A stretch of 64,000 nucleotides of DNA, taken from Nitriliruptoraceae bacterium (GTDB taxonomy: Bacteria > Actinomycetota > Nitriliruptoria > Nitriliruptorales > Nitriliruptoraceae). The position numbers and the translations under genes were made by a program. The notes beneath the pieces are model-generated. The model worked only from the letters and a program-made list of their open reading frames with translations. It made no database searches and was not told the DNA's origin. The DNA lies in contig PWLR01000019.1 of the NCBI GenBank assembly GCA_003558435.1, positions 1 to 64,000 of the forward strand, written 5' to 3'. Below, piece after piece: positions 1 to 64,000 of the stretch (the stretch's first letter is position 1; each line of letters starts with the position of its first letter).

Positions 1-121
1 CCACCAACGACAACACCCGATCGATATCCCGCTGCGGATCGATCACCGCAGCCACCGAACCATCACTCACCACATAACTACGATCCCCCAACGACGGGGT
101 CTCGATCGTCAAGATCTCCAT
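1..121 (-). CDS. MBL-fold hydrolase, persulfide dioxygenase-like (5' part only)
   Basis: These are the first 40 codons of a gene that leaves the window on the left. It opens MEILTIETPSLGDRSYVV and continues VIDPQRDIDRVL, the usual start of MBL-fold hydrolases that carry a rhodanese domain at the C-terminus and act on persulfides. The ATG follows GAGAGG at normal spacing. It lies 69 bases after a SulP transporter gene read in the same direction, so it is probably the third gene of a sulfur operon. The HxHxDH metal ligands lie outside the window, so the enzyme call rests on N-terminal resemblance only. Confidence 0.7.
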   Translation of the reverse strand, partial: MEILTIETPSLGDRSYVVSDGSVAAVIDPQRDIDRVLSLV

Positions 122-190
122 GTCGTACCTCTCTTGTTCGGGTGGTTTCTGACCGTTCGGGTGCGTCGTTCGGCGGTTTCGCCTACGGGC

Positions 191-1858
191 CTACAACGCC
201 GGTAATCGTCCGGACATTTCATCGGTCAGCCGTGCAGCCCGCGTCGCCGTCGGCACGTCCGCGTGGACCCTCCCCTCGAAGCGGCGGCCGAGGTGGGCGC
301 GATCGAACGGCCGGAGCACCCCGTCCCGGAGCCCGACGACGTGGAGCCGTACGCCGGCCGCGGAGCACGCGGCATCCACGGCGGCCAACGACTGCAGGCC
401 GGAGAGATCGGCGCTCGGGACCCCCGCGAGGTCGAGGACCAGCGGACCGCCGGCCTCTGGCTCGGAGCGCCGGTCCAGCTCCTCCTCGACGAAATCCAGC
501 AACCGCACGCCGCTCGCGGGAAGCAGGTCACCCTCGACGGTGAGCACGGTGGCCCCGTCCCGCGTGTCGACGGTGATCCGTGGGATCCCGACGCGCCACA
601 GCGACAGCACCAGGCTCGTCGCGATGCCGATGCCGATGCCGATCTCCACCCCGATCAGCAGGGTGGCCAGGAACGTGATCGTCAGCGCGAGGCCGTCGGT
701 GCGCTCGACCCGCCAGGCGTGGATCGCCTCCCGGACATCGACGAGCTTGGTGACCGCGACGAGCACCACGGCGGCGAGCACGACCTCCGGCAGCGTCGTG
801 AACAGCGGCGCGAGCAGCAGGAGCGCCAGCAGCACCCCGGCGGCCGTCACGAGGCTGGCGAGCGGACTGCGGGCTCCGGCCTCGTGGTTCACTGCCGTGC
901 GCGAGAACCCGCCGGCGACCGGGAACGCCTGCACCAGGCCCGCCGTCAGGTTGGCCGCACCGGAGGCGATCAGTTCCTGGTCCGGGTCGATGCGGTCACG
1001 GGTGCGTACGGCGATGGCGCGGGCGACACTGATGCCCTCGAGGTACGACAGCAATGCGATGATCGCCGCACCCGGCAGCAGCGCGACGACCTGGTCGAGC
1101 GAGGCGGATGGCACCCCCGGCAGCGGGAACCCGCCCGGCACCTCGCCGAGCACGGCCACACCGGCGTCCTGCAGCCCGAGCAGCGGGACCGCGGCCGTGG
1201 CCAGCACGACGACCAGCAGCGGGACGGGGACCCGGTTGCCCAGGCGACGGCCCAGCACCAGCCCGGCGATGGCGAGCACACCGACGGTGAGGGTCGCCGC
1301 GTTGGTCGCGTTCAGCGCCGCGAAGATGGCCGTGATCCGCTCCAACCAGCCTTCCGGACGTCCGATGTCGAGACCGAAGAGCTTGTCGAGTTGGCTGGTG
1401 GCGATCACGATCGCCGCGGCCGAGGTGAACCCGCTCACGACCGGATGGGAGAGCAGACCGGTGAGCCGCCCGGCACGGAGCAGCCCGAGCATGAGCTGTA
1501 GGGCGCCGACCAGGAGGGCGAGGACCCCCGCCAGGGCGATGTAGGTGCCCGGGTCGCCATCAGCGAGCGGGGCGAGCGTGGACGCGGTGAGCAGCGACAC
1601 GATCGCCACGGGCCCGAACGCGAGCTGTCCCGAGGTGCCGAGCAGGGCGTAGGCCACCAGCGGCACCGTCGAGGCGTACAGGCCCGCGACCGGGGGCATC
1701 CCCGCGAGCGCGGCGTAGGCCATCCCTTGGGGCACCAGCATGGCCGCGACCGTCAGCCCGGCCAGCACGTCGGCGCGACGGGACCCCCTGTCGGACCGAT
1801 CCAGCCAACCGATCAGCGGGATCCGACGCTGCAGCCACTCCGGCGCCCCGGCCATCAT
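191..1858 (-). CDS. SulP family anion transporter with STAS domain
   Basis: A 555-residue inner-membrane carrier of the SulP/SLC26 family, which moves sulfate, bicarbonate or other anions. The N-terminal motif LVPQGMAYAALAGMPPVAGLY is the SulP signature, followed by about ten to twelve hydrophobic segments and, from about residue 425, a cytoplasmic STAS domain (VLTVEGDLLPASGVRLLDF). The ORF track starts 82 codons earlier, but that extension reads through the rhodanese gene. The start at MMAGAPEW overlaps the rhodanese stop as ATGA, implying coupled translation. The substrate cannot be read from sequence: rhodanese and MBL neighbours suggest sulfate or sulfite, while the divergent carbonic-anhydrase-like gene allows bicarbonate. 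Confidence 0.93.
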   Translation of the reverse strand: MMAGAPEWLQRRIPLIGWLDRSDRGSRRADVLAGLTVAAMLVPQGMAYAALAGMPPVAGLYASTVPLVAYALLGTSGQLAFGPVAIVSLLTASTLAPLADGDPGTYIALAGVLALLVGALQLMLGLLRAGRLTGLLSHPVVSGFTSAAAIVIATSQLDKLFGLDIGRPEGWLERITAIFAALNATNAATLTVGVLAIAGLVLGRRLGNRVPVPLLVVVLATAAVPLLGLQDAGVAVLGEVPGGFPLPGVPSASLDQVVALLPGAAIIALLSYLEGISVARAIAVRTRDRIDPDQELIASGAANLTAGLVQAFPVAGGFSRTAVNHEAGARSPLASLVTAAGVLLALLLLAPLFTTLPEVVLAAVVLVAVTKLVDVREAIHAWRVERTDGLALTITFLATLLIGVEIGIGIGIATSLVLSLWRVGIPRITVDTRDGATVLTVEGDLLPASGVRLLDFVEEELDRRSEPEAGGPLVLDLAGVPSADLSGLQSLAAVDAACSAAGVRLHVVGLRDGVLRPFDRAHLGRRFEGRVHADVPTATRAARLTDEMSGRLPAL

Positions 1859-2397
1859 GCGGCTCGCGCCGAGGAGGGCCGGTTGTAGGGCAGCTTGGCC
1901 AGCGCCATACCCATCGCGCAGGTGTTGGTCACGGCCGCGGTCACGAGCCCGACACCGACGGCTCCGGCGACGAACCGTGCGGAGGGGTAGATCGTGCTGA
2001 GCGCGATGGACCCCGCGACGATGCCGCCCGCGACGAGCCGGACCTGGCGTTCCAGGTCCCAACGGATCACGTCCTGAACGACGTCGCCATCGTCGGCCTG
2101 CCACGCGAGCATTCCTCCCTCGAGGATGGGGAGATCGGTCACGCCGGCGGCCTCGAGGAGCTCCTGCGCCTGGTGGGCACGGGCTCCGGAGCGGCAGACC
2201 AGCACGACCTCGCTTCCAGCCTCCCGGAAGCCGGCGATCTCGTCCACGTACTGGTCCAGCTGGTCGAGGGGACGGTTCTTCGACGACGGGATGTGCACCG
2301 ACTCGAACTCGCCCGGTGTGCGGACGTCGACGATGGCGACGTCACCGGGCCGGGACTTGAGTACGTCAGGAGTGATGCAGTGGGTCGCTTGTGACAC
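1855..2397 (-). CDS. Rhodanese domain protein with DUF2892 membrane tail
   Basis: A 180-residue protein with a rhodanese (sulfurtransferase) domain at about residues 5-105 and a C-terminal DUF2892-type membrane hairpin, like E. coli YgaP. The active-site loop VLVCRSGAR supplies the persulfide-carrying cysteine and the signature DVRTPGEFESVHIP is present. Two hydrophobic segments follow (LVAGGIVAGSIAL and VAGAVGVGLVTAAV). The GTG start at 2397 is chosen because GGAGG lies six bases upstream; the longer ATG ORF has no such site. It is the first gene of the operon leading to the SulP and MBL genes and probably hands sulfane sulfur between membrane and cytoplasm. Confidence 0.92.
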   Translation of the reverse strand: MSQATHCITPDVLKSRPGDVAIVDVRTPGEFESVHIPSSKNRPLDQLDQYVDEIAGFREAGSEVVLVCRSGARAHQAQELLEAAGVTDLPILEGGMLAWQADDGDVVQDVIRWDLERQVRLVAGGIVAGSIALSTIYPSARFVAGAVGVGLVTAAVTNTCAMGMALAKLPYNRPSSARAA

Positions 2398-2455
2398 GTG
2401 TTCCTCCGGGAATTCGGGGATGGATCGGGCATGGGCGCGAGGGGCCCGGACATAA

Positions 2456-2465
2456 TGTACGTACA
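2456..2465. promoter_or_regulatory. Palindrome TGTACGTACA between divergent genes
   Basis: A perfect 10-base palindrome sits in the 108-base gap between the rhodanese operon and the divergent carbonic-anhydrase-like gene, in a short AT-rich patch (ATAATGTACGTACAAATAGG) that stands out from the GC-rich surroundings. A shared operator or promoter element is a reasonable guess. No regulator gene lies directly beside it. Confidence 0.35.
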
Positions 2466-2505
2466 AATAGGTATGCTGTCATCTCCGCCCCCCGACCGGA
2501 GAGCC

Positions 2506-2901
2506 ATGCCCGACTTCGCCGTCGCCGTCACCTGCATCGACGGCCGATTCCACGAAGCCCTGACCTCGTGGATGCGGCCACGGTTCGACGTCACCCACAT
2601 CGACCTGGTCACCGCTCCGGGCGTCAGTGCCGCCCTGGCTACCGGTGACGCGGGTGTGACCGAGGGGACCCTCGCCCGGTTGCGACCATCACTCGAAGCC
2701 CATCACGCCGCGGCCGTGGTGCTCGCCGCACACGAGGACTGCGCCGGCGATCCCTCGAGGCGCCGCGAACAACTGGCCGACCTGACCCTCGCCACGGCGC
2801 GACTACGCGCGCGCCTGGGCGATGCACGGCCGATCGTCGGCGTGCACCTGGGCATCGACGGGACGATCACGCTCGCGCCCGATCGAGCCTCGGATCGATA
2901 G
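2506..2901 (+). CDS. Small beta-carbonic-anhydrase-like protein
   Basis: A 131-residue protein with the zinc-site pattern of beta-carbonic anhydrases: VTCIDGRF gives the Cys-x-Asp-x-Arg motif near residue 9 and AAHEDCAG gives the His-x-x-Cys pair about 65 residues later. It is much shorter than the usual 190-220 residues, so it belongs to the short carbonic-anhydrase-like group whose activity is uncertain. ATG 2506 is preferred because GGAGAG precedes it and the catalytic motif starts right after; the ORF track adds 36 unlikely residues. It is divergent from the rhodanese-SulP operon. SulP proteins and carbonic anhydrases often work together in bicarbonate uptake, so a link is plausible but unproven. 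Confidence 0.75.
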   Translation: MPDFAVAVTCIDGRFHEALTSWMRPRFDVTHIDLVTAPGVSAALATGDAGVTEGTLARLRPSLEAHHAAAVVLAAHEDCAGDPSRRREQLADLTLATARLRARLGDARPIVGVHLGIDGTITLAPDRASDR

Positions 2902-2917
2902 GCCACCCGGAAAAACA

Positions 2918-3018
2918 CATCGATGACCATCGATGCGTTCAGCGCGCAGGGCCACCTCGACCCATCGACAGCGACCGATGCGTCACTTATCGTGACCCAT
3001 GCATCGACCGCCATCGAT
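2918..3018 (+). promoter_or_regulatory. Cluster of CATCGA(TG) motifs upstream of arsI-arsR
   Basis: Within 101 bases ahead of arsI the hexamer CATCGA occurs at 2918, 2928, 2963, 3002 and 3012, with the partial reverse form CGATG at 2976. The first two copies are full CATCGATG palindromes ten bases apart. The dyad GTCAC-ttatc-GTGAC lies among them at 2982-2996. This density suggests binding sites for the ArsR-type repressor encoded two genes downstream. Assigning the sites to that protein is inference. Confidence 0.5.
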
Positions 3019-3055
3019 ATGGTCCACGACACCCAGATCCCCAGGAGCACCCACC

Positions 3056-3493
3056 ATGAGCCGTGTCCAACTCGCACTGAACGTGACCGACCTGTCCGCA
3101 GCGATCCACTTCTACGGGGCACTGTTCGACGCGGAGCCCACGAAGGTCCGTGAGGGCTACGCGAACTTCGCGATCACCGACCCGCCGCTGAAGCTCGTCC
3201 TCATCGAAGCCGCAGAGGGCACCGCGGGCGGCAGCCTGAACCACCTCGGCGTCGAGGTGTCGAGCACCACCGAGGTCGCGACCGCCTCGGCACGGCTGGC
3301 GGCCACCGGACTCGAGACCGACGACCGTGCCGCCGAGACCTGTTGCTACGCCACCCAGGACAAGGTGTGGGTGTCCGGGCCCGATCGCGAACGCTGGGAG
3401 GTCTACACCGTGCTTCGTGACGCCGATCGCATGCACCCCGACCAGACCCCGTCGGCCACGGCTTCGTCGTCGACGGTGGCATGCTGCAACTGA
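3056..3493 (+). CDS. arsI: ArsI/CadI-type VOC family dioxygenase (C-As lyase)
   Basis: A 145-residue vicinal-oxygen-chelate protein that matches ArsI, the Fe(II)-dependent lyase cleaving the carbon-arsenic bond of methylarsenite and aromatic arsenicals; the mycobacterial relative is called CadI. Diagnostic pieces are RVQLALNVTDL at the start, GYANFAITDPPLKLVL, the metal-binding LNHLGVEV, and ETCCYATQDKVWV with the vicinal Cys pair that holds trivalent arsenic, then WEVYTVL with the Glu ligand. The ATG at 3056 follows AGGAG; the ORF track starts 19 codons earlier. It overlaps the long ORF of the next gene but ends 29 bases before that gene's likely start. It is probably arsenical- or metal-induced through the adjacent ArsR repressor. 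Confidence 0.93.
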   Translation: MSRVQLALNVTDLSAAIHFYGALFDAEPTKVREGYANFAITDPPLKLVLIEAAEGTAGGSLNHLGVEVSSTTEVATASARLAATGLETDDRAAETCCYATQDKVWVSGPDRERWEVYTVLRDADRMHPDQTPSATASSSTVACCN

Positions 3494-3522
3494 CCGGCGA
3501 CCTCGCACGACCCGGAGGCGAG

Positions 3523-3825
3523 ATGACCGACACCGATGTGTTCGACCTGCTGGACGTGCTCGCCGACCCGCACCGTCGCCAGATCCTGCAACGCCTGGTC
3601 GACGGTGCGGTGTGCACGTGCACGGACCTCGTCGCGGCGACCGGGGTCGGTCAGCCCACGGTCTCGCACCACCTGAAGGTGCTGCGGGAAGCGGGCTTGG
3701 TGCGCGGTGAGCGGTGCGGACGGTTCGTGGAGTACTCGGTGGTGCCGGCTCGGCTTCGGACCCTGGCCGTAGCGTTCACCACACTGGCCGACCGCGCCGA
3801 GATGGTGGGATCGACCCGCTCCTGA
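3523..3825 (+). CDS. arsR: ArsR/SmtB family metal-responsive repressor
   Basis: A 100-residue winged-helix repressor. The helix-turn-helix reads TGVGQPTVSHHLKVLREAGLV, and the metal site VCTCTDL at the start of the recognition region gives the Cys-x-Cys of arsenite sensors. ATG 3523 is chosen because CGGAGGCGAG precedes it; the longer ORF start at 3481 lies inside arsI. Gene order arsI then arsR in one direction fits an autoregulated detoxification operon whose repressor lets go when trivalent arsenic binds the cysteines. A hairpin terminator follows at 3989. The metal specificity is inferred from the motif, not proven. Confidence 0.92.
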   Translation: MTDTDVFDLLDVLADPHRRQILQRLVDGAVCTCTDLVAATGVGQPTVSHHLKVLREAGLVRGERCGRFVEYSVVPARLRTLAVAFTTLADRAEMVGSTRS

Positions 3826-3988
3826 GCGGTCACGGACTCCCCGGCGTCAGCACCTCGTGGACTCGCCGGAGAGAAGGTCCGCCGCTCCGGCGACCGTGAC
3901 CGGATCCTGCGGCGACGGACCGGTTCCGCCCTCGCCGTGTGCTGGGCGTGTCACCCACACCCGGGCGGACGCGGCCCCGGAACAGCAG

Positions 3989-4013
3989 CGAGCCCCGCCG
4001 AAGGCGGGGCTCG
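3989..4013. terminator. Hairpin terminator between convergent arsR and csp genes
   Basis: A perfect 11-base stem CGAGCCCCGCC / GGCGGGGCTCG with a 3-base loop. It sits between arsR, ending at 3825 on the plus strand, and the cold shock gene, ending at 4076 on the minus strand, so it can serve both. Neither side shows a clean T run. Apart from this hairpin, nothing coding was seen in the 250-base gap. Confidence 0.75.
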
Positions 4014-4075
4014 ACTCGACCGTGGTGTTCGTCCGGCTATGCCAGTTCGAACCTCAAGATCGTCACCTCGTCAGC

Positions 4076-4279
4076 TCAGAGCGGCTGGACGTCGGTGGCC
4101 TGGGGGCCCTTCTGGCCCTGGCCAACGTTGAAGCTGACCTTCTGGTTCTCGTCCAGCGACTTGTAACCTTCCGCGATGATCGCGGAGAAGTGAACGAACA
4201 GGTCCTCGCCACCTTCATCGGGCTGGATGAAACCGAAGCCCTTGTCGGCGTTGAACCACTTGACGGTACCTTCTGGCAT
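4076..4279 (-). CDS. Cold shock domain protein
   Basis: A 67-residue single cold-shock domain: [21 protein letters not shown] with RNP1 (KGFGFI) and RNP2 (DLFVHFSAI). Such proteins bind single-stranded nucleic acids, melt RNA structure and keep translation going in the cold or during growth shifts. The length matches CspA-type proteins exactly. The start at 4279 follows AAGGGA; the 98-residue ORF start is an upstream in-frame codon without a ribosome site. The upstream region is nearly 300 bases long, typical of csp genes with a long leader, and contains a 17-base palindrome. Confidence 0.97.
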
Positions 4280-4357
4280 GTGCTGTTCCCTTGTTTGATG
4301 GCGCATCGGCTCGGGTGGTTCGAGCGGAATCGCAAGAACGATAGGCCCCGACCGGGC

Positions 4358-4374
4358 GCGTGGTGACACCACGC
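4358..4374. promoter_or_regulatory. 17-base perfect palindrome upstream of the cold shock gene
   Basis: GCGTGGTG-a-CACCACGC has 8-base arms around one central base. It is centred about 87 bases upstream of the csp start in a region that otherwise holds no gene (4280-4576). It could be a repressor site or, if transcribed, a leader hairpin. No matching copy was noticed elsewhere in the window. Confidence 0.45.
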
Positions 4375-4576
4375 TACCTCATCATCCGGGTTTCGCAACG
4401 TCCGGCACCGATGGCGCACGGTGCACCGGGAGGGGTCGCGTCTCCGGCGGGCGCCGTGGTGGTTGCATCGGCGCCGACCGGACGCGACAGCGCAACTCCG
4501 GGTGGGGCCCGATCCTGGATGCGCTGAGCCGAGCCCGCCTCGTCGGACCCACGAACGGCAACGCAGCTCACCGGGG

Positions 4577-5350
4577 TCAGGTCGCGGGTCCGCCGTGGCG
4601 TCCCTGACCTGCGCGGAAGCGCGCGAGGCCCTCGTGCATGCCACCGGCGTCGATGGCCGCGATGCCGCCATCGTGCTCGGCCAGCAAGGCGTCCGCGAGC
4701 GACAGCCCGTGCGAGGTGAGCGCCGATGCCCGGTCGGCCAGCATCGTGGTCCGGGGCAGCGCGGCCAGTTGATGGGCCAGCGCCACGGCCTCGGCCAGCG
4801 CCGACCCAGGCGCCGCGACCCGGGTCGCCAGGCCGATCGCGAGCGCTTCCTCGGCGTCCACCGGGCGGCCCGTGAGGATCAGATCCATCGCCCGTGCCTG
4901 CCCGATCAGCCTCGGCAGGCGCACGGTGCCGCCGTCGATCAGCGGCACGCCCCACCGTCGGCAGAAGACCCCCAGGACGGCGTCCGCCGCCACGATCCGC
5001 AGGTCCGCCCACAGCGCCAACTCCAGACCGCCGGCGACCGCATGGCCCTCCACCGCCGCGATCACGGGCTTGCCGAGCTGCATCCGCGTCGGACCCATCG
5101 GGCCACGCTCCGAGCGCTCGAGCCGGTTGGTGCGTTCCGGATCGACCGCCACCGCATGCAGGTCGGCGCCGGCGCAGAAGGTCCCACCCGCGCCCGTCAG
5201 CACGGCCACGTGCTGGGCGGGGTCGTCGTCGAACCGCTCGAACGCCTCGAGCAGCGCGTCCGCCGTGGGACGGTCCACGGCGTTGCGAACCTCCGGCCGG
5301 TCGATCGTGACGACCAGGACCGGGCCGTCCATGTGGGTGCGAACACTCAT
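4577..5350 (-). CDS. Crotonase / enoyl-CoA hydratase family protein
   Basis: A 257-residue crotonase-fold enzyme. The oxyanion-hole segments are seen as GGTFCAGADLHAV and HAVAGGLELALWADLRI. The first acid of rat crotonase (Glu144) is kept as the E of GGLELAL. The second (Glu164) aligns with a Cys in GVFCRRWGVPLIDGGTVRLPR, so simple water addition to an enoyl-CoA is not assured. The FCRRWGVPLIDGGT pattern belongs to a recognisable subfamily usually annotated only as crotonase family. The start at 5350 follows AGAGGT. Its CoA substrate is unknown and no fatty-acid genes lie beside it. Confidence 0.88.
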   Translation of the reverse strand: MSVRTHMDGPVLVVTIDRPEVRNAVDRPTADALLEAFERFDDDPAQHVAVLTGAGGTFCAGADLHAVAVDPERTNRLERSERGPMGPTRMQLGKPVIAAVEGHAVAGGLELALWADLRIVAADAVLGVFCRRWGVPLIDGGTVRLPRLIGQARAMDLILTGRPVDAEEALAIGLATRVAAPGSALAEAVALAHQLAALPRTTMLADRASALTSHGLSLADALLAEHDGGIAAIDAGGMHEGLARFRAGQGRHGGPAT

Positions 5351-5477
5351 CGGGGTGACCTCTCGAGGATCGACCGGGACCGGTCCGGCGAGGGTCGCAC
5401 ATCGCAGCGCCCTCCGGATGCGGGTGCCCGGGTCGCAGGGGCAGAGGTCGCCCTCGCCGAGGCCCCGGGACCGGTCC

Positions 5478-6410
5478 CTAGACGGGGGCCTCCTGGAGCT
5501 GCCCGAGCGTGGTCCGTGAACGCTCGCGCTGGGCGAGCCACACCCCGCCGATGGTCAGCACGGTGCCGGCCAGCACCACCAGGGTCAGCGCTTCGCCGAG
5601 CACGAGCGCTCCGGCCACCAGGGCGACGATCGGGATCAGGTAGGTGACCATGACCGCACTGGTGGCCCCGACCCCCTCGATCAAGGCGTAGAAGGTCAGG
5701 AAGGCCAGCGCGGTCCCGAACACGCCGAGGGCCACCAGGGCGAGGACGGCCGACACCGGCACGACGGCGAGTTCGGGGACGGGTGCGAACAACGCCGCAG
5801 CCGGGATGGTCAGCACGGCACTGGCCAGCACCTGACCGGTGGCGATGGCCAACGGCGAGTGGTGGCCCGACACGTACTGCTTGGCGTAGACCGTGCCCCC
5901 GCCGTAGGACACGGTTGCCAGAACGATCGCTGCTGCCGCCAGGACCGTCCCCGGCCTACCGAGGTTGCCGGAGACCGCGAGTCCCGTGCCGCTGAGCGCG
6001 ACCAGCAACCCCAGGACCCGGCGCGCGGACGCGCGCTCGACCCGCACGAGCATCGCGATCAGCAGCGTGGATGTGGGGGCCAACGCGTTGACGACGGCGA
6101 CCAGGCCCGACGGCAGGAACTGCGTCGCTCACGCCATCAGCCCCCAGGGGATCGCGTTCCCCAGTGCAGCCAGCAGGGTGAGGTCACGCCAGACGGCGAG
6201 GCCGCGCGGCAGGCGGGTGCCGCGCACCCGGAGGATGACCAGCAGCACGATGGCGCCGATGACGCACCGGACCGCCACGATCCACAGCGGCGCCACGGTT
6301 TCCACCGCGACCTTGATGAACAGGAACGAGCACCCCCACATCAGCCCCAGCGCCACGAGCAGCACGACATCACGGGTGGTGAAGGTCGACCGGACCTGGG
6401 TGACGGCCAC
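5478..6410 (-). pseudogene. EamA/DMT permease interrupted by one in-frame TGA
   Basis: Two ORFs in the same frame together make one ten-helix EamA-type drug/metabolite transporter of about 310 codons. The first half (LVALGLMWGCSFLFIKVAVE ... AIPWGLMA) stops at TGA 6131-6129 and the second half resumes at once as ATQFLPSGLVAVVNALAP. The sequence across the break is CTG ATG GCG TGA GCG ACG, and family members normally have Trp there (TGG), so one G-to-A change explains it. No frameshift is needed. GTG 6410 is chosen as start because AGGAA precedes it. It may be a recent nonsense pseudogene, a read error, or a leaky stop; the second half has an internal ATG at 6083 but would lack the first helices. 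Confidence 0.88.
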
Positions 6411-6646
6411 GAGGGTTCCTGGCACGAGAGCTGGCCCGAGCGGGGGGAACCGCGGGCGCAACGAGGAGGGAAGCGGCGCCGAGAGTATCTCGACATCGAG
6501 AGAGTCGATATCCGACCCACCGGCCGACGATGCGCGGAGTGGCCACTCCCAGCCGGACGGCCCGGTCGGCAGCCCGAGACGGGCGCTTCGTTGCGGTCCG
6601 TCCTTCGTTGCGGTCCGAGGGGCTCGGCCCGACCGCGTCGCCGCGG

Positions 6647-7813
6647 CTACCGAGGGGCCAGGGGCTTGAGACGGTTCTCACGCTTCGGGGGCACCAGCGC
6701 GACCAGCAGGGCAGGGGTGGCCGCGGCCAGCAGTGCCACGTCGCCGCCGAAACGGGTGGCCAGCACCCCGAACAGGCTCGGCCCGATGATGAACCCGGCC
6801 GCGATGAACACGATGGCCAAGGTGAACCCGGTGGTGGGGCGATCTCGGTAGACATGCTGGCTCCACATCACCAGCAGAGCGAACCCGGTCGTGAAACCCA
6901 CCCCGAACAGGCCCGCCGACCCGAGGGCGGCGACCGTCGAACCGGGCGCGACCAGCAGCACGAGGAACGATCCGCTGATCAGGACCAGCATCACCGCCAA
7001 CGGTCTACGCACGCCGAAACGGTTGGCGATGCTGCCGCCGAAGGCACCCACCGCAGCGCCGGCGATCCCCAGGGTCGCCCACATCGCCGGACCGATCCAA
7101 CCGGCCAGGCCGGCATCCTGGACGGTGACCGGCGCGTACGCGAAGTAGGCACCGCAGGTGATCGATATCCCCAGTGCGACGACCAGCATCCGCAGCGACC
7201 GGGGGTTGAGGAACCACCCCAGCCGGGGCCGTCGGTGGCCGGAGACCGGACCTACCGTGTCTGGTGCCAGCACGCGCCAGGCCGCCGCGGCCGCCACCAG
7301 CCCGATCGCCGCGAACCCCCACCACACGGCCCGCCACCGGTCCCCGGCCACCAGCGTGATCCCGCTGGCGACCACCAGACCGACCGGCGAGCCGGCGTTG
7401 ACCAGCGCAAGCGCACGCCGGGTCTCCTGCGTCGGGACCTTGTACGCGATCGCATCCGAGAACGGCGCCCACGCCCCGCCGGCGCTGGTGCCCGCCGCGA
7501 TCACCCCCACGGCCAGCAGGATCGGACCAGGCGCCGATGCCATCGTGGCCGCACCGACCGCCAACAGCAGACACCCCGAGACCACCGGCACGCGAGGCCC
7601 GTACCGGGCCGTGAGGACCCCGGTGGCCACGGTGGCGACCAGGTAGCCCGCCTGCGCCGAGCTGGCGTAGAAGCCCAGCACGTCCAGTGACAGGCCGAAC
7701 TCCTCCCGGAACCTCGGTACGAACAGCCCGAACGCCTGCCGACCGAGGGCGTAGGTCGCTACCAGTGCCAGCAGACCCGCAAGCCCGACACGGGAACTCT
7801 GACTGATCGGCAC
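6647..7813 (-). CDS. MFS permease (YbfB/YjiJ-like)
   Basis: A 388-residue major facilitator with twelve hydrophobic segments. The first half contains GRQAFGLFVPRFREEFGLSLDVLGFYASSAQ and RYGPRVPVVSG, the second half a repeat-like NRFGVRRPLAVML. This resembles the YbfB/YjiJ group of presumed exporters or organic-anion carriers. GTG 7813 is taken as start because GGAAGGA lies five bases upstream; the ORF track adds 63 unlikely residues. It is a single gene with 233 bases before the broken EamA gene and 600 empty bases upstream. No substrate can be assigned. Confidence 0.85.
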   Translation of the reverse strand: MPISQSSRVGLAGLLALVATYALGRQAFGLFVPRFREEFGLSLDVLGFYASSAQAGYLVATVATGVLTARYGPRVPVVSGCLLLAVGAATMASAPGPILLAVGVIAAGTSAGGAWAPFSDAIAYKVPTQETRRALALVNAGSPVGLVVASGITLVAGDRWRAVWWGFAAIGLVAAAAAWRVLAPDTVGPVSGHRRPRLGWFLNPRSLRMLVVALGISITCGAYFAYAPVTVQDAGLAGWIGPAMWATLGIAGAAVGAFGGSIANRFGVRRPLAVMLVLISGSFLVLLVAPGSTVAALGSAGLFGVGFTTGFALLVMWSQHVYRDRPTTGFTLAIVFIAAGFIIGPSLFGVLATRFGGDVALLAAATPALLVALVPPKRENRLKPLAPR

Positions 7814-8414
7814 GATGATCCTTCCACGGCATCCGCCACGGTGCACCGGGGGCCCGTCGGCCCTCGCCACCCAACCAGTTCGTGACCACGCCGGGGATTT
7901 CTCGGCCACCGACGACTGGCGCAGCTCCCGTGGACGCTCGGTCGGCCGTCGCGTCTCCCAGCTACCAGGCGTCCGTCGCAACCCGGTTCTCGGCCGGCAC
8001 AACCGTGCCGGTGGGGGCGTTCACGGATCTTCGCCTGCACCGCGAGGACCGAAGTGAACCGGGCCGGCTCCCCCCGGTGGCGTCATGTCGGGTGCGGCGG
8101 TGGACTTCGGGCTGAGCGCGGCGCTGATCCCGAGGTGACCCACCGAGAAGGTGCGCGTCGAGTCGTCGCGGCCGCGACCAGAGCGGGGCATCCGTCGTCC
8201 CCGACACAGGCGCGCTCCAGCTCCCCTACGCCCCGACCGCACCCGGTGGGCTCGGCACTGCCGACGACGAGCGGCCGGCAGCGCGCCGAAGGCCTCTGTC
8301 CCAGCAAGCCACGAGACGGTGGCGGGCGGGAGGTGGTGGGCGCCCTGCCAGTCTGCAGCCCGGGGAACGACCTACGGTCGCGCTTGCTGTCGGTCCACGA
8401 TTCGGGAGCTGCAC
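7814..8414. other. 601-base gap with no convincing gene
   Basis: Between the divergent MFS permease and the O-methyltransferase there is no ORF with family resemblance. The several ORFs in the track here are arginine- and serine-rich out-of-frame translations. The gap must hold both promoters, but no clear -35/-10 pair was seen. Confidence 0.5.
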
Positions 8415-9518
8415 ATGAACCGCACCCCCGCGACCGCCGCCGACGTTCTGGGTGTTCCCCTGCTGCCCCCGGGCCCGCTCACCGCGCTCGGCAACCGGAT
8501 CCGTGGCGTCCTCGGTCGCCTGCACGGGGCGATGGCCCCGCCGCCGGCGCGGATCCTGGAGGGACTGTTCGGCATGCTGGAGCACCGGGTGCTCGTGGCG
8601 CTGTGCCAAGCCGGCGTGCCCGAGGCGCTCACCGGCCCGATGGCGGTACCCCCACTCGCGCGTCGGCTCGGCGCCGATCCCGTGCGCCTCGAGCGGCTCT
8701 TGCGTCACGCGGCCACCAACGGCTGGGTCCGCCTCGATCGTCACGGACGGGTCCGCCCCACCCGCCTCACCGCGTTCCTGCGCAGCGACCATCCGGGGGG
8801 ATGGCGGGCGTGGGTCGAGTTCGCCGGCGGGCAGGAGATCGTGGCCGCGGTCGGCGCGCTCTCGGTGGACGCAGAACCCACCGACACGTTCGCCGCCGTC
8901 AACGGCGCACCGTTCTTCGACTGGATGGCTCAGCACCCAGACCGTTGGAGCACGTTCGATCGCGCCATGGGCGCTGGTGGGCGCATGCATGCCCTGACGT
9001 TGGCCGCGGCACTCGACTGGTCCGAGGACCGACGGGTGTGCGATGTCGGGGGCGGCACGGGAGAGCTGCTATCGACCCTGCTGGACCTCGTCCCCAGCTT
9101 GGAGGGCACACTTCTCGACCTGCCCGAGGTCGTCGCCCGAGCGGTGCCGCATCCCCGGCTGCAGACCCGTGGCGGCGACGCGTTCGCGCACGTCCCCGGA
9201 GGCTTCGACACCTACCTGTTGGTGAACGTCCTCCACGACTGGGACGACGCCCACACCGTGCGGATCCTCACGCGGGTGGCCCGGGCCACCGGGTCCTCGG
9301 GACGTGTGGTCGTGGTCGAAAGTGGATACACGGCGGTGCCCCGTGACACGCTCGCGGTCTCGGCCGACCTGCTGATGGCCACACTCACCTCTGGCGGCCG
9401 TGAGCGTGGCACCGAGGAGTTCATCGAACTCGGTCACGCCGCCGGGCTGCGGCACGAACGGGTGGTGCGGCTCGCGTCGGGCGACCTCGCCCACGTGTTC
9501 CACCCGGCCGAGCGATAG
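8415..9518 (+). CDS. SAM-dependent O-methyltransferase (COMT family)
   Basis: A 367-residue class I methyltransferase of the plant-COMT/bacterial antibiotic type (Methyltransf_2). An N-terminal dimerisation winged helix (residues 45-130, MLEHRVLVALCQAGVPEALTG) precedes the Rossmann fold. SAM motif I is CDVGGGTGELLSTL, and VLHDWDDAHTVRIL contains the His used as catalytic base in this family. Such enzymes methylate phenolic hydroxyls of small molecules. ATG 8415 follows GGGAG and starts where homologues do; the ORF track begins 88 codons too early. No biosynthetic partner lies next to it, so its acceptor is unknown. Confidence 0.9.
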   Translation: MNRTPATAADVLGVPLLPPGPLTALGNRIRGVLGRLHGAMAPPPARILEGLFGMLEHRVLVALCQAGVPEALTGPMAVPPLARRLGADPVRLERLLRHAATNGWVRLDRHGRVRPTRLTAFLRSDHPGGWRAWVEFAGGQEIVAAVGALSVDAEPTDTFAAVNGAPFFDWMAQHPDRWSTFDRAMGAGGRMHALTLAAALDWSEDRRVCDVGGGTGELLSTLLDLVPSLEGTLLDLPEVVARAVPHPRLQTRGGDAFAHVPGGFDTYLLVNVLHDWDDAHTVRILTRVARATGSSGRVVVVESGYTAVPRDTLAVSADLLMATLTSGGRERGTEEFIELGHAAGLRHERVVRLASGDLAHVFHPAER

Positions 9519-9600
9519 CCGCGACGGGAGGCTCACAAGCCATCCCGCTGCGCGCGTGCAGGTGCTGGTCAAGGTGTCCGGACTCGCCGCGTTGCTCGAG

Positions 9601-9869
9601 GTCGTACCCACGCCGGGCAGCGAGGGGTGGCTGTCCTCGCCGATCACCGACCTGGCCTCGAGGACGGCGAGATGTTCGGCGCCGGCGCGGGACGGGGCTG
9701 AACCGTCCGGTGCCGCAGCCGAGTTCGATCAGCCGTTGGCCGGCAGCGGCCCGAGCGAGCGTGGCGTCGCGTTCGACCGAGAACGCGTGACGTCCCCGGA
9801 GGGCCGCTCGAACCCACGGTCGTAGCGTTCGGGGTCGAGCGCGCCGGAGGCTTCGGGGTCGTCGCTCAC
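9601..9869 (-). pseudogene. Frameshifted SAM-methyltransferase remnant
   Basis: Directly after the MFS gene, a GTG at 9869 overlaps its stop as GTGA and begins VSDDPEASGALDPERYDRGFERPSGDVTR, a typical small methyltransferase start. The frame then turns to noise (RSRSNATPRSLG) and stops. In the neighbouring frame the expected continuation appears: SVERDATLARAAAGQRLIELGCGTGRFS, with SAM motif I at 9706-9732. One indel near 9780 therefore breaks the gene. Downstream of motif I no frame continues convincingly towards 9519, so the 3' part is lost as well. The clean coupling to the pump shows that it was once a working operon member. Confidence 0.65.
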
Positions 9870-11155
9870 GGTGAGCTCGTGGCCTTCGACCGCGTTGTCC
9901 GTGGGTCGCGGGGATGGGTTTCGGTCATGCGCAGGGCGACATCGAGCCCGGACGCGGCGGTGATCGCGGCGATGACGACGATGGCGGTGCTGAGGGTGTA
10001 CAGGTCGGCGAGTGTGCCGGCGAGTACGGCACCGACGGCGAAGCCGAGGTCGCGCCACAGCCGGTAGACCCCGACGGCGGCGCCGCGCCAGGCCGGGTGG
10101 GCGACGTCGCCGACCGCGGCGATCAGGGTCGGGTACGCCATCGCGGTACCCGCACCGAACAGCGCGCTACCCGATGCCCACACGGCGAAGCTGTCGCCGA
10201 GGGCGATGACCAGCAGACCGGCGGCTTCGGTGAACTGCCCGCCGGCGATCAGCCACTTGCGACCCACCCGGTCGGAGAGCGCGCCGGTGAACAGCTGCCC
10301 GACGCCCCACACGGCCGGGGCGATCGCCACCAGCAGCCCGACGGTCGACAGCTCGAGGCCGCCCAGGGCGAAGAAGATCGGGAACAGCCCCCAGGCCATG
10401 CCTTCGTTCAGGTTGTTGACCAGCCCGGCCTGGCTGGCCGAGGACAGCGACGGATCGCGCCAGGTCCCGAGCGCGAACACCTGCCGGGCGGTGAGGTCGC
10501 CGTCGTGGCCGTTGGTTCCGACGACGTGGCTTCCGACCTCGTGGGCGACGTGCCCGGCGGTCTCGCGCACGAACACGCTGGAGAGGCCGATGCCGAGGGC
10601 GGCGAACGCGAGCCCGAGCAGGAACGGTCCAGGTCGCAGGCCCGCGGTCTCGGCGATCGCGCCGGTGGCCCAGGCGGCCACCGCGACCGCGCCGTAACCG
10701 GCCGCCTCGTTGAACCCCATCGCGGTGCCACGTTTGGCGGGGCCGACCAGGTCGATCTTCATGATCACGGTGATCGACCAGGCCAGCCCCTGGTTGACGC
10801 CCAGCAGCACGTTGGCGAACACGACCCAACCCCACGACGGTGCCCAGATCAGCAGCAGCGGAACGGGAACCGCGAACAACCAGCCGACCAGCAGGACCGG
10901 TTTGCGGCCGTAGCGGTCGGCGAGCGTGCCGGCGAAGTAGTTCACGATCGCCTTGGTGAGCCCGAACGCGGCGATGAAGGTCAGCATCGCGGAGTAGGCG
11001 GTCAGGCCGAACTCCTGCTCGGCCAGCAGCGGCAGCACGGTGCGTTCCATGCCGACCATCCCACCGACCAGCGCGTTGACCGCGACCAGCAGCACGAACT
11101 GCGGCAGGTTCTCGCGCAGCCCCAACTGCAAGGGCGTGCGGTCGGTGCGGCTCAC
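9866..11155 (-). CDS. MFS transporter in ArsR-rhodanese operon
   Basis: A 429-residue, twelve-helix major facilitator. The loop 2-3 motif is seen as GTLADRYGRKPVLLVGW and its second-half echo as GALSDRVGRKWLIAGGQ. It starts with GTG overlapping the stop of the short rhodanese gene (GTGA) and ends overlapping the methyltransferase remnant in the same way, so the three were translated as a unit. The divergent regulator is an ArsR-rhodanese protein, which suggests export or import of a sulfur, thiol or metalloid compound. The exact cargo is not visible in the sequence. Confidence 0.9.
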   Translation of the reverse strand: MSRTDRTPLQLGLRENLPQFVLLVAVNALVGGMVGMERTVLPLLAEQEFGLTAYSAMLTFIAAFGLTKAIVNYFAGTLADRYGRKPVLLVGWLFAVPVPLLLIWAPSWGWVVFANVLLGVNQGLAWSITVIMKIDLVGPAKRGTAMGFNEAAGYGAVAVAAWATGAIAETAGLRPGPFLLGLAFAALGIGLSSVFVRETAGHVAHEVGSHVVGTNGHDGDLTARQVFALGTWRDPSLSSASQAGLVNNLNEGMAWGLFPIFFALGGLELSTVGLLVAIAPAVWGVGQLFTGALSDRVGRKWLIAGGQFTEAAGLLVIALGDSFAVWASGSALFGAGTAMAYPTLIAAVGDVAHPAWRGAAVGVYRLWRDLGFAVGAVLAGTLADLYTLSTAIVVIAAITAASGLDVALRMTETHPRDPRTTRSKATSSP

Positions 11156-11451
11156 GCCCTGGCTCCGGTCGGGAGATCGGTGAGCGCGTCGGGGATCTCC
11201 CCGGTGGTGGACTGGGGCGACACGCCGAGCTCGACGTCGCGTGGCCCCGGCACGTGACCCGATGCGAACTCGCTCGTCTGACGGATGTCGGGTACCGCCC
11301 GGCCCTTCGCGCCGGCCCCGTCCACCAGCGCGACGGTGGCACGCGGCCCGCCGGCATCGCGCAGCAGATGGGCCAGGTGCCCGGGAGGGTGTCTGGGCGT
11401 GGCGAGGTCCTCGGGCGTCAACCCGCCGATGTCCAGCACGATCACGTCCAC
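11152..11451 (-). CDS. Truncated rhodanese-like protein, lacking the active-site loop
   Basis: A 99-residue reading frame starting at GTG 11451 with a strong GGAGG six bases upstream. It opens VDVIVLDIGGL and contains PDIRQTSEFASGHVPGPRDVELG, which matches the first half of a rhodanese domain as found at the C-terminus of MBL-rhodanese proteins. It then ends at LPTGARA, exactly where a full domain would continue into the Cys-containing active loop. The stop overlaps the MFS start. The good ribosome site and coupling suggest it is still translated. It may be a remnant kept as leader cistron for the pump rather than a sulfurtransferase. Confidence 0.65.
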   Translation of the reverse strand: MDVIVLDIGGLTPEDLATPRHPPGHLAHLLRDAGGPRATVALVDGAGAKGRAVPDIRQTSEFASGHVPGPRDVELGVSPQSTTGEIPDALTDLPTGARA

Positions 11452-11467
11452 AACGAACCTCCAGCTA

Positions 11468-11485
11468 CTCAAGTACCGGCTTGAG
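11468..11485. promoter_or_regulatory. Operator-like dyad 1 (CTCAAG-N6-CTTGAG)
   Basis: A perfect 6-base inverted repeat just upstream of the short rhodanese gene start, containing TCAA-N8-TTGA. The same pattern recurs 46 bases away (centre to centre). ArsR-family operators commonly have this TCAA/TTGA shape. Confidence 0.6.
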
Positions 11486-11514
11486 CAGTAGCGTGGCCGG
11501 CCCCACCCTGGAAG

Positions 11515-11530
11515 TCAAACCAACGTTTGA
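11515..11530. promoter_or_regulatory. Operator-like dyad 2 (TCAAAC-N4-GTTTGA)
   Basis: A second perfect inverted repeat with the same TCAA-N8-TTGA core, 35 bases before the start of the ArsR-rhodanese gene. Together with dyad 1 it would let the regulator control both divergent transcripts. Confidence 0.65.
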
Positions 11531-11565
11531 ATAGTGGTAGGCTGGTGATCGCACAGGAGGCGATC

Positions 11566-12240
11566 ATGACCACGAGCACCGTGCCTCGCCGGGAGGCCAA
11601 GGACGCGCTCTACGAGGGGTTCGCGTCCATCGCCCGGGCGCTCGCGTCGGGCCGGCGGGCCGAGATCGTCGATCTGCTGTCCCAGGGCGAACGCACGGTC
11701 GAGGAGATCGCTCAGGAGATCGGCCAGTCGCTGGCCAACACCTCCCACCACCTACGTGCGCTCGCCCGGGCCCAGCTGGTGACCACCAGGCGTGCCGGCA
11801 CCCACATCCACTACCGGCTCACCTCGAACACCGTGGTCGACGCCTGGGTCGCGCTGCGTGATCTCGCCGCCGAGCGGCTGGACGAGTTCGACGAGCTCGC
11901 CACGGCCTACCTCGGCGACCGCCACGAGCTCGAGACCATCACCCGCGACGGCTTGCTCGCACGGCTCGAACGGGGCGATCTGGTGCTCATCGACGTGCGT
12001 CCGGACGCCGAATATGCCGCCGGACACATCCCCGGGGCCATCTCGACACCCCCGGCCCAACTCGGCGTCGCGCTCGATGGACTCCCCGACCAGGGCGACG
12101 TCGTCGCCTACTGCCGGGGCCCCTACTGCGTCTACGCCGACGATGCCGTGCGCACGTTGCGGGCCCGCGGCCGCCGGGCGCTGCGCCTCGAGGATGGCTT
12201 GCCCGAGTGGCGACGTGCCGGGGGCGCCATCGAGCCGTGA
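11566..12240 (+). CDS. ArsR-type HTH regulator fused to rhodanese domain
   Basis: A 224-residue two-domain protein. Residues 15-100 are an ArsR-type winged helix (EEIAQEIGQSLANTSHHLRALARAQLV); residues 125-220 are a rhodanese domain (LIDVRPDAEYAAGHIPGAIS) with active-site Cys in VVAYCRGPYCVYADDAV. The rhodanese presumably senses a sulfane-sulfur or arsenical signal and releases the DNA. ATG 11566 follows AGGAGG; the ORF start 13 codons earlier has no site. It is transcribed away from the rhodanese-MFS-methyltransferase operon, with two TCAA-N8-TTGA dyads in the gap, so autoregulation plus control of the operon is the natural reading. Confidence 0.92.
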   Translation: MTTSTVPRREAKDALYEGFASIARALASGRRAEIVDLLSQGERTVEEIAQEIGQSLANTSHHLRALARAQLVTTRRAGTHIHYRLTSNTVVDAWVALRDLAAERLDEFDELATAYLGDRHELETITRDGLLARLERGDLVLIDVRPDAEYAAGHIPGAISTPPAQLGVALDGLPDQGDVVAYCRGPYCVYADDAVRTLRARGRRALRLEDGLPEWRRAGGAIEP

Positions 12241-12502
12241 GGCAGAGCGTCACGATCCGGTCGGCCTCCAAAGGTCCGGTCCGCGAGGTGGTCCATCGTC
12301 GACCAGAACGCCCCGGACGACCGGTGACATCGCCGCCAGATCGCCATCGCGCCCGCCCGGGCCATCTCGCCGGCCGACCTGCGCATCACACCCGTTGCAC
12401 GAGGTCCGCTCCAGGTGCGCTCGGGGGAAAGGATCGGCCGGGTCGTCGCGAGTAGCGTCGGGCCCGGCGCATCCGACGACCTGACGTTCGTGGAGGCTGT
12501 GC

Positions 12503-12976
12503 ATGCGGATCCGGAGGGCTGGTCGAGCCGATGTTCCTGACGTGGTCGCGTTGCTCGCCGAGGACGATCTCGGGCGCCGCCGGGAATCCGCCGAGGTGCC
12601 GCTAGACGATCGTTATTGGACGGCCTTCGAGGCCATCGACGCTGACCCCCACCACCAGCTGGTGGTGCTGGAGACGAACGACGGGCAGGTGGCGGGCTGC
12701 CTGCAGTTGAGCTTCCTGCCGTACCTCACGTTCCGAGGCGGCTGGCGAGCACAGATCGAGGCGGTACGTGTCGCGGCCGAACACCGCGGCACCGGCCTCG
12801 GTCGCATCTTGTTCGAGTGGGCCATCGAGGAGGCTCGCCGACGCGACTCTCACCTCGTGCAGCTCACGACCCACATGCAGCGCCCCGACGCGCTGGCCTT
12901 CTACGAGTCGCTCGGGTTCACCGTCACCCACCAGGGACTGAAGCTGTACCTGCAGGGCGACGTGACCGGTCGGTAG
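12503..12976 (+). CDS. GNAT family N-acetyltransferase
   Basis: A 157-residue GNAT-fold protein that would transfer an acetyl group from acetyl-CoA to an amine. It begins MRIRRAGRADVPDVVALLAEDD, the common first strand and helix, and carries the acetyl-CoA pyrophosphate loop VAAEHRGTGLGRILF (motif A, R/Q-x-x-G-x-G/A). The C-terminal ALAFYESLGF is typical of the family. GGAGG lies seven bases before the ATG. It is flanked by empty stretches (262 bases before, 444 after), so there is no operon context and the substrate is unknown. Confidence 0.9.
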   Translation: MRIRRAGRADVPDVVALLAEDDLGRRRESAEVPLDDRYWTAFEAIDADPHHQLVVLETNDGQVAGCLQLSFLPYLTFRGGWRAQIEAVRVAAEHRGTGLGRILFEWAIEEARRRDSHLVQLTTHMQRPDALAFYESLGFTVTHQGLKLYLQGDVTGR

Positions 12977-13420
12977 CGAAGTCGGCGCCGGGTGCTCGGC
13001 TTCACTGGTCCGTGCGCCGGGTCCCCGTACGGATGCACGCCCGAGAACGGCTGACGGGTGACGGGCCTGGCCCGTGATGCGCGAGCGACCGGCATGTTGC
13101 GCTCCGGCGGATCGCGGACCACGTCGAGGTCCGCCGCTGGGCACATCTCGGGACGAACCCCGATCGCCGACGAACCAGAGCGGTGGCCGGTCGTACGGAG
13201 CGCGATCCACTGCGGTCCCTGGCGTGGCGAGCACGCTCCTGCAGGTCGTGGGCGAGCGCACCCGTGCGGTGCGGCAGGTCGTGGGCGGTCATGGACCGTC
13301 CAGCCCGCTGCCCAGCAGCGGGCCGCGGTCTCACCGTCGATCTTCAGGCGACCGTCTCCATGGTGGGCGGAGCGAGCTGAACCACCCGTAGGCCGTGTTG
13401 GCGACGTCGTGTCCCGGAGA
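12977..13420. other. 444-base gap with no recognisable feature
   Basis: The stretch between the acetyltransferase and the convergent aminotransferase-like gene contains no ORF with family likeness and no hairpin that I could call a terminator with confidence. Confidence 0.5.
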
Positions 13421-14722
13421 TCACGGCCCGCCGACCGTCGCCTCTGCGGTCAGGTCGGCGTACTCGTCAGCGAAGGCTGCGGCCGCCTCGACGAACGCAT
13501 CGAGGTCTGCGTCGGTCACCGCGAGACTCAGCGCCAGATAGCCGCGCTCCGCGATGTAGTAGCCCTGGGCGAGCAGTTCATGGAACAGCAGCCGACGCCA
13601 CCGGTGATCGACGCCCGCCACGTCGGACCACCGCGCCACGGGACCCGGTCTCGGATGGATCGTCATCATCGAACCGAGCCCGGTCACGCAGAACCCGACC
13701 GGGGCCAGAGCCCGTGACAGCCGGTAGCGAAGTCGGTCACCGCGCACGTTGAGGCCGGCGAGGGTGTCGGCGTCGAGGAGTGCGAGGACGGCGGTTCCGG
13801 CGGCCATGGTGAACGCGTTGTTGTTGAAGGTGCCGCCGTGCGTGAGCCCGCCCCGCGTCGGATCGAATGCCGCCATCACCTCGTGAGAACCGCCGAAGGC
13901 GCCGAAGGAGAGCCCGCCGCCGAAGTACTTGCCGAGCACCGTCAGGTCGGCCCGGACGTCGTACACCTCCTGGGCACCACCGACCGCGAGCCGGGAGGTC
14001 ATCACCTCGTCCATGACCAGAAGAGCACCGTGGGTCCGGGTGAGGCTCCGCAGCGCCGAGAGGAAGCCGTCCGACGCGGGGATGCAACCACCCGCGCCGA
14101 GCATGGGCTCCACCAACACACAGGCGATCTGCTCGCCGTGCCGGGAGAACTCGGCCTCGACCGCGGCGGTGTCGTTGTAGGGCAGGATGGCGAAGTCGAA
14201 GGGGACCCGCAGCGGCGCGCTGCCCGGCAGGAACGTCATCGGCCCACCGTGGTAGCCGCCCTCGAAGACCACCACCCGGTCGCGACCGGTGACGTGGCGG
14301 GCCGTGAGCACCGCCATCAGGTCGGCCTCGGTGCCCGAGTTGGTGAACCGCACCTGCTCGACAGAGGTGAACCGCTCGACCAGGGCGCCTGCGAACGTCG
14401 TCTCGGGCTCGCTCATGGCGCCGTAGCCCCACCCCCGATCCAGCACGGCCCGCACCGCATCGGCGACCTCCGTCGGGCGCCCCAGCAGACCGGCCGAGTA
14501 GTCGCCGAGCAGGTCGACGAGACGATGCCCGTCAACGGTGGTCAGCACCGCTCCCTCGGCACCGGCGATGCGGAGACCGAAGGGTTCGGTGTGCAGCACG
14601 GATCTGGTGTTGCCGCCCGGCATCACCTCCGCTGCCGCACGCGCCAGCCGTGCGCTGCCCGGATTGCTCTCGACGTACCGCCGCGTCACATCGGTCAGGG
14701 CGACGTCAAGGGCATCGGTCAT
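13421..14722 (-). CDS. Class III PLP enzyme, glutamate-1-semialdehyde aminomutase-like
   Basis: A 433-residue fold-type I PLP enzyme close to HemL-like aminomutases and class III aminotransferases. Visible landmarks are EVMPGGNTRSVLH near the start, the phosphate-binding FTNSGTEADLMAVLTAR, LLVMDEVMTSRLA with the PLP-ring Asp, and VLGKYFGGGLSFGAFGG with the Schiff-base Lys. The N-terminal motif GGNTRS is found in GSA-type enzymes, but catalysis of the heme-pathway step is not implied since no heme genes are near. The ATG at 14722 lacks a ribosome site but has TAGATT seven bases before it, which fits leaderless transcription. Confidence 0.88.
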   Translation of the reverse strand: MTDALDVALTDVTRRYVESNPGSARLARAAAEVMPGGNTRSVLHTEPFGLRIAGAEGAVLTTVDGHRLVDLLGDYSAGLLGRPTEVADAVRAVLDRGWGYGAMSEPETTFAGALVERFTSVEQVRFTNSGTEADLMAVLTARHVTGRDRVVVFEGGYHGGPMTFLPGSAPLRVPFDFAILPYNDTAAVEAEFSRHGEQIACVLVEPMLGAGGCIPASDGFLSALRSLTRTHGALLVMDEVMTSRLAVGGAQEVYDVRADLTVLGKYFGGGLSFGAFGGSHEVMAAFDPTRGGLTHGGTFNNNAFTMAAGTAVLALLDADTLAGLNVRGDRLRYRLSRALAPVGFCVTGLGSMMTIHPRPGPVARWSDVAGVDHRWRRLLFHELLAQGYYIAERGYLALSLAVTDADLDAFVEAAAAFADEYADLTAEATVGGP

Positions 14723-14729
14723 GTTCGGC

Positions 14730-14735
14730 AATCTA
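14730..14735 (-). promoter_or_regulatory. Possible -10 box of a leaderless transcript
   Basis: On the minus strand TAGATT is followed by seven bases and then the ATG of the PLP enzyme. In actinobacteria such spacing places the transcription start on the start codon itself, and no Shine-Dalgarno sequence is present. Confidence 0.4.
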
Positions 14736-14959
14736 GCCGAGAGGGCGGCAACCGGTTCGGCCGGCTCAGCAGTCGGACCGGCCGTTCAGCGCGATGCTCG
14801 CCACCTGAGCGGCCACCAGGCGAAGGCCGCCGTGACGGCGCTCCGGCCTGCGGGTGGAGCCAACTCGCCGGAGCATCCGGGGGTCGGCTCCCTGGCGGTT
14901 GGTGCCTGCGTCGGGCAAGATGGCGGGCGTAGACCACGGGCGAGGATCCGTCGGACGGG

Positions 14960-15916
14960 ATGGAAGCGCGAGTGGCCCGGGCTGAACGACGGTGGGTCGA
15001 GCAGCGTGCTCGCCTCCAGGCTGCGGAAGCGGCGGTGTTCGCGCACTACCGGGTCGCGGCCACCTCGGCGCCGCTCGTCCTCGCTGACCCACCGCTGACG
15101 ACCCGGGTCGTGCGGGTCGGGTCGGGACCACCGACGGTGCTGCTGCACGGGGGTGCGCTCACCTCGACGGTCTGGGCGCCGCTGCTCGTGCATCTGCCGG
15201 GGCGGTCGTTGTACCTGGTCGATCTGCCGGGCTGCGGGCTGGCCGATACGTTCGACTACCGGGGCGTGGACCTGGCCAGCCACCAGACCGCGTTCGTCGG
15301 TTCGGTCCTGGATGCGTTGGGGTTGGACCGAGCGGCCGTGATCGGCGCATCGATGGGTGGCTGGTTCGCGCTGCGCTTCGCGATCGAACGCCCGGAACGG
15401 GTGAGCGCAGCGGCGCTGGTCACCGCCCCCGCGATGGCCCTGCCGGGCGCTCTCATGCCGGTGTCGATGGCGCTGCCGAGCACCTGGCTCGGACGCCGGA
15501 TGGGAGGCATCGGCCCTCCGCCCTCGGTCCGGATGACGCGGCGGATGCTGGCGACGATCGGCGGGGACGGATCGGTCGCTGGGGCGCCGGATGTCCTGTT
15601 CGACGCGCTCGGGGCGGCGATGGCGATCGCCGCCCCGAGCTACGCAACGCTCGATATGTGCCGATGGCGTACCCCCCATCCACACTTGCAGATCACGGAA
15701 GCGGAGTTGGCAGGCTGCCTTCCACGGTTACTCCTGCTGTGGGGCGAGCACGACAGGGTGCAGTCACCCGAGGCCGGCCGGTGGGCAGCGAGGCTGCTGC
15801 TCCACGGACGGTTGGAGGTGCTGCCCGGTGGGCATGGCCTGTGGTTCGATCTTCCGGAGCGGTGCGGGGACCTGCTCACCACGTTTCTGCATGGAGTCGA
15901 TCAGCAGCCGGCGTAG
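14960..15916 (+). CDS. Alpha/beta hydrolase
   Basis: A 318-residue alpha/beta-hydrolase. The oxyanion-hole strand PPTVLLHGGALTSTVW, the nucleophile elbow VIGASMGGWFAL with Ser, the acid in LLLWGEHDRV and the His in LPGGHGLWFDLP make a complete catalytic triad. An N-terminal helix rich in Arg and Ala (residues 1-35) precedes the fold. The ATG lies in GACGGGATG with a poor ribosome site. It is single, and the DNA after it becomes a remnant zone. The substrate (ester, lactone or epoxide) cannot be told. Confidence 0.88.
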   Translation: MEARVARAERRWVEQRARLQAAEAAVFAHYRVAATSAPLVLADPPLTTRVVRVGSGPPTVLLHGGALTSTVWAPLLVHLPGRSLYLVDLPGCGLADTFDYRGVDLASHQTAFVGSVLDALGLDRAAVIGASMGGWFALRFAIERPERVSAAALVTAPAMALPGALMPVSMALPSTWLGRRMGGIGPPPSVRMTRRMLATIGGDGSVAGAPDVLFDALGAAMAIAAPSYATLDMCRWRTPHPHLQITEAELAGCLPRLLLLWGEHDRVQSPEAGRWAARLLLHGRLEVLPGGHGLWFDLPERCGDLLTTFLHGVDQQPA

Positions 15917-16041
15917 GTCGCAGCATCGTTGCAGACCATCGACGGGAACGTGATCTCGAGCGCCCGATGATGGCGATCCGGCCCACGACGCGCTGACCGA
16001 GGCGCCGAACCTGCTCCCAGGCATCTTCCGCGATCCGCTGA

Positions 16042-16254
16042 CGCTGGCGATGGCCGGTACGTGACCCCGGCACCGCGAGTCTGCTGCTCCCGACGACGAC
16101 CCGCGGGGCTGTCGTACTCGCACGAAGCCTGAGCCTGCTGCTGGGTGCGCACATGCTCCTGGAGATCGCCTCCCTGTACAAGGCCCGTCCGCGCGGGACC
16201 GGGCTGGCGGCCTCCTCGGGCACGACGGCCGCTTTCCCGGAGCAGTCCTCATGA
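16042..16254 (+). pseudogene. 3' remnant of a small membrane protein gene
   Basis: A 70-codon open stretch follows a TGA at 16039 and has no usable start except an internal ATG. It reads GAVVLARSLSLLLGAHMLLEIASLYKARPR and ends SSGTTAAFPEQSS, with its stop overlapping the next start as ATGA. The amphipathic, membrane-like composition and the clean 4-base junction indicate a former gene whose 5' half has been lost. I do not recognise the family. Confidence 0.35.
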
Positions 16255-16544
16255 GCCTCTACTCGTCGTTTCTGACGCTGGGCCCCTTCATCCTGCTGAC
16301 TGTCACGGCGGGGCCTTCGGTCCGTGGGGCGCAGATGACGACCAGGAGTGGAGCTACTCCTTCCTGTTCGAGGTGGTCCTGGTTCTCAGCGTGGTCGGCG
16401 GCGGGATCGTGTCCGTGCTGTTCCTGGGCGAGATCGTTAGCCCGAGCGCGGCGACGCGTTGGGGCGTCGTCGTCGCGGGCTGCTTGAGCCTGGCGCTCTT
16501 GGCCGTGCACATGCTCTCGGAGGTGACCTCGCGGTACCACTCAC
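16251..16544 (+). pseudogene. Frameshifted small multi-pass membrane protein
   Basis: ATG 16251 begins MSLYSSFLTLGPFILLTV, a good first membrane helix, then degenerates into SVRGAQMTTRSG. In the next frame, from about 16307, the sequence reads AFGPWGADDDQEWSYSFLFEVVLVLSVVGGGIVSVLFLGEIV and then GVVVAGCLSLALLAVHMLSEVTSRYH, two or three more helices. A single indel near 16300-16320 would join them into a protein of about 98 residues. The family is not recognised. The pair with the preceding remnant looks like a decayed two-gene membrane operon. Confidence 0.45.
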
Positions 16545-17371
16545 ACCGACGTGATCCGGCCATCGCCACCTGCCACCAGTCGCCGTCCTCGGACGCACGA
16601 AGGGGGGCACGGTTCACTCACGCACCGGCACGCCACCCAGTGCGCGACGTTCTTCCGAGAGCTTGCCTTGGCCACCGGCCATCGAGACTGACTCAGCAGC
16701 TATGTGCGCAGGCCTTGGGGCGCCCGGACGCCCCTACTCACGGCGATGATCGGTCGCTTGGCGCCTCGCGGGTCATGCATATGGTCATCAGTGCCTCGAT
16801 GCCGGTGAGATCGAAGCCTCCGAGGGCACCGGCTGACGGTGCACCCTCGAGCAGGTCAGGTACTGGGCGCCGGCCCGGCACTCGTCGCGCTGCCTGTTCT
16901 GCGAGGACCACAGCTCACGAGCCCGTCGCGCCACCACGAGGCGAGCCCTCGAGTCAGCTGATCGTGGTCAGCGCGTCCGTACTGGTCCTCGACGACGAAC
17001 TCGGACCCGTCCTCGCCCGGGGCCGCCTCGTCGGTCATCCGCAGGAACATCGTGAACCGTTCGCCTCCGGATCGGCCTTGCGGCAGCTGTAGGCCCCCGC
17101 CAAACGTGTCCCGCAACGCTTCAAATGCACCGCCAACCGGACGAGTTGGCCGTCCAGCAGCCATCCGGGCAACAGGTGCGCACGGCCGCGCCCGCGACAA
17201 GGCCGCCCGCCGACATGGTTGGCGCGCGGAGCTGGGCCGGTCGTCCATGGGACGGCACATGCTGACCGAAAGGCGGTGTTCCGCTACGCACGGTGAGGGC
17301 TGCGAGAACGATGATGCACTCCGCCGGGTCACGCGTGCATCGCTGGGCCCCTGAACAAAAAGGTCACAAAC
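16545..17371. other. 827-base decayed stretch without intact gene
   Basis: No intact gene is supported here. The minus-strand frame around 16930-17160 contains GGAFEALRDTFGGGLQLPQG and EDGSEFVVEDQYGRADHDQL, which look protein-like but are bounded by low-quality sequence, and a neighbouring frame continues GALGGFDLTGIEALMTICM. This suggests another broken gene that I cannot name. Confidence 0.4.
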
Positions 17372-17965
17372 GTGGACACCCCGATCATCATCGCGATCGT
17401 CGCCGCCGTCATCGTGCTCATCATTCTCGCCCTACTGATCCCGAAGATGAACAAGAAGCGGGAACAGCAGAAGCGGGCCGAGGTAGCCCGCAATCGCGAG
17501 GAAGCTCGCGGGCACCTGCAGGAGTCAGAGCGCCTTCAGGCCACCGCCACCAGAGAGGCCGCGACCGCCGACGAGCAGCTCGTGCGTTCCCGGAACGATC
17601 AAGCCGTTGCTGCCGAACGCACGGCCGCAGCCGAACGCGAAGCGGAGGAGCAGCTGGCCCGCGCCCGTCGCGAGAAGGCCGAGGCCGAAGAGCGCGCGGC
17701 TCTGGTCGAGCGCGACGCCAACGACACGTACCGGAAGGCCGACGAGCGAACCGCCGAGGCCGACCGCGAGCGCGAGCGCGCCCGCGACCTGCTGCCCGAC
17801 AACGATCGCAACGACGCCACTCCCCTCAGCGACGGTGTCCACGACGACGCCCGGCCCACGAACGGACACCGCGACAACCTCCGTAGCGAGGGTGCACACA
17901 GCGACGACGTCCGACGCGACGACGTCCACGGCGCCGGCGATGGCGGCTCCCACCCGGTGCGCTGA
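17372..17965 (+). CDS. Membrane-anchored coiled-coil protein
   Basis: A 197-residue protein with one N-terminal membrane helix (PIIIAIVAAVIVLIILALLI) followed by a charged coiled coil of about 110 residues rich in Glu, Arg and Ala (REAATADEQLVRSRNDQAV and similar heptads). A hydrophilic tail follows in which HDD, HRD and HSDD recur with Arg. It starts at GTG after AAAAAGGT. I do not recognise a named family. The layout of anchor plus cytoplasmic coiled coil is seen in many actinobacterial scaffold or stress proteins. It stands alone among remnants. Confidence 0.65.
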   Translation: MDTPIIIAIVAAVIVLIILALLIPKMNKKREQQKRAEVARNREEARGHLQESERLQATATREAATADEQLVRSRNDQAVAAERTAAAEREAEEQLARARREKAEAEERAALVERDANDTYRKADERTAEADRERERARDLLPDNDRNDATPLSDGVHDDARPTNGHRDNLRSEGAHSDDVRRDDVHGAGDGGSHPVR

Positions 17966-18058
17966 CCCGGTCGGGGTGATGACCGGCGCGGTCCTCGACC
18001 CCAACACCATCGTGCCAGGACCGGGACAGGGGCGGAACCGGTAAGCGGTGCCGCCCTG

Positions 18059-18205
18059 GCGGGCCGCTTCCAGATCGTTGCCAGTCCGGCCCTGCGCGAA
18101 GCGCTGCTCGACTCCTTCGAGGGACGCGACGCCATGGTCGCCAGCGGCATGGAAGTCGGCATCCGCGAGGGATACGAGCGCCTCGACGAACTCCTCGCCG
18201 GATGA
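18059..18205 (+). pseudogene. C-terminal fragment of an SRPBCC/AHA1-domain protein
   Basis: An open frame ending at TGA 18203-18205 reads LREALLDSFEGRDAMVASG then MEVGIREGYERLDELLAG. The pattern EARDAMLxSGMExGxxESxxRLxELL is the C-terminal helix of AHA1/SRPBCC proteins, which are often paired with ArsR regulators. The preceding 100 or so residues of the domain are absent in all frames, so this is a truncated remnant about 49 codons long. Confidence 0.6.
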
Positions 18206-18516
18206 GAGGCGCCACGGGTCCGCACCGGGAGGGCGTGACCAACATGGCGACGGTCGCACCGCGCAGTCATGGGTAGGCGGCCTCCGGATCGGTGCCCACC
18301 ATCACGGCGATGACGCGTCGGGCCGCCGGCGCACTGGGTCGCGCCGGATCGGCGCTGTGCTTGCGGCCATCTGCTGTGGTCGGCCGCCACGGCGCCTGGC
18401 GTGATACGGACACGCCGTGGACGCCGACGGATCCCGAGCTTGGGTGGCCGGTGAGTGGCGTGAGCGGCGGCACGAGTTCGAGGAGCAAGACTGGTCGACC
18501 CATGCGGCCTGACCCA
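18206..18516. other. 311-base gap with no recognisable feature
   Basis: Lies between the SRPBCC fragment and the end of a convergent hydrolase. No family-like frame or clear hairpin was seen. Confidence 0.5.
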
Positions 18517-19389
18517 CTACTCCGCGGCCTCCAGCAGCTCACGCAGCCGCTGCGCGAACGCCTCCGGGTCGTTGCCCGGTGACCACTCGTTGGCGGCGAA
18601 GCCGCCGTGGTCACCCGGGAACACGACGGGCTCCAGCCCCAGTAGCTCGGCCAGAGCCTGGCCTCCGCGGCGCGCCATGGTGCCCTCGCCCTCTGCGCCG
18701 ATCGCGGCCACGATGTTGACCGCCGACGCGCGTAGTGCCTCGGCGTCCGGCTCGAACGGTGGCATGCCAAGCGTGCGACTGAGCAGCAGGTCGTCGCGGG
18801 AGCCATCGTCCTGCACAGGGAGGCCGAACTGCACTGGGTCAGGCGCGGGGTCGTCGAGATAGTTCTCGGGCAGGGGACCGGGGTACATCACCAGCTTCAC
18901 GAACTTGGCCATGGCCGGGCCATATCCACGCTGCTGGTAGGTGTCGAGGATGTCCGCAGTCACCTTCCGCGCCGTCTCGCGGTCCTCCAGCAACGTCACC
19001 AGCGGCGGCTCGTGAACCACCAACCTGCCGACGTCGCTGGGGTGGTCAACGATCCAACACAACGCGTTGACGGCGCCGCCGCTGGACGCGAAGACGTCCA
19101 CGGGGGCCAAGCCGGTTGCCTCCACCACCCGGTTTAGATCGTCGGCATGCCCCTCTACGGTCACCTCGCCGTCCAGGCCAAGGGTGCTGCGCTCCGTTCC
19201 CCGCGGGTCGTAGGTGATGACCGTGCGGTCGTCGATGTGACCGATGAGCTGGCCGAATCCGGACGCAGCCATCGGCGAGCCGAGCACGAACAGCGGTCGG
19301 TGGTCGTCCGGCGCTTCCGGCCTACACACGTCGAACGCCACCACGGCCCCGCCGGGCACCTCGATGGTGTGGGTAGTCATCTGAGTCAT
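18517..19389 (-). CDS. Alpha/beta hydrolase
   Basis: A 290-residue alpha/beta-hydrolase of the small-molecule esterase/lactonase type. It shows VITYDPRGTERSTL in the strand-4 position, the nucleophile elbow VDVFASSGGAVNAL and a C-terminal His in VVFPGDHGGFAANEW. The acid is probably in the segment before PGDHGG. AGGAG precedes the ATG at 19389. The sequence resembles proteins found beside TetR or ArsR regulators in actinobacteria, but no regulator lies next to this one. The substrate is unknown. Confidence 0.88.
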   Translation of the reverse strand: MTQMTTHTIEVPGGAVVAFDVCRPEAPDDHRPLFVLGSPMAASGFGQLIGHIDDRTVITYDPRGTERSTLGLDGEVTVEGHADDLNRVVEATGLAPVDVFASSGGAVNALCWIVDHPSDVGRLVVHEPPLVTLLEDRETARKVTADILDTYQQRGYGPAMAKFVKLVMYPGPLPENYLDDPAPDPVQFGLPVQDDGSRDDLLLSRTLGMPPFEPDAEALRASAVNIVAAIGAEGEGTMARRGGQALAELLGLEPVVFPGDHGGFAANEWSPGNDPEAFAQRLRELLEAAE

Positions 19390-19630
19390 CGCTGCTCCTG
19401 GGCGATGGCGACTGCTCTACGTGACCCACGAAGGGTCTGGGACTCATCGGTCGACGGCCATCCCGTGACCTTGTTCACCACCGGGGTACACACGCTATGT
19501 GTCGATCACCTCTTCGCCCGAGGGCGCCCGAAACCACGGTTCCGCGCCGAGACGGCGACTCCTGCGGGTGACCCGTGGTCATCGTAGACTTGGCCGCAGC
19601 AGTCCAGGCCCCCGAGCATGGGAGGGCGCC

Positions 19631-19897
19631 GTGTACGACCAGCGTCGGGTTCAAGACGCGGTGCTCGCGCTGATGCACCTCAACGCGCACGAGGACAAGT
19701 TCGGTTGGCGAGCGTGGAAGACGTTCCCCTGGGAGGCGACCGACGGCCTGCACGAGCGAGGGCTCATCGATGAGCCGCGTTCCAAGGCCAAGTCGGTGGC
19801 GCTCACCGACGAAGGGGCGCGACTGGCCGAGCAGTTGTTCGCCGAGTGGTTCGGGGTCGACGATGCCGAACCTGGATGCAGCCGGCCACAGCCCTGA
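19631..19897 (+). CDS. DUF6429 family small protein
   Basis: An 88-residue protein with the signature of the DUF6429 family: DAVLALMHLNAHEDKFGWRAWKTFPWEATDGLHERGLIDEP, followed by SKAKSVALTDEGARLAEQLF. The second half looks like a winged-helix tip (LHERGLI ... ALTDEG), so DNA or RNA binding is possible but untested. GTG 19631 is chosen because GGGAGGGCGCC precedes it; the longer ORF reads through non-coding DNA. It is a single gene, with 241 bases separating it from the divergent hydrolase. Confidence 0.75.
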   Translation: MYDQRRVQDAVLALMHLNAHEDKFGWRAWKTFPWEATDGLHERGLIDEPRSKAKSVALTDEGARLAEQLFAEWFGVDDAEPGCSRPQP

Positions 19898-20445
19898 CCT
19901 GGCCGTCCGCATGTGCGGCCAGTCGTGTTTCCCAGGCGGGTGTCTCACGGTCTCGAGCAGGTAGCCGTCACGGGCCTGACTGACCGGTTGGCCGCCCCGG
20001 TGGGGCGCTACTTCGAGGGCGGTCCTTCGCCTGCGAGGACCAAGGCCAACGAGCGTCGTTGTCGCGGTCCGTGGACGGCTATCTGGTTGGCGATGCAGAG
20101 CCCTGGCGACCGGGCGTCAACGGCTGCGAGACGGTTGGCGAACCGTCGGCCGGCCTCACCCTCGGGTGCACGCGCCGAGGAGGTGGCGCAGACCGTCGGG
20201 CGCCACATCCCCGACCGGTCGCAGGCGCTGCTGCTCGCGGCCGTGGCCGGCGGCTGGTTCGTTCACCGGTGGCGAGCCGACAAACCGGAACAGGCGACGC
20301 CGGAAACCAGCAAGGGAGTGACCCGGAGACCACCACGCGCCGGACGAGCGAAGTGGCGTTCACCGAAGGACACCCGGTCCTCATGCCCTGGCTCTGGTGG
20401 CCACCGGAACGTTGCTCGTCGAGGGCGACACGGATGACGTGATCC
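19898..20445. other. 548-base gap with no convincing gene
   Basis: ORFs cover this stretch on both strands (19913..20437 plus, 20008..20208 minus), but neither has a ribosome site, family motifs or plausible composition. It may be decayed accessory DNA downstream of the M56 gene. Confidence 0.45.
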
Positions 20446-21423
20446 TCAGGTACAGCCGTTGATGATGGCGTGTAGGTAGGGGAGGTGGACGACGGCGCTG
20501 GTGGCGGCGATGGTTCCGAGTAGGAGCACGGAGACGCTGGCGGTCCCGGTGCTGGCCCCGGCTCGGGTCGGCGCGACGAGGTGCCTGATGCGGTCGGGCC
20601 CGGCCGCGTGGAGCACGGCCGGTGCGTTGTCGGCAGGTGACGGGCACGGTGTCGCCTCGCCGAGCTTGAGTAGGGCGCCGGCGAGGGCGGTGGTGCCGGT
20701 CCGCCTCCGTGCAGCATCGTCTGCCGCGATCTCGAGGTAGTGGGGAACGGCGTCGGCCGCGGCCGTGACGACGGGGGCCCACCGCAGTGGTACGGCGAGC
20801 GCGTCGAGGACGGTTCGGATGCTGTGGTGACGCTGGGTGAGGTGTGCCTGCTCGTGGGCGAGCACCGCTGCGAGCTCTCGTGGGGTGAGCACGGCGAGGG
20901 CGCCGTCGGAGACGACGGTCCCGGTGTGGCGCGGGTAGGCGATGGCGAAGGGGCGCGGATCGGGGACCCGCCAGACGGCATGCCCGTGGATGCGCTCGCG
21001 CGACGCGCCGACGAGCATCGCTCGCGCTGAAGCGCGCGTGGCGGCTCGTTGCTGCCGGGCGGCGCGGATGGCGCTGATCGCGATGCCGGCCGCGGTGAGC
21101 GCCGGCATCGCGAGCAGGGCCGGGGCAGGGATCGGGGTGTGCAGGAGCGGGCCGGCGAACGGGTTGGTGAGATCGAGACATCGTTGGCACAGTTCGGCAG
21201 CCGCACCACCCAGGATGGTCGGGCCGGAGAGCATCCAGGCGAGCAGCGGGCCGATCGCCAGCACGGCGAGGACCCATGCCGCGATGCTGCCGGCCCACAG
21301 CGCGGTGGCCAGGCGCGGGGCGCGAGCGAGAGCTGGCGATGCGTGGCGCAGCAACCACGGCGTGACGGTCGCGCCAGCGACCACGGTCAGCGTCAGCAGC
21401 GCCGGGACTCCGAAGACGGTCAC
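20446..21423 (-). CDS. M56 family membrane metallopeptidase (BlaR1/MecR1-type)
   Basis: A 325-residue integral membrane protease related to BlaR1/MecR1. Hydrophobic segments lie at about 5-25, 45-65 and 100-125, then a cytosolic zinc-protease domain with AAVLAHEQAHLTQRH (HExxH) and the downstream third ligand in PHYLEIAADDAARR, and a last helix near the C-terminus. It has no extracellular penicillin-binding sensor domain, so beta-lactam sensing is not implied. It starts at GTG overlapping the BlaI-type repressor stop (GTGA). In the classical system the protease is switched on by a periplasmic signal and causes cleavage of the repressor; the same logic is inferred here. Confidence 0.9.
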   Translation of the reverse strand: MTVFGVPALLTLTVVAGATVTPWLLRHASPALARAPRLATALWAGSIAAWVLAVLAIGPLLAWMLSGPTILGGAAAELCQRCLDLTNPFAGPLLHTPIPAPALLAMPALTAAGIAISAIRAARQQRAATRASARAMLVGASRERIHGHAVWRVPDPRPFAIAYPRHTGTVVSDGALAVLTPRELAAVLAHEQAHLTQRHHSIRTVLDALAVPLRWAPVVTAAADAVPHYLEIAADDAARRRTGTTALAGALLKLGEATPCPSPADNAPAVLHAAGPDRIRHLVAPTRAGASTGTASVSVLLLGTIAATSAVVHLPYLHAIINGCT

Positions 21424-21806
21424 GTGCCCTCACGCCCGTTGCGAGCGAGGTAGTCGCGGAGCAGCGCGAGATCGTCGGGCGCCATGCCCGCCGCGAAGTG
21501 CAGGATCGACGCACGACGATCGCTGCTGGTCGCCAAAGCGTGCTCCATCAGCATGGCCGCGTGCTCGTCGCGCGATCGTCGCGGACGGTGTCGAGCGGCG
21601 TTGCGCTCGCGGAAGGGCACGACCATGCCCTTGCGCTCGAGGTTGCGCAGCACCGTGGAGATCGTGGTGTACGCCGGATCGTGCGGGAGACGGTCGATCA
21701 CCTCGCGGACCGTTGAGGCGCCGTGGTCCCACAGCACGTCCATGACCTGCTGCTCGAGCGCACCCAGGCGGGGGGCGCTGGCGTCTGGTTGGGGGTCCTC
21801 ACTCAC
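21420..21806 (-). CDS. BlaI/MecI/CopY family repressor
   Basis: A 128-residue winged-helix repressor. It reads LGALEQQVMDVLWDHGASTVREVIDRL, then the recognition helix region AYTTISTVLRNLERKGMV, the core of the BlaI family, and a C-terminal dimerisation part with ASILHFAAGM, near where BlaI is cut by its protease. It begins at GTG overlapping the stop of the CPVC membrane protein and ends overlapping the M56 protease start, both as GTGA. Its likely target is the nested dyad at 22426-22460 between this operon and the DsbA operon. Confidence 0.93.
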   Translation of the reverse strand: MSEDPQPDASAPRLGALEQQVMDVLWDHGASTVREVIDRLPHDPAYTTISTVLRNLERKGMVVPFRERNAARHRPRRSRDEHAAMLMEHALATSSDRRASILHFAAGMAPDDLALLRDYLARNGREGT

Positions 21807-22423
21807 GGTTCGACTCCTGGGGCTGCCGGGACGGCGCAGCTCACTTCGCCCTCCAGCCTACGGACCAACGCCCATCCCGACAGCCCGATGGCCGCCCCGG
21901 CGAGGTAGGGCTGGGCCGGAGCGAACCATGTGATCGCACCGCTGTAACCGAAGGCCAGGAGCGCGAGCTTGTTGCACACCGGGCAACCGACCGCGAACCA
22001 CGCCAACACCGCCCCGACGCTTCCCAGCCGACGATCCCGCCCATCACCTTCGGGGATGCGGTCGTCGGCCTCACCCTCGGTGCCGGTCGGAGACGACGCG
22101 GCCCGGCCGGGGCGCACGTAGGTCGCGACGAGCAGGCCGGTCAGCACCGAAGCCACGAGCCAGACCGGGTAGTTCCACGGCTCGGTCGGGATCTCGCGCC
22201 CGAAGACCGGGTTGGGGATCAGGACCGTTGGCACCCCGATCAGGACGGCAACGGCGAGGGCCGCGATGGCCGCCACCACCCAGCGGTACCCCGCCCAGGT
22301 CCGCAACGCCATCGCGGCCGTGCGCAGCGTCGAGGGCCGACCGGGACGGGGTTCGATGACGGGGGGCACAGGGGACCTTTCGGGGCACGTCGCCTCGTCG
22401 GGCGTGGCTCGCGGATTCGTCAT
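21803..22423 (-). CDS. Membrane protein with conserved CPVC motif
   Basis: A 206-residue protein with about four membrane helices: VVAAIAALAVAVLIGVPTVLI, WLVASVLTGLLVATYV, VGAVLAWFAVGCPVCNKLALLAFGY and YLAGAAIGLSGWAL. The thioredoxin-like Cys-Pro-Val-Cys lies inside or at the edge of the third helix, as in membrane thiol carriers. I do not recognise a named family. It heads the BlaI-M56 operon and faces a DsbA/CcdA operon, so a role in passing electrons or metal across the membrane is a fair inference. The ATG at 22423 has no ribosome site; a near-leaderless transcript starting inside the operator is likely. Confidence 0.72.
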   Translation of the reverse strand: MTNPRATPDEATCPERSPVPPVIEPRPGRPSTLRTAAMALRTWAGYRWVVAAIAALAVAVLIGVPTVLIPNPVFGREIPTEPWNYPVWLVASVLTGLLVATYVRPGRAASSPTGTEGEADDRIPEGDGRDRRLGSVGAVLAWFAVGCPVCNKLALLAFGYSGAITWFAPAQPYLAGAAIGLSGWALVRRLEGEVSCAVPAAPGVEP

Positions 22424-22425
22424 CG

Positions 22426-22460
22426 ACTATCCGTCATAGTAGATTACTACGTCGGATAGT
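22426..22460. promoter_or_regulatory. Nested double dyad, probable BlaI-type operator
   Basis: Two inverted repeats share the exact centre 22443: inner TAGTA-gat-TACTA and outer ACTATCCG ... CGGATAGT. BlaI/MecI operators are TAC/GTA-rich dyads of similar shape. The element begins three bases from the start of the CPVC membrane gene and lies 57 bases from the DsbA-like gene, so one bound repressor could shut both directions. Confidence 0.75.
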
Positions 22461-22517
22461 AGCCTGTCGGTCGACGTCGGCGGTCGACGCCGACACGACG
22501 GTACGAGGAGACGCGAT

Positions 22518-23255
22518 ATGCCTGCAGTGGAGAAACGGTCCGGGAAGCGCACGTGGGTGGCGCCTACGGTGGTGGCGGCCGTGTGTGCGGCGTTGCTGGC
22601 CTTCGCACTCACCGGAGGCGACCGATCCGAGCAGGCCGACGAGGGAGCGGCCGCCCCCTCGGAGCCCGGAGCGTATGGGGAGCAGCCCGCAGGCGAGGAG
22701 TCCCCTGCGCTGGCGCTGGAGCGGCGCGACCCGGACGATCCGCTCACCGATGGTCCGGTTGATGCGCCCATCACGATGGTGGTGTACTCCGACTACCAGT
22801 GCCCGTTCTGTGCCGGCTGGTCCCACGAGACCCTGCCCACGATGCGGGAGTACGCGGCGGCTGGCGAGCTGCGCATCGAGTGGCGCGACATCAACATCCT
22901 GAGCGAGGTCTCGGAGCGTGCGTCGATCGCGTCCTACGCGGCCGGGTTGCAAGGTCGCTTCTGGGAGTACCACGAGGCCTTGTTCCCGGAAGGTGAGATC
23001 CGATCTGCGTCGGAGCTGACCGATCAGGGGCTGGTCGAGCTGGCCGTCGAAGTCGGCTTGGACGAGGACCGGTTCGTCGAGGACATGACGGCGGCCGACA
23101 CCGTGGACGCGATCGACCGCAACGCCCAGGAGGGACTGGCGGCCGGGGTCTCCTCGACGCCCGCGTTCGTCCTCGACGGCCAGCCGATGCTCGGCGCCCA
23201 ACCGACCCCGGTGTTCGTCGAGATGATCGAGCAAGCACTCACGGACGGTGCCTGA
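22518..23255 (+). CDS. DsbA-family thioredoxin-fold protein, membrane-anchored
   Basis: A 245-residue extracytoplasmic thiol oxidoreductase. One N-terminal membrane helix (VAPTVVAAVCAALLAFALTG) leads to an acidic linker and a DsbA-type thioredoxin fold with the active site YSDYQCPFCAGWSH and the cis-Pro region VSSTPAFVLDG. GAGGAG lies at good distance from the ATG. It is the first gene of a tight operon with a CcdA-like reductant carrier, a lipoprotein and an Lnt homologue. Depending on the partner it may oxidise or reduce secreted proteins; the CcdA partner points to reduction or isomerisation. Confidence 0.93.
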   Translation: MPAVEKRSGKRTWVAPTVVAAVCAALLAFALTGGDRSEQADEGAAAPSEPGAYGEQPAGEESPALALERRDPDDPLTDGPVDAPITMVVYSDYQCPFCAGWSHETLPTMREYAAAGELRIEWRDINILSEVSERASIASYAAGLQGRFWEYHEALFPEGEIRSASELTDQGLVELAVEVGLDEDRFVEDMTAADTVDAIDRNAQEGLAAGVSSTPAFVLDGQPMLGAQPTPVFVEMIEQALTDGA

Positions 23256-24134
23256 GTGGAGGTCGGACTGGTCACCGCCTTCCTGGGCGGGACGCTGGCC
23301 TTGCTCAGTCCCTGCGGTGCCCTGCTGCTGCCGGCGTTCTTCGCCTCGACCATCGGCGCCACCTCCCGGCTGGCCGGTCATGCGACGGTCTTCTACGCCG
23401 GCCTCGTGCTTGCGCTCGCACCGCTCGGTCTGGCCGCTGGAACCCTCGGGTCGATCTTCGCCACGCACCGAAGCGCCGTGGTCACGGTCACCGCGGTCCT
23501 GCTGATCGGTCTCGGCATGCTGCAGGCGCTCGGCGGTGGCTTCGACATGGCTCGCCTGCTGCCGACGGCAGGCCGGCTGCCCGAGCACGCGGCGAAACGA
23601 CATGGTGTCGCCCGGACGTTCGCCCTCGGTGCCGCCAGCGGGCTGGTGGGGGTGTGCACCGGGCCGATCCTCGGGGCCGTGCTCACCCTCGCGGCGGCGC
23701 AGGGCGACGTCACCGCAGCCCTGACCCTGCTGGCCGTCTACGGGGCCGGGATGGTCATCCCGCTCGTGGTGCTGGCCGCCTTCTGGGAACGGATCGGTCC
23801 ACGCGGGCACCGGCTGCTTCGCGGCCGCAGCCTGCGGTTCGCACGGCGTGACTGGCACACGACCTCGCTCGTCGCGGGGGTGTTGCTCATCACGGTCGGG
23901 GTGGTGTTCTGGGTGACCAACGGGCTCGTCGGGGTTCCCGAACTCATCCCGGTCCACGTGCAGCTGCGGCTGCAGGGGCTCGCCGGTGCTGCGGGCACGA
24001 GGTTCGACGTCATCGCCATCGTGGCGATCGCGGTTGTCGCCTCGAGCGTGTGGGCCCTGCGACGGCGACGACCCGGTCCGCAACCTGACGCCGTCAGCGG
24101 GTCCGAACGACGATCATCCGAAGAACGCGCGTGA
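23256..24134 (+). CDS. CcdA/DsbD-type cytochrome c biogenesis protein
   Basis: A 292-residue polytopic membrane protein of the CcdA/DsbD-beta family, which moves reducing equivalents from cytoplasmic thioredoxin to extracytoplasmic thiol proteins. It shows the paired cysteines of the family in helices 1 and 4: LLSPCGALLLPAFF and GLVGVCTGPILG. Six to eight hydrophobic segments are visible. It begins with GTG immediately after the TGA of the DsbA-like gene (zero spacing) and ends overlapping the next gene as GTGA. The DsbA-like protein is its natural electron acceptor. Confidence 0.92.
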   Translation: MEVGLVTAFLGGTLALLSPCGALLLPAFFASTIGATSRLAGHATVFYAGLVLALAPLGLAAGTLGSIFATHRSAVVTVTAVLLIGLGMLQALGGGFDMARLLPTAGRLPEHAAKRHGVARTFALGAASGLVGVCTGPILGAVLTLAAAQGDVTAALTLLAVYGAGMVIPLVVLAAFWERIGPRGHRLLRGRSLRFARRDWHTTSLVAGVLLITVGVVFWVTNGLVGVPELIPVHVQLRLQGLAGAAGTRFDVIAIVAIAVVASSVWALRRRRPGPQPDAVSGSERRSSEERA

Positions 24135-25342
24135 GCCGGCCCTCCCCGCAAGGAGCTGCGGCCGGCACGGTGGCGGTGCTGTTGAGCGCCTGCACCCTGC
24201 TGCCCGGTAGCGGGTACCCGACCGGCATCGATCCAGAGATCCGCACGGACGGGACGCCCGCGCCGGCGATCGTGCTCGACTCCGTCGAGCTACCCGAACC
24301 ACTCGTCGACCGCGAACTGGTCGACCTCGGGTGGGACGCCGTTCCCGAGGAGTCCGCCGGGGTTTTCCTCGGTCTTGGCCAGATCACCGACGACGCCCTA
24401 CGACTCTCCGCGGTCACCGAAGAGGGCATGGTCCTGTGGACCACCGAGCGTCCATTGTCGTGCGCCGGGTTCGCGCTCACCGCGGACAGCGATCGGCTCC
24501 TCGCGGTGCTCACCGACGTCTCACCCGGCAGGGCCTCGGTCGCCGTGACCACCGCCAGTGCCTACGACCTTCACACCGGCGAACAGATCTGGGGCCCGGT
24601 CGAGGTGCCAGGCCCGCACGCCGGCCCCGGACTCGTGTTCGCCACGCTCCCGACCGGAGGTGCGATGGGCAGCAGCGGGCCACGCGTCGCACTCGACCCG
24701 GCGACCGGGACCGTGTCCGCAACCGAGGACGAGCTCGACGGTGCTCGACTGGTGGGCGAGTACCACGGCACCCTGCTGATCGTCGATCACGAGCACCTGC
24801 TCGCCCACGACACCAACGACGGCCGCGAACGGTGGCGCCTGCCGCTCGCCGACCTCGACCTCCACGACGCAGCCCAGGTGGCCGCAGCACCGGACAGCAC
24901 CCCCGGCCCCGGGCTCGCGTTCGTCGGCGACCGCGACACCGGCTACGCGCTGGTCGACCTCATCGCGGGGAGCATCGTCACAACCGCCGCACTGGGCGCC
25001 GCCACCGACCCCAGCACGAACGTGCACGTCACCATCGATCATGACCAGCTGTACGGCCACGACATGGACGGCGACCCGATCTGGGACCACGCGATCGAGC
25101 CCGGGACCCGGATCGCCAGCGCCGGCAACGGTGTCCTCTACCTCCTGACCGCCGGCAACATCCACACCCGCGACACCGAAACCGGCCAACCCCTCGGGGT
25201 CTACGAAGACCCCCGCACCACCAACGCAGCCCTGCCCCGACACATCGACGACGCAGGCGCCGCCGTCCTCGAAACCTCCCAAGGCTTCCTGCTCGCCACC
25301 ATCAACCCGGTCGGAACCACCGCCGCACCGACGGGACCGTGA
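24131..25342 (+). CDS. Lipoprotein with PQQ-like beta-propeller repeats
   Basis: A 403-residue predicted lipoprotein. The signal region is very short and ends in VAVLLSACTLLPG, a lipobox with Cys at about position 21. The rest consists of repeated beta-propeller blades of the PQQ/quinoprotein-like type (AYDLHTGEQIWGPVEV, AHDTNDGRERWRLPL, GHDMDGDPIWDHAI, TRDTETGQPLGVY). No catalytic residues can be named, so it is probably a scaffold or ligand-binding protein on the outer face of the membrane. It overlaps both neighbours as GTGA. Sitting between a thiol relay and an Lnt homologue, it is a plausible client of both. Confidence 0.85.
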   Translation: MSRPSPQGAAAGTVAVLLSACTLLPGSGYPTGIDPEIRTDGTPAPAIVLDSVELPEPLVDRELVDLGWDAVPEESAGVFLGLGQITDDALRLSAVTEEGMVLWTTERPLSCAGFALTADSDRLLAVLTDVSPGRASVAVTTASAYDLHTGEQIWGPVEVPGPHAGPGLVFATLPTGGAMGSSGPRVALDPATGTVSATEDELDGARLVGEYHGTLLIVDHEHLLAHDTNDGRERWRLPLADLDLHDAAQVAAAPDSTPGPGLAFVGDRDTGYALVDLIAGSIVTTAALGAATDPSTNVHVTIDHDQLYGHDMDGDPIWDHAIEPGTRIASAGNGVLYLLTAGNIHTRDTETGQPLGVYEDPRTTNAALPRHIDDAGAAVLETSQGFLLATINPVGTTAAPTGP

Positions 25343-26901
25343 TCGGCGTCGTCACGCGAGACGCACCGGCTGGCGCGATGCGCGCGCCCGCCGCGCCACT
25401 GGGTCCGACGGCGATGATCATCCGGCTGATCGCGGCGGGAGCTGGTGGCGCTCTGACCGGCACTGCGGTGCTCACCGGCTGGTGGGCGGTCGCGGTCATC
25501 GGCACCGGGGTGGTCGCCAGCGCGGTGCACGACATCCGCCCGGCACGTCGTGCCATGGTCGGGACCGCAGCCGGCTGCGTGCACGCGACCGTCACCACCC
25601 TGTGGGCCTCGCAGTTCAACGCCTCCGCAGCCGCTGCGCTGATCCTCATCCAGGCTGCCGGATGGGGACTGGCCGCGCTGGCCGTCTCCATGCGCGCACG
25701 CTGGCCGTGGCCGCTCGCCCCGGCGCTAGCGATCTCCGAATGGGCACGCACCCACTGGCCGCTTGGGGGCTATCCCCTCGCCCAGCTGTGGCTCACCCAA
25801 GCCGACGGACCGCTCGCCGCGCTCGCACCACTGCTCGGCCCCTTCGCGATCACCGCTGCGATCGTGCTCCTTGCCACCGCCGGCATCGCCGCACTGCAGC
25901 GACGACCCGCAGCGATCCGCGTCCTCGCCGCATCGCTGATCACGGTCGGTGCCGCTCAGCTGGCGCCGATCCCATCACCGGTCGCGCCGATGGAGGTCGC
26001 TGCGGTCCAAGGCGGCGACCGGCGCGGCGTCCCGGCCATGCGCAACGACCCCGGCCCTCTGCTTGAACGTCAGATCGATCTCACCCGGTCGCTCGACACC
26101 GACGTCGACCTCGTCGTGTGGCCCGAGAGCGCGCTCGCCGTACACGGCGCGATGACGACCGGTGACCGCCGACTTCTCCAGGAGCTCGCTGATGGGTTCG
26201 ACGGCGTGCTGATCGCCGGAGTCGTCGAGCGCTTCGACCTCCCCGACGGCGCAGGCTGGTTCCGCAACGCCGCGGTTGCGAGCGACGAGACCGGCACGCT
26301 CGACCGGTACGACAAGCAGCTCCCCGTACCGTTCGGCGAACGCGTTCCAGCACGACGGTTCGTCGAACTGGTCGTCGACCTCTCGCTCGTCCCGCGCGAC
26401 ATGGTCGCCGGTAGCGGCCCGCCGATCCTACGTACGGAACACGCTGACGTCGGTATCGCCATCTCCTACGAGAACCTCTTCCCCCGTGTCGCGCGGCAAG
26501 CCGTGCTCCAAGGCGCTGACATCCTCGCCGTTCCCACCCTCGCATCCTCCTACGTCACCGATGAGATCCCCACCCAACAGCTCGCCGCCGCACGGATGCG
26601 TGCCCGCGAAACCGGCCGGGACCTCGCCATCGTCGGATCGACCGGTCCCACGGCCCTCATCCGCGCAGATGGCACGCTCGCTGCCCAAGCACCAACCGAC
26701 ACACCCCACGTCGCCCAGGCAAGGCTCCAGACACGGTCGGGCACCACCCTGTACACGCGTTACGGCGACGCCCTACCACTGGCTGCAGCCGCGCTCGTGC
26801 TGTCCATGACCGCCCGGAGACCGGCTCCGCGCCCGCTCCATGCGGGCCTACCCGCCGAACCCGAGCATCTGGCAGCTCGACGCCAAGAACGACGACCGTG
26901 A
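25339..26901 (+). CDS. lnt: Apolipoprotein N-acyltransferase homologue with Cys-to-Ser change
   Basis: A 520-residue Lnt-like protein: about seven membrane helices (residues 25-215) then a nitrilase-type domain. Lnt adds the third acyl chain to lipoproteins. The triad positions read VVWPESAL (Glu263), YDKQLPVPFGERVP (Lys326) and GIAISYENLFP, where the nucleophile Cys of E. coli Lnt (Cys387) is replaced by Ser376, codon TCC. It is translated from GTG overlapping the lipoprotein stop (GTGA). The tail after about residue 490 is Pro/Arg-rich and runs into an integrase remnant, so the natural C-terminus may be altered. Activity is uncertain; it may bind lipoprotein without acylating it. Confidence 0.88.
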   Translation: MIGVVTRDAPAGAMRAPAAPLGPTAMIIRLIAAGAGGALTGTAVLTGWWAVAVIGTGVVASAVHDIRPARRAMVGTAAGCVHATVTTLWASQFNASAAAALILIQAAGWGLAALAVSMRARWPWPLAPALAISEWARTHWPLGGYPLAQLWLTQADGPLAALAPLLGPFAITAAIVLLATAGIAALQRRPAAIRVLAASLITVGAAQLAPIPSPVAPMEVAAVQGGDRRGVPAMRNDPGPLLERQIDLTRSLDTDVDLVVWPESALAVHGAMTTGDRRLLQELADGFDGVLIAGVVERFDLPDGAGWFRNAAVASDETGTLDRYDKQLPVPFGERVPARRFVELVVDLSLVPRDMVAGSGPPILRTEHADVGIAISYENLFPRVARQAVLQGADILAVPTLASSYVTDEIPTQQLAAARMRARETGRDLAIVGSTGPTALIRADGTLAAQAPTDTPHVAQARLQTRSGTTLYTRYGDALPLAAAALVLSMTARRPAPRPLHAGLPAEPEHLAARRQERRP

Positions 26902-27292
26902 AGGCACCATCGCGCTCGAGACCCGCACCATCACCGTGTTGCACGATCACCGCGAGCGGCAACTCGACGTGCGGCGCGCCGCCGGCCCCGTCTGGTCGAC
27001 ACAGCCACAGGATCACGACCTGGTGTTCACCCGCCCCGACGGCGGCGCCATCCCGCCCAAGCGCGCCTCACGGATGTTCACCCGCCACGTCGACGCCGCC
27101 GGCCTACCCCGCTCCGGCGTCCACGGCCTCCGTCACAGCTGGGCCACACTGGCGCGCCGGTGTCCCCATCAAGGTCGTTTCCGAGCGCATGGTCGCGCCG
27201 ACCCCGCCGTGACCATGCAGGTGTACGCCCACGCCCTCGAAGGCGACGACGCCACCGCCGCCGAGACCACAACCATCTTCGACGACCGATGA
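26865..27292 (+). pseudogene. Degenerate tyrosine recombinase C-terminal remnant
   Basis: The last 140 or so codons of a phage-type integrase overlap the end of the Lnt gene. LDAKNDDREGTIALETRTITVLHDHRERQ, DHDLVFTRPDGGAIPP and GVHGLRHSWATLA give the catalytic HxxR region, and ADPAVTMQVYAHAL gives the Tyr region. Between them the frame slips: the expected RAGVPIKVVSERM appears in the next frame and the original frame returns at ADPAVT, so two compensating indels have corrupted it. The N-terminal and core-binding domains are missing. It points at tRNA-Leu 157 bases away, the classic place for such an element to insert. Confidence 0.8.
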
Positions 27293-27375
27293 TCACCAGC
27301 GGGCACGACAACCGACCCGCAACAACGCGGTGTCACGACCCTCATGGTGCCGCGAGGGGGTCCAGCACGCAGAAA

Positions 27376-27399
27376 CGCCCCCGCGGTGTGGCGGGGGCG
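27376..27399 (-). terminator. Rho-independent terminator of tRNA-Leu
   Basis: A perfect 9-base stem CGCCCCCGC / GCGGGGGCG with a 6-base loop lies 50 bases past the 3' end of the tRNA. On the minus strand it is followed by TTTCT, so it should end the tRNA transcript. Confidence 0.85.
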
Positions 27400-27448
27400 C
27401 TGCTGCGATTCTGCCGGATCCGGGCCGGTAGACCAGCCGACGCGATCG

Positions 27449-27532
27449 TGGGCGGAGGGGGACTTGAACCCCCATGTCCATAAGGACACACGGACCTGAA
27501 CCGTGCGCGTCTGCCAATTCCGCCACCCGCCC
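27449..27532 (-). tRNA. tRNA-Leu (CAG)
   Basis: An 84-base class II tRNA on the minus strand. The acceptor stem GGGCGGG pairs with TCCGCCC plus discriminator A; the anticodon arm is CACGG-TTCAGGT-CCGTG with anticodon CAG; a long variable arm and the T arm (GGGGGTTCAAGTCCCCC) are complete. CCA is not encoded. A tRNA-Leu next to fhaA is also found in mycobacteria, so this is a chromosomal gene used as an insertion site by the element whose integrase remnant lies downstream. Confidence 0.96.
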
Positions 27533-27779
27533 AGGGGTGAAGCAGCGGAGCGTACCAACGTCAGAGCCAGGTCACCAACGCAGTTCCCTCGGACCGATGC
27601 CCGACCGATACGGGTGGCCCACTCGCCGCAGAGCGTGACGTTCGGACGGGTCGAACTGGACGGGCTCTGAGCTACTCTCCGCGCGCGGGCTTAGGGGTGA
27701 ACACGCTGCCCGTGACCAGGCTGGAGACGACCCGTCCCAGCCTCGTCCGACCCCGCTGATGATCCGGACCGGTGCTGCA

Positions 27780-28577
27780 ATGGGTGTCCTGCAGGAGTTC
27801 GAGCGGCGGCTCGAAGGAGCCGTCGAGGGCTTCTTCGCGCGCATCTTCCGCTCGGGGGTGCAGCCGATCGAGCTGGCGCGCGCGGTCCGACGTTACGGCG
27901 AGGACCGTCAGCACGTCACCGCAGACGGGGTCGTGGTGCCCAACGTCTACCGCGTCACGGTGGGCCCGAAGGATCACGAACGACTCGCGGGCTATGGCGT
28001 TTCGCTCCCGCGCGAACTCGCCGAGGTCGTGGTGAAGACCGCCAGCGATCGCCGTTGGATCCTCAAGGGACCGGCACGTGTGCGCATCGAGGTGGACGAG
28101 GAGGTCCGCCTCGGGCGGTTCCGACTCGCTGGACGTGTCGAGGCCGTCGAGGATGCGGTTCGCCCGCCTGGCGCACGGCGGAACCCCGAGTCCTTCGCCG
28201 CCCCCCCGTATCGACCTGCGGCGTCGCCAACGCGCGACGACCGCCCCGCCATCGACCGGACGCAGGTCATCTCCGCGGTCCCGGCCAGCGGGTTGCAGTT
28301 GGTCGTGCGCAGTGGCGGCGGCCCCCCAACCGCGATCCCCGTGCAGGGCACCCGCCTGACCGCCGGCCGTTCCGCGGCCTGCGACCTCACGATCGACGAC
28401 TCGACCGTCTCACGCGAGCACGCCGCGTTCGTCCGGCGCGGGCCCGCCTGGTGGGTCGTCGACCTCGGCTCGACCAACGGCACCCGCGTCAACGGCGTGC
28501 GCGCCGCGGAACAACCCCTGCAACCCGGCGACCGGGTCGAATTCGGGGACGCGGTCGTCGAGCTCGTGGGAGGCTGA
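27780..28577 (+). CDS. fhaA: FhaA-like protein (DUF3662 and FHA domains)
   Basis: A 265-residue cytosolic signalling protein. Residues 1-115 are the FhaA N-terminal domain (MGVLQEFERRLEGAVEGFFARIFRSGVQPIELARAVRR), a variable linker follows, and an FHA domain at about 180-265 has the phosphothreonine-binding pattern TAGRSAACDLTI, DSTVSREHA and DLGSTNGTRVNG. In mycobacteria FhaA is a PknB substrate that recruits the pseudokinase domain of MviN and restrains peptidoglycan synthesis. The ATG at 27780 is preferred over 27759 because homologues begin MGVLQ; neither has a good ribosome site. It leads the fha-pstP-rodA-pbpA-pknB cluster. Confidence 0.94.
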   Translation: MGVLQEFERRLEGAVEGFFARIFRSGVQPIELARAVRRYGEDRQHVTADGVVVPNVYRVTVGPKDHERLAGYGVSLPRELAEVVVKTASDRRWILKGPARVRIEVDEEVRLGRFRLAGRVEAVEDAVRPPGARRNPESFAAPPYRPAASPTRDDRPAIDRTQVISAVPASGLQLVVRSGGGPPTAIPVQGTRLTAGRSAACDLTIDDSTVSREHAAFVRRGPAWWVVDLGSTNGTRVNGVRAAEQPLQPGDRVEFGDAVVELVGG

Positions 28578-28578
28578 C

Positions 28579-29049
28579 ATGCCCATCGAGCTGCTGACCC
28601 TGATGAAGTTCGGGCTCCTGGCGCTGCTCTATCTGTTCGTCGCCCGTACGGTGCGTACCGTCAGCGTCGAGTTGTACGGCGGTCGCCGGAAGGCCGCCCC
28701 ACCGACACCCCGTCCCGCGGTGGCTGCGCCGCCGGATGCTGCTCGGCGCTCGCGCAAGATCCCCAAGGAGATCGTGCTGCACCCGCTGGAAGGCTCACCG
28801 CGCGTGATCGGCCTGAGCGGTCATGGCCTGGTGCTCGGACGTCACGGGGCGGTCGACGTGCTGGTCGACGATCTGTACGTCTCCGACGAGCATGCGGAGA
28901 TCCTCCCCGACGATGGCAGCTGGTCGGTGCGCGACCTCGGTTCGACCAACGGCACGTTCCTCAACGGCGCCAAGGTCACCCGTCCGACGCCGCTGGCCGC
29001 CGGTGATCAGCTCCGCCTCGGCAAGACCACCATCGAGGTCCGGCGATGA
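28579..29049 (+). CDS. fhaB: FhaB/FipA-like FHA protein
   Basis: A 156-residue protein with an N-terminal membrane helix (LLTLMKFGLLALLYLFVARTV) and a C-terminal FHA domain: LVLGRHGAVDVLVDDLYVSDEHAEI and RDLGSTNGTFLNG, which bind phosphothreonine. The mycobacterial counterpart FipA/FhaB links PknB signalling to FtsZ and FtsQ at the septum. It starts one base after the fhaA stop and overlaps the phosphatase gene by ATGA, so it is coupled into the operon. Confidence 0.93.
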   Translation: MPIELLTLMKFGLLALLYLFVARTVRTVSVELYGGRRKAAPPTPRPAVAAPPDAARRSRKIPKEIVLHPLEGSPRVIGLSGHGLVLGRHGAVDVLVDDLYVSDEHAEILPDDGSWSVRDLGSTNGTFLNGAKVTRPTPLAAGDQLRLGKTTIEVRR

Positions 29050-30308
29050 GGCGCGTACTGGCTGCCGGCAGCTCGGATGTCGGCCAGGTGCGCGAAGGCA
29101 ACGAGGATGCGCTCCTGATCAGGAACAGCGTGTTCGCCGTCGCTGACGGCATGGGCGGTCACCTCGCCGGCGAGGTCGCCTCCGCCGCCGCCCTCGAACC
29201 CATCGAAGCCCTCGACGGTCGCGTGTTCCCGGATGCGACGGAAGCCGCGACGGCGCTCACCAACGCGGTCGTCGCCGCCAACACGACCGTCTCCAAGCTC
29301 GCGACCGACAATCCCCTCTACCGCGGCATGGGCACCACGCTCACGGCCGCGCTCATCGAGGGGCGACGCGCTCACGTCGCTCACGTCGGTGACTCGCGGG
29401 CCTACCTGCTCCGTGACGGACAGTTCAGTCAACTCACCGACGACCACACGCTGGTGCAGCACCTGGTCGACGAGGGCCAGATCACGCGGGAAGAGGCCGC
29501 CCACCACCCGCAGCGCTCGATCATCACGCGCGCCATCGGGGTCTCTCCCGAGGTGGATGTCGATGCGATGACCCTCGAGCTGCAGCCGGGTGATCAGCTG
29601 CTGATGTGCTCCGACGGGCTGACCGGCGTCGTCGAGGACCGCGTGATCGCCGAACTCCTCGATACCACCGCGGACCCGGACGAAGCGGTCAGCCGTCTGG
29701 TCGAGCTCGCCAACCAGGCCGGCGGTCCCGACAACATCACGGTGGTGCTGCTGCGCTACGAGGACCCGAACGCCGAGGTGGCCGCCCCCCGGACCATCTC
29801 CATCTCCACCGTGAACCGCGACGACGGGCGGGACTGGGCCGGACAACTCGGCCACTACGGCGCGCTCACCGCCGGCAGCAGCTCGGCCAACGGCAACAAC
29901 GCCAGCGACGACGAACCTCGCCAGGTCGGCAGGATCCTCGGGCGCGCGACCGCCGTCGTGGCCTCGGTCGCGGTCCTCGCCGCCCTGCTCATCGGCGGTG
30001 GCCAGTTCCTGTTGTCGCGTAGCTACTTCGTCGCCCTCGACGACGACCAGGTCGTGATCTACCAGGGCGTCGACGCCTCGATCGGGCCGGTGACCCTGGC
30101 CCGCGTCACGGAGCGCTCCGAACTCGTGCTCGCCGACATCCCGAGCTGGTACCACCCCAATCTGGAGAACGGCCGGACCGCAGCCGACCTCAACGATGCC
30201 CGCCGCATCGTGCGCGACATCCCGGTACGCAGCGACGAGGTCGAGGATCCCGGGGTCGCCGGCGACCCCGACACCGACACCGATGAACCCGATGACGGTT
30301 CCGCGTGA
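29046..30308 (+). CDS. pstP: PP2C-type Ser/Thr phosphatase (PstP-like)
   Basis: A 420-residue membrane phosphatase. The PP2C domain (1-240) has metal-binding motifs REGNEDALLI, VADGMGGHLAGEVAS, HVGDSRAYLLRDG, CSDGLTG and GGPDNITVVLLRYE. A disordered linker leads to one membrane helix (AVVASVAVLAALLIGGGQF, about 305-325) and an extracytoplasmic part ending in an acidic tail (DPDTDTDEPDDGSA). It reverses phosphorylation by the PknB-type kinase encoded downstream. It overlaps fhaB (ATGA) and rodA (GTGA). Confidence 0.96.
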   Translation: MRRVLAAGSSDVGQVREGNEDALLIRNSVFAVADGMGGHLAGEVASAAALEPIEALDGRVFPDATEAATALTNAVVAANTTVSKLATDNPLYRGMGTTLTAALIEGRRAHVAHVGDSRAYLLRDGQFSQLTDDHTLVQHLVDEGQITREEAAHHPQRSIITRAIGVSPEVDVDAMTLELQPGDQLLMCSDGLTGVVEDRVIAELLDTTADPDEAVSRLVELANQAGGPDNITVVLLRYEDPNAEVAAPRTISISTVNRDDGRDWAGQLGHYGALTAGSSSANGNNASDDEPRQVGRILGRATAVVASVAVLAALLIGGGQFLLSRSYFVALDDDQVVIYQGVDASIGPVTLARVTERSELVLADIPSWYHPNLENGRTAADLNDARRIVRDIPVRSDEVEDPGVAGDPDTDTDEPDDGSA

Positions 30309-31666
30309 GCCGCGATGGCGTGACGGTCACGGGAGGTCCCCGGGCGACCGAGGCGAGGCTGTTGACCGGGGCCGTCGTGCTGACCTCGTTCGCGGCCGTG
30401 CTGCTCGGCTGGTCCGAATCCCCGGAGCTACCCCCCACCGCGATCGTGACCGGCCTGGCCCTGGCCGTCACTGCGCTCGTCGCTCATCTGACGGTGCGAG
30501 CCTTCGCGCCCGATGCCGACCCCACACTGCTGCCGCTGGCCTTCCTGCTCAACGGTCTCGGCCTGGTGTTCGTCCGTCGGGTCGATCTCGCGACGGGCAG
30601 CGATCTGGCCGCCACCCAGACGGTGTGGACCGCGGTCTCGGTCGGGGCACTGTGCGCCACGTTGTTGGTGATCCGGCGGGTGGCGGTGTTCGGGCGCTAC
30701 CAGTACACCTTCGGACTACTGACCATCGTGCTGCTGCTCTCTCCACTGATCCCGGGGCTGACGGCCGGGGTGATCAACGGCGCCCAGCTGTGGATCGATG
30801 TGTTCGGGATGCGCTTCCAGCCGGGCGAGATCGCGAAGCTCACGATGGTGGTCTTCCTCGCCGGCTACCTCGAGCGCAACCGGGCCTTGCTGTCGGTCGC
30901 CACGCAGCGCATCGGGCCGGTGATGCTGCCGGCCGCGCGCCACCTCGCGCCCGTGCTGGTCGCGGCGGTGATGGCGATGGTGATCATGGCCGGCTTGCGC
31001 GACCTCGGCACCGCCCTGCTGTTCTTCGGGGCGTTCATCGCCATGCTGTACGTCGCGACGGGTCGGTTGGCCTACCCCGCGTTCGGTGCGGTGTTCTTCG
31101 GGTTCGCGGCGTGGCTCGCCTACCTGCAGTTCGGTCACGTGCGCGTGCGCGTCAGCATCTGGTTGGACCCGTGGGCGGACGTGACAGGGATCGGCTACCA
31201 GCTCGCCCAGAGCCTGTTCGCGCTCGGTACCGGGGGACTGACCGGCACCGGGCTGGGGCTGGGGCGGCCCCAGGACGTGCCGTTCAGTGCCACCGACGCC
31301 ATCTTCGTGGTCATCGGTGAGGAGCTCGGCCTGCTCGGCGCGACCGTGGTACTGCTGCTCTACCTCGTGATCGTGGTCCGTGGCTTCCGGATCGCCCAGA
31401 CCGCCCGCGACGAGTTCGGCACGCTGCTGGCCACCGGACTGACGGTCACCCTCGCGGCGCAGACCTTCGTCATCGTGGGTGGGCTGACCCGGCTGGTACC
31501 GCTCACCGGCATCACCCTGCCGTTCGTGTCCTACGGCGGGTCCGCGCTGTTGTCGAACTACCTGTTGATCGCGTTGCTCCTGCGCATCAGTGACGAGTCC
31601 CGTGGTGCGGCCAAGGGCCGGGACCCGGATCTCCAGGCCGACGCGGCCGCCAGGCGTCGCTCATGA
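30305..31666 (+). CDS. rodA: RodA/FtsW-type SEDS peptidoglycan polymerase
   Basis: A 453-residue protein with about twelve membrane helices of the SEDS family, which polymerise glycan strands from lipid II together with a class B PBP. Seen are the segments NGAQLWIDVFGMRFQPGEIAK, DLGTALLFFGAFIAMLYVATGR, SLFALGTGGLTGTGLGLGRP and ITLPFVSYGGSALLSNYLLIALLL, all diagnostic. Its partner, the PbpA-like transpeptidase, is the next gene and is coupled by ATGA. It starts at GTG overlapping pstP. Confidence 0.96.
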   Translation: MSRDGVTVTGGPRATEARLLTGAVVLTSFAAVLLGWSESPELPPTAIVTGLALAVTALVAHLTVRAFAPDADPTLLPLAFLLNGLGLVFVRRVDLATGSDLAATQTVWTAVSVGALCATLLVIRRVAVFGRYQYTFGLLTIVLLLSPLIPGLTAGVINGAQLWIDVFGMRFQPGEIAKLTMVVFLAGYLERNRALLSVATQRIGPVMLPAARHLAPVLVAAVMAMVIMAGLRDLGTALLFFGAFIAMLYVATGRLAYPAFGAVFFGFAAWLAYLQFGHVRVRVSIWLDPWADVTGIGYQLAQSLFALGTGGLTGTGLGLGRPQDVPFSATDAIFVVIGEELGLLGATVVLLLYLVIVVRGFRIAQTARDEFGTLLATGLTVTLAAQTFVIVGGLTRLVPLTGITLPFVSYGGSALLSNYLLIALLLRISDESRGAAKGRDPDLQADAAARRRS

Positions 31667-33111
31667 ACCGCCAGATCGGGCGCGTGGCCGCGGTGACCTT
31701 CCTGCTGTTCGGGGCGCTGTTCATCAACCTGAACATCATCACCCTGCTGCAGGCCGACGAGCTGGCGAACCATCCCTCCAACCGTCGCCTGATCCTGCGC
31801 GAGTACGCGATCGAGCGCGGTCCGATCGTGGCCGGCGAGGAAGCGATCGCACGGAGTGTCCCCACGGACGGCGAGTTCCAGTACCTGCGTACCTACCCCG
31901 ACAGCGAGCTGTACGCGCACCTCACCGGCTACTACTCGATCCAGCTGCAGCGGTCGGGTCTCGAACGGGCACTCAACGAGGACCTGACCGGGCGCAGCAC
32001 CGAGGTGGTCGCTCAGAACCTCGGCGAGCTGCTCGGCGGTTCGGAGCGCCCCGGTAACGCCGTGCAGCTGTCGATCGAGCCGGCGGTGCAGCGAGCGGCC
32101 CGTAGCGCGCTGGACGGTCGGGAAGGTGCCGTGGTGGCCCTCGATCCCCGGACCGGAGCGGTCCTCGCCAGCTACGCCAACCCGACCTTCGATCCCAACC
32201 CCCTGTCCGGCCACGACCGTCGGGTCATCAACGACACGTGGGCGGCGCTCAACGAACGTGACGATCGTCCGTTGATCGATCGCACCCGCGCGGAGACCTA
32301 CCCGCCGGGCTCGGTCTTCAAGTTGGTCGTCGCGGCTGCCGCGCTCGAGAGCGGATTGGAGCCGACCACCCTGTTCCCCGACGAGGGGGTCTACGACGTG
32401 CCCCAGACCCAGGCGAACATCGGCAACTTCTCCGGTGGGGTCTGCGACGACGGGGACGAGATCTCGCTGACCGATGCCATGCGGGTCTCGTGCAACACCG
32501 TGTTCGCCCGGTTGGGCGTGGAACTCGGTGACGACGCCCTGCGTGACCAGGCGGAACGGTTCGGGTTCAACGATGCCCCGCCGTTCGACCTGGGAGTGAC
32601 CGACAGCATCTTCCCGCGCGAGCTGGATGTTCCCTCGTTGGCGCAGAGCGCCATCGGACAACGGGACGTTCGTGCCACCCCACTGCAGATGGCCGTGCTG
32701 GCCGGGAGCATCGCCAATGGTGGCCAGTTGATGCGTCCCCACGTGGTCGATGCCGTCCGGGACCCCGACGGGGCACAGCTGCGTGGTCCGGACGTCGGAC
32801 GCTGGACCGGACCCCCGGGTGGCGGCCTGCCGATCTCCCCCCGCACGGCCCAACAGTTGCGGAGCATGATGCTCGACGTCGTGAACTCCGGCACCGGCAC
32901 GGCCGCGCGGATCGACGGTGTCGAGGTCGGCGGCAAGACCGGCACGGCGCAGACCGGTGGGGATCCCGTGGCATGGTTCGTCGGGTTCGCCGGCGACGAG
33001 GTCGCGATCGCGGTGATGGTCCCCGGCGCCGGTAGTGACGCGACGGGGGGCGCGGTCGCGGCGCCCATCGCCCGGAGCGTGCTCAGCGCCGCGCTCGAGG
33101 CCCGACGGTGA
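31663..33111 (+). CDS. pbpA: Class B penicillin-binding protein (PbpA-like transpeptidase)
   Basis: A 482-residue peptidoglycan transpeptidase with one N-terminal helix (VAAVTFLLFGALFINLNIITLL) and the three active-site motifs: PPGSVFKLVV (SxxK), RVSCNTVF (SxN) and GGKTGTAQTGG (KTG). The short form without PASTA domains matches actinobacterial PbpA, the RodA partner in side-wall or septal growth. It is translationally coupled to rodA. A 48-base gap with its own ribosome site separates it from the kinase gene. Confidence 0.96.
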   Translation: MNRQIGRVAAVTFLLFGALFINLNIITLLQADELANHPSNRRLILREYAIERGPIVAGEEAIARSVPTDGEFQYLRTYPDSELYAHLTGYYSIQLQRSGLERALNEDLTGRSTEVVAQNLGELLGGSERPGNAVQLSIEPAVQRAARSALDGREGAVVALDPRTGAVLASYANPTFDPNPLSGHDRRVINDTWAALNERDDRPLIDRTRAETYPPGSVFKLVVAAAALESGLEPTTLFPDEGVYDVPQTQANIGNFSGGVCDDGDEISLTDAMRVSCNTVFARLGVELGDDALRDQAERFGFNDAPPFDLGVTDSIFPRELDVPSLAQSAIGQRDVRATPLQMAVLAGSIANGGQLMRPHVVDAVRDPDGAQLRGPDVGRWTGPPGGGLPISPRTAQQLRSMMLDVVNSGTGTAARIDGVEVGGKTGTAQTGGDPVAWFVGFAGDEVAIAVMVPGAGSDATGGAVAAPIARSVLSAALEARR

Positions 33112-33159
33112 CCCGTTGGTAGGCTCCGCCGCTGTCCATGCCCGTTCGGAGGGTTCCCC

Positions 33160-34911
33160 GTGAGCGAAGGCCGCGTTCTCGCCGGCCGCTACGAACTGCG
33201 TCGCATCCTCGGGCGCGGTGGCATGGCGGAGGTCTTCGCCGCACACGATCGCACCCTCGACCGCGAGGTTGCGGTCAAACTGCTGCTGGACCGTTTCCGC
33301 GAGGACGAATCGTTCACCCGGCGCTTCGAGGCCGAAGCACGCCACGTGGCCCGACTCAACCACCCGAACCTCGTCGCCGTGTACGACACCGGGCATGCGG
33401 ATTACCCGTCCGGCGGCGTGCAGCCCTACATCGTCATGGAACTGGTCGACGGGCGCTCCCTGCAGGAGGCGATCGCCGCCGGAGGTCTGACCGAGGACCG
33501 GGCACTCGAGGTCACGGGCGAGGTGTGTGCGGCTCTGAACTACGCCCACGAGCGCGGCCTGGTCCACCGCGACATCAAACCGGGCAACATCCTGCTCGCC
33601 GATGACGGCGCGGTGAAGGTCACCGACTTCGGGATCGCCCGCGCGGTCGACAACGAGACGGTGACGAGGACCGCCGCGGTGCTCGGCACCGCCGCCTACC
33701 TCTCGCCCGAGCAGGCTCAGGGCCTGGACGTCGACCCACGCTCCGATCTGTACTCGCTGGGGGTCGTGCTCTACGAATCGCTGACCGGTTCGCAACCCTT
33801 CAACGGCGATTCCCCGGTCACGGTGGCCTACCAGCACGTACAGGAGCCACCACGGCCGCCGCGCGAGCTGGACCCCGACATCTCGGCCGCCGCCGAGGCC
33901 ATCACGATGCGGGCCTTGGCCAAGAACCCGGCCAACCGCTACCAGGACGCCGCCGAGATGCGCGCGGACGTCTCGAGCGCCCGGGTGGGGGGCCGGGTCG
34001 CCGCGCCTGCCGTGCTGTCCGCCGAGGACACCGCACTGCTCCAGCCCACCCCGACGACGAGGCCGATACGCACCCACGAGCAGGAACGACGGCGCAAGGG
34101 CTTGATCTACACCTTGCTGGCCCTGTTCGCGCTGCTGGCACTGGTGGGCGGGGCCTTCGCACTACTGAACCTCGGTGGTGAGGACGAACCCGATCTGGTG
34201 ACGGTGCCCAACGTGGTCGGCGAGACCCTCGAGGAGGCGGAACGCCTCCTGCTCGCCGCCGAACTGCAGCTCGGCGAGGTCACCGAGGACTTCTCGGACG
34301 AGGCCGAGCCGGGCACCGTGCTGTCGCAATCGCCGGGGGGTTTCGACGAGACCGAACCGGGCAGCGAGGTCGACCTGGTCGTGTCGGCCGGGGAACAGCT
34401 CACGACCGTGCCGAACCTGGAGGGGCTGACCGAGGAGGAAGCCCGGGCGCTGCTCCGGGAACGCGACCTACTGGTGGGCAGTCCCGAGCGTGAGCCCTCG
34501 GACACCGTCGAGGAGGGGCGCATCATCCGCTCGTCGCCCGAGGCCGGCGAAGAGGTCCCGGTCGGCTCCGAGGTCTCCTACGTCATCAGCAGCGGACAGG
34601 AGATGGTCATCGTTCGCCCGGTGGTCAACTTCAGTGAGCAGGACGCGCTCGCGCGGCTGCAGGAACAGGGCCTGGAACCGGTCATCGAACGCGAGTTCAG
34701 CGACGTCGTCGCCGAGGGCACGGTGATCAGCCAGGACCCGGGGCCGGGACAGCGGGTGCCGGCGGGCTCGAGCGTGACCATCGTGATCAGCCGCGGACCG
34801 GAACCCGAGCCGGAACCCGAACCCGAACCGGAGCCCGAGCCGGAACCCGAACCGGAACCCGAGCCCGAACCCGACCCCGACCCCGAGCCGGAACCCGACG
34901 AGGACGACTGA
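33160..34911 (+). CDS. pknB: PASTA-domain Ser/Thr kinase (PknB-like)
   Basis: A 583-residue receptor kinase. The cytosolic kinase domain (1-275) is complete: GRGGMAEVF, VAVKLLLD, VHRDIKPGNILL, VTDFGIARA and an activation loop with TVTRTAAVLGT. One membrane helix follows (YTLLALFALLALVGGAFALL, about 310-330), then three PASTA repeats starting VPNVVGETLEEAE, VPNLEGLTEEEAR and VRPVVNFSEQDAL, which sense muropeptides or lipid II. The protein ends in a run of Glu-Pro/Asp-Pro of about 40 residues, unusual outside the cell. GTG 33160 has GGAGGG six bases upstream. Only one kinase gene is present; mycobacteria have pknA as well. Confidence 0.96.
   Translation: MSEGRVLAGRYELRRILGRGGMAEVFAAHDRTLDREVAVKLLLDRFREDESFTRRFEAEARHVARLNHPNLVAVYDTGHADYPSGGVQPYIVMELVDGRSLQEAIAAGGLTEDRALEVTGEVCAALNYAHERGLVHRDIKPGNILLADDGAVKVTDFGIARAVDNETVTRTAAVLGTAAYLSPEQAQGLDVDPRSDLYSLGVVLYESLTGSQPFNGDSPVTVAYQHVQEPPRPPRELDPDISAAAEAITMRALAKNPANRYQDAAEMRADVSSARVGGRVAAPAVLSAEDTALLQPTPTTRPIRTHEQERRRKGLIYTLLALFALLALVGGAFALLNLGGEDEPDLVTVPNVVGETLEEAERLLLAAELQLGEVTEDFSDEAEPGTVLSQSPGGFDETEPGSEVDLVVSAGEQLTTVPNLEGLTEEEARALLRERDLLVGSPEREPSDTVEEGRIIRSSPEAGEEVPVGSEVSYVISSGQEMVIVRPVVNFSEQDALARLQEQGLEPVIEREFSDVVAEGTVISQDPGPGQRVPAGSSVTIVISRGPEPEPEPEPEPEPEPEPEPEPEPEPDPDPEPEPDEDD
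34801..34899 (+). repeat. Hexamer repeat encoding the (Glu-Pro)n tail of the kinase
   Basis: About 16 tandem units of GARCCS-type hexamers encode alternating Glu-Pro and Asp-Pro. Such runs are prone to slippage, so tail length may vary between strains. Confidence 0.85.
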
Positions 34912-34926
34912 GCTAGCGGTGCCCGG

Positions 34927-36003
34927 TCAGTCGCGTTCGTCCGGCGCGTCCGGATCGAGCGCCGTCGCGGCCAGGATGCGTCGGCCGATCGCCATCGCCG
35001 CCGCAGCCCCGATACCGAACCCGAGCGCGGCAGCCAGCGCTACGAACTCGCTCGGGACCGGGCCGGGCACGATCGGCCGCGTCAGCGCTCCTGCCTGGAC
35101 GACACCCCAGACCGCGAGCGGAAGCGCCGCGGCGGGGACCATCCATCCCGCCTGCGCCGGGTCGCGTCCGGACCACCAACGTGCCGCGCCCAACACGGCG
35201 ACGGCCAGGCCGGGCAACACCACCAGGGCCGGCTCCACGTCGGCCCCCGGCGGCAGACCGACCGACGCGGCCACGCCGAGGGCGCCCGTCACCGCCGCCC
35301 CGATCCCGATGGCGGCCGACAACGTCTGTTCGCGTCGCAGACCGAGCCATACGCCGGCGGCCAGGGCCAGCACCAGCGCACCGGCAGGCTGCACCGGGGA
35401 GGGACCCGGCAACCAATCGAGCTCACCCACCAGCAGGATCTGGGCATCGTCGACCACCATCGGCACGCTCCACTCACTGACCTGCTGCACCTCGTTGCGC
35501 CCCGGATCGACCGACGGTGGAAGGCTCGGGGACATCCAGTGGATGCGGTGGTCGTGCCACGCGTACTCGCCACCCCTGGCGACCACCTCCCACGCGGGTG
35601 GCGCGTCGGCATCGGCCTGGGTGGGCAGTTCCGAATCCGGGAGTCCGAACCGTTCGTCGTTGAGCCAGCGTGCGGGAGAACGGGTGTTGATCTCCACGGT
35701 GCCGTCGGCTGCGATCCGCACGTAGGGCTCACCCTCGTACCCCGGGACCTGCACCTGCGTGCCCGGAGCGGCGCGCACCACCAGGAACGCGTCGCCGCCG
35801 AGGACCTGCACCTCGATGTCGGGCGCGATCGGCGCCTCGTTCTCCGGTGCGTCGTCGGCGTCCGCGACGAGACCCGTGATCGTGGAACGGAAGTGGGTCG
35901 GACCGGCCGGATCGGCCGCAGCGGGGACCGCGACCAGCAACAGCGCGAGTGCCACCACCGCGACGGTGGACAGACGCCGGGTGGTTCGGCGGTGAGCGGT
36001 CAT
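34927..36003 (-). CDS. Secreted/membrane protein of the copper cluster
   Basis: A 358-residue protein with a signal peptide (VAVVALALLLVAVPAAADPAG), an extracytoplasmic domain of about 160 residues and a C-terminal half with five or so membrane helices (VLALAAGVWLGL, AAVTGALGVAASVGL and others). The motif EYAWHDHRIHWMSPSLPP, rich in His and with Met, is a plausible copper site. It overlaps the YcnI-like gene by ATGA and is the last gene of the CopCD-YcnI operon. I recognise it only as a companion often seen with these genes. It converges on pknB with 15 bases between. Confidence 0.7.
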   Translation of the reverse strand: MTAHRRTTRRLSTVAVVALALLLVAVPAAADPAGPTHFRSTITGLVADADDAPENEAPIAPDIEVQVLGGDAFLVVRAAPGTQVQVPGYEGEPYVRIAADGTVEINTRSPARWLNDERFGLPDSELPTQADADAPPAWEVVARGGEYAWHDHRIHWMSPSLPPSVDPGRNEVQQVSEWSVPMVVDDAQILLVGELDWLPGPSPVQPAGALVLALAAGVWLGLRREQTLSAAIGIGAAVTGALGVAASVGLPPGADVEPALVVLPGLAVAVLGAARWWSGRDPAQAGWMVPAAALPLAVWGVVQAGALTRPIVPGPVPSEFVALAAALGFGIGAAAAMAIGRRILAATALDPDAPDERD

Positions 36004-36803
36004 GCGTCGCTACGGCCGCGGCGGCCGAGCAGCACCGCGACGATGGCACCGAGCAGCGCCACGGCGGTCACCGGAACGAACCATCCCGGCAACCCGGTTC
36101 CATCGGTCTGCGTCGCCGAGGGCTCGGTGCCGGCAGCGCCCTCGTCCGTATCGGGAGCGGCTTCCGGCTCGGGCGCTTCGGCCTCCGGCTGTGGCTCCTC
36201 GGCCTCCGGTTCGGGCTCCTCGGCCTCCGGTTCGGGCTCGGCGGTCTCCGGCTCCGGCGGGGGTGGTGAATCGGGGTCGGCTTCGGTGAGCGTGATCCGG
36301 ATGGCGGGATCGTCCGCCGGTTCGTCGGGGGTCCCGACCCAGCGGTAGACGAACTCGTCACATGCCTGGAAGACCCGGAGGTAGCGTTCCGCGCCGACCT
36401 CGCCCGTGGCCACGACGTCCAACTCGAACTCGGGGGCCGGTTCCTCCGCACCGTCGGCGGTCCAGGTCACCACCTCCACGACGCCGTCGGCGTCCTCCTC
36501 GAACTCGAGGTCCCAGCCGACCTCTTCGGCCACCTCCACCACCCGGAGCCATTCCGGGACCTCCATCGACACGTCGGTGGTCGGATCGCCTTCGCCCGAG
36601 GTCTCCGAATCGCAGCCGTGGGCCATCGCCAAGGTCATGGTCGCCAACGAGTCGACCGGCAACTCGCCTCCCCTGATGAAGGGATGAGCCGATGCGGGTC
36701 CGACGACCAGCACCGCGCCGGCGATCGCCAGCACACCGGCACGTCGGCCGATCCGCGCCGATGAGAAGGCCGTCGTGGTCGAGAGCGAACGAGTAACGGA
36801 CAT
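36000..36803 (-). CDS. YcnI-like (DUF1775) copper-binding protein
   Basis: A 267-residue exported protein. The signal peptide ends at PASAHPFIRGGELP, leaving an N-terminal His as in YcnI, whose first His binds Cu(II). The DUF1775 beta-sandwich runs to about residue 175 (SLATMTLAMAHGC, RYLRVFQACDEFVYRW). Then comes a Pro/Glu linker with three nine-residue-like repeats (EAEEPEPEAEEPQPEAEAP) and a C-terminal membrane helix (WFVPVTAVALLGAIVAVLLG). GGAG precedes the ATG. The Trp and the other ligand positions cannot be fixed by eye. It probably works with CopC-CopD in copper handling. Confidence 0.82.
   Translation of the reverse strand: MSVTRSLSTTTAFSSARIGRRAGVLAIAGAVLVVGPASAHPFIRGGELPVDSLATMTLAMAHGCDSETSGEGDPTTDVSMEVPEWLRVVEVAEEVGWDLEFEEDADGVVEVVTWTADGAEEPAPEFELDVVATGEVGAERYLRVFQACDEFVYRWVGTPDEPADDPAIRITLTEADPDSPPPPEPETAEPEPEAEEPEPEAEEPQPEAEAPEPEAAPDTDEGAAGTEPSATQTDGTGLPGWFVPVTAVALLGAIVAVLLGRRGRSDA
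36178..36240 (-). repeat. 21-base tandem repeat inside the YcnI-like gene
   Basis: Three copies of TCGGCCTCCGGTTCGGGCTCC (the first differs at three bases) encode a seven-residue Pro/Glu/Ala unit of the linker. Copy number changes would keep the frame. Confidence 0.85.
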
Positions 36804-36819
36804 GAGAACTCCGGGAGCG

Positions 36820-36870
36820 GGGGTCGTTGCACGGTGGGGGTCGTTGCAGGGCGGGGGTCGTTGCAGGGCG
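36820..36870. repeat. 17-base tandem repeat, three copies, between CopCD and YcnI genes
   Basis: GGGGTCGTTGCAGGGCG occurs twice exactly (36837, 36854) and once with two changes (36820). The array fills most of the 91-base gap between the CopC-CopD gene and the YcnI gene. It may be a protein or RNA regulatory element of the copper operon, or a slippage product. Confidence 0.85.
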
Positions 36871-36894
36871 GATCGCGGGAGGGAGGGGGATCCG

Positions 36895-38661
36895 TCAGGG
36901 CGCGACGGGGACGGTGACCTCCGCGCTCAGCTCGGTGAACCGGTCGGTGCCGGCAACGACACGGATCTGCCAGTCGCCGGCGAACGCGAGTTCGTCGCTG
37001 TTGGCGACCCAGTGGCCGGGGCCGGCGAAGAACGGTTCGATCGGGATGGGCCCGATGCCTTCGGGGAGGGAGGTGAGTTCGATCATCAGGTCCTCGACCT
37101 CGGCCGAGGGGCGGCCGGTCTCGTCCAGGACGTACAGATGGATGGCGTTGCGGCCGACCTCGTTGGGGTCGACGACGACGTCGATCTCCAAACCGTTCCC
37201 GAGCGGCGCCGTCGTCTCGTACAGCCCGCCGAACCCGGCCGCCTCCGAGGCGGGTTGGGTCGCCACGAGCACCCCGGTGACCACCAGGACCCCGGCGATC
37301 ACCGCAGCCTCGAGGCGCACCGTTCGCCGGAGCCGCTGCCAGGCGGTTCCGGCGCGGCGGACGCGTCGATCCCCCTCGAGCGACGGGGCGTCGACGCTGC
37401 CGCCCGCGGGGATCCGCAGCGCCGTGATCGCCGGGACCAGTCGCTGACGGTTGTAGAACGCCACCAGCACCAGGACGGCGACCGCGGCCGTCTTGACCAC
37501 CAGCAGCCATCCGTAGGTCGTGCCGGTCAGGGCGCCGATGCTGCCGACGAGCGGGACCGCCATCGCCACGCCACCGGCGGCGACCAACCCGAACGACACG
37601 AGCGCCACGGAGCTGAACCGGGCCACCATCCCCGCAGCCTCGATGGCGTCGTCATCGAGCGAGCGCCGACGCAGCGCATCCGCCAGGAGCACCAGACCGC
37701 CGAACCAGCTCGCGCCGGCCACCAGGTGGACGAGGTCGCCGCCCATCAGCAGCCAGGTCGGTTCGACGGTGCGTTGGTGCCCGTCCAGCGCGAACGACGC
37801 GACCGCGGCCAGCCCGGCGATCGCCGGAACGATCGGCGGGGTGCGGGGCCGCCAGAGCACCACCAGCCACACGAGTGCCGCCGCTCGAACCAGGGTGCTG
37901 GTCCCGAACGACGAACCGATCACGTCACCGAGTGTCACCATCGACACCGCGGCGGCGAACCCGTCGCCGGTCAGCGCGGCGGCTTGGACCGGAACCCCGA
38001 GCAGGGTCACGACCACCCCCGCGAGCGCCGCCGGAACGGCGAGTCTGCGGGCCGCGGTGCGGTCCGTCGTTCGCCGAGCGACCGTCACCGCGAACAGGGC
38101 GGCCCCACCGACGAACAACGTGGCGAGATAGCCGAGGCCGCGCAATACCATCCCCAGCGGCCGGGCCAGGCCCGCCTCCGCACCGTCGGCGAGGACGCCG
38201 ATGGTGGCGTCGTCCACGGCGAACCCGTCGCCGACCGTGAAGCTACTGACCCCACCGACCGGGTGAGCGTCGTCGGAGATCACCCGGTAGGTGATCACGT
38301 AACCGCCGTCGGGTAGGTCCTCCGGGAGCGCGGCCGACACCACCGCCCGGTCACCGGTGTCCAACAGTCCCGTGTCGACGCGCTGCGCATCGGCATCGAA
38401 CACCCGCAGCGCGCCGGTCGGTACCTCCACCGGCTCGTTGAAGGTCAGGGTCACCGCATCCGGCGCCTCGGCCAGTTCCGCGCCGTCGGCCGGGTCCGTA
38501 CTGGTCAGCATCGCGTGTGCCGAGGCCGGGGAGGGAGCGACCAGCCACGATGCGCCGATCACCACGAGCATCATCACCCACACGACCGCGCGCGACGGGG
38601 AGAGCCTGCGCGGCCGGACGGCCCTGCGCGTCGTCGGGCGCGTCGCGAGGTGTGGATGCAC
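36895..38661 (-). CDS. CopC-CopD fusion copper protein
   Basis: A 588-residue protein. After a signal peptide the mature part begins at His in PASAHAMLTSTDPADGAEL, the Cu(II)-binding N-terminus of CopC; a second ligand region is VISDDAHPVGGVSSF. From about residue 165 it becomes a polytopic CopD domain (LGMVLRGLGYLATLFVGGAALF, HLVAGASWFGGLVLL) and ends in a beta-rich extracytoplasmic domain (IDVVVDPNEVGRNAIHLYVLD). The fusion (as in Bacillus YcnJ) captures copper outside and imports it. GTG 38661 is preceded by GAGG. It lies 60 bases downstream of the anti-sigma gene, in the same direction. Confidence 0.93.
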   Translation of the reverse strand: MHPHLATRPTTRRAVRPRRLSPSRAVVWVMMLVVIGASWLVAPSPASAHAMLTSTDPADGAELAEAPDAVTLTFNEPVEVPTGALRVFDADAQRVDTGLLDTGDRAVVSAALPEDLPDGGYVITYRVISDDAHPVGGVSSFTVGDGFAVDDATIGVLADGAEAGLARPLGMVLRGLGYLATLFVGGAALFAVTVARRTTDRTAARRLAVPAALAGVVVTLLGVPVQAAALTGDGFAAAVSMVTLGDVIGSSFGTSTLVRAAALVWLVVLWRPRTPPIVPAIAGLAAVASFALDGHQRTVEPTWLLMGGDLVHLVAGASWFGGLVLLADALRRRSLDDDAIEAAGMVARFSSVALVSFGLVAAGGVAMAVPLVGSIGALTGTTYGWLLVVKTAAVAVLVLVAFYNRQRLVPAITALRIPAGGSVDAPSLEGDRRVRRAGTAWQRLRRTVRLEAAVIAGVLVVTGVLVATQPASEAAGFGGLYETTAPLGNGLEIDVVVDPNEVGRNAIHLYVLDETGRPSAEVEDLMIELTSLPEGIGPIPIEPFFAGPGHWVANSDELAFAGDWQIRVVAGTDRFTELSAEVTVPVAP

Positions 38662-38721
38662 GAGTGGGGTCCTCAGGTGTCCGTGGATGGCGATCGCCAG
38701 ATCGGTGAAGCCGCGATGGTG

Positions 38722-39354
38722 TCAGGTGGTGGAGATGGCTGCCCGGATCGACGGCGGGCCGCTGGGGACGCGGCGACGTAGGCCCCACAACGCAAGCACA
38801 CCGACCACCTCGGCGAGGTGGGCGAGTTCCGCTCCGAGGTTCGCGACACCGGTGGCGACGTCGATCGTCGCAGCGGTCACGGTGGCGACCGCGACCACGG
38901 CCGCGATGGGCAGCACCCCCGCGGCGCGCTGGGGCTGCCACGCCGCCAACATCAAGCCGATACCGAGCGCCAACTGCAGCGCACCGAGGTCCCGCCCGAC
39001 GTGGAGCTCGGCGCCGATCAGTCCCGGCAGGGCGAACACGAGTTGGACCGCACCCGCCAGGGCGACCAGTGAGCGAAGTTCCAGCATGCGCCGTCGGTCG
39101 CTCGCCAGGTGATCCTCGGTCAGTGCCGCCAGGATGGTGGGCGCCAGGTCCGGGACCGACGTCGCCGCCCGGGAGCGCGTGTGGTCGGCCACCTCGGTGG
39201 CTGCCGATGCGAACCGACTGCAGGCCGCGCAGCCCGTCAGGTGACGGGCGACCTCGGTCGGCGACAGCGGGTACGACTCGCCATCGATACGAGCCGAGAT
39301 CGCCTCCGTGACCGATGTGCACACAGCGTCCGGGTCGTGGTGAGGCTGGGTCAT
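38722..39354 (-). CDS. Zinc-finger (zf-HC2) anti-sigma-like membrane protein
   Basis: A 210-residue protein. The N-terminal part has the zinc-binding pattern VARHLTGCAACSRF (His-x3-Cys-x2-Cys) of ZAS-type anti-sigma factors, and the rest has about four membrane helices (LVALAGAVQLVFALPGLIGAEL, LGALQLALGIGLMLAAW, IAAVVAVATVTAATI, LAEVVGVLALWGL). ATG 39354 follows AGAGGG; the ORF track reads far upstream. It faces a divergent ECF sigma gene and leads into the copper genes, so it probably holds that sigma factor until a membrane or metal signal arrives. Confidence 0.85.
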   Translation of the reverse strand: MTQPHHDPDAVCTSVTEAISARIDGESYPLSPTEVARHLTGCAACSRFASAATEVADHTRSRAATSVPDLAPTILAALTEDHLASDRRRMLELRSLVALAGAVQLVFALPGLIGAELHVGRDLGALQLALGIGLMLAAWQPQRAAGVLPIAAVVAVATVTAATIDVATGVANLGAELAHLAEVVGVLALWGLRRRVPSGPPSIRAAISTT

Positions 39355-39539
39355 GACGCCCTCTGTCGCGGGAGATGATCGGTTCGGAGAGCTGGCGGGT
39401 CCGGAGAGGTGGTCGTCACCGCCGCCGGACCAGTTCCCGTCCCTCGGGAGCCGTGCGCTCAACGGACCCGGGCCACACCAACCTCGTACCCTCGGTCCCC
39501 GAACCCGTGGGTACCGAGTCTTCGAGGAGGTGGGAGCTG

Positions 39540-40061
39540 GTGGACGAGCTGACACGCCTGCTGCTCGATGCCGCCGATGGCGACCGGATGGCCCTGTCGG
39601 GTTTCGTGCGAGCGACCCAGCCGGACGTGTGGCGCTTCTGCGCCCACCTGGTCGATCCCGCAACAGCGGACGACCTGACCCAGGAGGTCTACCTGCGGGC
39701 GATGCGCTCCGCGGCCCGCTTCCGTGGCGACGCGAGCGCCAAGACGTGGTTGTTCTCGATCGCGCGCAGGACCGCGGCCGACGAGATCCGTCGGCGTCGG
39801 CGCCGACGACGGCTCCCCGAGCCGGAGCCGGAACCGGTCCCCGACGATGCGGAACTGATCGCGCTGCACCAGTTGATCGACACGCTCGAACCCGATCGTC
39901 GCGAAGCCTTCGTGCTCACCCAGGTCGTCGGTCTGCCCTATGCGGAGGCAGCGGAGATCTGCGGGGTCCCCCTCGGCACGATCCGATCGCGGGTGGCCCG
40001 GGCCCGGGCCGAGCTCGTCGACCACCTCGTGGCCGCGGAAGCCGACCGCGGCCCCGGCTAG
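39540..40061 (+). CDS. ECF-type RNA polymerase sigma factor
   Basis: A 173-residue sigma-70 family factor with only regions 2 and 4. Region 2 is LVDPATADDLTQEVYLRAMRSAARFRGDASAKTWLFSIARRTAADEIRRRR, including the -10 recognition helix; region 4 is REAFVLTQVVGLPYAEAAEICGVPLGTIRSRVARARAEL. GTG 39540 is chosen because GGAGGTGGGAG precedes it; the ORF track adds 55 residues. It is divergent from the zinc-finger anti-sigma gene and the copper operon, resembling the SigC-type factors that control copper acquisition in mycobacteria, so a copper link is inferred. Confidence 0.92.
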   Translation: MDELTRLLLDAADGDRMALSGFVRATQPDVWRFCAHLVDPATADDLTQEVYLRAMRSAARFRGDASAKTWLFSIARRTAADEIRRRRRRRRLPEPEPEPVPDDAELIALHQLIDTLEPDRREAFVLTQVVGLPYAEAAEICGVPLGTIRSRVARARAELVDHLVAAEADRGPG

Positions 40062-40072
40062 TCGGTGTCGCG

Positions 40073-40918
40073 CTAGTCGGTGTCGCCCGACGCGGCGACC
40101 AGGCCGGCACGCACGCCCACTACCTCGTCGATGATCTCGACCACCATCGGATCGCGTTCGCCACGGAAGCGGGTGATCACCGCATCGAGGGTGGCGAGCG
40201 CCTCAGATGAGCGTCCGAGTCCCACCAGGATGCTCGCTCGTTCGCGGTGGGCCGCCACGACCTGGGAACGGGCCGCGGGATCCTCGTCGGTGCACCGTTC
40301 CACCTCGGCGAGCGCCTCCGCCGCCTCGGCGTCCCGGTCCAGTGCGCACAACGCCGCGCCCCGGAGCCGGACCGTCATGGCCAGCTGTTCAGCCTCGAGC
40401 GCATCGGTCGGATCGAGCTGACGGACCAGCACGTCGGCCGCCGTCAAGGCCTCGCCGGTGCGGTCCACGGCCAACAACGCGGCCGCGCGGTTGACCCGAC
40501 CGCGTACCACCTGATCCGCGGTCACCGGATCATCCGCCTCACGGAAACGGGTCACGAGATCGTCGTAGACCTCGATCGCCGCGTGGTGGTCGCCGACCGC
40601 GTCGAGGCAGATGCCCCGGTTGAGCAGTGCCATCGCGACCTCGTGGCGCTGGTCGGGTTCGTCGAGGTCGGCCGGAGTGCTGGCCGCCTCCGCGTACGCG
40701 CCCGCCGCTGCGGTCAGGTCCCCCAACTCGGTCAGCAGCATCGCGCGTTCGAACCGGGCGGCGAACAACGACTCACGAACGACCGGATGCGAGGTATCGG
40801 CCTCGGAGGCGTCGTTCGCCAGCGCACCGGCCGCCTCCAGGGCCTGTTCCAGCAGGCCCTGCTCGTGCAGTTCGAGCACGTGGTCCGCCCGTTGGCGGAA
40901 AGCTCGTGGATCGCTCAC
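40073..40918 (-). CDS. TPR-repeat protein
   Basis: A 281-residue, all-helical protein with about six tetratricopeptide-like repeats (FERAMLLTELGDLTAAAGAYAEA, LLNRGICLDAVGDHHAAIEVYDDLV, HRERASILVGLGRSSEALATLDAVI). TPR proteins act as protein-binding scaffolds; no catalytic domain is attached. GTG 40918 is favoured because GGAG lies six bases before it; the track start adds 16 residues. It converges on the sigma gene with 11 bases between. The partner is unknown. Confidence 0.8.
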   Translation of the reverse strand: MSDPRAFRQRADHVLELHEQGLLEQALEAAGALANDASEADTSHPVVRESLFAARFERAMLLTELGDLTAAAGAYAEAASTPADLDEPDQRHEVAMALLNRGICLDAVGDHHAAIEVYDDLVTRFREADDPVTADQVVRGRVNRAAALLAVDRTGEALTAADVLVRQLDPTDALEAEQLAMTVRLRGAALCALDRDAEAAEALAEVERCTDEDPAARSQVVAAHRERASILVGLGRSSEALATLDAVITRFRGERDPMVVEIIDEVVGVRAGLVAASGDTD

Positions 40919-41028
40919 GTCGGCTCCAACCACTCGCCGGGCATCCCGACGCGGCACGTCGGGCATGCGCCGACGCTACCGGCAGGAGCAGACCGAACCG
41001 GGCAAGGTCCCCCTCCTGTGGACGCCCG

Positions 41029-42204
41029 TCACCAACGCAGGAGCGCGGCCACCCCTTCGTGGTCGTCCAACAGCCGTGCAGCCTCGCCACTGAGCGGCAC
41101 GACGGAAGCGGAGGTCCCGATGGCCGTCTCCAGCAACCGCTCCACGAACCACGGCTCACGTCGCAGTTCCAGGTCCGACTGCGCGATGACGCCCTCGACC
41201 CGCGGGTGCAACGTGCCCTCCTCGGACACGAACCCTTCGAGCTCGATCTCGTCGTCGTAGAGCAGGTGCGAGATCCGACCCTCGTTCATCGCCTCGCAGA
41301 CGTGGCGGAGTCCGATCGCTCCGGCCTGTCCACCGAGAGCGCGGTCGATCGCTTCCTCGGCCAGCTCGCGTTCGCGGTCGAGGTGGACCGATCGGAGCAG
41401 CGTCCAGGCGGCCTCCGCGATCTCGTGCGGAGGCGAGTCCTCCCACAGCTGCTCGGCCATCAACACCCGCGCATCCGAGGCATCCGCGAGCTCGCGCATC
41501 GGTTCGCGCAACTTCGGGGGGGCGGAGACGACCAGACGGTCCCACCGCTCCTCCTTGGCGATCGACACCGTGTCCTCGACCACCTCGCGCAGGAAGCGGT
41601 TGCGGTTGACGTCGATGCGCTCCTCGAAGCTGTCCCGGTCGACGTAGCCCTGCTGGGCCCGCGCGGGATTGGCCATGGCCGGACCCTGTTTGCCTCGAAG
41701 CAGCTCGTCATAGACCACGAAGTGGCGGCCCTCGAGTTCGGTGGCCTCACCGACCGCCCACCGCAGCAGGCGCGTGCCCGTCCGCGAGACCACCAGGATG
41801 CCAGCCGGGCGCCCTTCGTCGAGGGCGGCGACCAGCGGACGCACGTAGGCGCCATCGCGGTGCACGACCCGTTCGCGGAACGGGATCTGCAGCGAGACCG
41901 CGTGGTGCTCACCGGACTCGACCCCGACGAACAGCGCACGCCCACGGCCACTCGACTTGGGGTTCATCAACTCGTCGAGCGGACCGTCCAGAGCTTCGAG
42001 GCGCTTGTCGACCGCGCGGGCGACCGCCGGGTCCCCCTCGGCGAGGCTCGCTCGCAGCGCCTTGATCTGGTTGCGGATCTCGATCGGCAACGTCGGCTGG
42101 TGATCCGCCGCCTGGGCCGGGGTATGCCCGGCGTAGAACGACAGCACCCCCAGCTCGTCAGAGAAGTCGACCAGATCCCGGATGGTGGTATCAGCGATAG
42201 GCAT
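41029..42204 (-). CDS. eRF1-like protein of the bacterial VLRF1/baeRF group
   Basis: A 391-residue protein related to archaeo-eukaryotic release factors. It opens MPIADTTIRDLVDFSDELGVLSFYAG; the middle region (ARAQQGYVDRDSFEERIDVNRNRFLREV) occupies the place of the peptidyl-tRNA hydrolysing loop, and the last third (AIGLRHVCEAMNEGRISHLLYDDEIELEGF) is an eRF1 domain 3/pelota-like fold. A canonical GGQ is not present in the middle loop. Related proteins release nascent chains from stalled ribosomes or large subunits, but this clade is little studied. The ATG at 42204 is preferred; the ORF track runs 369 codons upstream through the divergent M50 gene. Confidence 0.75.
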   Translation of the reverse strand: MPIADTTIRDLVDFSDELGVLSFYAGHTPAQAADHQPTLPIEIRNQIKALRASLAEGDPAVARAVDKRLEALDGPLDELMNPKSSGRGRALFVGVESGEHHAVSLQIPFRERVVHRDGAYVRPLVAALDEGRPAGILVVSRTGTRLLRWAVGEATELEGRHFVVYDELLRGKQGPAMANPARAQQGYVDRDSFEERIDVNRNRFLREVVEDTVSIAKEERWDRLVVSAPPKLREPMRELADASDARVLMAEQLWEDSPPHEIAEAAWTLLRSVHLDRERELAEEAIDRALGGQAGAIGLRHVCEAMNEGRISHLLYDDEIELEGFVSEEGTLHPRVEGVIAQSDLELRREPWFVERLLETAIGTSASVVPLSGEAARLLDDHEGVAALLRW

Positions 42205-42240
42205 AGGCCGGACGGTAATCGCCTGAGCACGGCAACGAAA

Positions 42241-42265
42241 GTCCGAACGGTCCGACCGTCCGGAC
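42241..42265. promoter_or_regulatory. 25-base near-perfect palindrome in the VLRF1/M50 divergent promoter
   Basis: GTCCGaACGGTC-c-GACCGTcCGGAC has 12-base arms with one mismatched pair. It fills the middle of the 78-base gap between the two divergent genes, ending 17 bases from the M50 start. A shared operator is the simplest explanation. Confidence 0.65.
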
Positions 42266-42282
42266 GGGGTACCGTCGCGCGC

Positions 42283-43446
42283 ATGGTCTTCCGCGTCGTG
42301 CGCAGCTTCCGCATCGGCGGGATCGAGGTGCGTCTCGACCCGTCGGTGTTCGTGCTCGTCGCGCTGGTGGTGTGGGTGTTCACGACGTGGTTCCGCGAGG
42401 ATCACGCTCTGCCCGTCGCCGCCCTGATGGCCCTGATCGGGGCGGTCCTGGTCGTCCTGACGACCTTCGCGCACGAGCTCGGCCATGCACTGGAGGCGCG
42501 CCACCGGGACATCGAGGTGGTCGGTATCACCCTGCTGCTGTTCGGTGGCGTCACCGAGATGCACGCCCACGGCCAGACCGCCCGTGACCAGCTCGCCGTA
42601 GCGGTCGTGGGGCCGTACGTCAGCCTGCTCTGCGGGGCGCTGTTCGGCATCGTCGCGACCTTCGCGGGTGACCTGCTGCCCGCTACCGCCGCAGCACCGG
42701 TGGGTCAGGTCGCCGGCGTGTTGGGCTGGTGGAACGTGTTGCTCGCGGTGTTCAACCTGGTGCCCGGCGCGCCCCTCGACGGCGGACGGGTGCTCCGGGC
42801 ACTGCTGTGGATGGCGCTCGGTGACCGGATGCGGGCGCTGACGATCTCCGTGCGACTCGGCCAGGTCCTGGGTGTGGCGCTGGTCGGTTTCGGGCTGTGG
42901 ACCTTGACGCGCACGCTGGCCGCATGGGTCCCCGCCCTCGCGTTCGGGATCGTGGGCATCTTCCTGGTCCGTGCCGCCGGCTCCGAGTTGAGCAACGCCA
43001 GGATGGACGCGACGATCGAGGGGTGGACGGTCGCCCAGCTCATGGGTCCACCACCGACCGCGCTCGAGGCCCGCGAACGGCTCGACACGATCGACCTCTC
43101 CCTGCATGCGGGCGACGCGGATCTGCTGCCGGTGACCGACGGCCGGAACCTGATCGGCGTCATCGAGGCGGATCGACTGACATCGCTCTCCGCCGGGGAG
43201 CGCGCCGGCCTCGTCGCCGGCGACCTCGCCGAGCCGATCGGCGAGGTCCCCACGGTCGATCTGGAGGACGACCTGCACACGCTGATCGACCGCTTCCAGG
43301 GCGATCACCACGTCGTGCTGGTGACGCGCAACGACCGTCAGGTTGGCGCGTTGACCGAACGTGAGGTCGCCCAGGCCCTGGAGCGTCTGCGTCGCGACCG
43401 CGGCAGACGCGACCCGCGCCCGACCCTCGCCGCCGAGGCCGTCTGA
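42283..43446 (+). CDS. M50 site-2-protease-like zinc metalloprotease with CBS domains
   Basis: A 387-residue membrane protease. The zinc site is TTFAHELGHALEARHR (HExxH) in the second helix and FNLVPGAPLDGGRVLRA provides the third ligand in a later helix, the standard S2P arrangement. After about residue 250 a cytosolic pair of CBS-like segments follows (VAQLMGPPPTALEA ... LLPVTDGRNLIGVIEADRL; LHTLIDRFQGDHHVVLVT), which may bind adenine nucleotides. ATG 42283 starts MVFRVVRSFRIGGIEVRL. It overlaps the next protease gene by one base (TGATG). Substrates could include anti-sigma or signal proteins. Confidence 0.92.
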   Translation: MVFRVVRSFRIGGIEVRLDPSVFVLVALVVWVFTTWFREDHALPVAALMALIGAVLVVLTTFAHELGHALEARHRDIEVVGITLLLFGGVTEMHAHGQTARDQLAVAVVGPYVSLLCGALFGIVATFAGDLLPATAAAPVGQVAGVLGWWNVLLAVFNLVPGAPLDGGRVLRALLWMALGDRMRALTISVRLGQVLGVALVGFGLWTLTRTLAAWVPALAFGIVGIFLVRAAGSELSNARMDATIEGWTVAQLMGPPPTALEARERLDTIDLSLHAGDADLLPVTDGRNLIGVIEADRLTSLSAGERAGLVAGDLAEPIGEVPTVDLEDDLHTLIDRFQGDHHVVLVTRNDRQVGALTEREVAQALERLRRDRGRRDPRPTLAAEAV

Positions 43447-44534
43447 TGGCGGGACCGATCACCGGGCCCGGGCCCGACGACAGCGATGCCGAGGCGACGA
43501 ACCACGCGCACGACGACGACGCACGCGAGGCGCGGATGACCGCCCGGCTGTGGCGTTCGAGCTTCTATGCCGGTAGCGCCGCGATCCTCGCGTGGGCGTC
43601 CTTGGTGGTCCCGCTGCCGTTCATCGAACAGGTTCCGGGCACGCCGACCGCGATCCCACCGTTGGTGGAGATCGAGGGCGTGGAGACCACGGAGCTGGAC
43701 GGTGAGACCTCGCTCCTGACCATCCTGCTCCGTCAGCAGCCCACCCTCCCGGCGCTCGGGGCGTGGCTCGACGGTGACCGGGAGCTGCTGAGGGTCGAGG
43801 GGGTCTACCCCGCGGGGGTCGACCGCCAGGAGTACCTCACCGCCGAACGCGAACGGTTCGGTCGACAGTTCGAGGTGGCGGCCGCGGTGGGTGCGCAGGC
43901 CGCCGGTGTCGAGATCGAACTGGTGACCGAGGCCGTGGTGGTCGAGGTGTTGTTCGGGAGTCCGGCCGACGGCATCCTGTCGCCGGGCGACGCGGTGGTC
44001 GCGGTCGACGGCGAGGCGATCTCCTCGGGTGAGGAGCTGCAGGCCATCACCCGCGCCTCGGAGGCCGGCGATCGGATCACCCTCAGCGTGCGTCACGGCG
44101 GTGAACTGCGCGACGTCGAGGTGACCCTCGAGGAGGTCGGCGAGGACGGTCAGGCGCGCCTGGGGGTCGCGGTCGAGACCGCGGTGGACGAGCTCCGCCT
44201 GCCCTTCGACATCCGGCTCGCGCAGGAGACCCGGATCGGAGGCCCGAGCGCCGGCATGATGGTCGGCGTCACCGTCTACGACCTGCTGGCCGAGGAAGAC
44301 CTGCTGGCCGGTCGCAACGTGATGGGCACGGGGACCCTGGCCGGGGACGGGACCGTCGGCCCGGTCGGGGGCGTCCCGCAGAAGATGCTGGCCGCCGCGG
44401 CGGCGGACGCCGACATCGTCCTGGTCCCGTCGCTGCAGATCGAGGAGGCGTTGGCCGCCGCCCCCGAGGGTCTGGTCGTGGTCGGGGTCGCCGACCTCGA
44501 CGAAGCGCTCGCGGTGCTGCGCGGGGAGGCCTGA
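43446..44534 (+). CDS. PDZ/Lon-type (S16) secreted protease, YlbL-like
   Basis: A 362-residue membrane-anchored protease. One helix at about 38-60 leads to an extracytoplasmic PDZ domain (VLFGSPADGILSPGDAVVAVDGEAISSGEELQAIT) and a Lon-type catalytic domain with Ser in TRIGGPSAGMMVGV and Lys in GGVPQKMLAAAAA, the Ser-Lys dyad of S16 proteases. This matches Bacillus YlbL and its actinobacterial relatives. It is coupled to the M50 gene by a shared base, suggesting that the two act in one proteolytic pathway. Confidence 0.94.
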   Translation: MAGPITGPGPDDSDAEATNHAHDDDAREARMTARLWRSSFYAGSAAILAWASLVVPLPFIEQVPGTPTAIPPLVEIEGVETTELDGETSLLTILLRQQPTLPALGAWLDGDRELLRVEGVYPAGVDRQEYLTAERERFGRQFEVAAAVGAQAAGVEIELVTEAVVVEVLFGSPADGILSPGDAVVAVDGEAISSGEELQAITRASEAGDRITLSVRHGGELRDVEVTLEEVGEDGQARLGVAVETAVDELRLPFDIRLAQETRIGGPSAGMMVGVTVYDLLAEEDLLAGRNVMGTGTLAGDGTVGPVGGVPQKMLAAAAADADIVLVPSLQIEEALAAAPEGLVVVGVADLDEALAVLRGEA

Positions 44535-44607
44535 CCCGCCGCCGACCTCCACCGGGTGGGGTCGCCGATCCTTGGGCGTAGGGCACGAACGCGCCCGAGG
44601 CGCCGGT

Positions 44608-45243
44608 CTACGCGGTGGCGGCGGTCGCCCCACCGGCGACCTCGGCCGGTCGCGCCTCGCGCGCGGCGATGCAGCGCGCCAGGTAGTTGCCCAGCAGTTT
44701 CATCCCCACGCCGGTCAGCACCGACTCGGGATGGAACTGCACGCCCTCGACGTCCACCTCGCGGTGCCGGAGCCCCATGATCAACCCGTCGGAGGTCTCG
44801 GCGGTGACCTTCAGCACCTGCGGCAAGGTGTCGCGGTCCACGATCAGCGAGTGATAGCGCGTGGCGTCGAACGGCACGGGCAGGTCGGCCAGGACACCCT
44901 CCCCGCGGTGGTACATCGGGGAGGTCTTGCCGTGCATCAACACCGGGGCGCGCACCACGCGGCCCCCGTAGACCTCGCCGATGCACTGATGACCGAGGCA
45001 GACCCCCAGCAGGGGCCGTTCACCGGCGACCGCGCGGATCACCTCGTTGGACAACCCGGCGTCGGAAGGATCCCCCGGCCCCGGTGAGATCACCACGCCG
45101 TCCGGGAGGTCGCCCATCAGCTCGCCCACGTCGAACGCGTCGTTGCGGACCACCTCGACGTCGGCCCCGAGCTCGCCGAGCTCCTGCACGATGTTGTAGG
45201 TGAACGAGTCGTAGTTGTCGACGATCAGGATGCGGGCGCTCAC
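44608..45243 (-). CDS. trpG: Class I glutamine amidotransferase (TrpG/PabA type)
   Basis: A 211-residue amidotransferase subunit supplying ammonia for anthranilate or 4-amino-4-deoxychorismate synthesis. It starts [22 protein letters not shown], has [13 protein letters not shown], the nucleophile elbow [17 protein letters not shown] and the His-Glu pair in [14 protein letters not shown]. It starts at GTG overlapping the stop of the upstream AMP-ligase gene (GTGA). Its synthase partner is not in the window. In mycobacteria the same gene sits between crgA and pknB, which agrees with its place here. TrpG and PabA functions cannot be separated by sequence. Confidence 0.92.
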
Positions 45244-47009
45244 GACGGTTCGCTCTCCGCCAGCAGCTCACGCAGCTCGTCGCGCGCCAGGTCACCGGCA
45301 TCGGTCTCGGGGAGTTCGTCCAGCAGGGTGACGCGGTCGGGGACCGCTGGCGAGTCGAGGTGCGCCCGGCAGTGCACGAGCAGCTCCTCCTCGGTCGGTC
45401 GGCCGCGTCGCCCGACGGCGACCGCCGCGAACAGTTGATCCGGGTGCTCACCGGTGACCACACCCGCACGACGGACCGCCGGGTGGCGCAGCAGCACCGC
45501 TTCGATGCGTCGCGGCGAGACCCACGTGGACCGGCGGGGCACGACTTCACCGATGGTGCCGAGGTGGCGGAACAGCCCGTCGTCGTCCATCGTGGCCAGC
45601 TCGTCGGTGATCAGCCAGCCGTCCACGAACCGTTCCGCCGACGCGTCGTCCCGGCGCCAGTAGCCCTGGGCCACCTGCGGACCGTGGATCACCAGACGGC
45701 CCGGCGCATCGGGGGCACAGAGCACCTCGAGGCGCTCCGGATCGACCACCGCGGCGACCGTGCTCGTGACGGGCAACCCCATGGCCCCGGCGACCGAGCG
45801 CCCGTAGACGGGTTGGGCGTGGGTGAGCGGGGCTGCATCCAGACCGAAGCAGCTGCGGAGGCGCCCACTGCCGGTCCGTCGTTGGAGGTCGGTGACCACG
45901 TGCTCCGGGAGGTCCTCCCCGGTGGCGAGCACCACGCGCAACGAGGTCAGGTCCTGCCGGGCCGCGTCACCGGCGCCGGCGAGTCCCTCGACTCGGTCGG
46001 CGCCGACCACCAGCAGGGTCGGACGTTCCCGAGCGATCAGCCGGGCGAGTTCCGAGGGATCCGGATCCTCGGCGCAGATCACACTGGCCCCGGCCAACCA
46101 CCCCATGACCAACCCGAGGACCAGCACGGTGGGGTCGGTCAGGCGCTCCGCCACCAGGATCCGTTCCGTGCCGGCCTGGATGTCGGGTACCCACAGCCGG
46201 GCTTGGAAGGCCGCCGCGACCAGGCTCGCGTGCGTGGAGGCGACCGCACGGGTAGGCGGGCCGGATCCCGTCCCTGGGCTCGTGTCGTTCGTGCCGGCCG
46301 TGCCGCCCGTGGCCGGGAGCTGGTAGGTCAACATCGCCAGATCGTCGGCTTCCGGGGTCGCCCGGGATCGGGCCGGGTGTGCGTCGGGATCGTCCGATGC
46401 GTCACCGCGCACCACCGCGATCGGTCCCTGGCGGCCACCTCGGCGTCCGAACCGCAGGCGCAGGCGTCGACGTCGGCCGGGGAACAACCAACCGTCGTCG
46501 TCGATGACGATCACGGTCCGGGGCAGGTCGGGCTCGGACGGCAGGTGCCGGACGAAACGCCGGGTCCCGAGCGCGAGCACGGGTTCCGCGTCGTCGACGA
46601 TCCGCTGTACGTCGGCCTCGGCGGTCTCCGGCGTCACCGGGACGGCCACGGCAGCGACCCGCCAGATCGCCAAGAGGGCCACGGGCAGGCTCGCCACGTT
46701 CGGCAACCCGAGCAGCACCCGGTCCCCATGCCCGACGCCGGCGTCCCGCAGCACCTCGGCCAGATCGCCGACCCGATCCCGGAAGCCGACGTGGTCGAGG
46801 GCATCGCCATCGCTGATCAGCGAGGAGCGGTACGGGAAGTCCCGGACCGCGTCGTCGAGGAACCTCGGCAGCGCCACGTTCGGCAGGTGGTACTCCGGCG
46901 GCACACCCGGGGGGTAGACCGACGTCCACGGACGGGTGAGCGTCGTGGGATCCGGCGGCCGCGGCGTCGCGCTGGTCGGCTCGGGCAAGGGCGGTGCGGA
47001 CGGTGGCAC
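45240..47009 (-). CDS. Acyl-CoA synthetase/AMP-ligase-like protein with degenerate active site
   Basis: A 589-residue adenylate-forming (ANL) fold protein: [24 protein letters not shown] at the start, [28 protein letters not shown], and [60 protein letters not shown] near the C-terminus. Two catalytic elements are poor: the P-loop (normally YTSGTTGxPKG) reads [16 protein letters not shown] followed by a Ser/Thr-rich insert, and the C-terminal Lys motif reads [14 protein letters not shown] without Lys. GTG 47009 has GGAGG nearby. It is coupled to the amidotransferase gene. It may be an inactive relative or bind acyl-AMP only. Confidence 0.82.
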
Positions 47010-47103
47010 CGGGCCTCCTCCGGGTCGCCGGGCGCACCGGAGCCTACCCTCGCGCACGGTCCCGGTAGGGTGCCGCCGTGCCGTTCCGACGCGGAGGATG
47101 CCG

Positions 47104-48171
47104 GTGCAGGGACCTCCCGACGTGCTCCGGCGCCTGGCCGCCGAGGTGGACCAACAGCTGACCGACGCGTTGGACCGGTTGCTCCCGCGACTGGTGGAGG
47201 TCCACCCGTCGCTCTCGGCCGTCGCCGAGGAACTCCGGGCCTTCGTCGAGGGTGGCAAACGCATCCGCCCCGTGCTGCTCCTGCTCGGCTTCGAGGCGGC
47301 CGGTGGCCACACGCGCTCGGCCGTCCACGGTCCCGCCCTCGCACTCGAACTGCTCCACACCTGCGCGTTGGCCCACGACGACGTGATCGATCGGGCGCCG
47401 GAGCGTCGCGGGCGCCCCTCGGTCCACCACGGCTTCGCGGCTCGCCACCGGGCTGCGGGCTGGAGCGGGGACCCGCTCGGCTACGGCGAGGCGGTCGCGA
47501 TCCTCATCGGCGACCTCGCGTTCGTGCAGGCCGACGAGCTGTTCCTGAGCGCCCGGGTCCCGGACCGGGCCCTGCTGGCGGCCCTCCGGCGGTTCACCGT
47601 GCTGCGCGAAGAGGTCATGGTCGGCCAGTATCTCGATCTGCAGGCCGCGACCAGCCGGGCCACCGACCGTGACCTGGCGCTCACGGTGGCGACGTTGAAG
47701 TCCGGGCGCTACTCGGTCGCTCGGCCGCTGGAGATCGGCGCGGAACTCGCCGGGGCCGACGAGGCGTTCCTCGAGGGTCTGCGGGCGTTCGGGGATCCCC
47801 TCGGTCGGGCCTTCCAGGTCCAGGACGATCTGTTGGGGGTCTTCGGCGAGCAGGAGACCACCGGCAAGTCCGCCTCGTCCGACCTGGCGGAGGGCAAACG
47901 GACGCTGTTGGTCGCCGAGGCCGCCGCACGACTGTCGCCCGACGATCGGGCCGTCCTGGAGGCCGGGCTCGGCGATCCGGACCTGTCCGCGGAACGGGCC
48001 GCGGAGCTGCGTGAGTTGATGGTGGGATGCGGGGCGCGCGAGGCGACCGAGACCTACGTGCGCGACGCGGTCAGCGAGGCGCGCACCGCCCTCGAGGACC
48101 TGCCACTCCCCCGGCAGGCGCACGCCCACCTCGATGCGCTCGCGAGCTACCTCGGCGACCGGGTGAGTTGA
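47104..48171 (+). CDS. Polyprenyl diphosphate synthase
   Basis: A 355-residue all-helical isoprenyl synthase that chains isopentenyl diphosphate units (GGPP or longer, for example for menaquinone or lipid carriers). The first Asp-rich motif is LAHDDVIDRAPERRGRPSVHHGF; the second is FQVQDDLLGVFGEQETTGKSASSDLAEGKRTLL, in the DDxxG form common in actinobacteria. GGKRIRPVLLLL is the family opening. GTG 47104 is preferred to ATG 47098 because GGAGG at 47093 is six bases before GTG and touches the ATG. It is divergent from the AMP-ligase gene. Chain length is not predictable by eye. Confidence 0.93.
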   Translation: MQGPPDVLRRLAAEVDQQLTDALDRLLPRLVEVHPSLSAVAEELRAFVEGGKRIRPVLLLLGFEAAGGHTRSAVHGPALALELLHTCALAHDDVIDRAPERRGRPSVHHGFAARHRAAGWSGDPLGYGEAVAILIGDLAFVQADELFLSARVPDRALLAALRRFTVLREEVMVGQYLDLQAATSRATDRDLALTVATLKSGRYSVARPLEIGAELAGADEAFLEGLRAFGDPLGRAFQVQDDLLGVFGEQETTGKSASSDLAEGKRTLLVAEAAARLSPDDRAVLEAGLGDPDLSAERAAELRELMVGCGAREATETYVRDAVSEARTALEDLPLPRQAHAHLDALASYLGDRVS

Positions 48172-48335
48172 GACGTCGGCTCCTGCGCCACGACCGCAGC
48201 GGCGGGAGCAGCGGGAGCACCGAGCGTCGGGTCCTGCTGTTGGGCCTCGACCCACGGGAAGACGTACAGGAACAGCACCACGACCGCGACGGCGATCACC
48301 ACGGTGAGGCTCATCACCTTGACGGGTTTGGACAT
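48147..48335 (-). CDS. Small single-pass membrane protein beside sortase
   Basis: A 62-residue protein with one membrane helix (VMSLTVVIAVAVVVLFLYVFPWVEA) and a Pro/Ala-rich outer tail. GGAG precedes the ATG. It lies 36 bases after the sortase gene in the same direction and overlaps the end of the convergent polyprenyl synthase gene by 25 bases. I do not recognise a family; a small sortase partner is a guess from position. Confidence 0.6.
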   Translation of the reverse strand: MSKPVKVMSLTVVIAVAVVVLFLYVFPWVEAQQQDPTLGAPAAPAAAVVAQEPTSQLTRSPR

Positions 48336-48371
48336 CTCACGCTCCGGATCCGGGACGGCGGCGAGGTCGGC

Positions 48372-49091
48372 TCACTGGTCTGCGAGCGCATCGATCACAT
48401 CGCCGGCGGTGCTCGCGATGGGGTCTCCGACCAGCTCGCCCCAGGCGATCAGCCGTTGGCGGGCACTGCCGCGCGGGTGGCAGGTCGTCAGGGTGATGGT
48501 GGGCGCACCCGACTCCAACGGATCCTGGCCCACCACCCAGATGTCGGTCGGGGCGACGATGCGCTGCTCGCGGTAGGCGTAGACCCATTCACGTCCCTCG
48601 CGATCGAGCACGTGGATCATGTCGCCATCGGTCAGTTCGTCCATCGACCAGAACGGTGAACCGTAGGTCGTCCGGTGACCAGCGATCGCGAGGTTGCCCT
48701 CCCCGCCCGGGCGGTCCGACTCCGGATAGTGACCGGGGCCGGCACGGAGCAGATCCAACGAGACGCCCTCGACGACGTACAGCACGTCGTCGTTGACGAC
48801 GCGTTCGCCGTCCCGCTCGAACCAGATGGCGGCGTAGGCCGCTCCGAGTTCGACCGGCTCGTCCGCCACGGGCTCCGGGTCCGGGTCCGGGTCCGGCTCC
48901 GGGTCCGGCTCCGGGTCCTCCGGCAGGTCGGCGTCGCGGTCCGGCACCGCCAACGCCCAGGATTCGGCGAGGTCCCGTTGGGAACGATCGGTCTCGAAGT
49001 TGGTGAACCACAACAGGTACACGACGTAGAGCAGGACCACCGCACCGGCGACGATGAGGGTCCAGCCGACACCCCGGACCACCTTCGTCAC
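48372..49091 (-). CDS. Class E sortase
   Basis: A 239-residue membrane transpeptidase. An N-terminal helix (VGWTLIVAGAVVLLYVVYLLWF) leads to an acidic Pro-rich spacer (PEDPEPDPEPDPDPDPEP) and the sortase barrel. Catalytic His is in NLAIAGHRTTYG, Cys in TITLTTCHPRGSARQRLIAWG with the Arg behind it. Class E sortases attach secreted proteins with LAXTG-type signals to the wall; no such substrate was noticed in the window. GTG 49091 follows AGGGG; the ORF track adds 37 residues. Confidence 0.93.
   Translation of the reverse strand: MTKVVRGVGWTLIVAGAVVLLYVVYLLWFTNFETDRSQRDLAESWALAVPDRDADLPEDPEPDPEPDPDPDPEPVADEPVELGAAYAAIWFERDGERVVNDDVLYVVEGVSLDLLRAGPGHYPESDRPGGEGNLAIAGHRTTYGSPFWSMDELTDGDMIHVLDREGREWVYAYREQRIVAPTDIWVVGQDPLESGAPTITLTTCHPRGSARQRLIAWGELVGDPIASTAGDVIDALADQ
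48871..48918 (-). repeat. Hexamer repeat encoding the acidic Pro-rich sortase spacer
   Basis: Tandem GGGTCC/GGCTCC hexamers (eight units) encode alternating Asp-Pro/Glu-Pro. It is the same low-complexity style as the kinase tail. Confidence 0.8.
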
Positions 49092-49240
49092 GTGCTCACC
49101 CCTGTTCCCGGCCCCGGTCGCGCTCCGGCTCGCGTGCGTCGCGGATCGTGCCCGCCACGCAGGATAACGCTCGGTGAGCGGTACGCTTGGTCGGTGCCTC
49201 ACGGGGCACGTGGCAGGACATCGAGGTGAGAGGGAGCGCG

Positions 49241-49513
49241 ATGCCGGAGAGCAAGCACCGTCGCAGCGGGAAGAACCGACCGCGCGACTTCCAGACGCAC
49301 GCGCCAGAGAAGAAGCCGGCCTCGTCGCCCACGTGGGTGCCCGTGACGGGCACGGCCCTGCTCGTCCTGGGCGTGATCGTGATCCTGGTCGGCTACCTCG
49401 ACGAGGTGCAGAACATCATCGGTGGCTGGCCACTGTTGGGGACGAACTGGGGCCTGGTGGGGGGATTCATGCTGATCATCGCCGGGTTCGGGTTCCTCAC
49501 CCGCTGGCGTTGA
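49241..49513 (+). CDS. crgA: CrgA cell-division protein
   Basis: A 90-residue protein with a basic N-terminus (MPESKHRRSGKNRPRDF) and two membrane helices (WVPVTGTALLVLGVIVILVGYL, NWGLVGGFMLIIAGFGFLTRWR), the exact layout of actinobacterial CrgA, which regulates FtsZ and septal peptidoglycan assembly. ATG 49241 follows GAGAGGGAG; the track start adds 18 residues. It is divergent from the sortase gene. Its presence supports an actinobacterial host. Confidence 0.94.
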   Translation: MPESKHRRSGKNRPRDFQTHAPEKKPASSPTWVPVTGTALLVLGVIVILVGYLDEVQNIIGGWPLLGTNWGLVGGFMLIIAGFGFLTRWR

Positions 49514-49579
49514 GCACGACGGCTCCGATGCGCAGGCCCACCGGGCCACCGTCCCCGTTCTGGCGTGGCGCGAGGAGCC

Positions 49580-49894
49580 TCAGTTGAGGATCTCCGTGCG
49601 CTCGTTCATGCGCTGACCGCAATGGCTCGGAGCGCGTGAGGTACCGCGCACCAGCAGCAGGACCTCTGTGCCGCATTCCTCGCACCAGAACAAGATGCGC
49701 TCGTCGGTGCCGACGGGTGCCGCCTTGGACTCCTCGACATCGTGCTTGGCATCGGTGACCAGCACCCGCAACGAGGCGATCGACCACTTCAACAGCGCGT
49801 AGGCCAACAACGGCGCGAACACCCACTGCCAACCGAAGGCCGTCCCCACGAGGCCGGCGACCACGAGCGCCACGATCAGGATGAGCCAGCGCAC
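49580..49894 (-). CDS. Small membrane protein with C-terminal zinc-ribbon-like motif
   Basis: A 104-residue protein: two adjacent hydrophobic segments (WLILIVALVVAGLVGTAFGWQW, FAPLLAYALLKWSI) and a cytosolic tail with ILFWCEECGTEV and PSHCGQRM, a Cys-x2-Cys plus His-Cys arrangement able to hold zinc. GTG 49894 follows GAGGGAA. I do not recognise a named family. It converges on crgA with 66 bases between and is not obviously part of an operon. Confidence 0.65.
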   Translation of the reverse strand: MRWLILIVALVVAGLVGTAFGWQWVFAPLLAYALLKWSIASLRVLVTDAKHDVEESKAAPVGTDERILFWCEECGTEVLLLVRGTSRAPSHCGQRMNERTEILN

Positions 49895-49918
49895 GAGCTT
49901 CCCTCGGTCGGGGCGGAT

Positions 49919-49962
49919 GGGGTGGACAGGTCGGGCCGGACGGGGTGGACAGGTCGGGCCGG
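49919..49962. repeat. 21-base direct repeat, two copies
   Basis: GGGGTGGACAGGTCGGGCCGG occurs at 49919 and 49942 with a 2-base spacer, just upstream of the zinc-ribbon membrane protein start. It may be a pair of binding sites or a local duplication. Confidence 0.75.
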
Positions 49963-50106
49963 TGATGGAGCCACCCGGGCGACGCAGCCACCGCGGACCC
50001 GGGTCGACACCTCGGTCGGGCCATGGGGGCGACCGTCCGCTACAGGGTGCCACGTCCCGGCGGCACCGTCGTCACAGGGCGCCGGAGGCGTTCACCCGGC
50101 GCCGTG

Positions 50107-51309
50107 TCAGCCGAGGCGTTCGATGATGGTCGCGTTGGCCATCCCGCCGCCCTCGCACATGGTCTGCAGCCCGTAACGACCGCCGGTCTGCTCCAGGACG
50201 TTGACCAGCGTGGTCATCAGTTTGACGCCGGAAGCGCCCAGAGGGTGGCCGTTGGCGATGGCGCCACCGTTGACGTTGACCTTGCCGAGGTCCGCGCCGG
50301 TCTCCTGCTGCCAGGCGAGCACGACGGGCGCGAACGCCTCGTTGACCTCGAACACGTCGATGTCGTCGATGCTCAACCCGGCACGGGCGAGCACCTGCTG
50401 GGTGGCCGGGATCACGCCGGTGAGCATGAGGACCGGGTCATCGCCCACGACCGCGAAACCGTGGACCCTGGCACGTATGGACAGCCCCAGCGCCTCCGCC
50501 TTCGATCGCTCCATGATGAGCACCGCACCGGCGCCGTCCGACAACTGGGACGCGTTGCCGGCGTGGATGATCCACGGCAACTGCGGGAACCGCTCGGTCC
50601 ACATCTCGTGCTGGAACGCCGGCGCGAGGTTGCCCAGCGACTCCACCGAGGTGCCGGGGCGCACGCCCTCGTCGCGGCTGAAGGGTTCGCCGGTCGGACC
50701 CTCTCCGCGGTCGACGTCGAGGTGGAGCAGTTCGGCGTCGACGCGGCCATCCTGGCCGGCTTCCACGGCGCGTCGATGTGACTCGGCGGAGAACGCGTCC
50801 ACGTCCTCGCGGGTGAGGTCCCACTTGGCGGCGATGAGTTCAGCGGAGATGCCCTGGGGCACCAGGCCACCCTCGTAGCGCTGGGGGATCCGCGTACCGA
50901 ACGGGTCCTGGCCGGCCAACGACGAACCCATCGGCACCCGGCTCATGACCTCGACGCCGGAGGCGATGGCGACGTCGTAGGCACCGGCGATGACGCCCTG
51001 GGCGGCGAAGTGCACCGCTTGCTGCGACGAGCCGCACTGCCGGTCGATGGTGGTCGCCGGCACCGACTCCGGGAAGCCGGCGGCCAGCACCGCATTGCGC
51101 CCCACGTTGAAGGTCTGCTGACCGGCCTGGGACACGCACCCGGTGATCACGTCGTCGACGGCTCCCGGGTCGATGCCGGTGCGCTCGATCAGCTGCTGCA
51201 GGGTCTCGGCGAGCAGGTCCACCGGGTGCCAGCCCGACAGCGCTCCCCCGGGCTTGCCCTTGCCGACCGGGGTCCGGACGGCATCGACGATCACGGCTTC
51301 GCGCACCAC
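50107..51309 (-). CDS. Acetyl-CoA acyltransferase (thiolase)
   Basis: A 400-residue thiolase. The N-terminal nucleophile is Cys in ATTIDRQCGSSQQAVH; the second active-site elements are VNEAFAPVVLAW, NVNGGAIANGHPLGASG and TMCEGGGMANATIIE, with the catalytic His and Cys. It either splits 3-ketoacyl-CoA in beta-oxidation or condenses two acetyl-CoA. GTG 51309 follows AGGAG. The neighbouring hotdog thioesterase in the same direction fits a CoA-ester role. Chain-length preference is unknown. Confidence 0.95.
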   Translation of the reverse strand: MVREAVIVDAVRTPVGKGKPGGALSGWHPVDLLAETLQQLIERTGIDPGAVDDVITGCVSQAGQQTFNVGRNAVLAAGFPESVPATTIDRQCGSSQQAVHFAAQGVIAGAYDVAIASGVEVMSRVPMGSSLAGQDPFGTRIPQRYEGGLVPQGISAELIAAKWDLTREDVDAFSAESHRRAVEAGQDGRVDAELLHLDVDRGEGPTGEPFSRDEGVRPGTSVESLGNLAPAFQHEMWTERFPQLPWIIHAGNASQLSDGAGAVLIMERSKAEALGLSIRARVHGFAVVGDDPVLMLTGVIPATQQVLARAGLSIDDIDVFEVNEAFAPVVLAWQQETGADLGKVNVNGGAIANGHPLGASGVKLMTTLVNVLEQTGGRYGLQTMCEGGGMANATIIERLG

Positions 51310-51403
51310 GGTTCCTCTCCTGATCACGGCCTCTCACGGCCGATCTGCTCCCACTCCGAGGCTACCCCGGGCCGCCCCGAACCCCCCGTCCCGATTCCCG
51401 AGG

Positions 51404-51892
51404 TCAGTGCGTCTCGCGCCAGTGGTCGCTCCAGGCGTCGTCGCCCAGCAACCATCGATCGGTGCGGTGCACCAGGGCGTGCAGGCTGCCGATGAGGGGC
51501 TCCTCGGTGTCGCTCGACGGCCCCCCGTCAGGGCACGAACGCACCTCGATCAGGTAGGCGCCGGTGCGCTTGGTGCGGTGGCGTTCGCGAGCCGTGGCCA
51601 CCAGTGCCGTCCCCGGCGGCACCGTGCCGAGGAACTGCACGTCCACACTGAGCGCGACCGACAGCCGCCCCCAGGAGTTGGATGCCACGGCGAACGCGGC
51701 GTCGCCGAGGCCGAAGGTCACCCCGCCGTGCAGCAGGCCGGCGAAGTTGGCATGTCCGGCGGCCACCGTGAGCTCGACCCGTGACCAGCCGCCGCCCCAG
51801 TCGGTCAGGCGGGCACCGATCTCGCCGGCGTAGCCGTCCTCGGCGAACACCGCGTGCATGGCCTGACGGTTGTGCTCGAGCTCGTCATCCAT
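51404..51892 (-). CDS. Hotdog-fold thioesterase (PaaI-like)
   Basis: A 162-residue hotdog protein with the PaaI-type active-site signature FAGLLHGGVTFGLGDAAFAVASNS, in which Gly-Gly and Asp frame the thioester. It probably hydrolyses an acyl-CoA, possibly a phenylacetate-type dead-end product. It starts MDDELEHNRQAMHAVFAEDGYA, the usual family start. It lies 94 bases upstream of the thiolase gene, in the same direction. Confidence 0.92.
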   Translation of the reverse strand: MDDELEHNRQAMHAVFAEDGYAGEIGARLTDWGGGWSRVELTVAAGHANFAGLLHGGVTFGLGDAAFAVASNSWGRLSVALSVDVQFLGTVPPGTALVATARERHRTKRTGAYLIEVRSCPDGGPSSDTEEPLIGSLHALVHRTDRWLLGDDAWSDHWRETH

Positions 51893-52066
51893 GCGCGCTC
51901 CCGGGTCGGAGCGCAGGCTAGCCCGACGAAAGACGGTTGCTGCTGCTCACCAACCCTGATAGTCCGTACATGAACTGAAGCCAGTCGAACTCGATCACGC
52001 GCTCATCCGAACCCGACCCCGGGGGTCATCGTCCCATCCGCATCGCCGAGCCGGTCGCAGCCCCGC

Positions 52067-52588
52067 ATGCGCACCCTGGTGCTCCTGCTGACCAGCGCAC
52101 TGGGCGTCGTCGGTATCGCGCTCGTCGTTTCCATGACGGGTACCGACGCGACCGGCGGTGAAGGAAGCGAGGCAGACGAAGCGGTGGCGGCCCTCCCGAC
52201 CCCGCCTCGAGTGGCACCCCCCCTCCCATTCGTTCAGACCGGCCGCCCAGAACTCGATCAAGAACTCGACGAACTCGACACCACCGTCGACGTCGAGGAC
52301 TGGGAACGGCTCGCCGACTGCGAGTCCGGCGAGTGGGACCGCGACGGCGAACCGAAGCCCGACAGTGCCCGCTGGGACTACGGGCTCGACTTCGACCACG
52401 GCGATCACTTCCAGGGCGGTCTCAACTTCCATCCCACGACCTGGGACGCCTACCGCGACTCCGACATGCCGGCCCACGCCGGCCGGGCCACGCAGGTCGA
52501 GGAGATCGTCATCGCCGAGCGCGTGCTCGACGATCAGGGCTGGGATGCCTGGCCGGTCTGCAGCGAGAAGATGGATCTGGCCGTGTGA
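52067..52588 (+). CDS. Rpf-like transglycosylase domain protein
   Basis: A 173-residue secreted protein. The signal/anchor segment is LVLLLTSALGVVGIALVVSM, then a low-complexity acidic spacer, and a C-terminal resuscitation-promoting-factor type domain: WERLADCESGEWDRDG with the catalytic Glu, YGLDFDHGDHFQGGLNFHPTTWDAYR, ATQVEEIVIAERVLDDQGWDAWPVCSEKM, including the paired Cys of Rpf. Such enzymes cut peptidoglycan glycan strands and help regrowth from dormancy. It is a single gene, directly followed by a nonanucleotide repeat. Confidence 0.88.
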   Translation: MRTLVLLLTSALGVVGIALVVSMTGTDATGGEGSEADEAVAALPTPPRVAPPLPFVQTGRPELDQELDELDTTVDVEDWERLADCESGEWDRDGEPKPDSARWDYGLDFDHGDHFQGGLNFHPTTWDAYRDSDMPAHAGRATQVEEIVIAERVLDDQGWDAWPVCSEKMDLAV

Positions 52589-52616
52589 GCCGTGTGAGCC
52601 GTGTGAGCCGTGTGAA
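52581..52616 (+). repeat. 9-base tandem repeat, four copies, across a stop codon
   Basis: CCGTGTGAG is repeated four times; the first unit contains the last codon and the TGA of the Rpf-like gene and every later unit carries the same in-frame TGA. The result is a row of stops at the 3' end. The fourth copy ends in A instead of G. Confidence 0.9.
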
Positions 52617-52648
52617 CGGGGTCGACACCACCACCGACGCCCGGGCGC

Positions 52649-54673
52649 TCACCGCTGGGTGTCGATGATCCGAAGGCCGGGGGGACACGATCGGACCTGG
52701 ACGTCCTCGCCACGGACGCGCACCTCCAGGTGGCCATCGCCGATCTGGATGCCGGCGACGTGAAGGTCGACGTCTTCGGGCAGCCTTGACGCGAGTCCCA
52801 CCGTTCCGGCCGACACGTCCGGGTCGAGTCCCAGGGCCAGACGCAACACCCCCAACGGCACGACCGCGCTCCAAGCCTGTGGACTGCAAGCCGCTGGGTA
52901 CGGGACCGCGAAGGGCACCTCGGTCTCGTCCTGGCCTCCGAACAGCTCGGGCAGCCGCCATCCGAAACGTTCCGCCGTGCCGAGCAGTCCGGTACCGAGC
53001 CGCATGGCCGCCTCGGTCCGTCCGTACCGCGCCAGTCCGACCGCACAGATCGCGCTGTCATGGGGCCAGATCGATCCCCGGTGGTAGCTCAGCGGGCTGT
53101 AGGCCCGCTCCGTGGAGGCCAGGGTCCGCACCCCCCACGTGGTGAGCAGGTCCGGTTCGGCCAGTCGGTCCGCGACCACACCACCCACCTCGTCGTCCAG
53201 GATCCCGGTCCACAACACGTGACCCATGTTGGAGCTGGCGACGGCGAGCGGCCGCTTGTCGCCATCGAGCGCCATGGCCACGATCCGCTGTTCGGGCAAC
53301 CAGAAGGCGTTGGTGAACCGTTCGCGCAGGGACGCGGCCCGCGCCCGCAGGTCGGGCGCGGCCCCCGCGTCGCCGTACGCCTCCTCGAGTCGCGCGAGAT
53401 CGCGCAGCGCGGCGTAGAGGTAGGCCTGCACCTCCGCGAGCGCGATCGACCCCTGCGCCTCCCGACCGTCGGCGTGCACCATCGGGTCGTCGGAGTCCTT
53501 CCAGCCCTGGTTCTTCAGACCGTCAGGATCCGGTAGGTACTCGACGAAGCCATCACCGTCGAGATCACCGTGATCGGTGCACCAGGCTACGGCGGCCCGG
53601 GCCGCCGGGAGCAACGCCCCCAACCGTGCATCGTCAGCACCCCACCGATGCAGTTCACCGAGCAGCATCACGAACAACGGGGACGCATCGACGGTCCCGT
53701 AGTAGGGCGTGCCGGCGGGGACCCCGAACACCTCGGCACCGCCGGTCCGCAACTCGTGCAGGATGCGGCCGGGCTGCTCGGCGGTGGCCGGGTCGTGTTC
53801 CCGACCTTGGTAGCGAGCCAGGGCCTCGGCGACGTCCAGCCCCACGCCGGTGCCCGCGATCATCGACCCCAGGGCCGTCAGCAACGTGTCCCGTCCGAAC
53901 AGCGCCATGTACCAGGGCACCCCGGCGCCGAGGTAGGCCAGATCGAGTTCCGGCACCCGGACCCGCAACGCGTCCCGGTCCTCCGCGGCGGCACGTATCC
54001 CGACGGTCCAACGGCGATCGACCCCCGACACGCTCAGCGCGGAACCTTCGGCGTCCCCCTCGGTCCCGGTGAGCTCGACCGCGCGGCCGTCCACGGTGGG
54101 GGTGTGCGTGATGGTCGCCGACCAGCTGGCGCCGGGAGCCACGTCCAGCTCCCACGCGAACGTGGAACCATCGATCCGGGCGGCGGGCTCGGCGTGCACC
54201 CACAGGCCGTAACGGCCGTCAGCGACCGACCAACCCTCGGCCGTGCGCTCGACCGCCCGCGAGGCGGGGGGCACCTGTCCGGTCTTGATCGCCACGACGT
54301 CCATCAGGTCGTGCTCGTAGCCGAGGCGCAGCTCGCCGATCAACGGTTGTTCGTAACCGTGCACCGAGTAGTGATCGACCGCGACGTTCGCGGTGACCTC
54401 GCGACGACGGTGCAACAACACCGTCGGGCTGCGATCGGCATCGTGGCGGAGCGCGAAGATCTGGTGGCTCCGGGCCGGACCTCGTCGATCGGAGACGAGC
54501 AACGACGGCGAGACCCCGTCGATGGTCAGCCGCAGTCCGGATACGAGTCGTACGTCGCGGTGGAACAGACCGGCAGCCAGGGAGGGGGCCACGCTGCCGT
54601 CGGCCCGCGAGGACCATTGGGTCGCACCCGCGACGAGGGTGGTCAGCTCGGATGACGAGGTCGCCGCATCCAC
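52649..54673 (-). CDS. Glycogen debranching enzyme-type glycosidase (GDE N-bis)
   Basis: A 674-residue (alpha/alpha)6-barrel enzyme. The N-terminal beta domain starts GSVAPSLAAGLFHRDVRLVSGLRLTI, the N-bis type. The barrel shows AGVPWYMALFGRDTLLTALGS, DGFVEYLPDPDGLKNQGWKDSDD, NMGHVLWTGI and YHRGSIWPHDSAICAVGLARYG, with the acidic residues of amylo-alpha-1,6-glucosidases. It would release glucose side chains from glycogen-like or related alpha-glucans. GTG 54673 lies three bases after the SDR stop, so it is coupled to that gene. Confidence 0.9.
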   Translation of the reverse strand: MDAATSSSELTTLVAGATQWSSRADGSVAPSLAAGLFHRDVRLVSGLRLTIDGVSPSLLVSDRRGPARSHQIFALRHDADRSPTVLLHRRREVTANVAVDHYSVHGYEQPLIGELRLGYEHDLMDVVAIKTGQVPPASRAVERTAEGWSVADGRYGLWVHAEPAARIDGSTFAWELDVAPGASWSATITHTPTVDGRAVELTGTEGDAEGSALSVSGVDRRWTVGIRAAAEDRDALRVRVPELDLAYLGAGVPWYMALFGRDTLLTALGSMIAGTGVGLDVAEALARYQGREHDPATAEQPGRILHELRTGGAEVFGVPAGTPYYGTVDASPLFVMLLGELHRWGADDARLGALLPAARAAVAWCTDHGDLDGDGFVEYLPDPDGLKNQGWKDSDDPMVHADGREAQGSIALAEVQAYLYAALRDLARLEEAYGDAGAAPDLRARAASLRERFTNAFWLPEQRIVAMALDGDKRPLAVASSNMGHVLWTGILDDEVGGVVADRLAEPDLLTTWGVRTLASTERAYSPLSYHRGSIWPHDSAICAVGLARYGRTEAAMRLGTGLLGTAERFGWRLPELFGGQDETEVPFAVPYPAACSPQAWSAVVPLGVLRLALGLDPDVSAGTVGLASRLPEDVDLHVAGIQIGDGHLEVRVRGEDVQVRSCPPGLRIIDTQR

Positions 54674-54676
54674 CGG

Positions 54677-55474
54677 TCAGTCGCCCGTGAACCGCATGAC
54701 GGTGCCGATCACCCGACGCGTCACGTTCGACGGCGTCGCCGAGGAGACCGCCCCACTCAGTCGGTAGATCGGACCGGGCGTCACCACCGCGCGGCGCGCC
54801 GTCACGCCGTCCACGCCGGCGCGCGCGACCGCCGCGGCGTCGGACCAGATGAACGATGGGATGTGACCGGCCGCGCCCTCGGCCTCGGCCGCGCCGACGA
54901 ACCCGGTCCTCGTGAAGCCCGGTGCCAGCACGGTGATGTGCACGGGGGTCCCGCGCATCTCCTCGTGCAGCGCCTCGGTCCAGCTGGTCAGCATCGCCTT
55001 GGTGGCGGCGTAGGTGGCCATGCGCGGCACGGGTTGGTTCGCACCGATCGAGGAGACGTTCAGCACACCCCCACCGGCCTGCCGCAGGTTCGGTAACGCG
55101 GCATGGGTCAGGCGGAGCGGGGCGAGCACGTTGAGCGCGATCTGGGTCTCGGCCACATCGATGTCCAGCTCCTCGAACCGGCCGACCTGACCGACCCCGG
55201 CGTTGTTCACCAACAGATCGACCGGCGCCTCGGTGCCGCGCAGCCGTTCCTCCACGGCGCGCAAGGCCCCGGTCTCGGTCAGGTCGGTGGGCAGGACCTC
55301 CACCGCGATGCCGTGCTCGGCGCTGAGTTCGGTCGCGAGCGTCTGCAGCTTCTCCTCGTTGCGGGCGACCAGCACCAGGTCCGTGCCGCGCGCCGCCAGC
55401 TCGGCGGCGATCGCCGCACCGATCCCGGAGGAAGCGCCGGTCACCAGGGCACGTGCGAAACGTCGGTCGTTCAC
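54677..55474 (-). CDS. Short-chain dehydrogenase/reductase
   Basis: A 265-residue SDR. The cofactor site is ALVTGASSGIGAAIAAELAARG, followed by NNAG in LLVNNAGVGQVG, the catalytic Ser in LNVSSIGANQ and Tyr-x3-Lys in MATYAATKAML. The Arg-rich start and RNEE after the second strand favour NADP(H). GTG 55474 is preferred by homology to the family start (NDRRFARALVTGA), with GGGA upstream. It lies between a GH3 glucosidase and a debranching-type enzyme, all in one direction, but a direct role in sugar metabolism is not evident. Confidence 0.92.
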   Translation of the reverse strand: MNDRRFARALVTGASSGIGAAIAAELAARGTDLVLVARNEEKLQTLATELSAEHGIAVEVLPTDLTETGALRAVEERLRGTEAPVDLLVNNAGVGQVGRFEELDIDVAETQIALNVLAPLRLTHAALPNLRQAGGGVLNVSSIGANQPVPRMATYAATKAMLTSWTEALHEEMRGTPVHITVLAPGFTRTGFVGAAEAEGAAGHIPSFIWSDAAAVARAGVDGVTARRAVVTPGPIYRLSGAVSSATPSNVTRRVIGTVMRFTGD

Positions 55475-55522
55475 GTTCGGGTCCCGTTCGTCGTCGGTGG
55501 CGCCCCGAGCGGGCACCTCAGC

Positions 55523-58012
55523 TCAGGTCGGGGTACCCGCCGTGACCTTCGTTCGCAGCGGCCGGTCTGCCAGGGACATGCCGACCGAGAGCTCGAACAC
55601 CCCGCGTTCCAGGGCCCATCCGCCGTCCTGCACCGACCAGTGCTCGAAGGCGCGGCGGTCGATATCCAGCTCGAGCGTCGCGGTCTCACCCGGCGCGACG
55701 GCGCGCGCCACGGCGAACCCGGCGAGCCACACCACGGGCCGTTCCACCTCGCTGTCGCCCCGATCGAGGTACGCCTGCACGACCTGCTTGCCGACCCGGG
55801 CTCCGGTGTTGGTCACCGACACCTGGACCGTGAGCGGTCCCTCGTCGGGCAGGGACGCCGGAGCGACGAGGCCATCGAGGTGCCAGGTGGTGTAGCCGAG
55901 CCCGGCTCCGAACCCGTAGGCCGGAGCGACGTCGGTGCGCGCCCAGGCGCGATACCCGATGTGGAGACCTTCGCGGTAGTGCAGGACCCCGTCGACCGGA
56001 TCGGTGTCGAGCACCGGCACGTCCTGCTCGCGGTCCGGCCAGGTGGTCGGGAGCCGTCCTCCGGGCTCGACCGCGCCCAGCAGCACGTCGGCCAGCGCGT
56101 GACCGAACTCCTGGCCACCGAACCATCCGAGCAGCACGGCAGCCACCTCCGATCGCCACGGCAGCAGCACCGGTGCGCCCGCGTTGACCACCACCACGGT
56201 GCGGGGATTGACGGCAGCGACCGCGCGGACCAGCTCGTCCTGCTGCCCGGGCAGGGCGAGGGTGCTGCGGTCGAAGCCCTCGCTCTCGACCTCGGCGGTG
56301 GTCCCGACCACCACGATCGCGACGTCGGCGTCGCTGGCCGCGGCGACGGCCTCGCCGATCAGGACCTCGGGATCCACCATGGGACGCCGCGCACCCACCG
56401 TGATGGCGACCCCGAACGCTCCCTCCGCGACCGGCACGTGCACCTCCAGGAGCACCTCCCCGCCGAGTTCCAGGTGGCGCTCGAACCCCCGCTCCGGGGG
56501 CTGGTGCACCGCGGCATCGAAGGCATCGGTGTCGGGTTCGACGACCCCCTCGAACACGATCTCGCCATCGATCGCGATCGACACCTCCCCCAGACCGAGC
56601 ACGCCCACCCGCCAGATCCCGGTCGTGTCGGCCCGGACCCGACTGCTGATGAGCAGTTGCCGCGCACCCTGCGGGATGGTCTCGACCCAACGGAGCTGGC
56701 CCTGGTGGCGGTGCTCGGTCGCGAACTCGGTCCCGGAGGCGTCACGCCAGCTGACGAGGAGGCCGGGCTCGCCGGTCCGCGGGTTGATCGACACCTCGTC
56801 GTTCAGCGGCGCCAACCCCTCGGTGATATCGGCGCCACGCGCGTGGACCACCTCGACGTGCTCGTCGAGGGCGGCGCGCAGGCCCTCCAGCGGGGACACG
56901 GCACGGGGTGGGAACACGGTGGCGCTGCCCCCGCCCTGGATACGTGCGTCACGGGCGTTGGGGCCGAGCACCGCGACGCGTCGCAACGAGCCCGCGTCGA
57001 GGGGCAGCACCGGTTCCGGGTCCCCCTCGTTGCGCACGAGCACCATGCCGGCCGCGGCGAACCCGCGGGCGGCGGTGGCGACCGCCTCGCCATCGAGGTG
57101 GCGGGGGGCCGGCAGTCCCGGATCGACGTCGGCCAACGCACCGACGCGCGCGGCCAGGAGCAGCAGGCGGCGCACCTTGTCGTCGACCGCGGTCTCCGGT
57201 ACGCGCCCGTCACGGACCGCGGCCACCAACTCATCGCCCCAGGGGCCATCCGGGCCCGGCATCGCGAGGTCCATGGCGGCGTTGCCGGCGGCCTCGGTGG
57301 ACCGGGTCGCGAACCAGTCGGAGACCACGACCCCGTCGAAGCCCCACGTGCCCTTGAGCGGTTCGGCCAGCAACGCGTTCTCGGTCATCGTGGCGCCGCG
57401 CACGCGGTTGTAGGACGCCATCACCAGCCACGGGTGCGCTTCGGTCACCATCCGTTCGAAGGGCGCCAGGTAGAGCTCGTGCAGGGCGCGGTCGTCGACC
57501 TGCACGTCCAGGGTGAAGCGCTCGTTCTCCGAGTCGTTGGCGATGTAGTGCTTGGGCGTGGCCCCGACACCGGCGGCCTGCAGCGCCGTGACGTAGGCGA
57601 CCCCCAGACGACCCGTCAGCAACGGGTCCTCGGAGAAGCACTCGAAGTGGCGGCCCCCGCGGGGCGAGCGGTGCAGGTTCACGGTCGGTCCGAGCACCAC
57701 GTCGACACCCTTGCGCCGGGCTTCGGACGCGAGCACGGCGGCCAGCCGGGCCACCAGGTCCTCGTCCCAGCTGGCGGCGATCGCGGTCGACGATGGCAGC
57801 GATGCGGACGGGTCACGCTCGTCCCAGGTCGTGCCGCGGACCCCGGAGGGCCCGTCGGCCATCACGATGGGCCGCAGACCGATGGCCGGCTCGTCCCACA
57901 ACTCCCAGTGGTTGGCGCCGGTCAGCAACCGGACCTTGTCCGGGAGCTCGAGCCGTCCCAGCAGGTCGTCGAGGTGCTGCGCCGTGGCGGCGTCGGGCGG
58001 GGTGGTGGACAT
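55523..58012 (-). CDS. Glycoside hydrolase family 3 beta-glucosidase-like enzyme
   Basis: An 829-residue GH3 enzyme. The (beta/alpha)8 domain has GPTVNLHRSPRGGRHFECFSEDPLL, VGATPKHYIANDSENERF and the nucleophile Asp in GFDGVVVSDWFATRS. A second alpha/beta domain, a PA14-like insert (about 390-540, starting near VSWRDASGTEF) and a C-terminal fibronectin III-like domain follow. No signal peptide is seen, so it acts inside the cell on imported beta-linked disaccharides or glycosides. ATG 58012 starts MSTTPPDAATAQHLDD. Confidence 0.94.
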   Translation of the reverse strand: MSTTPPDAATAQHLDDLLGRLELPDKVRLLTGANHWELWDEPAIGLRPIVMADGPSGVRGTTWDERDPSASLPSSTAIAASWDEDLVARLAAVLASEARRKGVDVVLGPTVNLHRSPRGGRHFECFSEDPLLTGRLGVAYVTALQAAGVGATPKHYIANDSENERFTLDVQVDDRALHELYLAPFERMVTEAHPWLVMASYNRVRGATMTENALLAEPLKGTWGFDGVVVSDWFATRSTEAAGNAAMDLAMPGPDGPWGDELVAAVRDGRVPETAVDDKVRRLLLLAARVGALADVDPGLPAPRHLDGEAVATAARGFAAAGMVLVRNEGDPEPVLPLDAGSLRRVAVLGPNARDARIQGGGSATVFPPRAVSPLEGLRAALDEHVEVVHARGADITEGLAPLNDEVSINPRTGEPGLLVSWRDASGTEFATEHRHQGQLRWVETIPQGARQLLISSRVRADTTGIWRVGVLGLGEVSIAIDGEIVFEGVVEPDTDAFDAAVHQPPERGFERHLELGGEVLLEVHVPVAEGAFGVAITVGARRPMVDPEVLIGEAVAAASDADVAIVVVGTTAEVESEGFDRSTLALPGQQDELVRAVAAVNPRTVVVVNAGAPVLLPWRSEVAAVLLGWFGGQEFGHALADVLLGAVEPGGRLPTTWPDREQDVPVLDTDPVDGVLHYREGLHIGYRAWARTDVAPAYGFGAGLGYTTWHLDGLVAPASLPDEGPLTVQVSVTNTGARVGKQVVQAYLDRGDSEVERPVVWLAGFAVARAVAPGETATLELDIDRRAFEHWSVQDGGWALERGVFELSVGMSLADRPLRTKVTAGTPT

Positions 58013-58064
58013 CGTCGGGCCTCGGTCAGCAGGAGCGCACAGCATGGCCACCTGACTGCCGAAC

Positions 58065-59546
58065 TTACCCCTCCACGAGCTCGGTGCAGCCTCCGCGCCG
58101 TGGGTCGCCGACCCGGGCCCCGTCACCGGCCACCGCGTTCACCCCACCGAAGTACAGGTCGGTGACCTCCCATGCGTTCACGTCACGAACGGCTGCGAGC
58201 TCCGCGACGGCCCGCTCCCCGAAGCCGGGCTCGAGCTGCACCGTGGAGCCGTCCCAGTGCAATCGGGGCGCCAGTACCGCCTCCTCGAGCGACATCCCGT
58301 GATCGAGCAGGTTCACGACGGTCTGCGTCAGGGCACTGCGGATGCGCTCCCTGCCACCCGAACCCAGCACGATCGGTGCGGAGGTGGCGCGCAGCAGGAT
58401 CGTCGGCGCCATCATCGACCCGACCCGTTGGCCCGGTGCGTCCAGGTGGAAACCGCCGGGGTGCAGGTCGGTCTCTCCCATGATGTTGTTGGCCAGGACC
58501 CCGGTCTCGCCCAGGGTGACCGCGCTACCCGCCCCGTTCGAGGTGGTCATCGAGGCCAGGTTCCCGTCGACGTCCGCGACGCTGACGTGCGTGGTCCCCC
58601 GCGCGGATCGTGGCCCGCTACCGGTGTGGTGCCGGGTGACCTCATCGAGGGTCTCGACGAGTTGCACGAGACGGGCGCCGCTGCCGAACGGCCCCCGGGG
58701 CCCCTCGTCGGTCAACGACGCGAGCGCGCGGGCGATCAACACGCCGCCATAGGAGGGAGGGGGGTTGGTCAGCGACCGGGCCGAACCGTGGTCGACCTGT
58801 AAGGGGGTCCGCTCGATCACCTCGTAGGCGCGGAGGTCCTCGGCGGTGATGCACCCGTCGTTGGCCGCCATGTCCGCCGCGATCGGCCCGGCGACCGCCG
58901 GGTCACCGAACCCGGTGATCCGGCCGGCCGCGACGGCTTCGAGGAAGTCGGCCAACGGGGGGTTGGCGACCACCTCGTCGTCGGCGAACGCCCGGCCCTC
59001 CGGGACGAACATCGCCCGCGACTCGGGGGTGCGGCGGAAGATCGGCTCCAGCAGGCGCACCACCGCCGCCTGACCCGCGCCCAGGACCACGCCCTCGGCG
59101 GCGAGACGACGGGCGGGTTCGATGACCTCCGCCAGGGGGAGATGGCCGAGACGGCGATGGACGTGGAGGTAGCCGGCCAGACAACCGGGCACGGCGATCG
59201 ACCCGTGACCGACGTGGAAGACCTGTTCCGCGCCACCGAAACGCAGCGTGGCCGGCTGCAGGACCGGGGGCGGAGCGGTGGCGGGACGGCCCCTGCCAGG
59301 GGTGTCGACGAAGAAGTCGAAGACGACCTCCTGCGCGTCGGCGGTGCGGGCCAGCAGGAACCCGCCGCCACCGAGGCTCGAGAGGCAGGGTTCGGCGACC
59401 GCGGCGGCGAACCCGGCCGCGACCGCCGCGTCGTAGGCGTTGCCGCCCGCACGCAGGCACCCGGCCGCGGCCTCGATGGTCGCCGGATGGCCGGCCGCGA
59501 CGACCCCGGGGGTCGCCGGACGCGCAGCCAGGCGGTTCGCGGTCAC
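58065..59546 (-). CDS. Gamma-glutamyltransferase family Ntn hydrolase
   Basis: A 493-residue precursor of the gamma-glutamyltransferase family, cut autocatalytically before Thr. The large-subunit part has ATIEAAAGCLRAGGNAYDAAVAA and GGGGFLLAR; the small subunit would begin at Thr in SARGTTHVSVADVDGNLASMTTS and contains GSMMAPTILL and GSGGRERIRSALTQTV. No clear signal peptide precedes it, so it is cytosolic or weakly exported. GTG 59546 follows AGGAG. It may degrade glutathione-like or gamma-glutamyl compounds, or be a related acylase. Confidence 0.92.
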   Translation of the reverse strand: MTANRLAARPATPGVVAAGHPATIEAAAGCLRAGGNAYDAAVAAGFAAAVAEPCLSSLGGGGFLLARTADAQEVVFDFFVDTPGRGRPATAPPPVLQPATLRFGGAEQVFHVGHGSIAVPGCLAGYLHVHRRLGHLPLAEVIEPARRLAAEGVVLGAGQAAVVRLLEPIFRRTPESRAMFVPEGRAFADDEVVANPPLADFLEAVAAGRITGFGDPAVAGPIAADMAANDGCITAEDLRAYEVIERTPLQVDHGSARSLTNPPPSYGGVLIARALASLTDEGPRGPFGSGARLVQLVETLDEVTRHHTGSGPRSARGTTHVSVADVDGNLASMTTSNGAGSAVTLGETGVLANNIMGETDLHPGGFHLDAPGQRVGSMMAPTILLRATSAPIVLGSGGRERIRSALTQTVVNLLDHGMSLEEAVLAPRLHWDGSTVQLEPGFGERAVAELAAVRDVNAWEVTDLYFGGVNAVAGDGARVGDPRRGGCTELVEG

Positions 59547-59565
59547 GAGCGTCTCCTGACGGATG

Positions 59566-59612
59566 GCGCGGGGTGAGGGAGCGGGGTGAGTGCGCGGGGT
59601 GAGGGAGCGGGG
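59566..59612. repeat. 21-base direct repeat, two copies, period 26
   Basis: GCGCGGGGTGAGGGAGCGGGG occurs at 59566 and 59592 in the gap between the divergent gamma-glutamyltransferase and antiporter genes. It sits next to the ribosome site of the former and may be a regulatory pair or a duplication. Confidence 0.7.
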
Positions 59613-59810
59613 GCGTGCGGAGGTTGCCACGTCGAGGACCAACCCGCCGCACGGGACCCGCCGAGTCCAGCTGACCACGGACCCCGGCCGGAGCACATCC
59701 CGGGACCGCCGGCGTGTCGGGATGTGCTCATAACGTCGGAACGATCGAGCCCTTGGTACGGCCCCGCCACACCGTTCGGCCCGATCCGCCCCTCGCCGCG
59801 GAGGAACGCC

Positions 59811-60320
59811 GTGGACGATCCCGATCCTCGCGGGTCCCGCCCGCGTCAGCTCCGACGCGTCATCACCGATCTGACCATCGGAGCCGGTCTGTGGCTGGCA
59901 CTGGCCGGAACGCTCCATCCCCAGGAGCTCGTCGCGGCGCTGTTGTGCGGATGCGTCGCCGCGGCCATGGGACACCGTGTCCGGCGCCATGTCGGGCACC
60001 AGGATCGTGGAGCACTCCGGTGGTTGCGACATCTGCCGGGGTGGTACCTCAACGGGCTGCGCGACACCGTCCCCCTGACACGGGCGCTGGTCAACCGGCT
60101 CCGGGGCCGACCGAGCCGCAGCCGGCTGTTGCGGGTGCCCTTCGAGGTCGGCGGGCTGGGGCCCGACGATTCGTCGCGGCGGGCACTGGTCACGGTGGGG
60201 TTGTGTCTGCAACCCAACACCTACGTTCTCGGCTACGACGGGGACCGCGACGTCGCGTTGATCCACCAGCTGGAGCCCGGCGACGAGCCCATCGCTGCGC
60301 GTCTGCGGACATCACGATGA
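59811..60320 (+). CDS. mnhE: Na+/H+ antiporter subunit E (MrpE/MbhA-like)
   Basis: A 169-residue subunit with two to three N-terminal membrane helices (LTIGAGLWLALAGTLHPQELVAALLCGCVAAAMG) and a cytosolic domain LPGWYLNGLRDTVPLTRALVNRLRG, SSRRALVTVGLCLQPNTYVLG, GDRDVALIHQLEPG. This is the standard MnhE/MrpE domain. GTG 59811 follows GGAGG; the track start adds 75 residues. It opens the antiporter operon and overlaps the F subunit by ATGA. Confidence 0.9.
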   Translation: MDDPDPRGSRPRQLRRVITDLTIGAGLWLALAGTLHPQELVAALLCGCVAAAMGHRVRRHVGHQDRGALRWLRHLPGWYLNGLRDTVPLTRALVNRLRGRPSRSRLLRVPFEVGGLGPDDSSRRALVTVGLCLQPNTYVLGYDGDRDVALIHQLEPGDEPIAARLRTSR

Positions 60321-60568
60321 CCTGGTGGACCGCGGCGGTGACGGGACTGCTCGTCCTGCTGTCGTTGACCTCGGTGAGCGTCTGCCGGGGCCGGGCGATG
60401 GACCGGGTCGTCGGGCTCCAGCTGATCGGTGTGCTCGCGACCCTGACGGCCATCGTATTGGCCGTGGCGACCGGCCGGTCGCTGGTGCTGGACGTCGCAC
60501 TCGTGCTGGCGGTGCTCACCCTGATCGGGGGGCTGGCCTACGCCCGGTTCCTGGAGCGCTGGCTGTGA
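60317..60568 (+). CDS. mnhF: Antiporter subunit F (MrpF/MbhB-like)
   Basis: An 83-residue subunit with three membrane helices: WWTAAVTGLLVLLSLTSVSVCRG, VVGLQLIGVLATLTAIVLAVATG and LVLDVALVLAVLTLIGGLAYARFLE. The MrpF signature DRVVGLQ...D.ALVLA...FIGTVAFARYL is recognisable. It is coupled on both sides by 4-base overlaps with the E and G genes. It has no ORF-track start of its own because the longer frame hides it. Confidence 0.9.
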   Translation: MTWWTAAVTGLLVLLSLTSVSVCRGRAMDRVVGLQLIGVLATLTAIVLAVATGRSLVLDVALVLAVLTLIGGLAYARFLERWL

Positions 60569-60894
60569 CGGTGCCGACGGGACCCGTGGTCGGGATGCTG
60601 CTGCTCGTGATGCTCGGCGCCGCGGCCCTGTCGAGCATCGGGGTGCTGACCGCCCGCGACACCTTCGACCGCCTCCACTACGTCGGACCCGCCGCGATGC
60701 TGGGTGGCGTCGCCGTGGTGGCGGCGACCGTGGTCGAGACCGGGTTCGGCATGATCGCGCTCCGAGCGGGGTTGGCCGTCGGGGTCCTGCAGATCGCCGC
60801 GGCGGTGACGACCCACGCCACGGCCCGCGCCGCGCTCGGACGCGGGGAGCTCGCCCGGATGCGCCAGGCCCACGACGAGGTCGTGGAACCATGA
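60565..60894 (+). CDS. mnhG: Antiporter subunit G (MrpG/MbhC-like)
   Basis: A 109-residue subunit with three helices and the MrpG core SSIGVLTARDTFDRLHYVGPAAMLGGVAVVAATVVE. It starts at GTG overlapping the F stop (GTGA), which the ORF track misses. Its last helix and tail (ALGRGELARMRQAHDEVVEP) are cytosolic. It is part of the multisubunit cation/proton antiporter that exports Na+ at high salt or pH. Confidence 0.9.
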   Translation: MTVPTGPVVGMLLLVMLGAAALSSIGVLTARDTFDRLHYVGPAAMLGGVAVVAATVVETGFGMIALRAGLAVGVLQIAAAVTTHATARAALGRGELARMRQAHDEVVEP

Positions 60895-61130
60895 TGGCCG
60901 CCCAGGTGATCGTGCTGGTGCTGATCGGCACCGTCGGGACGCTGACGGTGCTCACGCGCGGGCTGGTGAACCTGTGGCTGGTCTTCAGCCTCTACGGCAT
61001 GCTGCTGGCGCTCGGCTTCCTGCTGCTCGAGGCACCCGATGCGGCCCTCGCCCAGGTGGTGGTCAGCGGCATCGTGGTGCCCCTGCTGCTCGGGGTCGTG
61101 CTGGCCGAGGTCCACGGTTCCGAGCGATGA
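60891..61130 (+). CDS. DUF4040/MbhD-like antiporter subunit
   Basis: A 79-residue, three-helix protein corresponding to the MbhD piece, which in bacterial Mrp is part of the long MrpA C-terminus: VLTRGLVNLWLVFSLYGMLLALGFLLLEAPDAALAQVVVSGIVVPLLLGVVLAEV. The pattern LxxxxFxxLLxxxFLxLxAPDVALTEAxVG is that of DUF4040. It overlaps both neighbours by ATGA. Being a separate gene, it shows that the complex has the archaeal Mbh-type subunit split. Confidence 0.85.
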   Translation: MMAAQVIVLVLIGTVGTLTVLTRGLVNLWLVFSLYGMLLALGFLLLEAPDAALAQVVVSGIVVPLLLGVVLAEVHGSER

Positions 61131-61894
61131 CGCCGCCGGGCATGGCGGCGACGCGCACGGGCATCTTCCTCGTGGCCGCGTCGGTGCTGGGCGTGGCGCT
61201 GGTCCACGGGGTCCTGGGGTTGCCGACGGACGCCACCGCCGACGGCCCGTATGCGCGCACCCTCGCAGAACTGGCCATCGGTCAACGGTCGCTGAACACG
61301 GTGTCGGGGGTCCTGTTCGATCTGCGCTCGCTCGACACGTTGGGGGAGGCCCTCGCCCTGTTCGCCGCCGCCGCAGGGCTGCAGGTGGTACTGAGCGAGC
61401 ACGAGGGCGAGGGCCGTGTGCCCACCCCCCGGTACGCCCGGCCTGGCCGCACCGCGCCACCCACCAGCGACGCCGTGCGGACGATCGCGTTGGCGTTCGT
61501 CCCGTTCGTCACCGCGTTGGCGCTCGTGGTGACGTTGCGCGGCCACCTCGGTGTCGGCGGTGGACTGCAGGGCGGCGCCCTGGGGTTGGCGGCGCTGGCG
61601 TTGGTGTTCCTCGGCGGTCGCTACCAGGCGCAGCGGCGCCTCACACCGATGGCCGCGTTGGACGCCGAGGAGACCGTGGGGATCGGTGGGTACGTGGCCC
61701 TCGGCCTGGCCGGCCTCGCGGTCGGCGGGAGCCTGCTCGCCAACGTGCTCCCGCTCGGGACCCCGGGACAGTTGCTGTCCGCGGGCACGATCGGGGTCCT
61801 CAGCCTGCTGATCGCTCTCGAGGCGCGAGCCGCCCTGCTGCTGATCGTCATCGAGGCCCAGGAAGAGCCGTTCGAACGGGAGCTGCCCTCGTGA
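61127..61894 (+). CDS. mnhB: Fused MbhE + MnhB (MrpB) antiporter subunit
   Basis: A 255-residue protein with two parts. Residues 1-95 contain TLAELAIGQRSLNTVSGVLFDLRSLDTLGEALALFAAAAGLQVVL, the MbhE-type segment (NxVxxVLFDxRxLDTLGE). After a linker, residues 115-255 are MnhB/MrpB: PFVTALALVVTLRGHLGVGGGLQGGALGLAALAL and AALDAEETVGIGGYVALGLAGLAVGG. The usual GHxxPGGGFQGG loop is GHLGVGGGLQGG here, without the Pro. The start is ATG 61127 with an ATGA overlap. Confidence 0.85.
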   Translation: MTPPGMAATRTGIFLVAASVLGVALVHGVLGLPTDATADGPYARTLAELAIGQRSLNTVSGVLFDLRSLDTLGEALALFAAAAGLQVVLSEHEGEGRVPTPRYARPGRTAPPTSDAVRTIALAFVPFVTALALVVTLRGHLGVGGGLQGGALGLAALALVFLGGRYQAQRRLTPMAALDAEETVGIGGYVALGLAGLAVGGSLLANVLPLGTPGQLLSAGTIGVLSLLIALEARAALLLIVIEAQEEPFERELPS

Positions 61895-62247
61895 GCCGGG
61901 TCGTGGAGGTCCTACCGATGCTCGTCGGTCTGTGGCTGCTGCTCGTAGGGATGTACGGGGCCGCCACCACCCGCCACCTCGTCCACCTGGTGGTGTGCGT
62001 GTCGATCCTGCATTCGGGCGCCTGGCTGTTGCTGCTGGGGGTCGGGCACCGACCGGGCGTCACGGCACCGACCCTGGACGAGGACGTCGGTGGGCGGGTG
62101 CTGGCCGATCCGGTGGTGCAGGCCCTGGCCGTCACCGACGTGGTGGTCGGCGCGGCGGTGACCGCCCTGTTGATCGCGTTGACCTTCCGGGTGAAACGCC
62201 GTTTCGGGGAGCTCGATCCCCGCGAGGTCCACGTGCTCCGTGGTTGA
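61891..62247 (+). CDS. mnhC: Antiporter subunit C (MrpC/MbhG, NuoK-like)
   Basis: A 118-residue, three-helix subunit homologous to NuoK of complex I: LPMLVGLWLLLVGMYGAATTRHLVHLVVCVSILHSGAWLLLLGVGH and DPVVQALAVTDVVVGAAVTALLIALTFRVKRRFGELD. The ALxLTDIVIGxAxTALxLAL region is typical MrpC. It starts at GTG overlapping the B gene (GTGA) and overlaps the D gene by eight bases. Confidence 0.92.
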   Translation: MSRVVEVLPMLVGLWLLLVGMYGAATTRHLVHLVVCVSILHSGAWLLLLGVGHRPGVTAPTLDEDVGGRVLADPVVQALAVTDVVVGAAVTALLIALTFRVKRRFGELDPREVHVLRG

Positions 62248-64000
62248 CGCGGCCGAACGTGTCGTGCCGCTGCTGGTGGTCCTGCCGATCATGGCGGCGG
62301 CCGTGGTCCGGCTGCCGAACCTGCCGGGCCGGGTCGTCGCCGGGTTCAGCATCGGCAGCTCGGCCGCGATGGCCGGCCTGGCCCTGTGGCTGTTGCCGAT
62401 CGTGATCGACACCCCGGTCGTCCACGTCGTCGGCGGCTGGGGCGTCCGTGAGGGTCTGGTGGTCGGCATATCCCTGGTCGCCGATGGTCTTGCGGTCGGG
62501 TTCGTCGCGCTGACCGGTGTGCTGGTGACCACCGGGCTCGGCTACCTCGCCGCCAGTCACGAGGGTCACGCGGCGACCGACGTACTCACGCTGTTGATCC
62601 TCGCGGCCGTCGCCGGGTTCCTGTTGGCCGGCGACATCTTCACCATGTTCGTGTTCATGGAGCTGTTCGGCATCGCCGTCTACGCCGTGACGGCGGGCAA
62701 GGTCGAGGATCCGGCCGCGCTGCCCGCCGCCATCAACGTCGCGGTCATCAGCACCATCGGGGCCGTGCTGTTCCTGACCGGGGTCGGTCTGCTGTACCGG
62801 CTGACGGGGACACCCAACATCGCCCAGTCCGGCGCCGTGCTCACCGACACCCCACCGCACGCGGCGTTGGCGGTGACGACCGCGTTGGTGCTCGGGGGGC
62901 TGGCGGTGAAGACGGGCCTGGTGCCGTTCCACTTCGCGCATGCGGATCTGCACACGGCCAGTTGGAGTCCCCATGCCGGGTTGCTGGGTGCGGTGATGCT
63001 CCCGATCGGGCTGTATGGGATCGGACGGCTGCAGATCAGCGTGTTCGGTGGTGTACCGGGGCTCGACGAGGCCGTCCGCCCGGTCCTGCTGGTCGCGGCG
63101 CTGACCACCGCACTGGTGGGTGGTGCGATGGCGCTGATGCAGGACCAGCTGAAGCGTATGTTGGCCTTCTCGAGCATCTCCCATGTCGGCATCGCGGGTG
63201 TGGCGGTCGCGTTCGGGACGGCCTCGGGCACGGCCGCCGCCGCGGTGTACGTGGTCGGGCACGGGTTCGTGAAGGTCGGCCTCATGCTCGTCGCCGGCGT
63301 CGTGCTGCACCGGCTGGGGACGCTGCAGCTGTCCGAGTTGGCCGGCCGGGGCCGCGAGGTGCCCGTGGCGGTCGGCCTGCTGACGGTCGGCGCGGCGCTG
63401 CTGGCGGGAATGCCACCGTCGGGACTGTTCGCCGGCAAGGCGGTGATGACCGGGGCCGCCGAGGAGCTGGGTCTCGGGTGGGTGATGCCGCTCGTCTACC
63501 TGGCGGCGGTGCTGACCGGTGCGGCGGTGGCCCGGGCCGTGAGCCACCTCTGGTTCGGATGGCCCGTCCCCGAAGACGACATCGGCATCGTGGCCGAGCA
63601 CCGACCCGAGGAGCTCGCTTCACGCAGCCCCCGGGTCCTGCTCGCGCTGCCGATCGCCCTGCTGGGCATCGGCAGCCTGCTGCCACTGTCCGGCTCCTAC
63701 CTCGCCGGTGTCGGGGAGGCGGCCGCGGCCGCCGTCGACCGTGAGCTGTATGTGGCCACGGTCACGGGCGGACCACCGCCCGAGGTCACGGCCAGCCCCC
63801 AGGTGGAGCCGTGGACGGCCACCTCGATCGCACCTGGTGTCGCTGGCGTGGTGGGGGCCGCGGTCCTCGGACCCTGGATCGCGGCACGTTGGCGGCGGGA
63901 ACCGCACCTGTTGAGTGCTCCCGCACGGGGACTGCGGCGGCTGCATACCGGCCTCGTCAACGATCAGGTGACCTGGCTGACCGTGGGGATCGCCGGGTGG
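62240..64000 (+). CDS. mnhD: Antiporter subunit D (MrpD/MbhH, NuoN-like), 3' end outside window
   Basis: At least 587 residues, open to the right edge. It is a fourteen-helix proton-pumping antiporter subunit of the complex I type: DIFTMFVFMELFGIAVYAVTAGK carries the conserved Glu of helix 5, VKTGLVPFHFAHADLHTASW the helix 7 Lys and the following loop, and MQDQLKRMLAFSSISHVGIAGVAVAFG the central Lys region. GTG 62240 gives an 8-base overlap with the C subunit. The track does not list it because no stop is reached. The long C-terminal part suggests additional helices beyond the usual 490 residues. Confidence 0.9.
   Translation, partial: MVDAAERVVPLLVVLPIMAAAVVRLPNLPGRVVAGFSIGSSAAMAGLALWLLPIVIDTPVVHVVGGWGVREGLVVGISLVADGLAVGFVALTGVLVTTGLGYLAASHEGHAATDVLTLLILAAVAGFLLAGDIFTMFVFMELFGIAVYAVTAGKVEDPAALPAAINVAVISTIGAVLFLTGVGLLYRLTGTPNIAQSGAVLTDTPPHAALAVTTALVLGGLAVKTGLVPFHFAHADLHTASWSPHAGLLGAVMLPIGLYGIGRLQISVFGGVPGLDEAVRPVLLVAALTTALVGGAMALMQDQLKRMLAFSSISHVGIAGVAVAFGTASGTAAAAVYVVGHGFVKVGLMLVAGVVLHRLGTLQLSELAGRGREVPVAVGLLTVGAALLAGMPPSGLFAGKAVMTGAAEELGLGWVMPLVYLAAVLTGAAVARAVSHLWFGWPVPEDDIGIVAEHRPEELASRSPRVLLALPIALLGIGSLLPLSGSYLAGVGEAAAAAVDRELYVATVTGGPPPEVTASPQVEPWTATSIAPGVAGVVGAAVLGPWIAARWRREPHLLSAPARGLRRLHTGLVNDQVTWLTVGIAGW

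Follow-up and report, generated by a model that had tools for sequence, protein, structure and literature searches.

A 64,000-nucleotide stretch of contig PWLR01000019.1 from a Nitriliruptoraceae bacterium (assembly GCA_003558435.1), referred to below as the window, contains on its forward strand a gene (25339..26901, GTG start, 520 amino acids) for a homologue of Lnt with Ser at the nucleophile position; this product is called Ser-Lnt here. Lnt, apolipoprotein N-acyltransferase, adds the third fatty acid to bacterial lipoproteins. The gene is the last of a four-gene operon. The first gene (22518..23255, forward) encodes a membrane-anchored DsbA-like thioredoxin with a CPFC motif (PF13462 and PF01323), the second (23256..24134, forward) a CcdA/DsbD-TM-like membrane thiol carrier (PF02683, 49.5 bits), and the third (24131..25342, forward) a lipoprotein with the lipobox LLSAC and PQQ/BamB-like repeats (PF13360, 28.5 bits). 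Spacings between consecutive genes are 0, -4 and -4, and the GTG start of Ser-Lnt overlaps the stop of the lipoprotein gene, an arrangement of translational coupling. This coupling had been claimed in an earlier reading made from the letters alone (the sequence-only reading), and the 4-base overlap and the lipobox bear it out.

Upstream of the operon, on the reverse strand, a gene for a BlaI/CopY-type repressor (21423..21806; PF03965, 84.3 bits) is paired with that for an M48/M56-type membrane peptidase (20449..21423; PF01435, 35 bits, with PF05569 below its cut-off). Downstream, a C-terminal remnant of an integrase gene (26840..27292, forward; PF00589 weak, PHROG integrase at 7e-11) overlaps the 3' end of the Ser-Lnt gene by 62 bases in a different frame, and a tRNA-Leu (CAG) gene, a possible old integration site, was located by ARAGORN at 27448..27532 on the reverse strand; an att repeat of this tRNA gene was sought within the window and was not found. 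A past insertion of a mobile element at the locus is plausible. The DsbA, CcdA, BlaI and M48/M56 neighbours and the integrase remnant beside tRNA-Leu could belong to a mobile copper/cytochrome-c island; no copper ATPase or oxidase was present among the scanned neighbours. Given the overlap with the integrase remnant, the last residues of Ser-Lnt may be junction sequence. Elsewhere in the window (11527-12237), a rhodanese domain is joined in one protein to an ArsR-type metal regulator.

Fold and active site of Ser-Lnt

Ser-Lnt scores 152.4 bits against the curated NCBIfam model TIGR00546 (lnt), of which the cut-off is 132.9, and a nitrilase superfamily domain (PF00795, CN_hydrolase) was found at residues 220-464 with 63.2 bits. 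The Pfam search for LNT_N (PF20154) gave no match in this protein, though its membrane part folds like that of Lnt. The AlphaFold model (pLDDT 90, pTM 0.89) can be superposed end to end on the solved Lnt structures of E. coli and P. aeruginosa by VIA-align (Z 39-41, 443-477 residues), in agreement with the earlier view that the gene is full length, and Foldseek matched the model to Lnt at E 2.5e-27, so that the predicted structure has both the membrane part and the nitrilase fold. Because the defining Cys was looked for and Ser was found instead, we place the protein in the Lnt fold family as its Ser variant and call it a putative N-acyltransferase.

In the HMMER alignment with the solved P. 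aeruginosa and E. coli enzymes, Ser376 (codon TCC, 26464..26466, forward) falls on the catalytic Cys, which is Cys387 in E. coli Lnt. The replacement had been the main claim of the sequence-only reading, and both this alignment and the orthologues described below confirm it. The other two members of the triad, which that reading had also located, were read directly: Glu263 (26125..26127, forward), the general base at the position of E. coli E267, and Lys326 (26314..26316, forward) at that of K335. Glu334 and Glu378, the equivalents of E343 and E389, are intact as well. The sole Cys of the protein, Cys80, lies in the membrane part and outside the nitrilase domain, and thus no other Cys can serve as the nucleophile.

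Occurrence and origins of the Ser form

Querying genome contigs with the single protein gave no matches, and a first set of matches was obtained with an alignment query, which selects for similarity to the Ser group. Among 311 aligned Lnt homologues of Actinomycetota, an alignment that left out four distant or short matches, the nucleophile site is Ser in 195 and Cys in 116, with no other residue. Glu263, Lys326 and Glu334 are invariant in all 311 rows; Glu378 never varies among the Ser rows and is replaced by Asp in 10 Cys rows. Plasmid copies added later agree with this pattern. All six Ser codons are used at the site (TCN in 167 rows, AGY in 28), with at least 11 switches between TCN and AGY on the tree. 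Since each such switch takes two base changes and Ser has been retained through them, the codons point to selection for Ser at this site. Two nearby columns differ between the groups: Asn or Asp at 402 is found in 106 of the 113 Cys rows outside family f73 and in only 3 of the 195 Ser rows, and His414 is found in no Ser row (0/195). The Cys rows of f73 keep the residues of the Ser clades at both 402 and 414.

A tree of 75 rows was constructed by IQ-TREE with the nucleophile site masked, and 200 bootstrap trees were examined. It has 4 changes between Ser and Cys (bootstrap 5-95% range 4-4), of which the starred branches alone force 3, and larger FastTree runs gave 3 or 4. The first Ser clade is a large one including the window protein, and its 18-row Ser group was supported at 100/100 with the site masked. 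The second consists of families f31, f33, f51, f68, f77, f83, f92 and f93 together with members of f3-f5, which belong to the window's class (support for the entire clade 90/91). The third is small, of mycobacterial type (f29), and adjoins Cys forms. The Cys rows of f73 nest inside the second clade (100/99) and share residues with it at 229, 402, 414 and 435; this is suggestive, and only suggestive, of a reversion from Ser to Cys, and the AU test against trees keeping f73 outside that clade was not significant (p 0.08). Cys is present at 229 in nearly all rows of the second clade, and in its members from the window's class this Cys lies within a DPCPx...DCPG-like motif, perhaps a disulfide; neither is present in the window protein.

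The sequence-only reading had advised a search for a second Lnt gene, and the source genome does hold one, on contig C176, with Cys at the site (IICFETKF) and 27-31% identity to Ser-Lnt. Because the genome has this normal Cys-Lnt elsewhere, the window gene is an accessory copy and the Cys-Lnt is the housekeeping one. In genomes G060, G037 and G038, likewise, one Ser copy is accompanied by one Cys copy, and in seven genomes from the same class as the window the only copy over the TIGR00546 cut-off has Ser. The closest orthologue (58% identity) overlaps an lgt gene and is itself followed by a rhodanese gene; its genome has three lgt copies, whereas the source genome has one. The companion lipoprotein of the window has no match in any fetched locus. 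It is therefore not conserved beside the orthologues, which do carry Ser.

Since the first set, fetched by similarity, leaned to Ser, a new census was taken of 149 genomes, each at least 90% complete and drawn evenly from the class of genome G156, by searching them with the neutral TIGR00546 model. We infer this class to be Acidimicrobiia from named records of the same clade, which belong to Acidimicrobiales, Microthrixaceae and Ilumatobacteraceae. Ser alone was found in 101 genomes, Cys alone in 32, both in 0, and no Lnt over the cut-off in 16; Lgt is present in 144/149 and LspA in 146/149. These figures include G325 and G369, which had been dropped from the gene set as duplicates and were read separately. 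Genes resembling hemG and hemE, with products judged by eye, lie near Ser-Lnt in 58/77 and 37/77 named loci, respectively. These surroundings are a chromosomal housekeeping setting, and most Ser-Lnts are ordinary chromosomal genes.

Four weak second matches in Ser-only genomes were fetched. Two (L263 and L264) are Cys hydrolases of about 250 amino acids, and the other two (L262 of G054 and L339 of G417) are distant Lnt-like proteins of 440-510 amino acids that read Cys-Trp/Phe-Asp at the site and fall well short of the lnt cut-off, possibly a separate Lnt-like family; G054 and G417 count as Ser-only by the curated cut-off alone. In genus g167 of family f50 (G244, G257, G264, G317, G321, G349, G353, G365, G401 and G563), lgt and lspA are kept and no Lnt exceeds the cut-off, an apparent loss of N-acylation as judged from gene content. 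Ser-Lnts of the Acidimicrobiia type were also found in metagenome-assembled genome records titled Bifidobacterium breve (three) or Acidobacteria (one) (L065, L068, L069 and L064), and these are probably misnamed or mixed bins.

The Ser copy of G037 is surrounded by genes for DUF3105, DUF305, BlaI and cytochrome-c maturation. On plasmids of Corynebacterium marinum, C. halotolerans and C. comes, the Ser copy follows TlpA-CcdA-ResB-CcsB, in an island with a multicopper oxidase and a metal ATPase, and on Pseudonocardia plasmids Ser-Lnt adjoins a rhodanese gene. Rhodococcus pyridinivorans has the order TlpA-CcdA-ResB-CcsB-lnt-M23-DUF3105-DUF305, in which lnt is of the Cys type. The slot TlpA-CcdA-ResB-CcsB-lnt-M23 is therefore occupied by Ser-Lnt on the Corynebacterium plasmids and by a Cys-Lnt of another clade in Rhodococcus, and the filling of one slot by two separate clades suggests that they do the same job there. 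Accessory Cys-type lnt genes were found in copper/cytochrome-c biogenesis islands on plasmids of Rhodococcus, Cellulomonas and Cryobacterium (L346, L347, L348 and L343), and islands of this kind in Actinomycetota seem to carry lnt regularly.

Interpretation: a proposed Ser nucleophile

In work on Lnt the Cys is regarded as essential, with E. coli C387S serving as a dead or trapped mutant, and the nitrilase superfamily as a whole is Cys-based. With moderate confidence, we consider that the window gene encodes a catalytically competent relative of Lnt that uses Ser376 as its nucleophile in place of Cys. Glu263 would deprotonate the Ser376 hydroxyl and Lys326 would stabilise the oxyanion, so that an acyl chain from a phospholipid would be held on Ser376 as an oxygen ester (an oxyester acyl-enzyme) and then handed to a lipoprotein whose diacylated Cys1 offers a free amino group. 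As an accessory copy, the enzyme would be co-expressed with the lipoprotein and the extracytoplasmic thiol-redox proteins of its operon; the transfer to lipoproteins and the substrate range are, like the nucleophile, what we infer. This reading is favoured because no residue but Ser or Cys occurs at the site and the other catalytic residues do not vary, and because most of one class has the Ser form as its only Lnt and this form shares an operon slot with Cys-Lnt. It is further supported by the overlap of the closest orthologue with lgt and by E. coli C387S, which acylates itself (PMC5500888). It is weakened by the reported inactivity or weakness of that mutant when purified, which makes no onward transfer because its oxyester is too stable (PMC5500888) and has low activity in another report (PMC10313180), and by the Ser protein BCG_2279c, which did not replace the Cys-Lnt BCG_2070c of M. 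bovis BCG (PMC3850990), though that protein belongs, by inference, to a different small Ser clade.

For Actinomycetota as a whole, we judge it slightly better than an even chance that a Ser-nucleophile Lnt arose at least three times, is the sole enzyme for lipoprotein N-acylation in most members of one class (probably Acidimicrobiia) and has also spread on plasmids and islands as an accessory gene. If this is true, a Ser enzyme exists inside the Cys-based nitrilase superfamily, and if repeated swaps between Cys and Ser kept the enzyme working, the mechanism of Lnt is wider than has been thought. Comparison of the two forms would then reveal which nearby residues permit onward transfer from an oxygen ester. 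The matter also bears on whether an entire class of Actinomycetota makes triacylated lipoproteins, and on inhibitors directed against the thiol of Lnt.

An unlikely alternative is a half-enzyme or an altered acceptor, in which Ser376 is acylated and the ester is delivered elsewhere (to water, a sugar or lipid hydroxyl, or another amine), making the protein a phospholipase or a different acyltransferase. The E. coli mutant that takes up an acyl chain without passing it on (PMC5500888) is what such a protein would resemble, and the columns at 402 and 414, which change together with Ser, could mark another acceptor. However, the whole Lnt fold is kept, and the adjacency to lgt, the distribution as sole Lnt in genomes keeping Lgt and LspA, and the slot shared with Cys-Lnt argue for work on lipoproteins.

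Rather improbable is a non-catalytic partner that has lost the chemistry and binds lipoproteins or the housekeeping Lnt. Genomes G000, G060, G037 and G038 and those of mycobacterial type do have a Cys copy as well, BCG_2279c did not compensate, and Lnt2 of S. scabies, as cited in PMC3850990, is said to be needed for efficiency without itself replacing Lnt1; but most Ser genomes have no Cys partner, and all 195 Ser rows, diverged as they are, keep Ser, Glu, Lys and Glu through repeated codon switches. The sequence-only reading had offered two explanations, Ser as nucleophile and recruitment as a dedicated lipoprotein-binding protein. The former is the one we prefer, and the latter is disfavoured, as a non-catalytic binder would not need these invariant residues and the companion lipoprotein is not conserved.

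A refinement of the Ser-nucleophile reading, to which we give a slightly lower probability still, is adaptation to copper or oxidising conditions, by which a thiol-free Lnt that copper cannot poison would be carried on metal islands. Acylation of lipoproteins is impaired by copper, and cutE is the same gene as lnt (PMC6538781); a mobile precedent induced by copper exists in lit2 with lgt2 (PMC8275575), and mobile copper elements carry lipoprotein-modifying genes (PMC8275575, PMC7387801). Ser-Lnts in the Corynebacterium copper islands and the thiol-redox genes beside the window copy fit this idea, but similar plasmid islands of Rhodococcus, Cellulomonas and Cryobacterium carry Cys-Lnts, and most Ser-Lnts are chromosomal. 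Since the islands carry both forms, copper goes with lnt and not with Ser, and a copper-proof role, though possible, is not our preferred explanation of the Ser. Sequencing error, chance, or misalignment hiding an alternative active-site Cys was ruled out, its probability being practically negligible, by Ser in the 58%-identical orthologue and in more than 100 clade members and by Cys80 as the only Cys.

Compared with E. coli and P. aeruginosa Lnt, Ser-Lnts share the full-length fold, the triad residues Glu and Lys, two further Glu (the second and the third), a TIGR00546 score over the cut-off, and lipoprotein and lgt neighbours, and differ in having Ser at the nucleophile position, in positions 402 and 414 and, for the window protein, in the missing LNT_N match. 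BCG_2279c and Rv2262c-Rv2261c of slow-growing mycobacteria also have Ser at the C387 position in a second copy beside a Cys-Lnt, whereas the rows of probable mycobacterial type (f29) make up a different Ser clade that adjoins Cys forms, and so the change to Ser arose separately there. Lit2/Lgt2 of the Listeria and Enterococcus copper elements are similar in that an accessory gene for lipoprotein N-acylation is mobile and lies in copper islands or close to lgt, but Lit2 is of another protein family and catalyses another reaction. Lnt2 of S. scabies, as cited in PMC3850990, is again a second Lnt copy in an actinomycete, and it keeps the essential residues, unlike the Ser forms.

In the open-access literature, no report of an Acidimicrobiia Lnt or of a Ser-nucleophile Lnt clade was found beyond BCG_2279c, and no lipoprotein analysis from any Ser-only organism. 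The impression given by the sequence-only reading that the window gene is singular does not hold, because a large Ser clade exists and a Ser Lnt was already described in 2013 for BCG_2279c/Rv2262c (PMC3850990). The plasmid Ser forms are annotated plainly as "lnt", which hides the difference between Ser and Cys.
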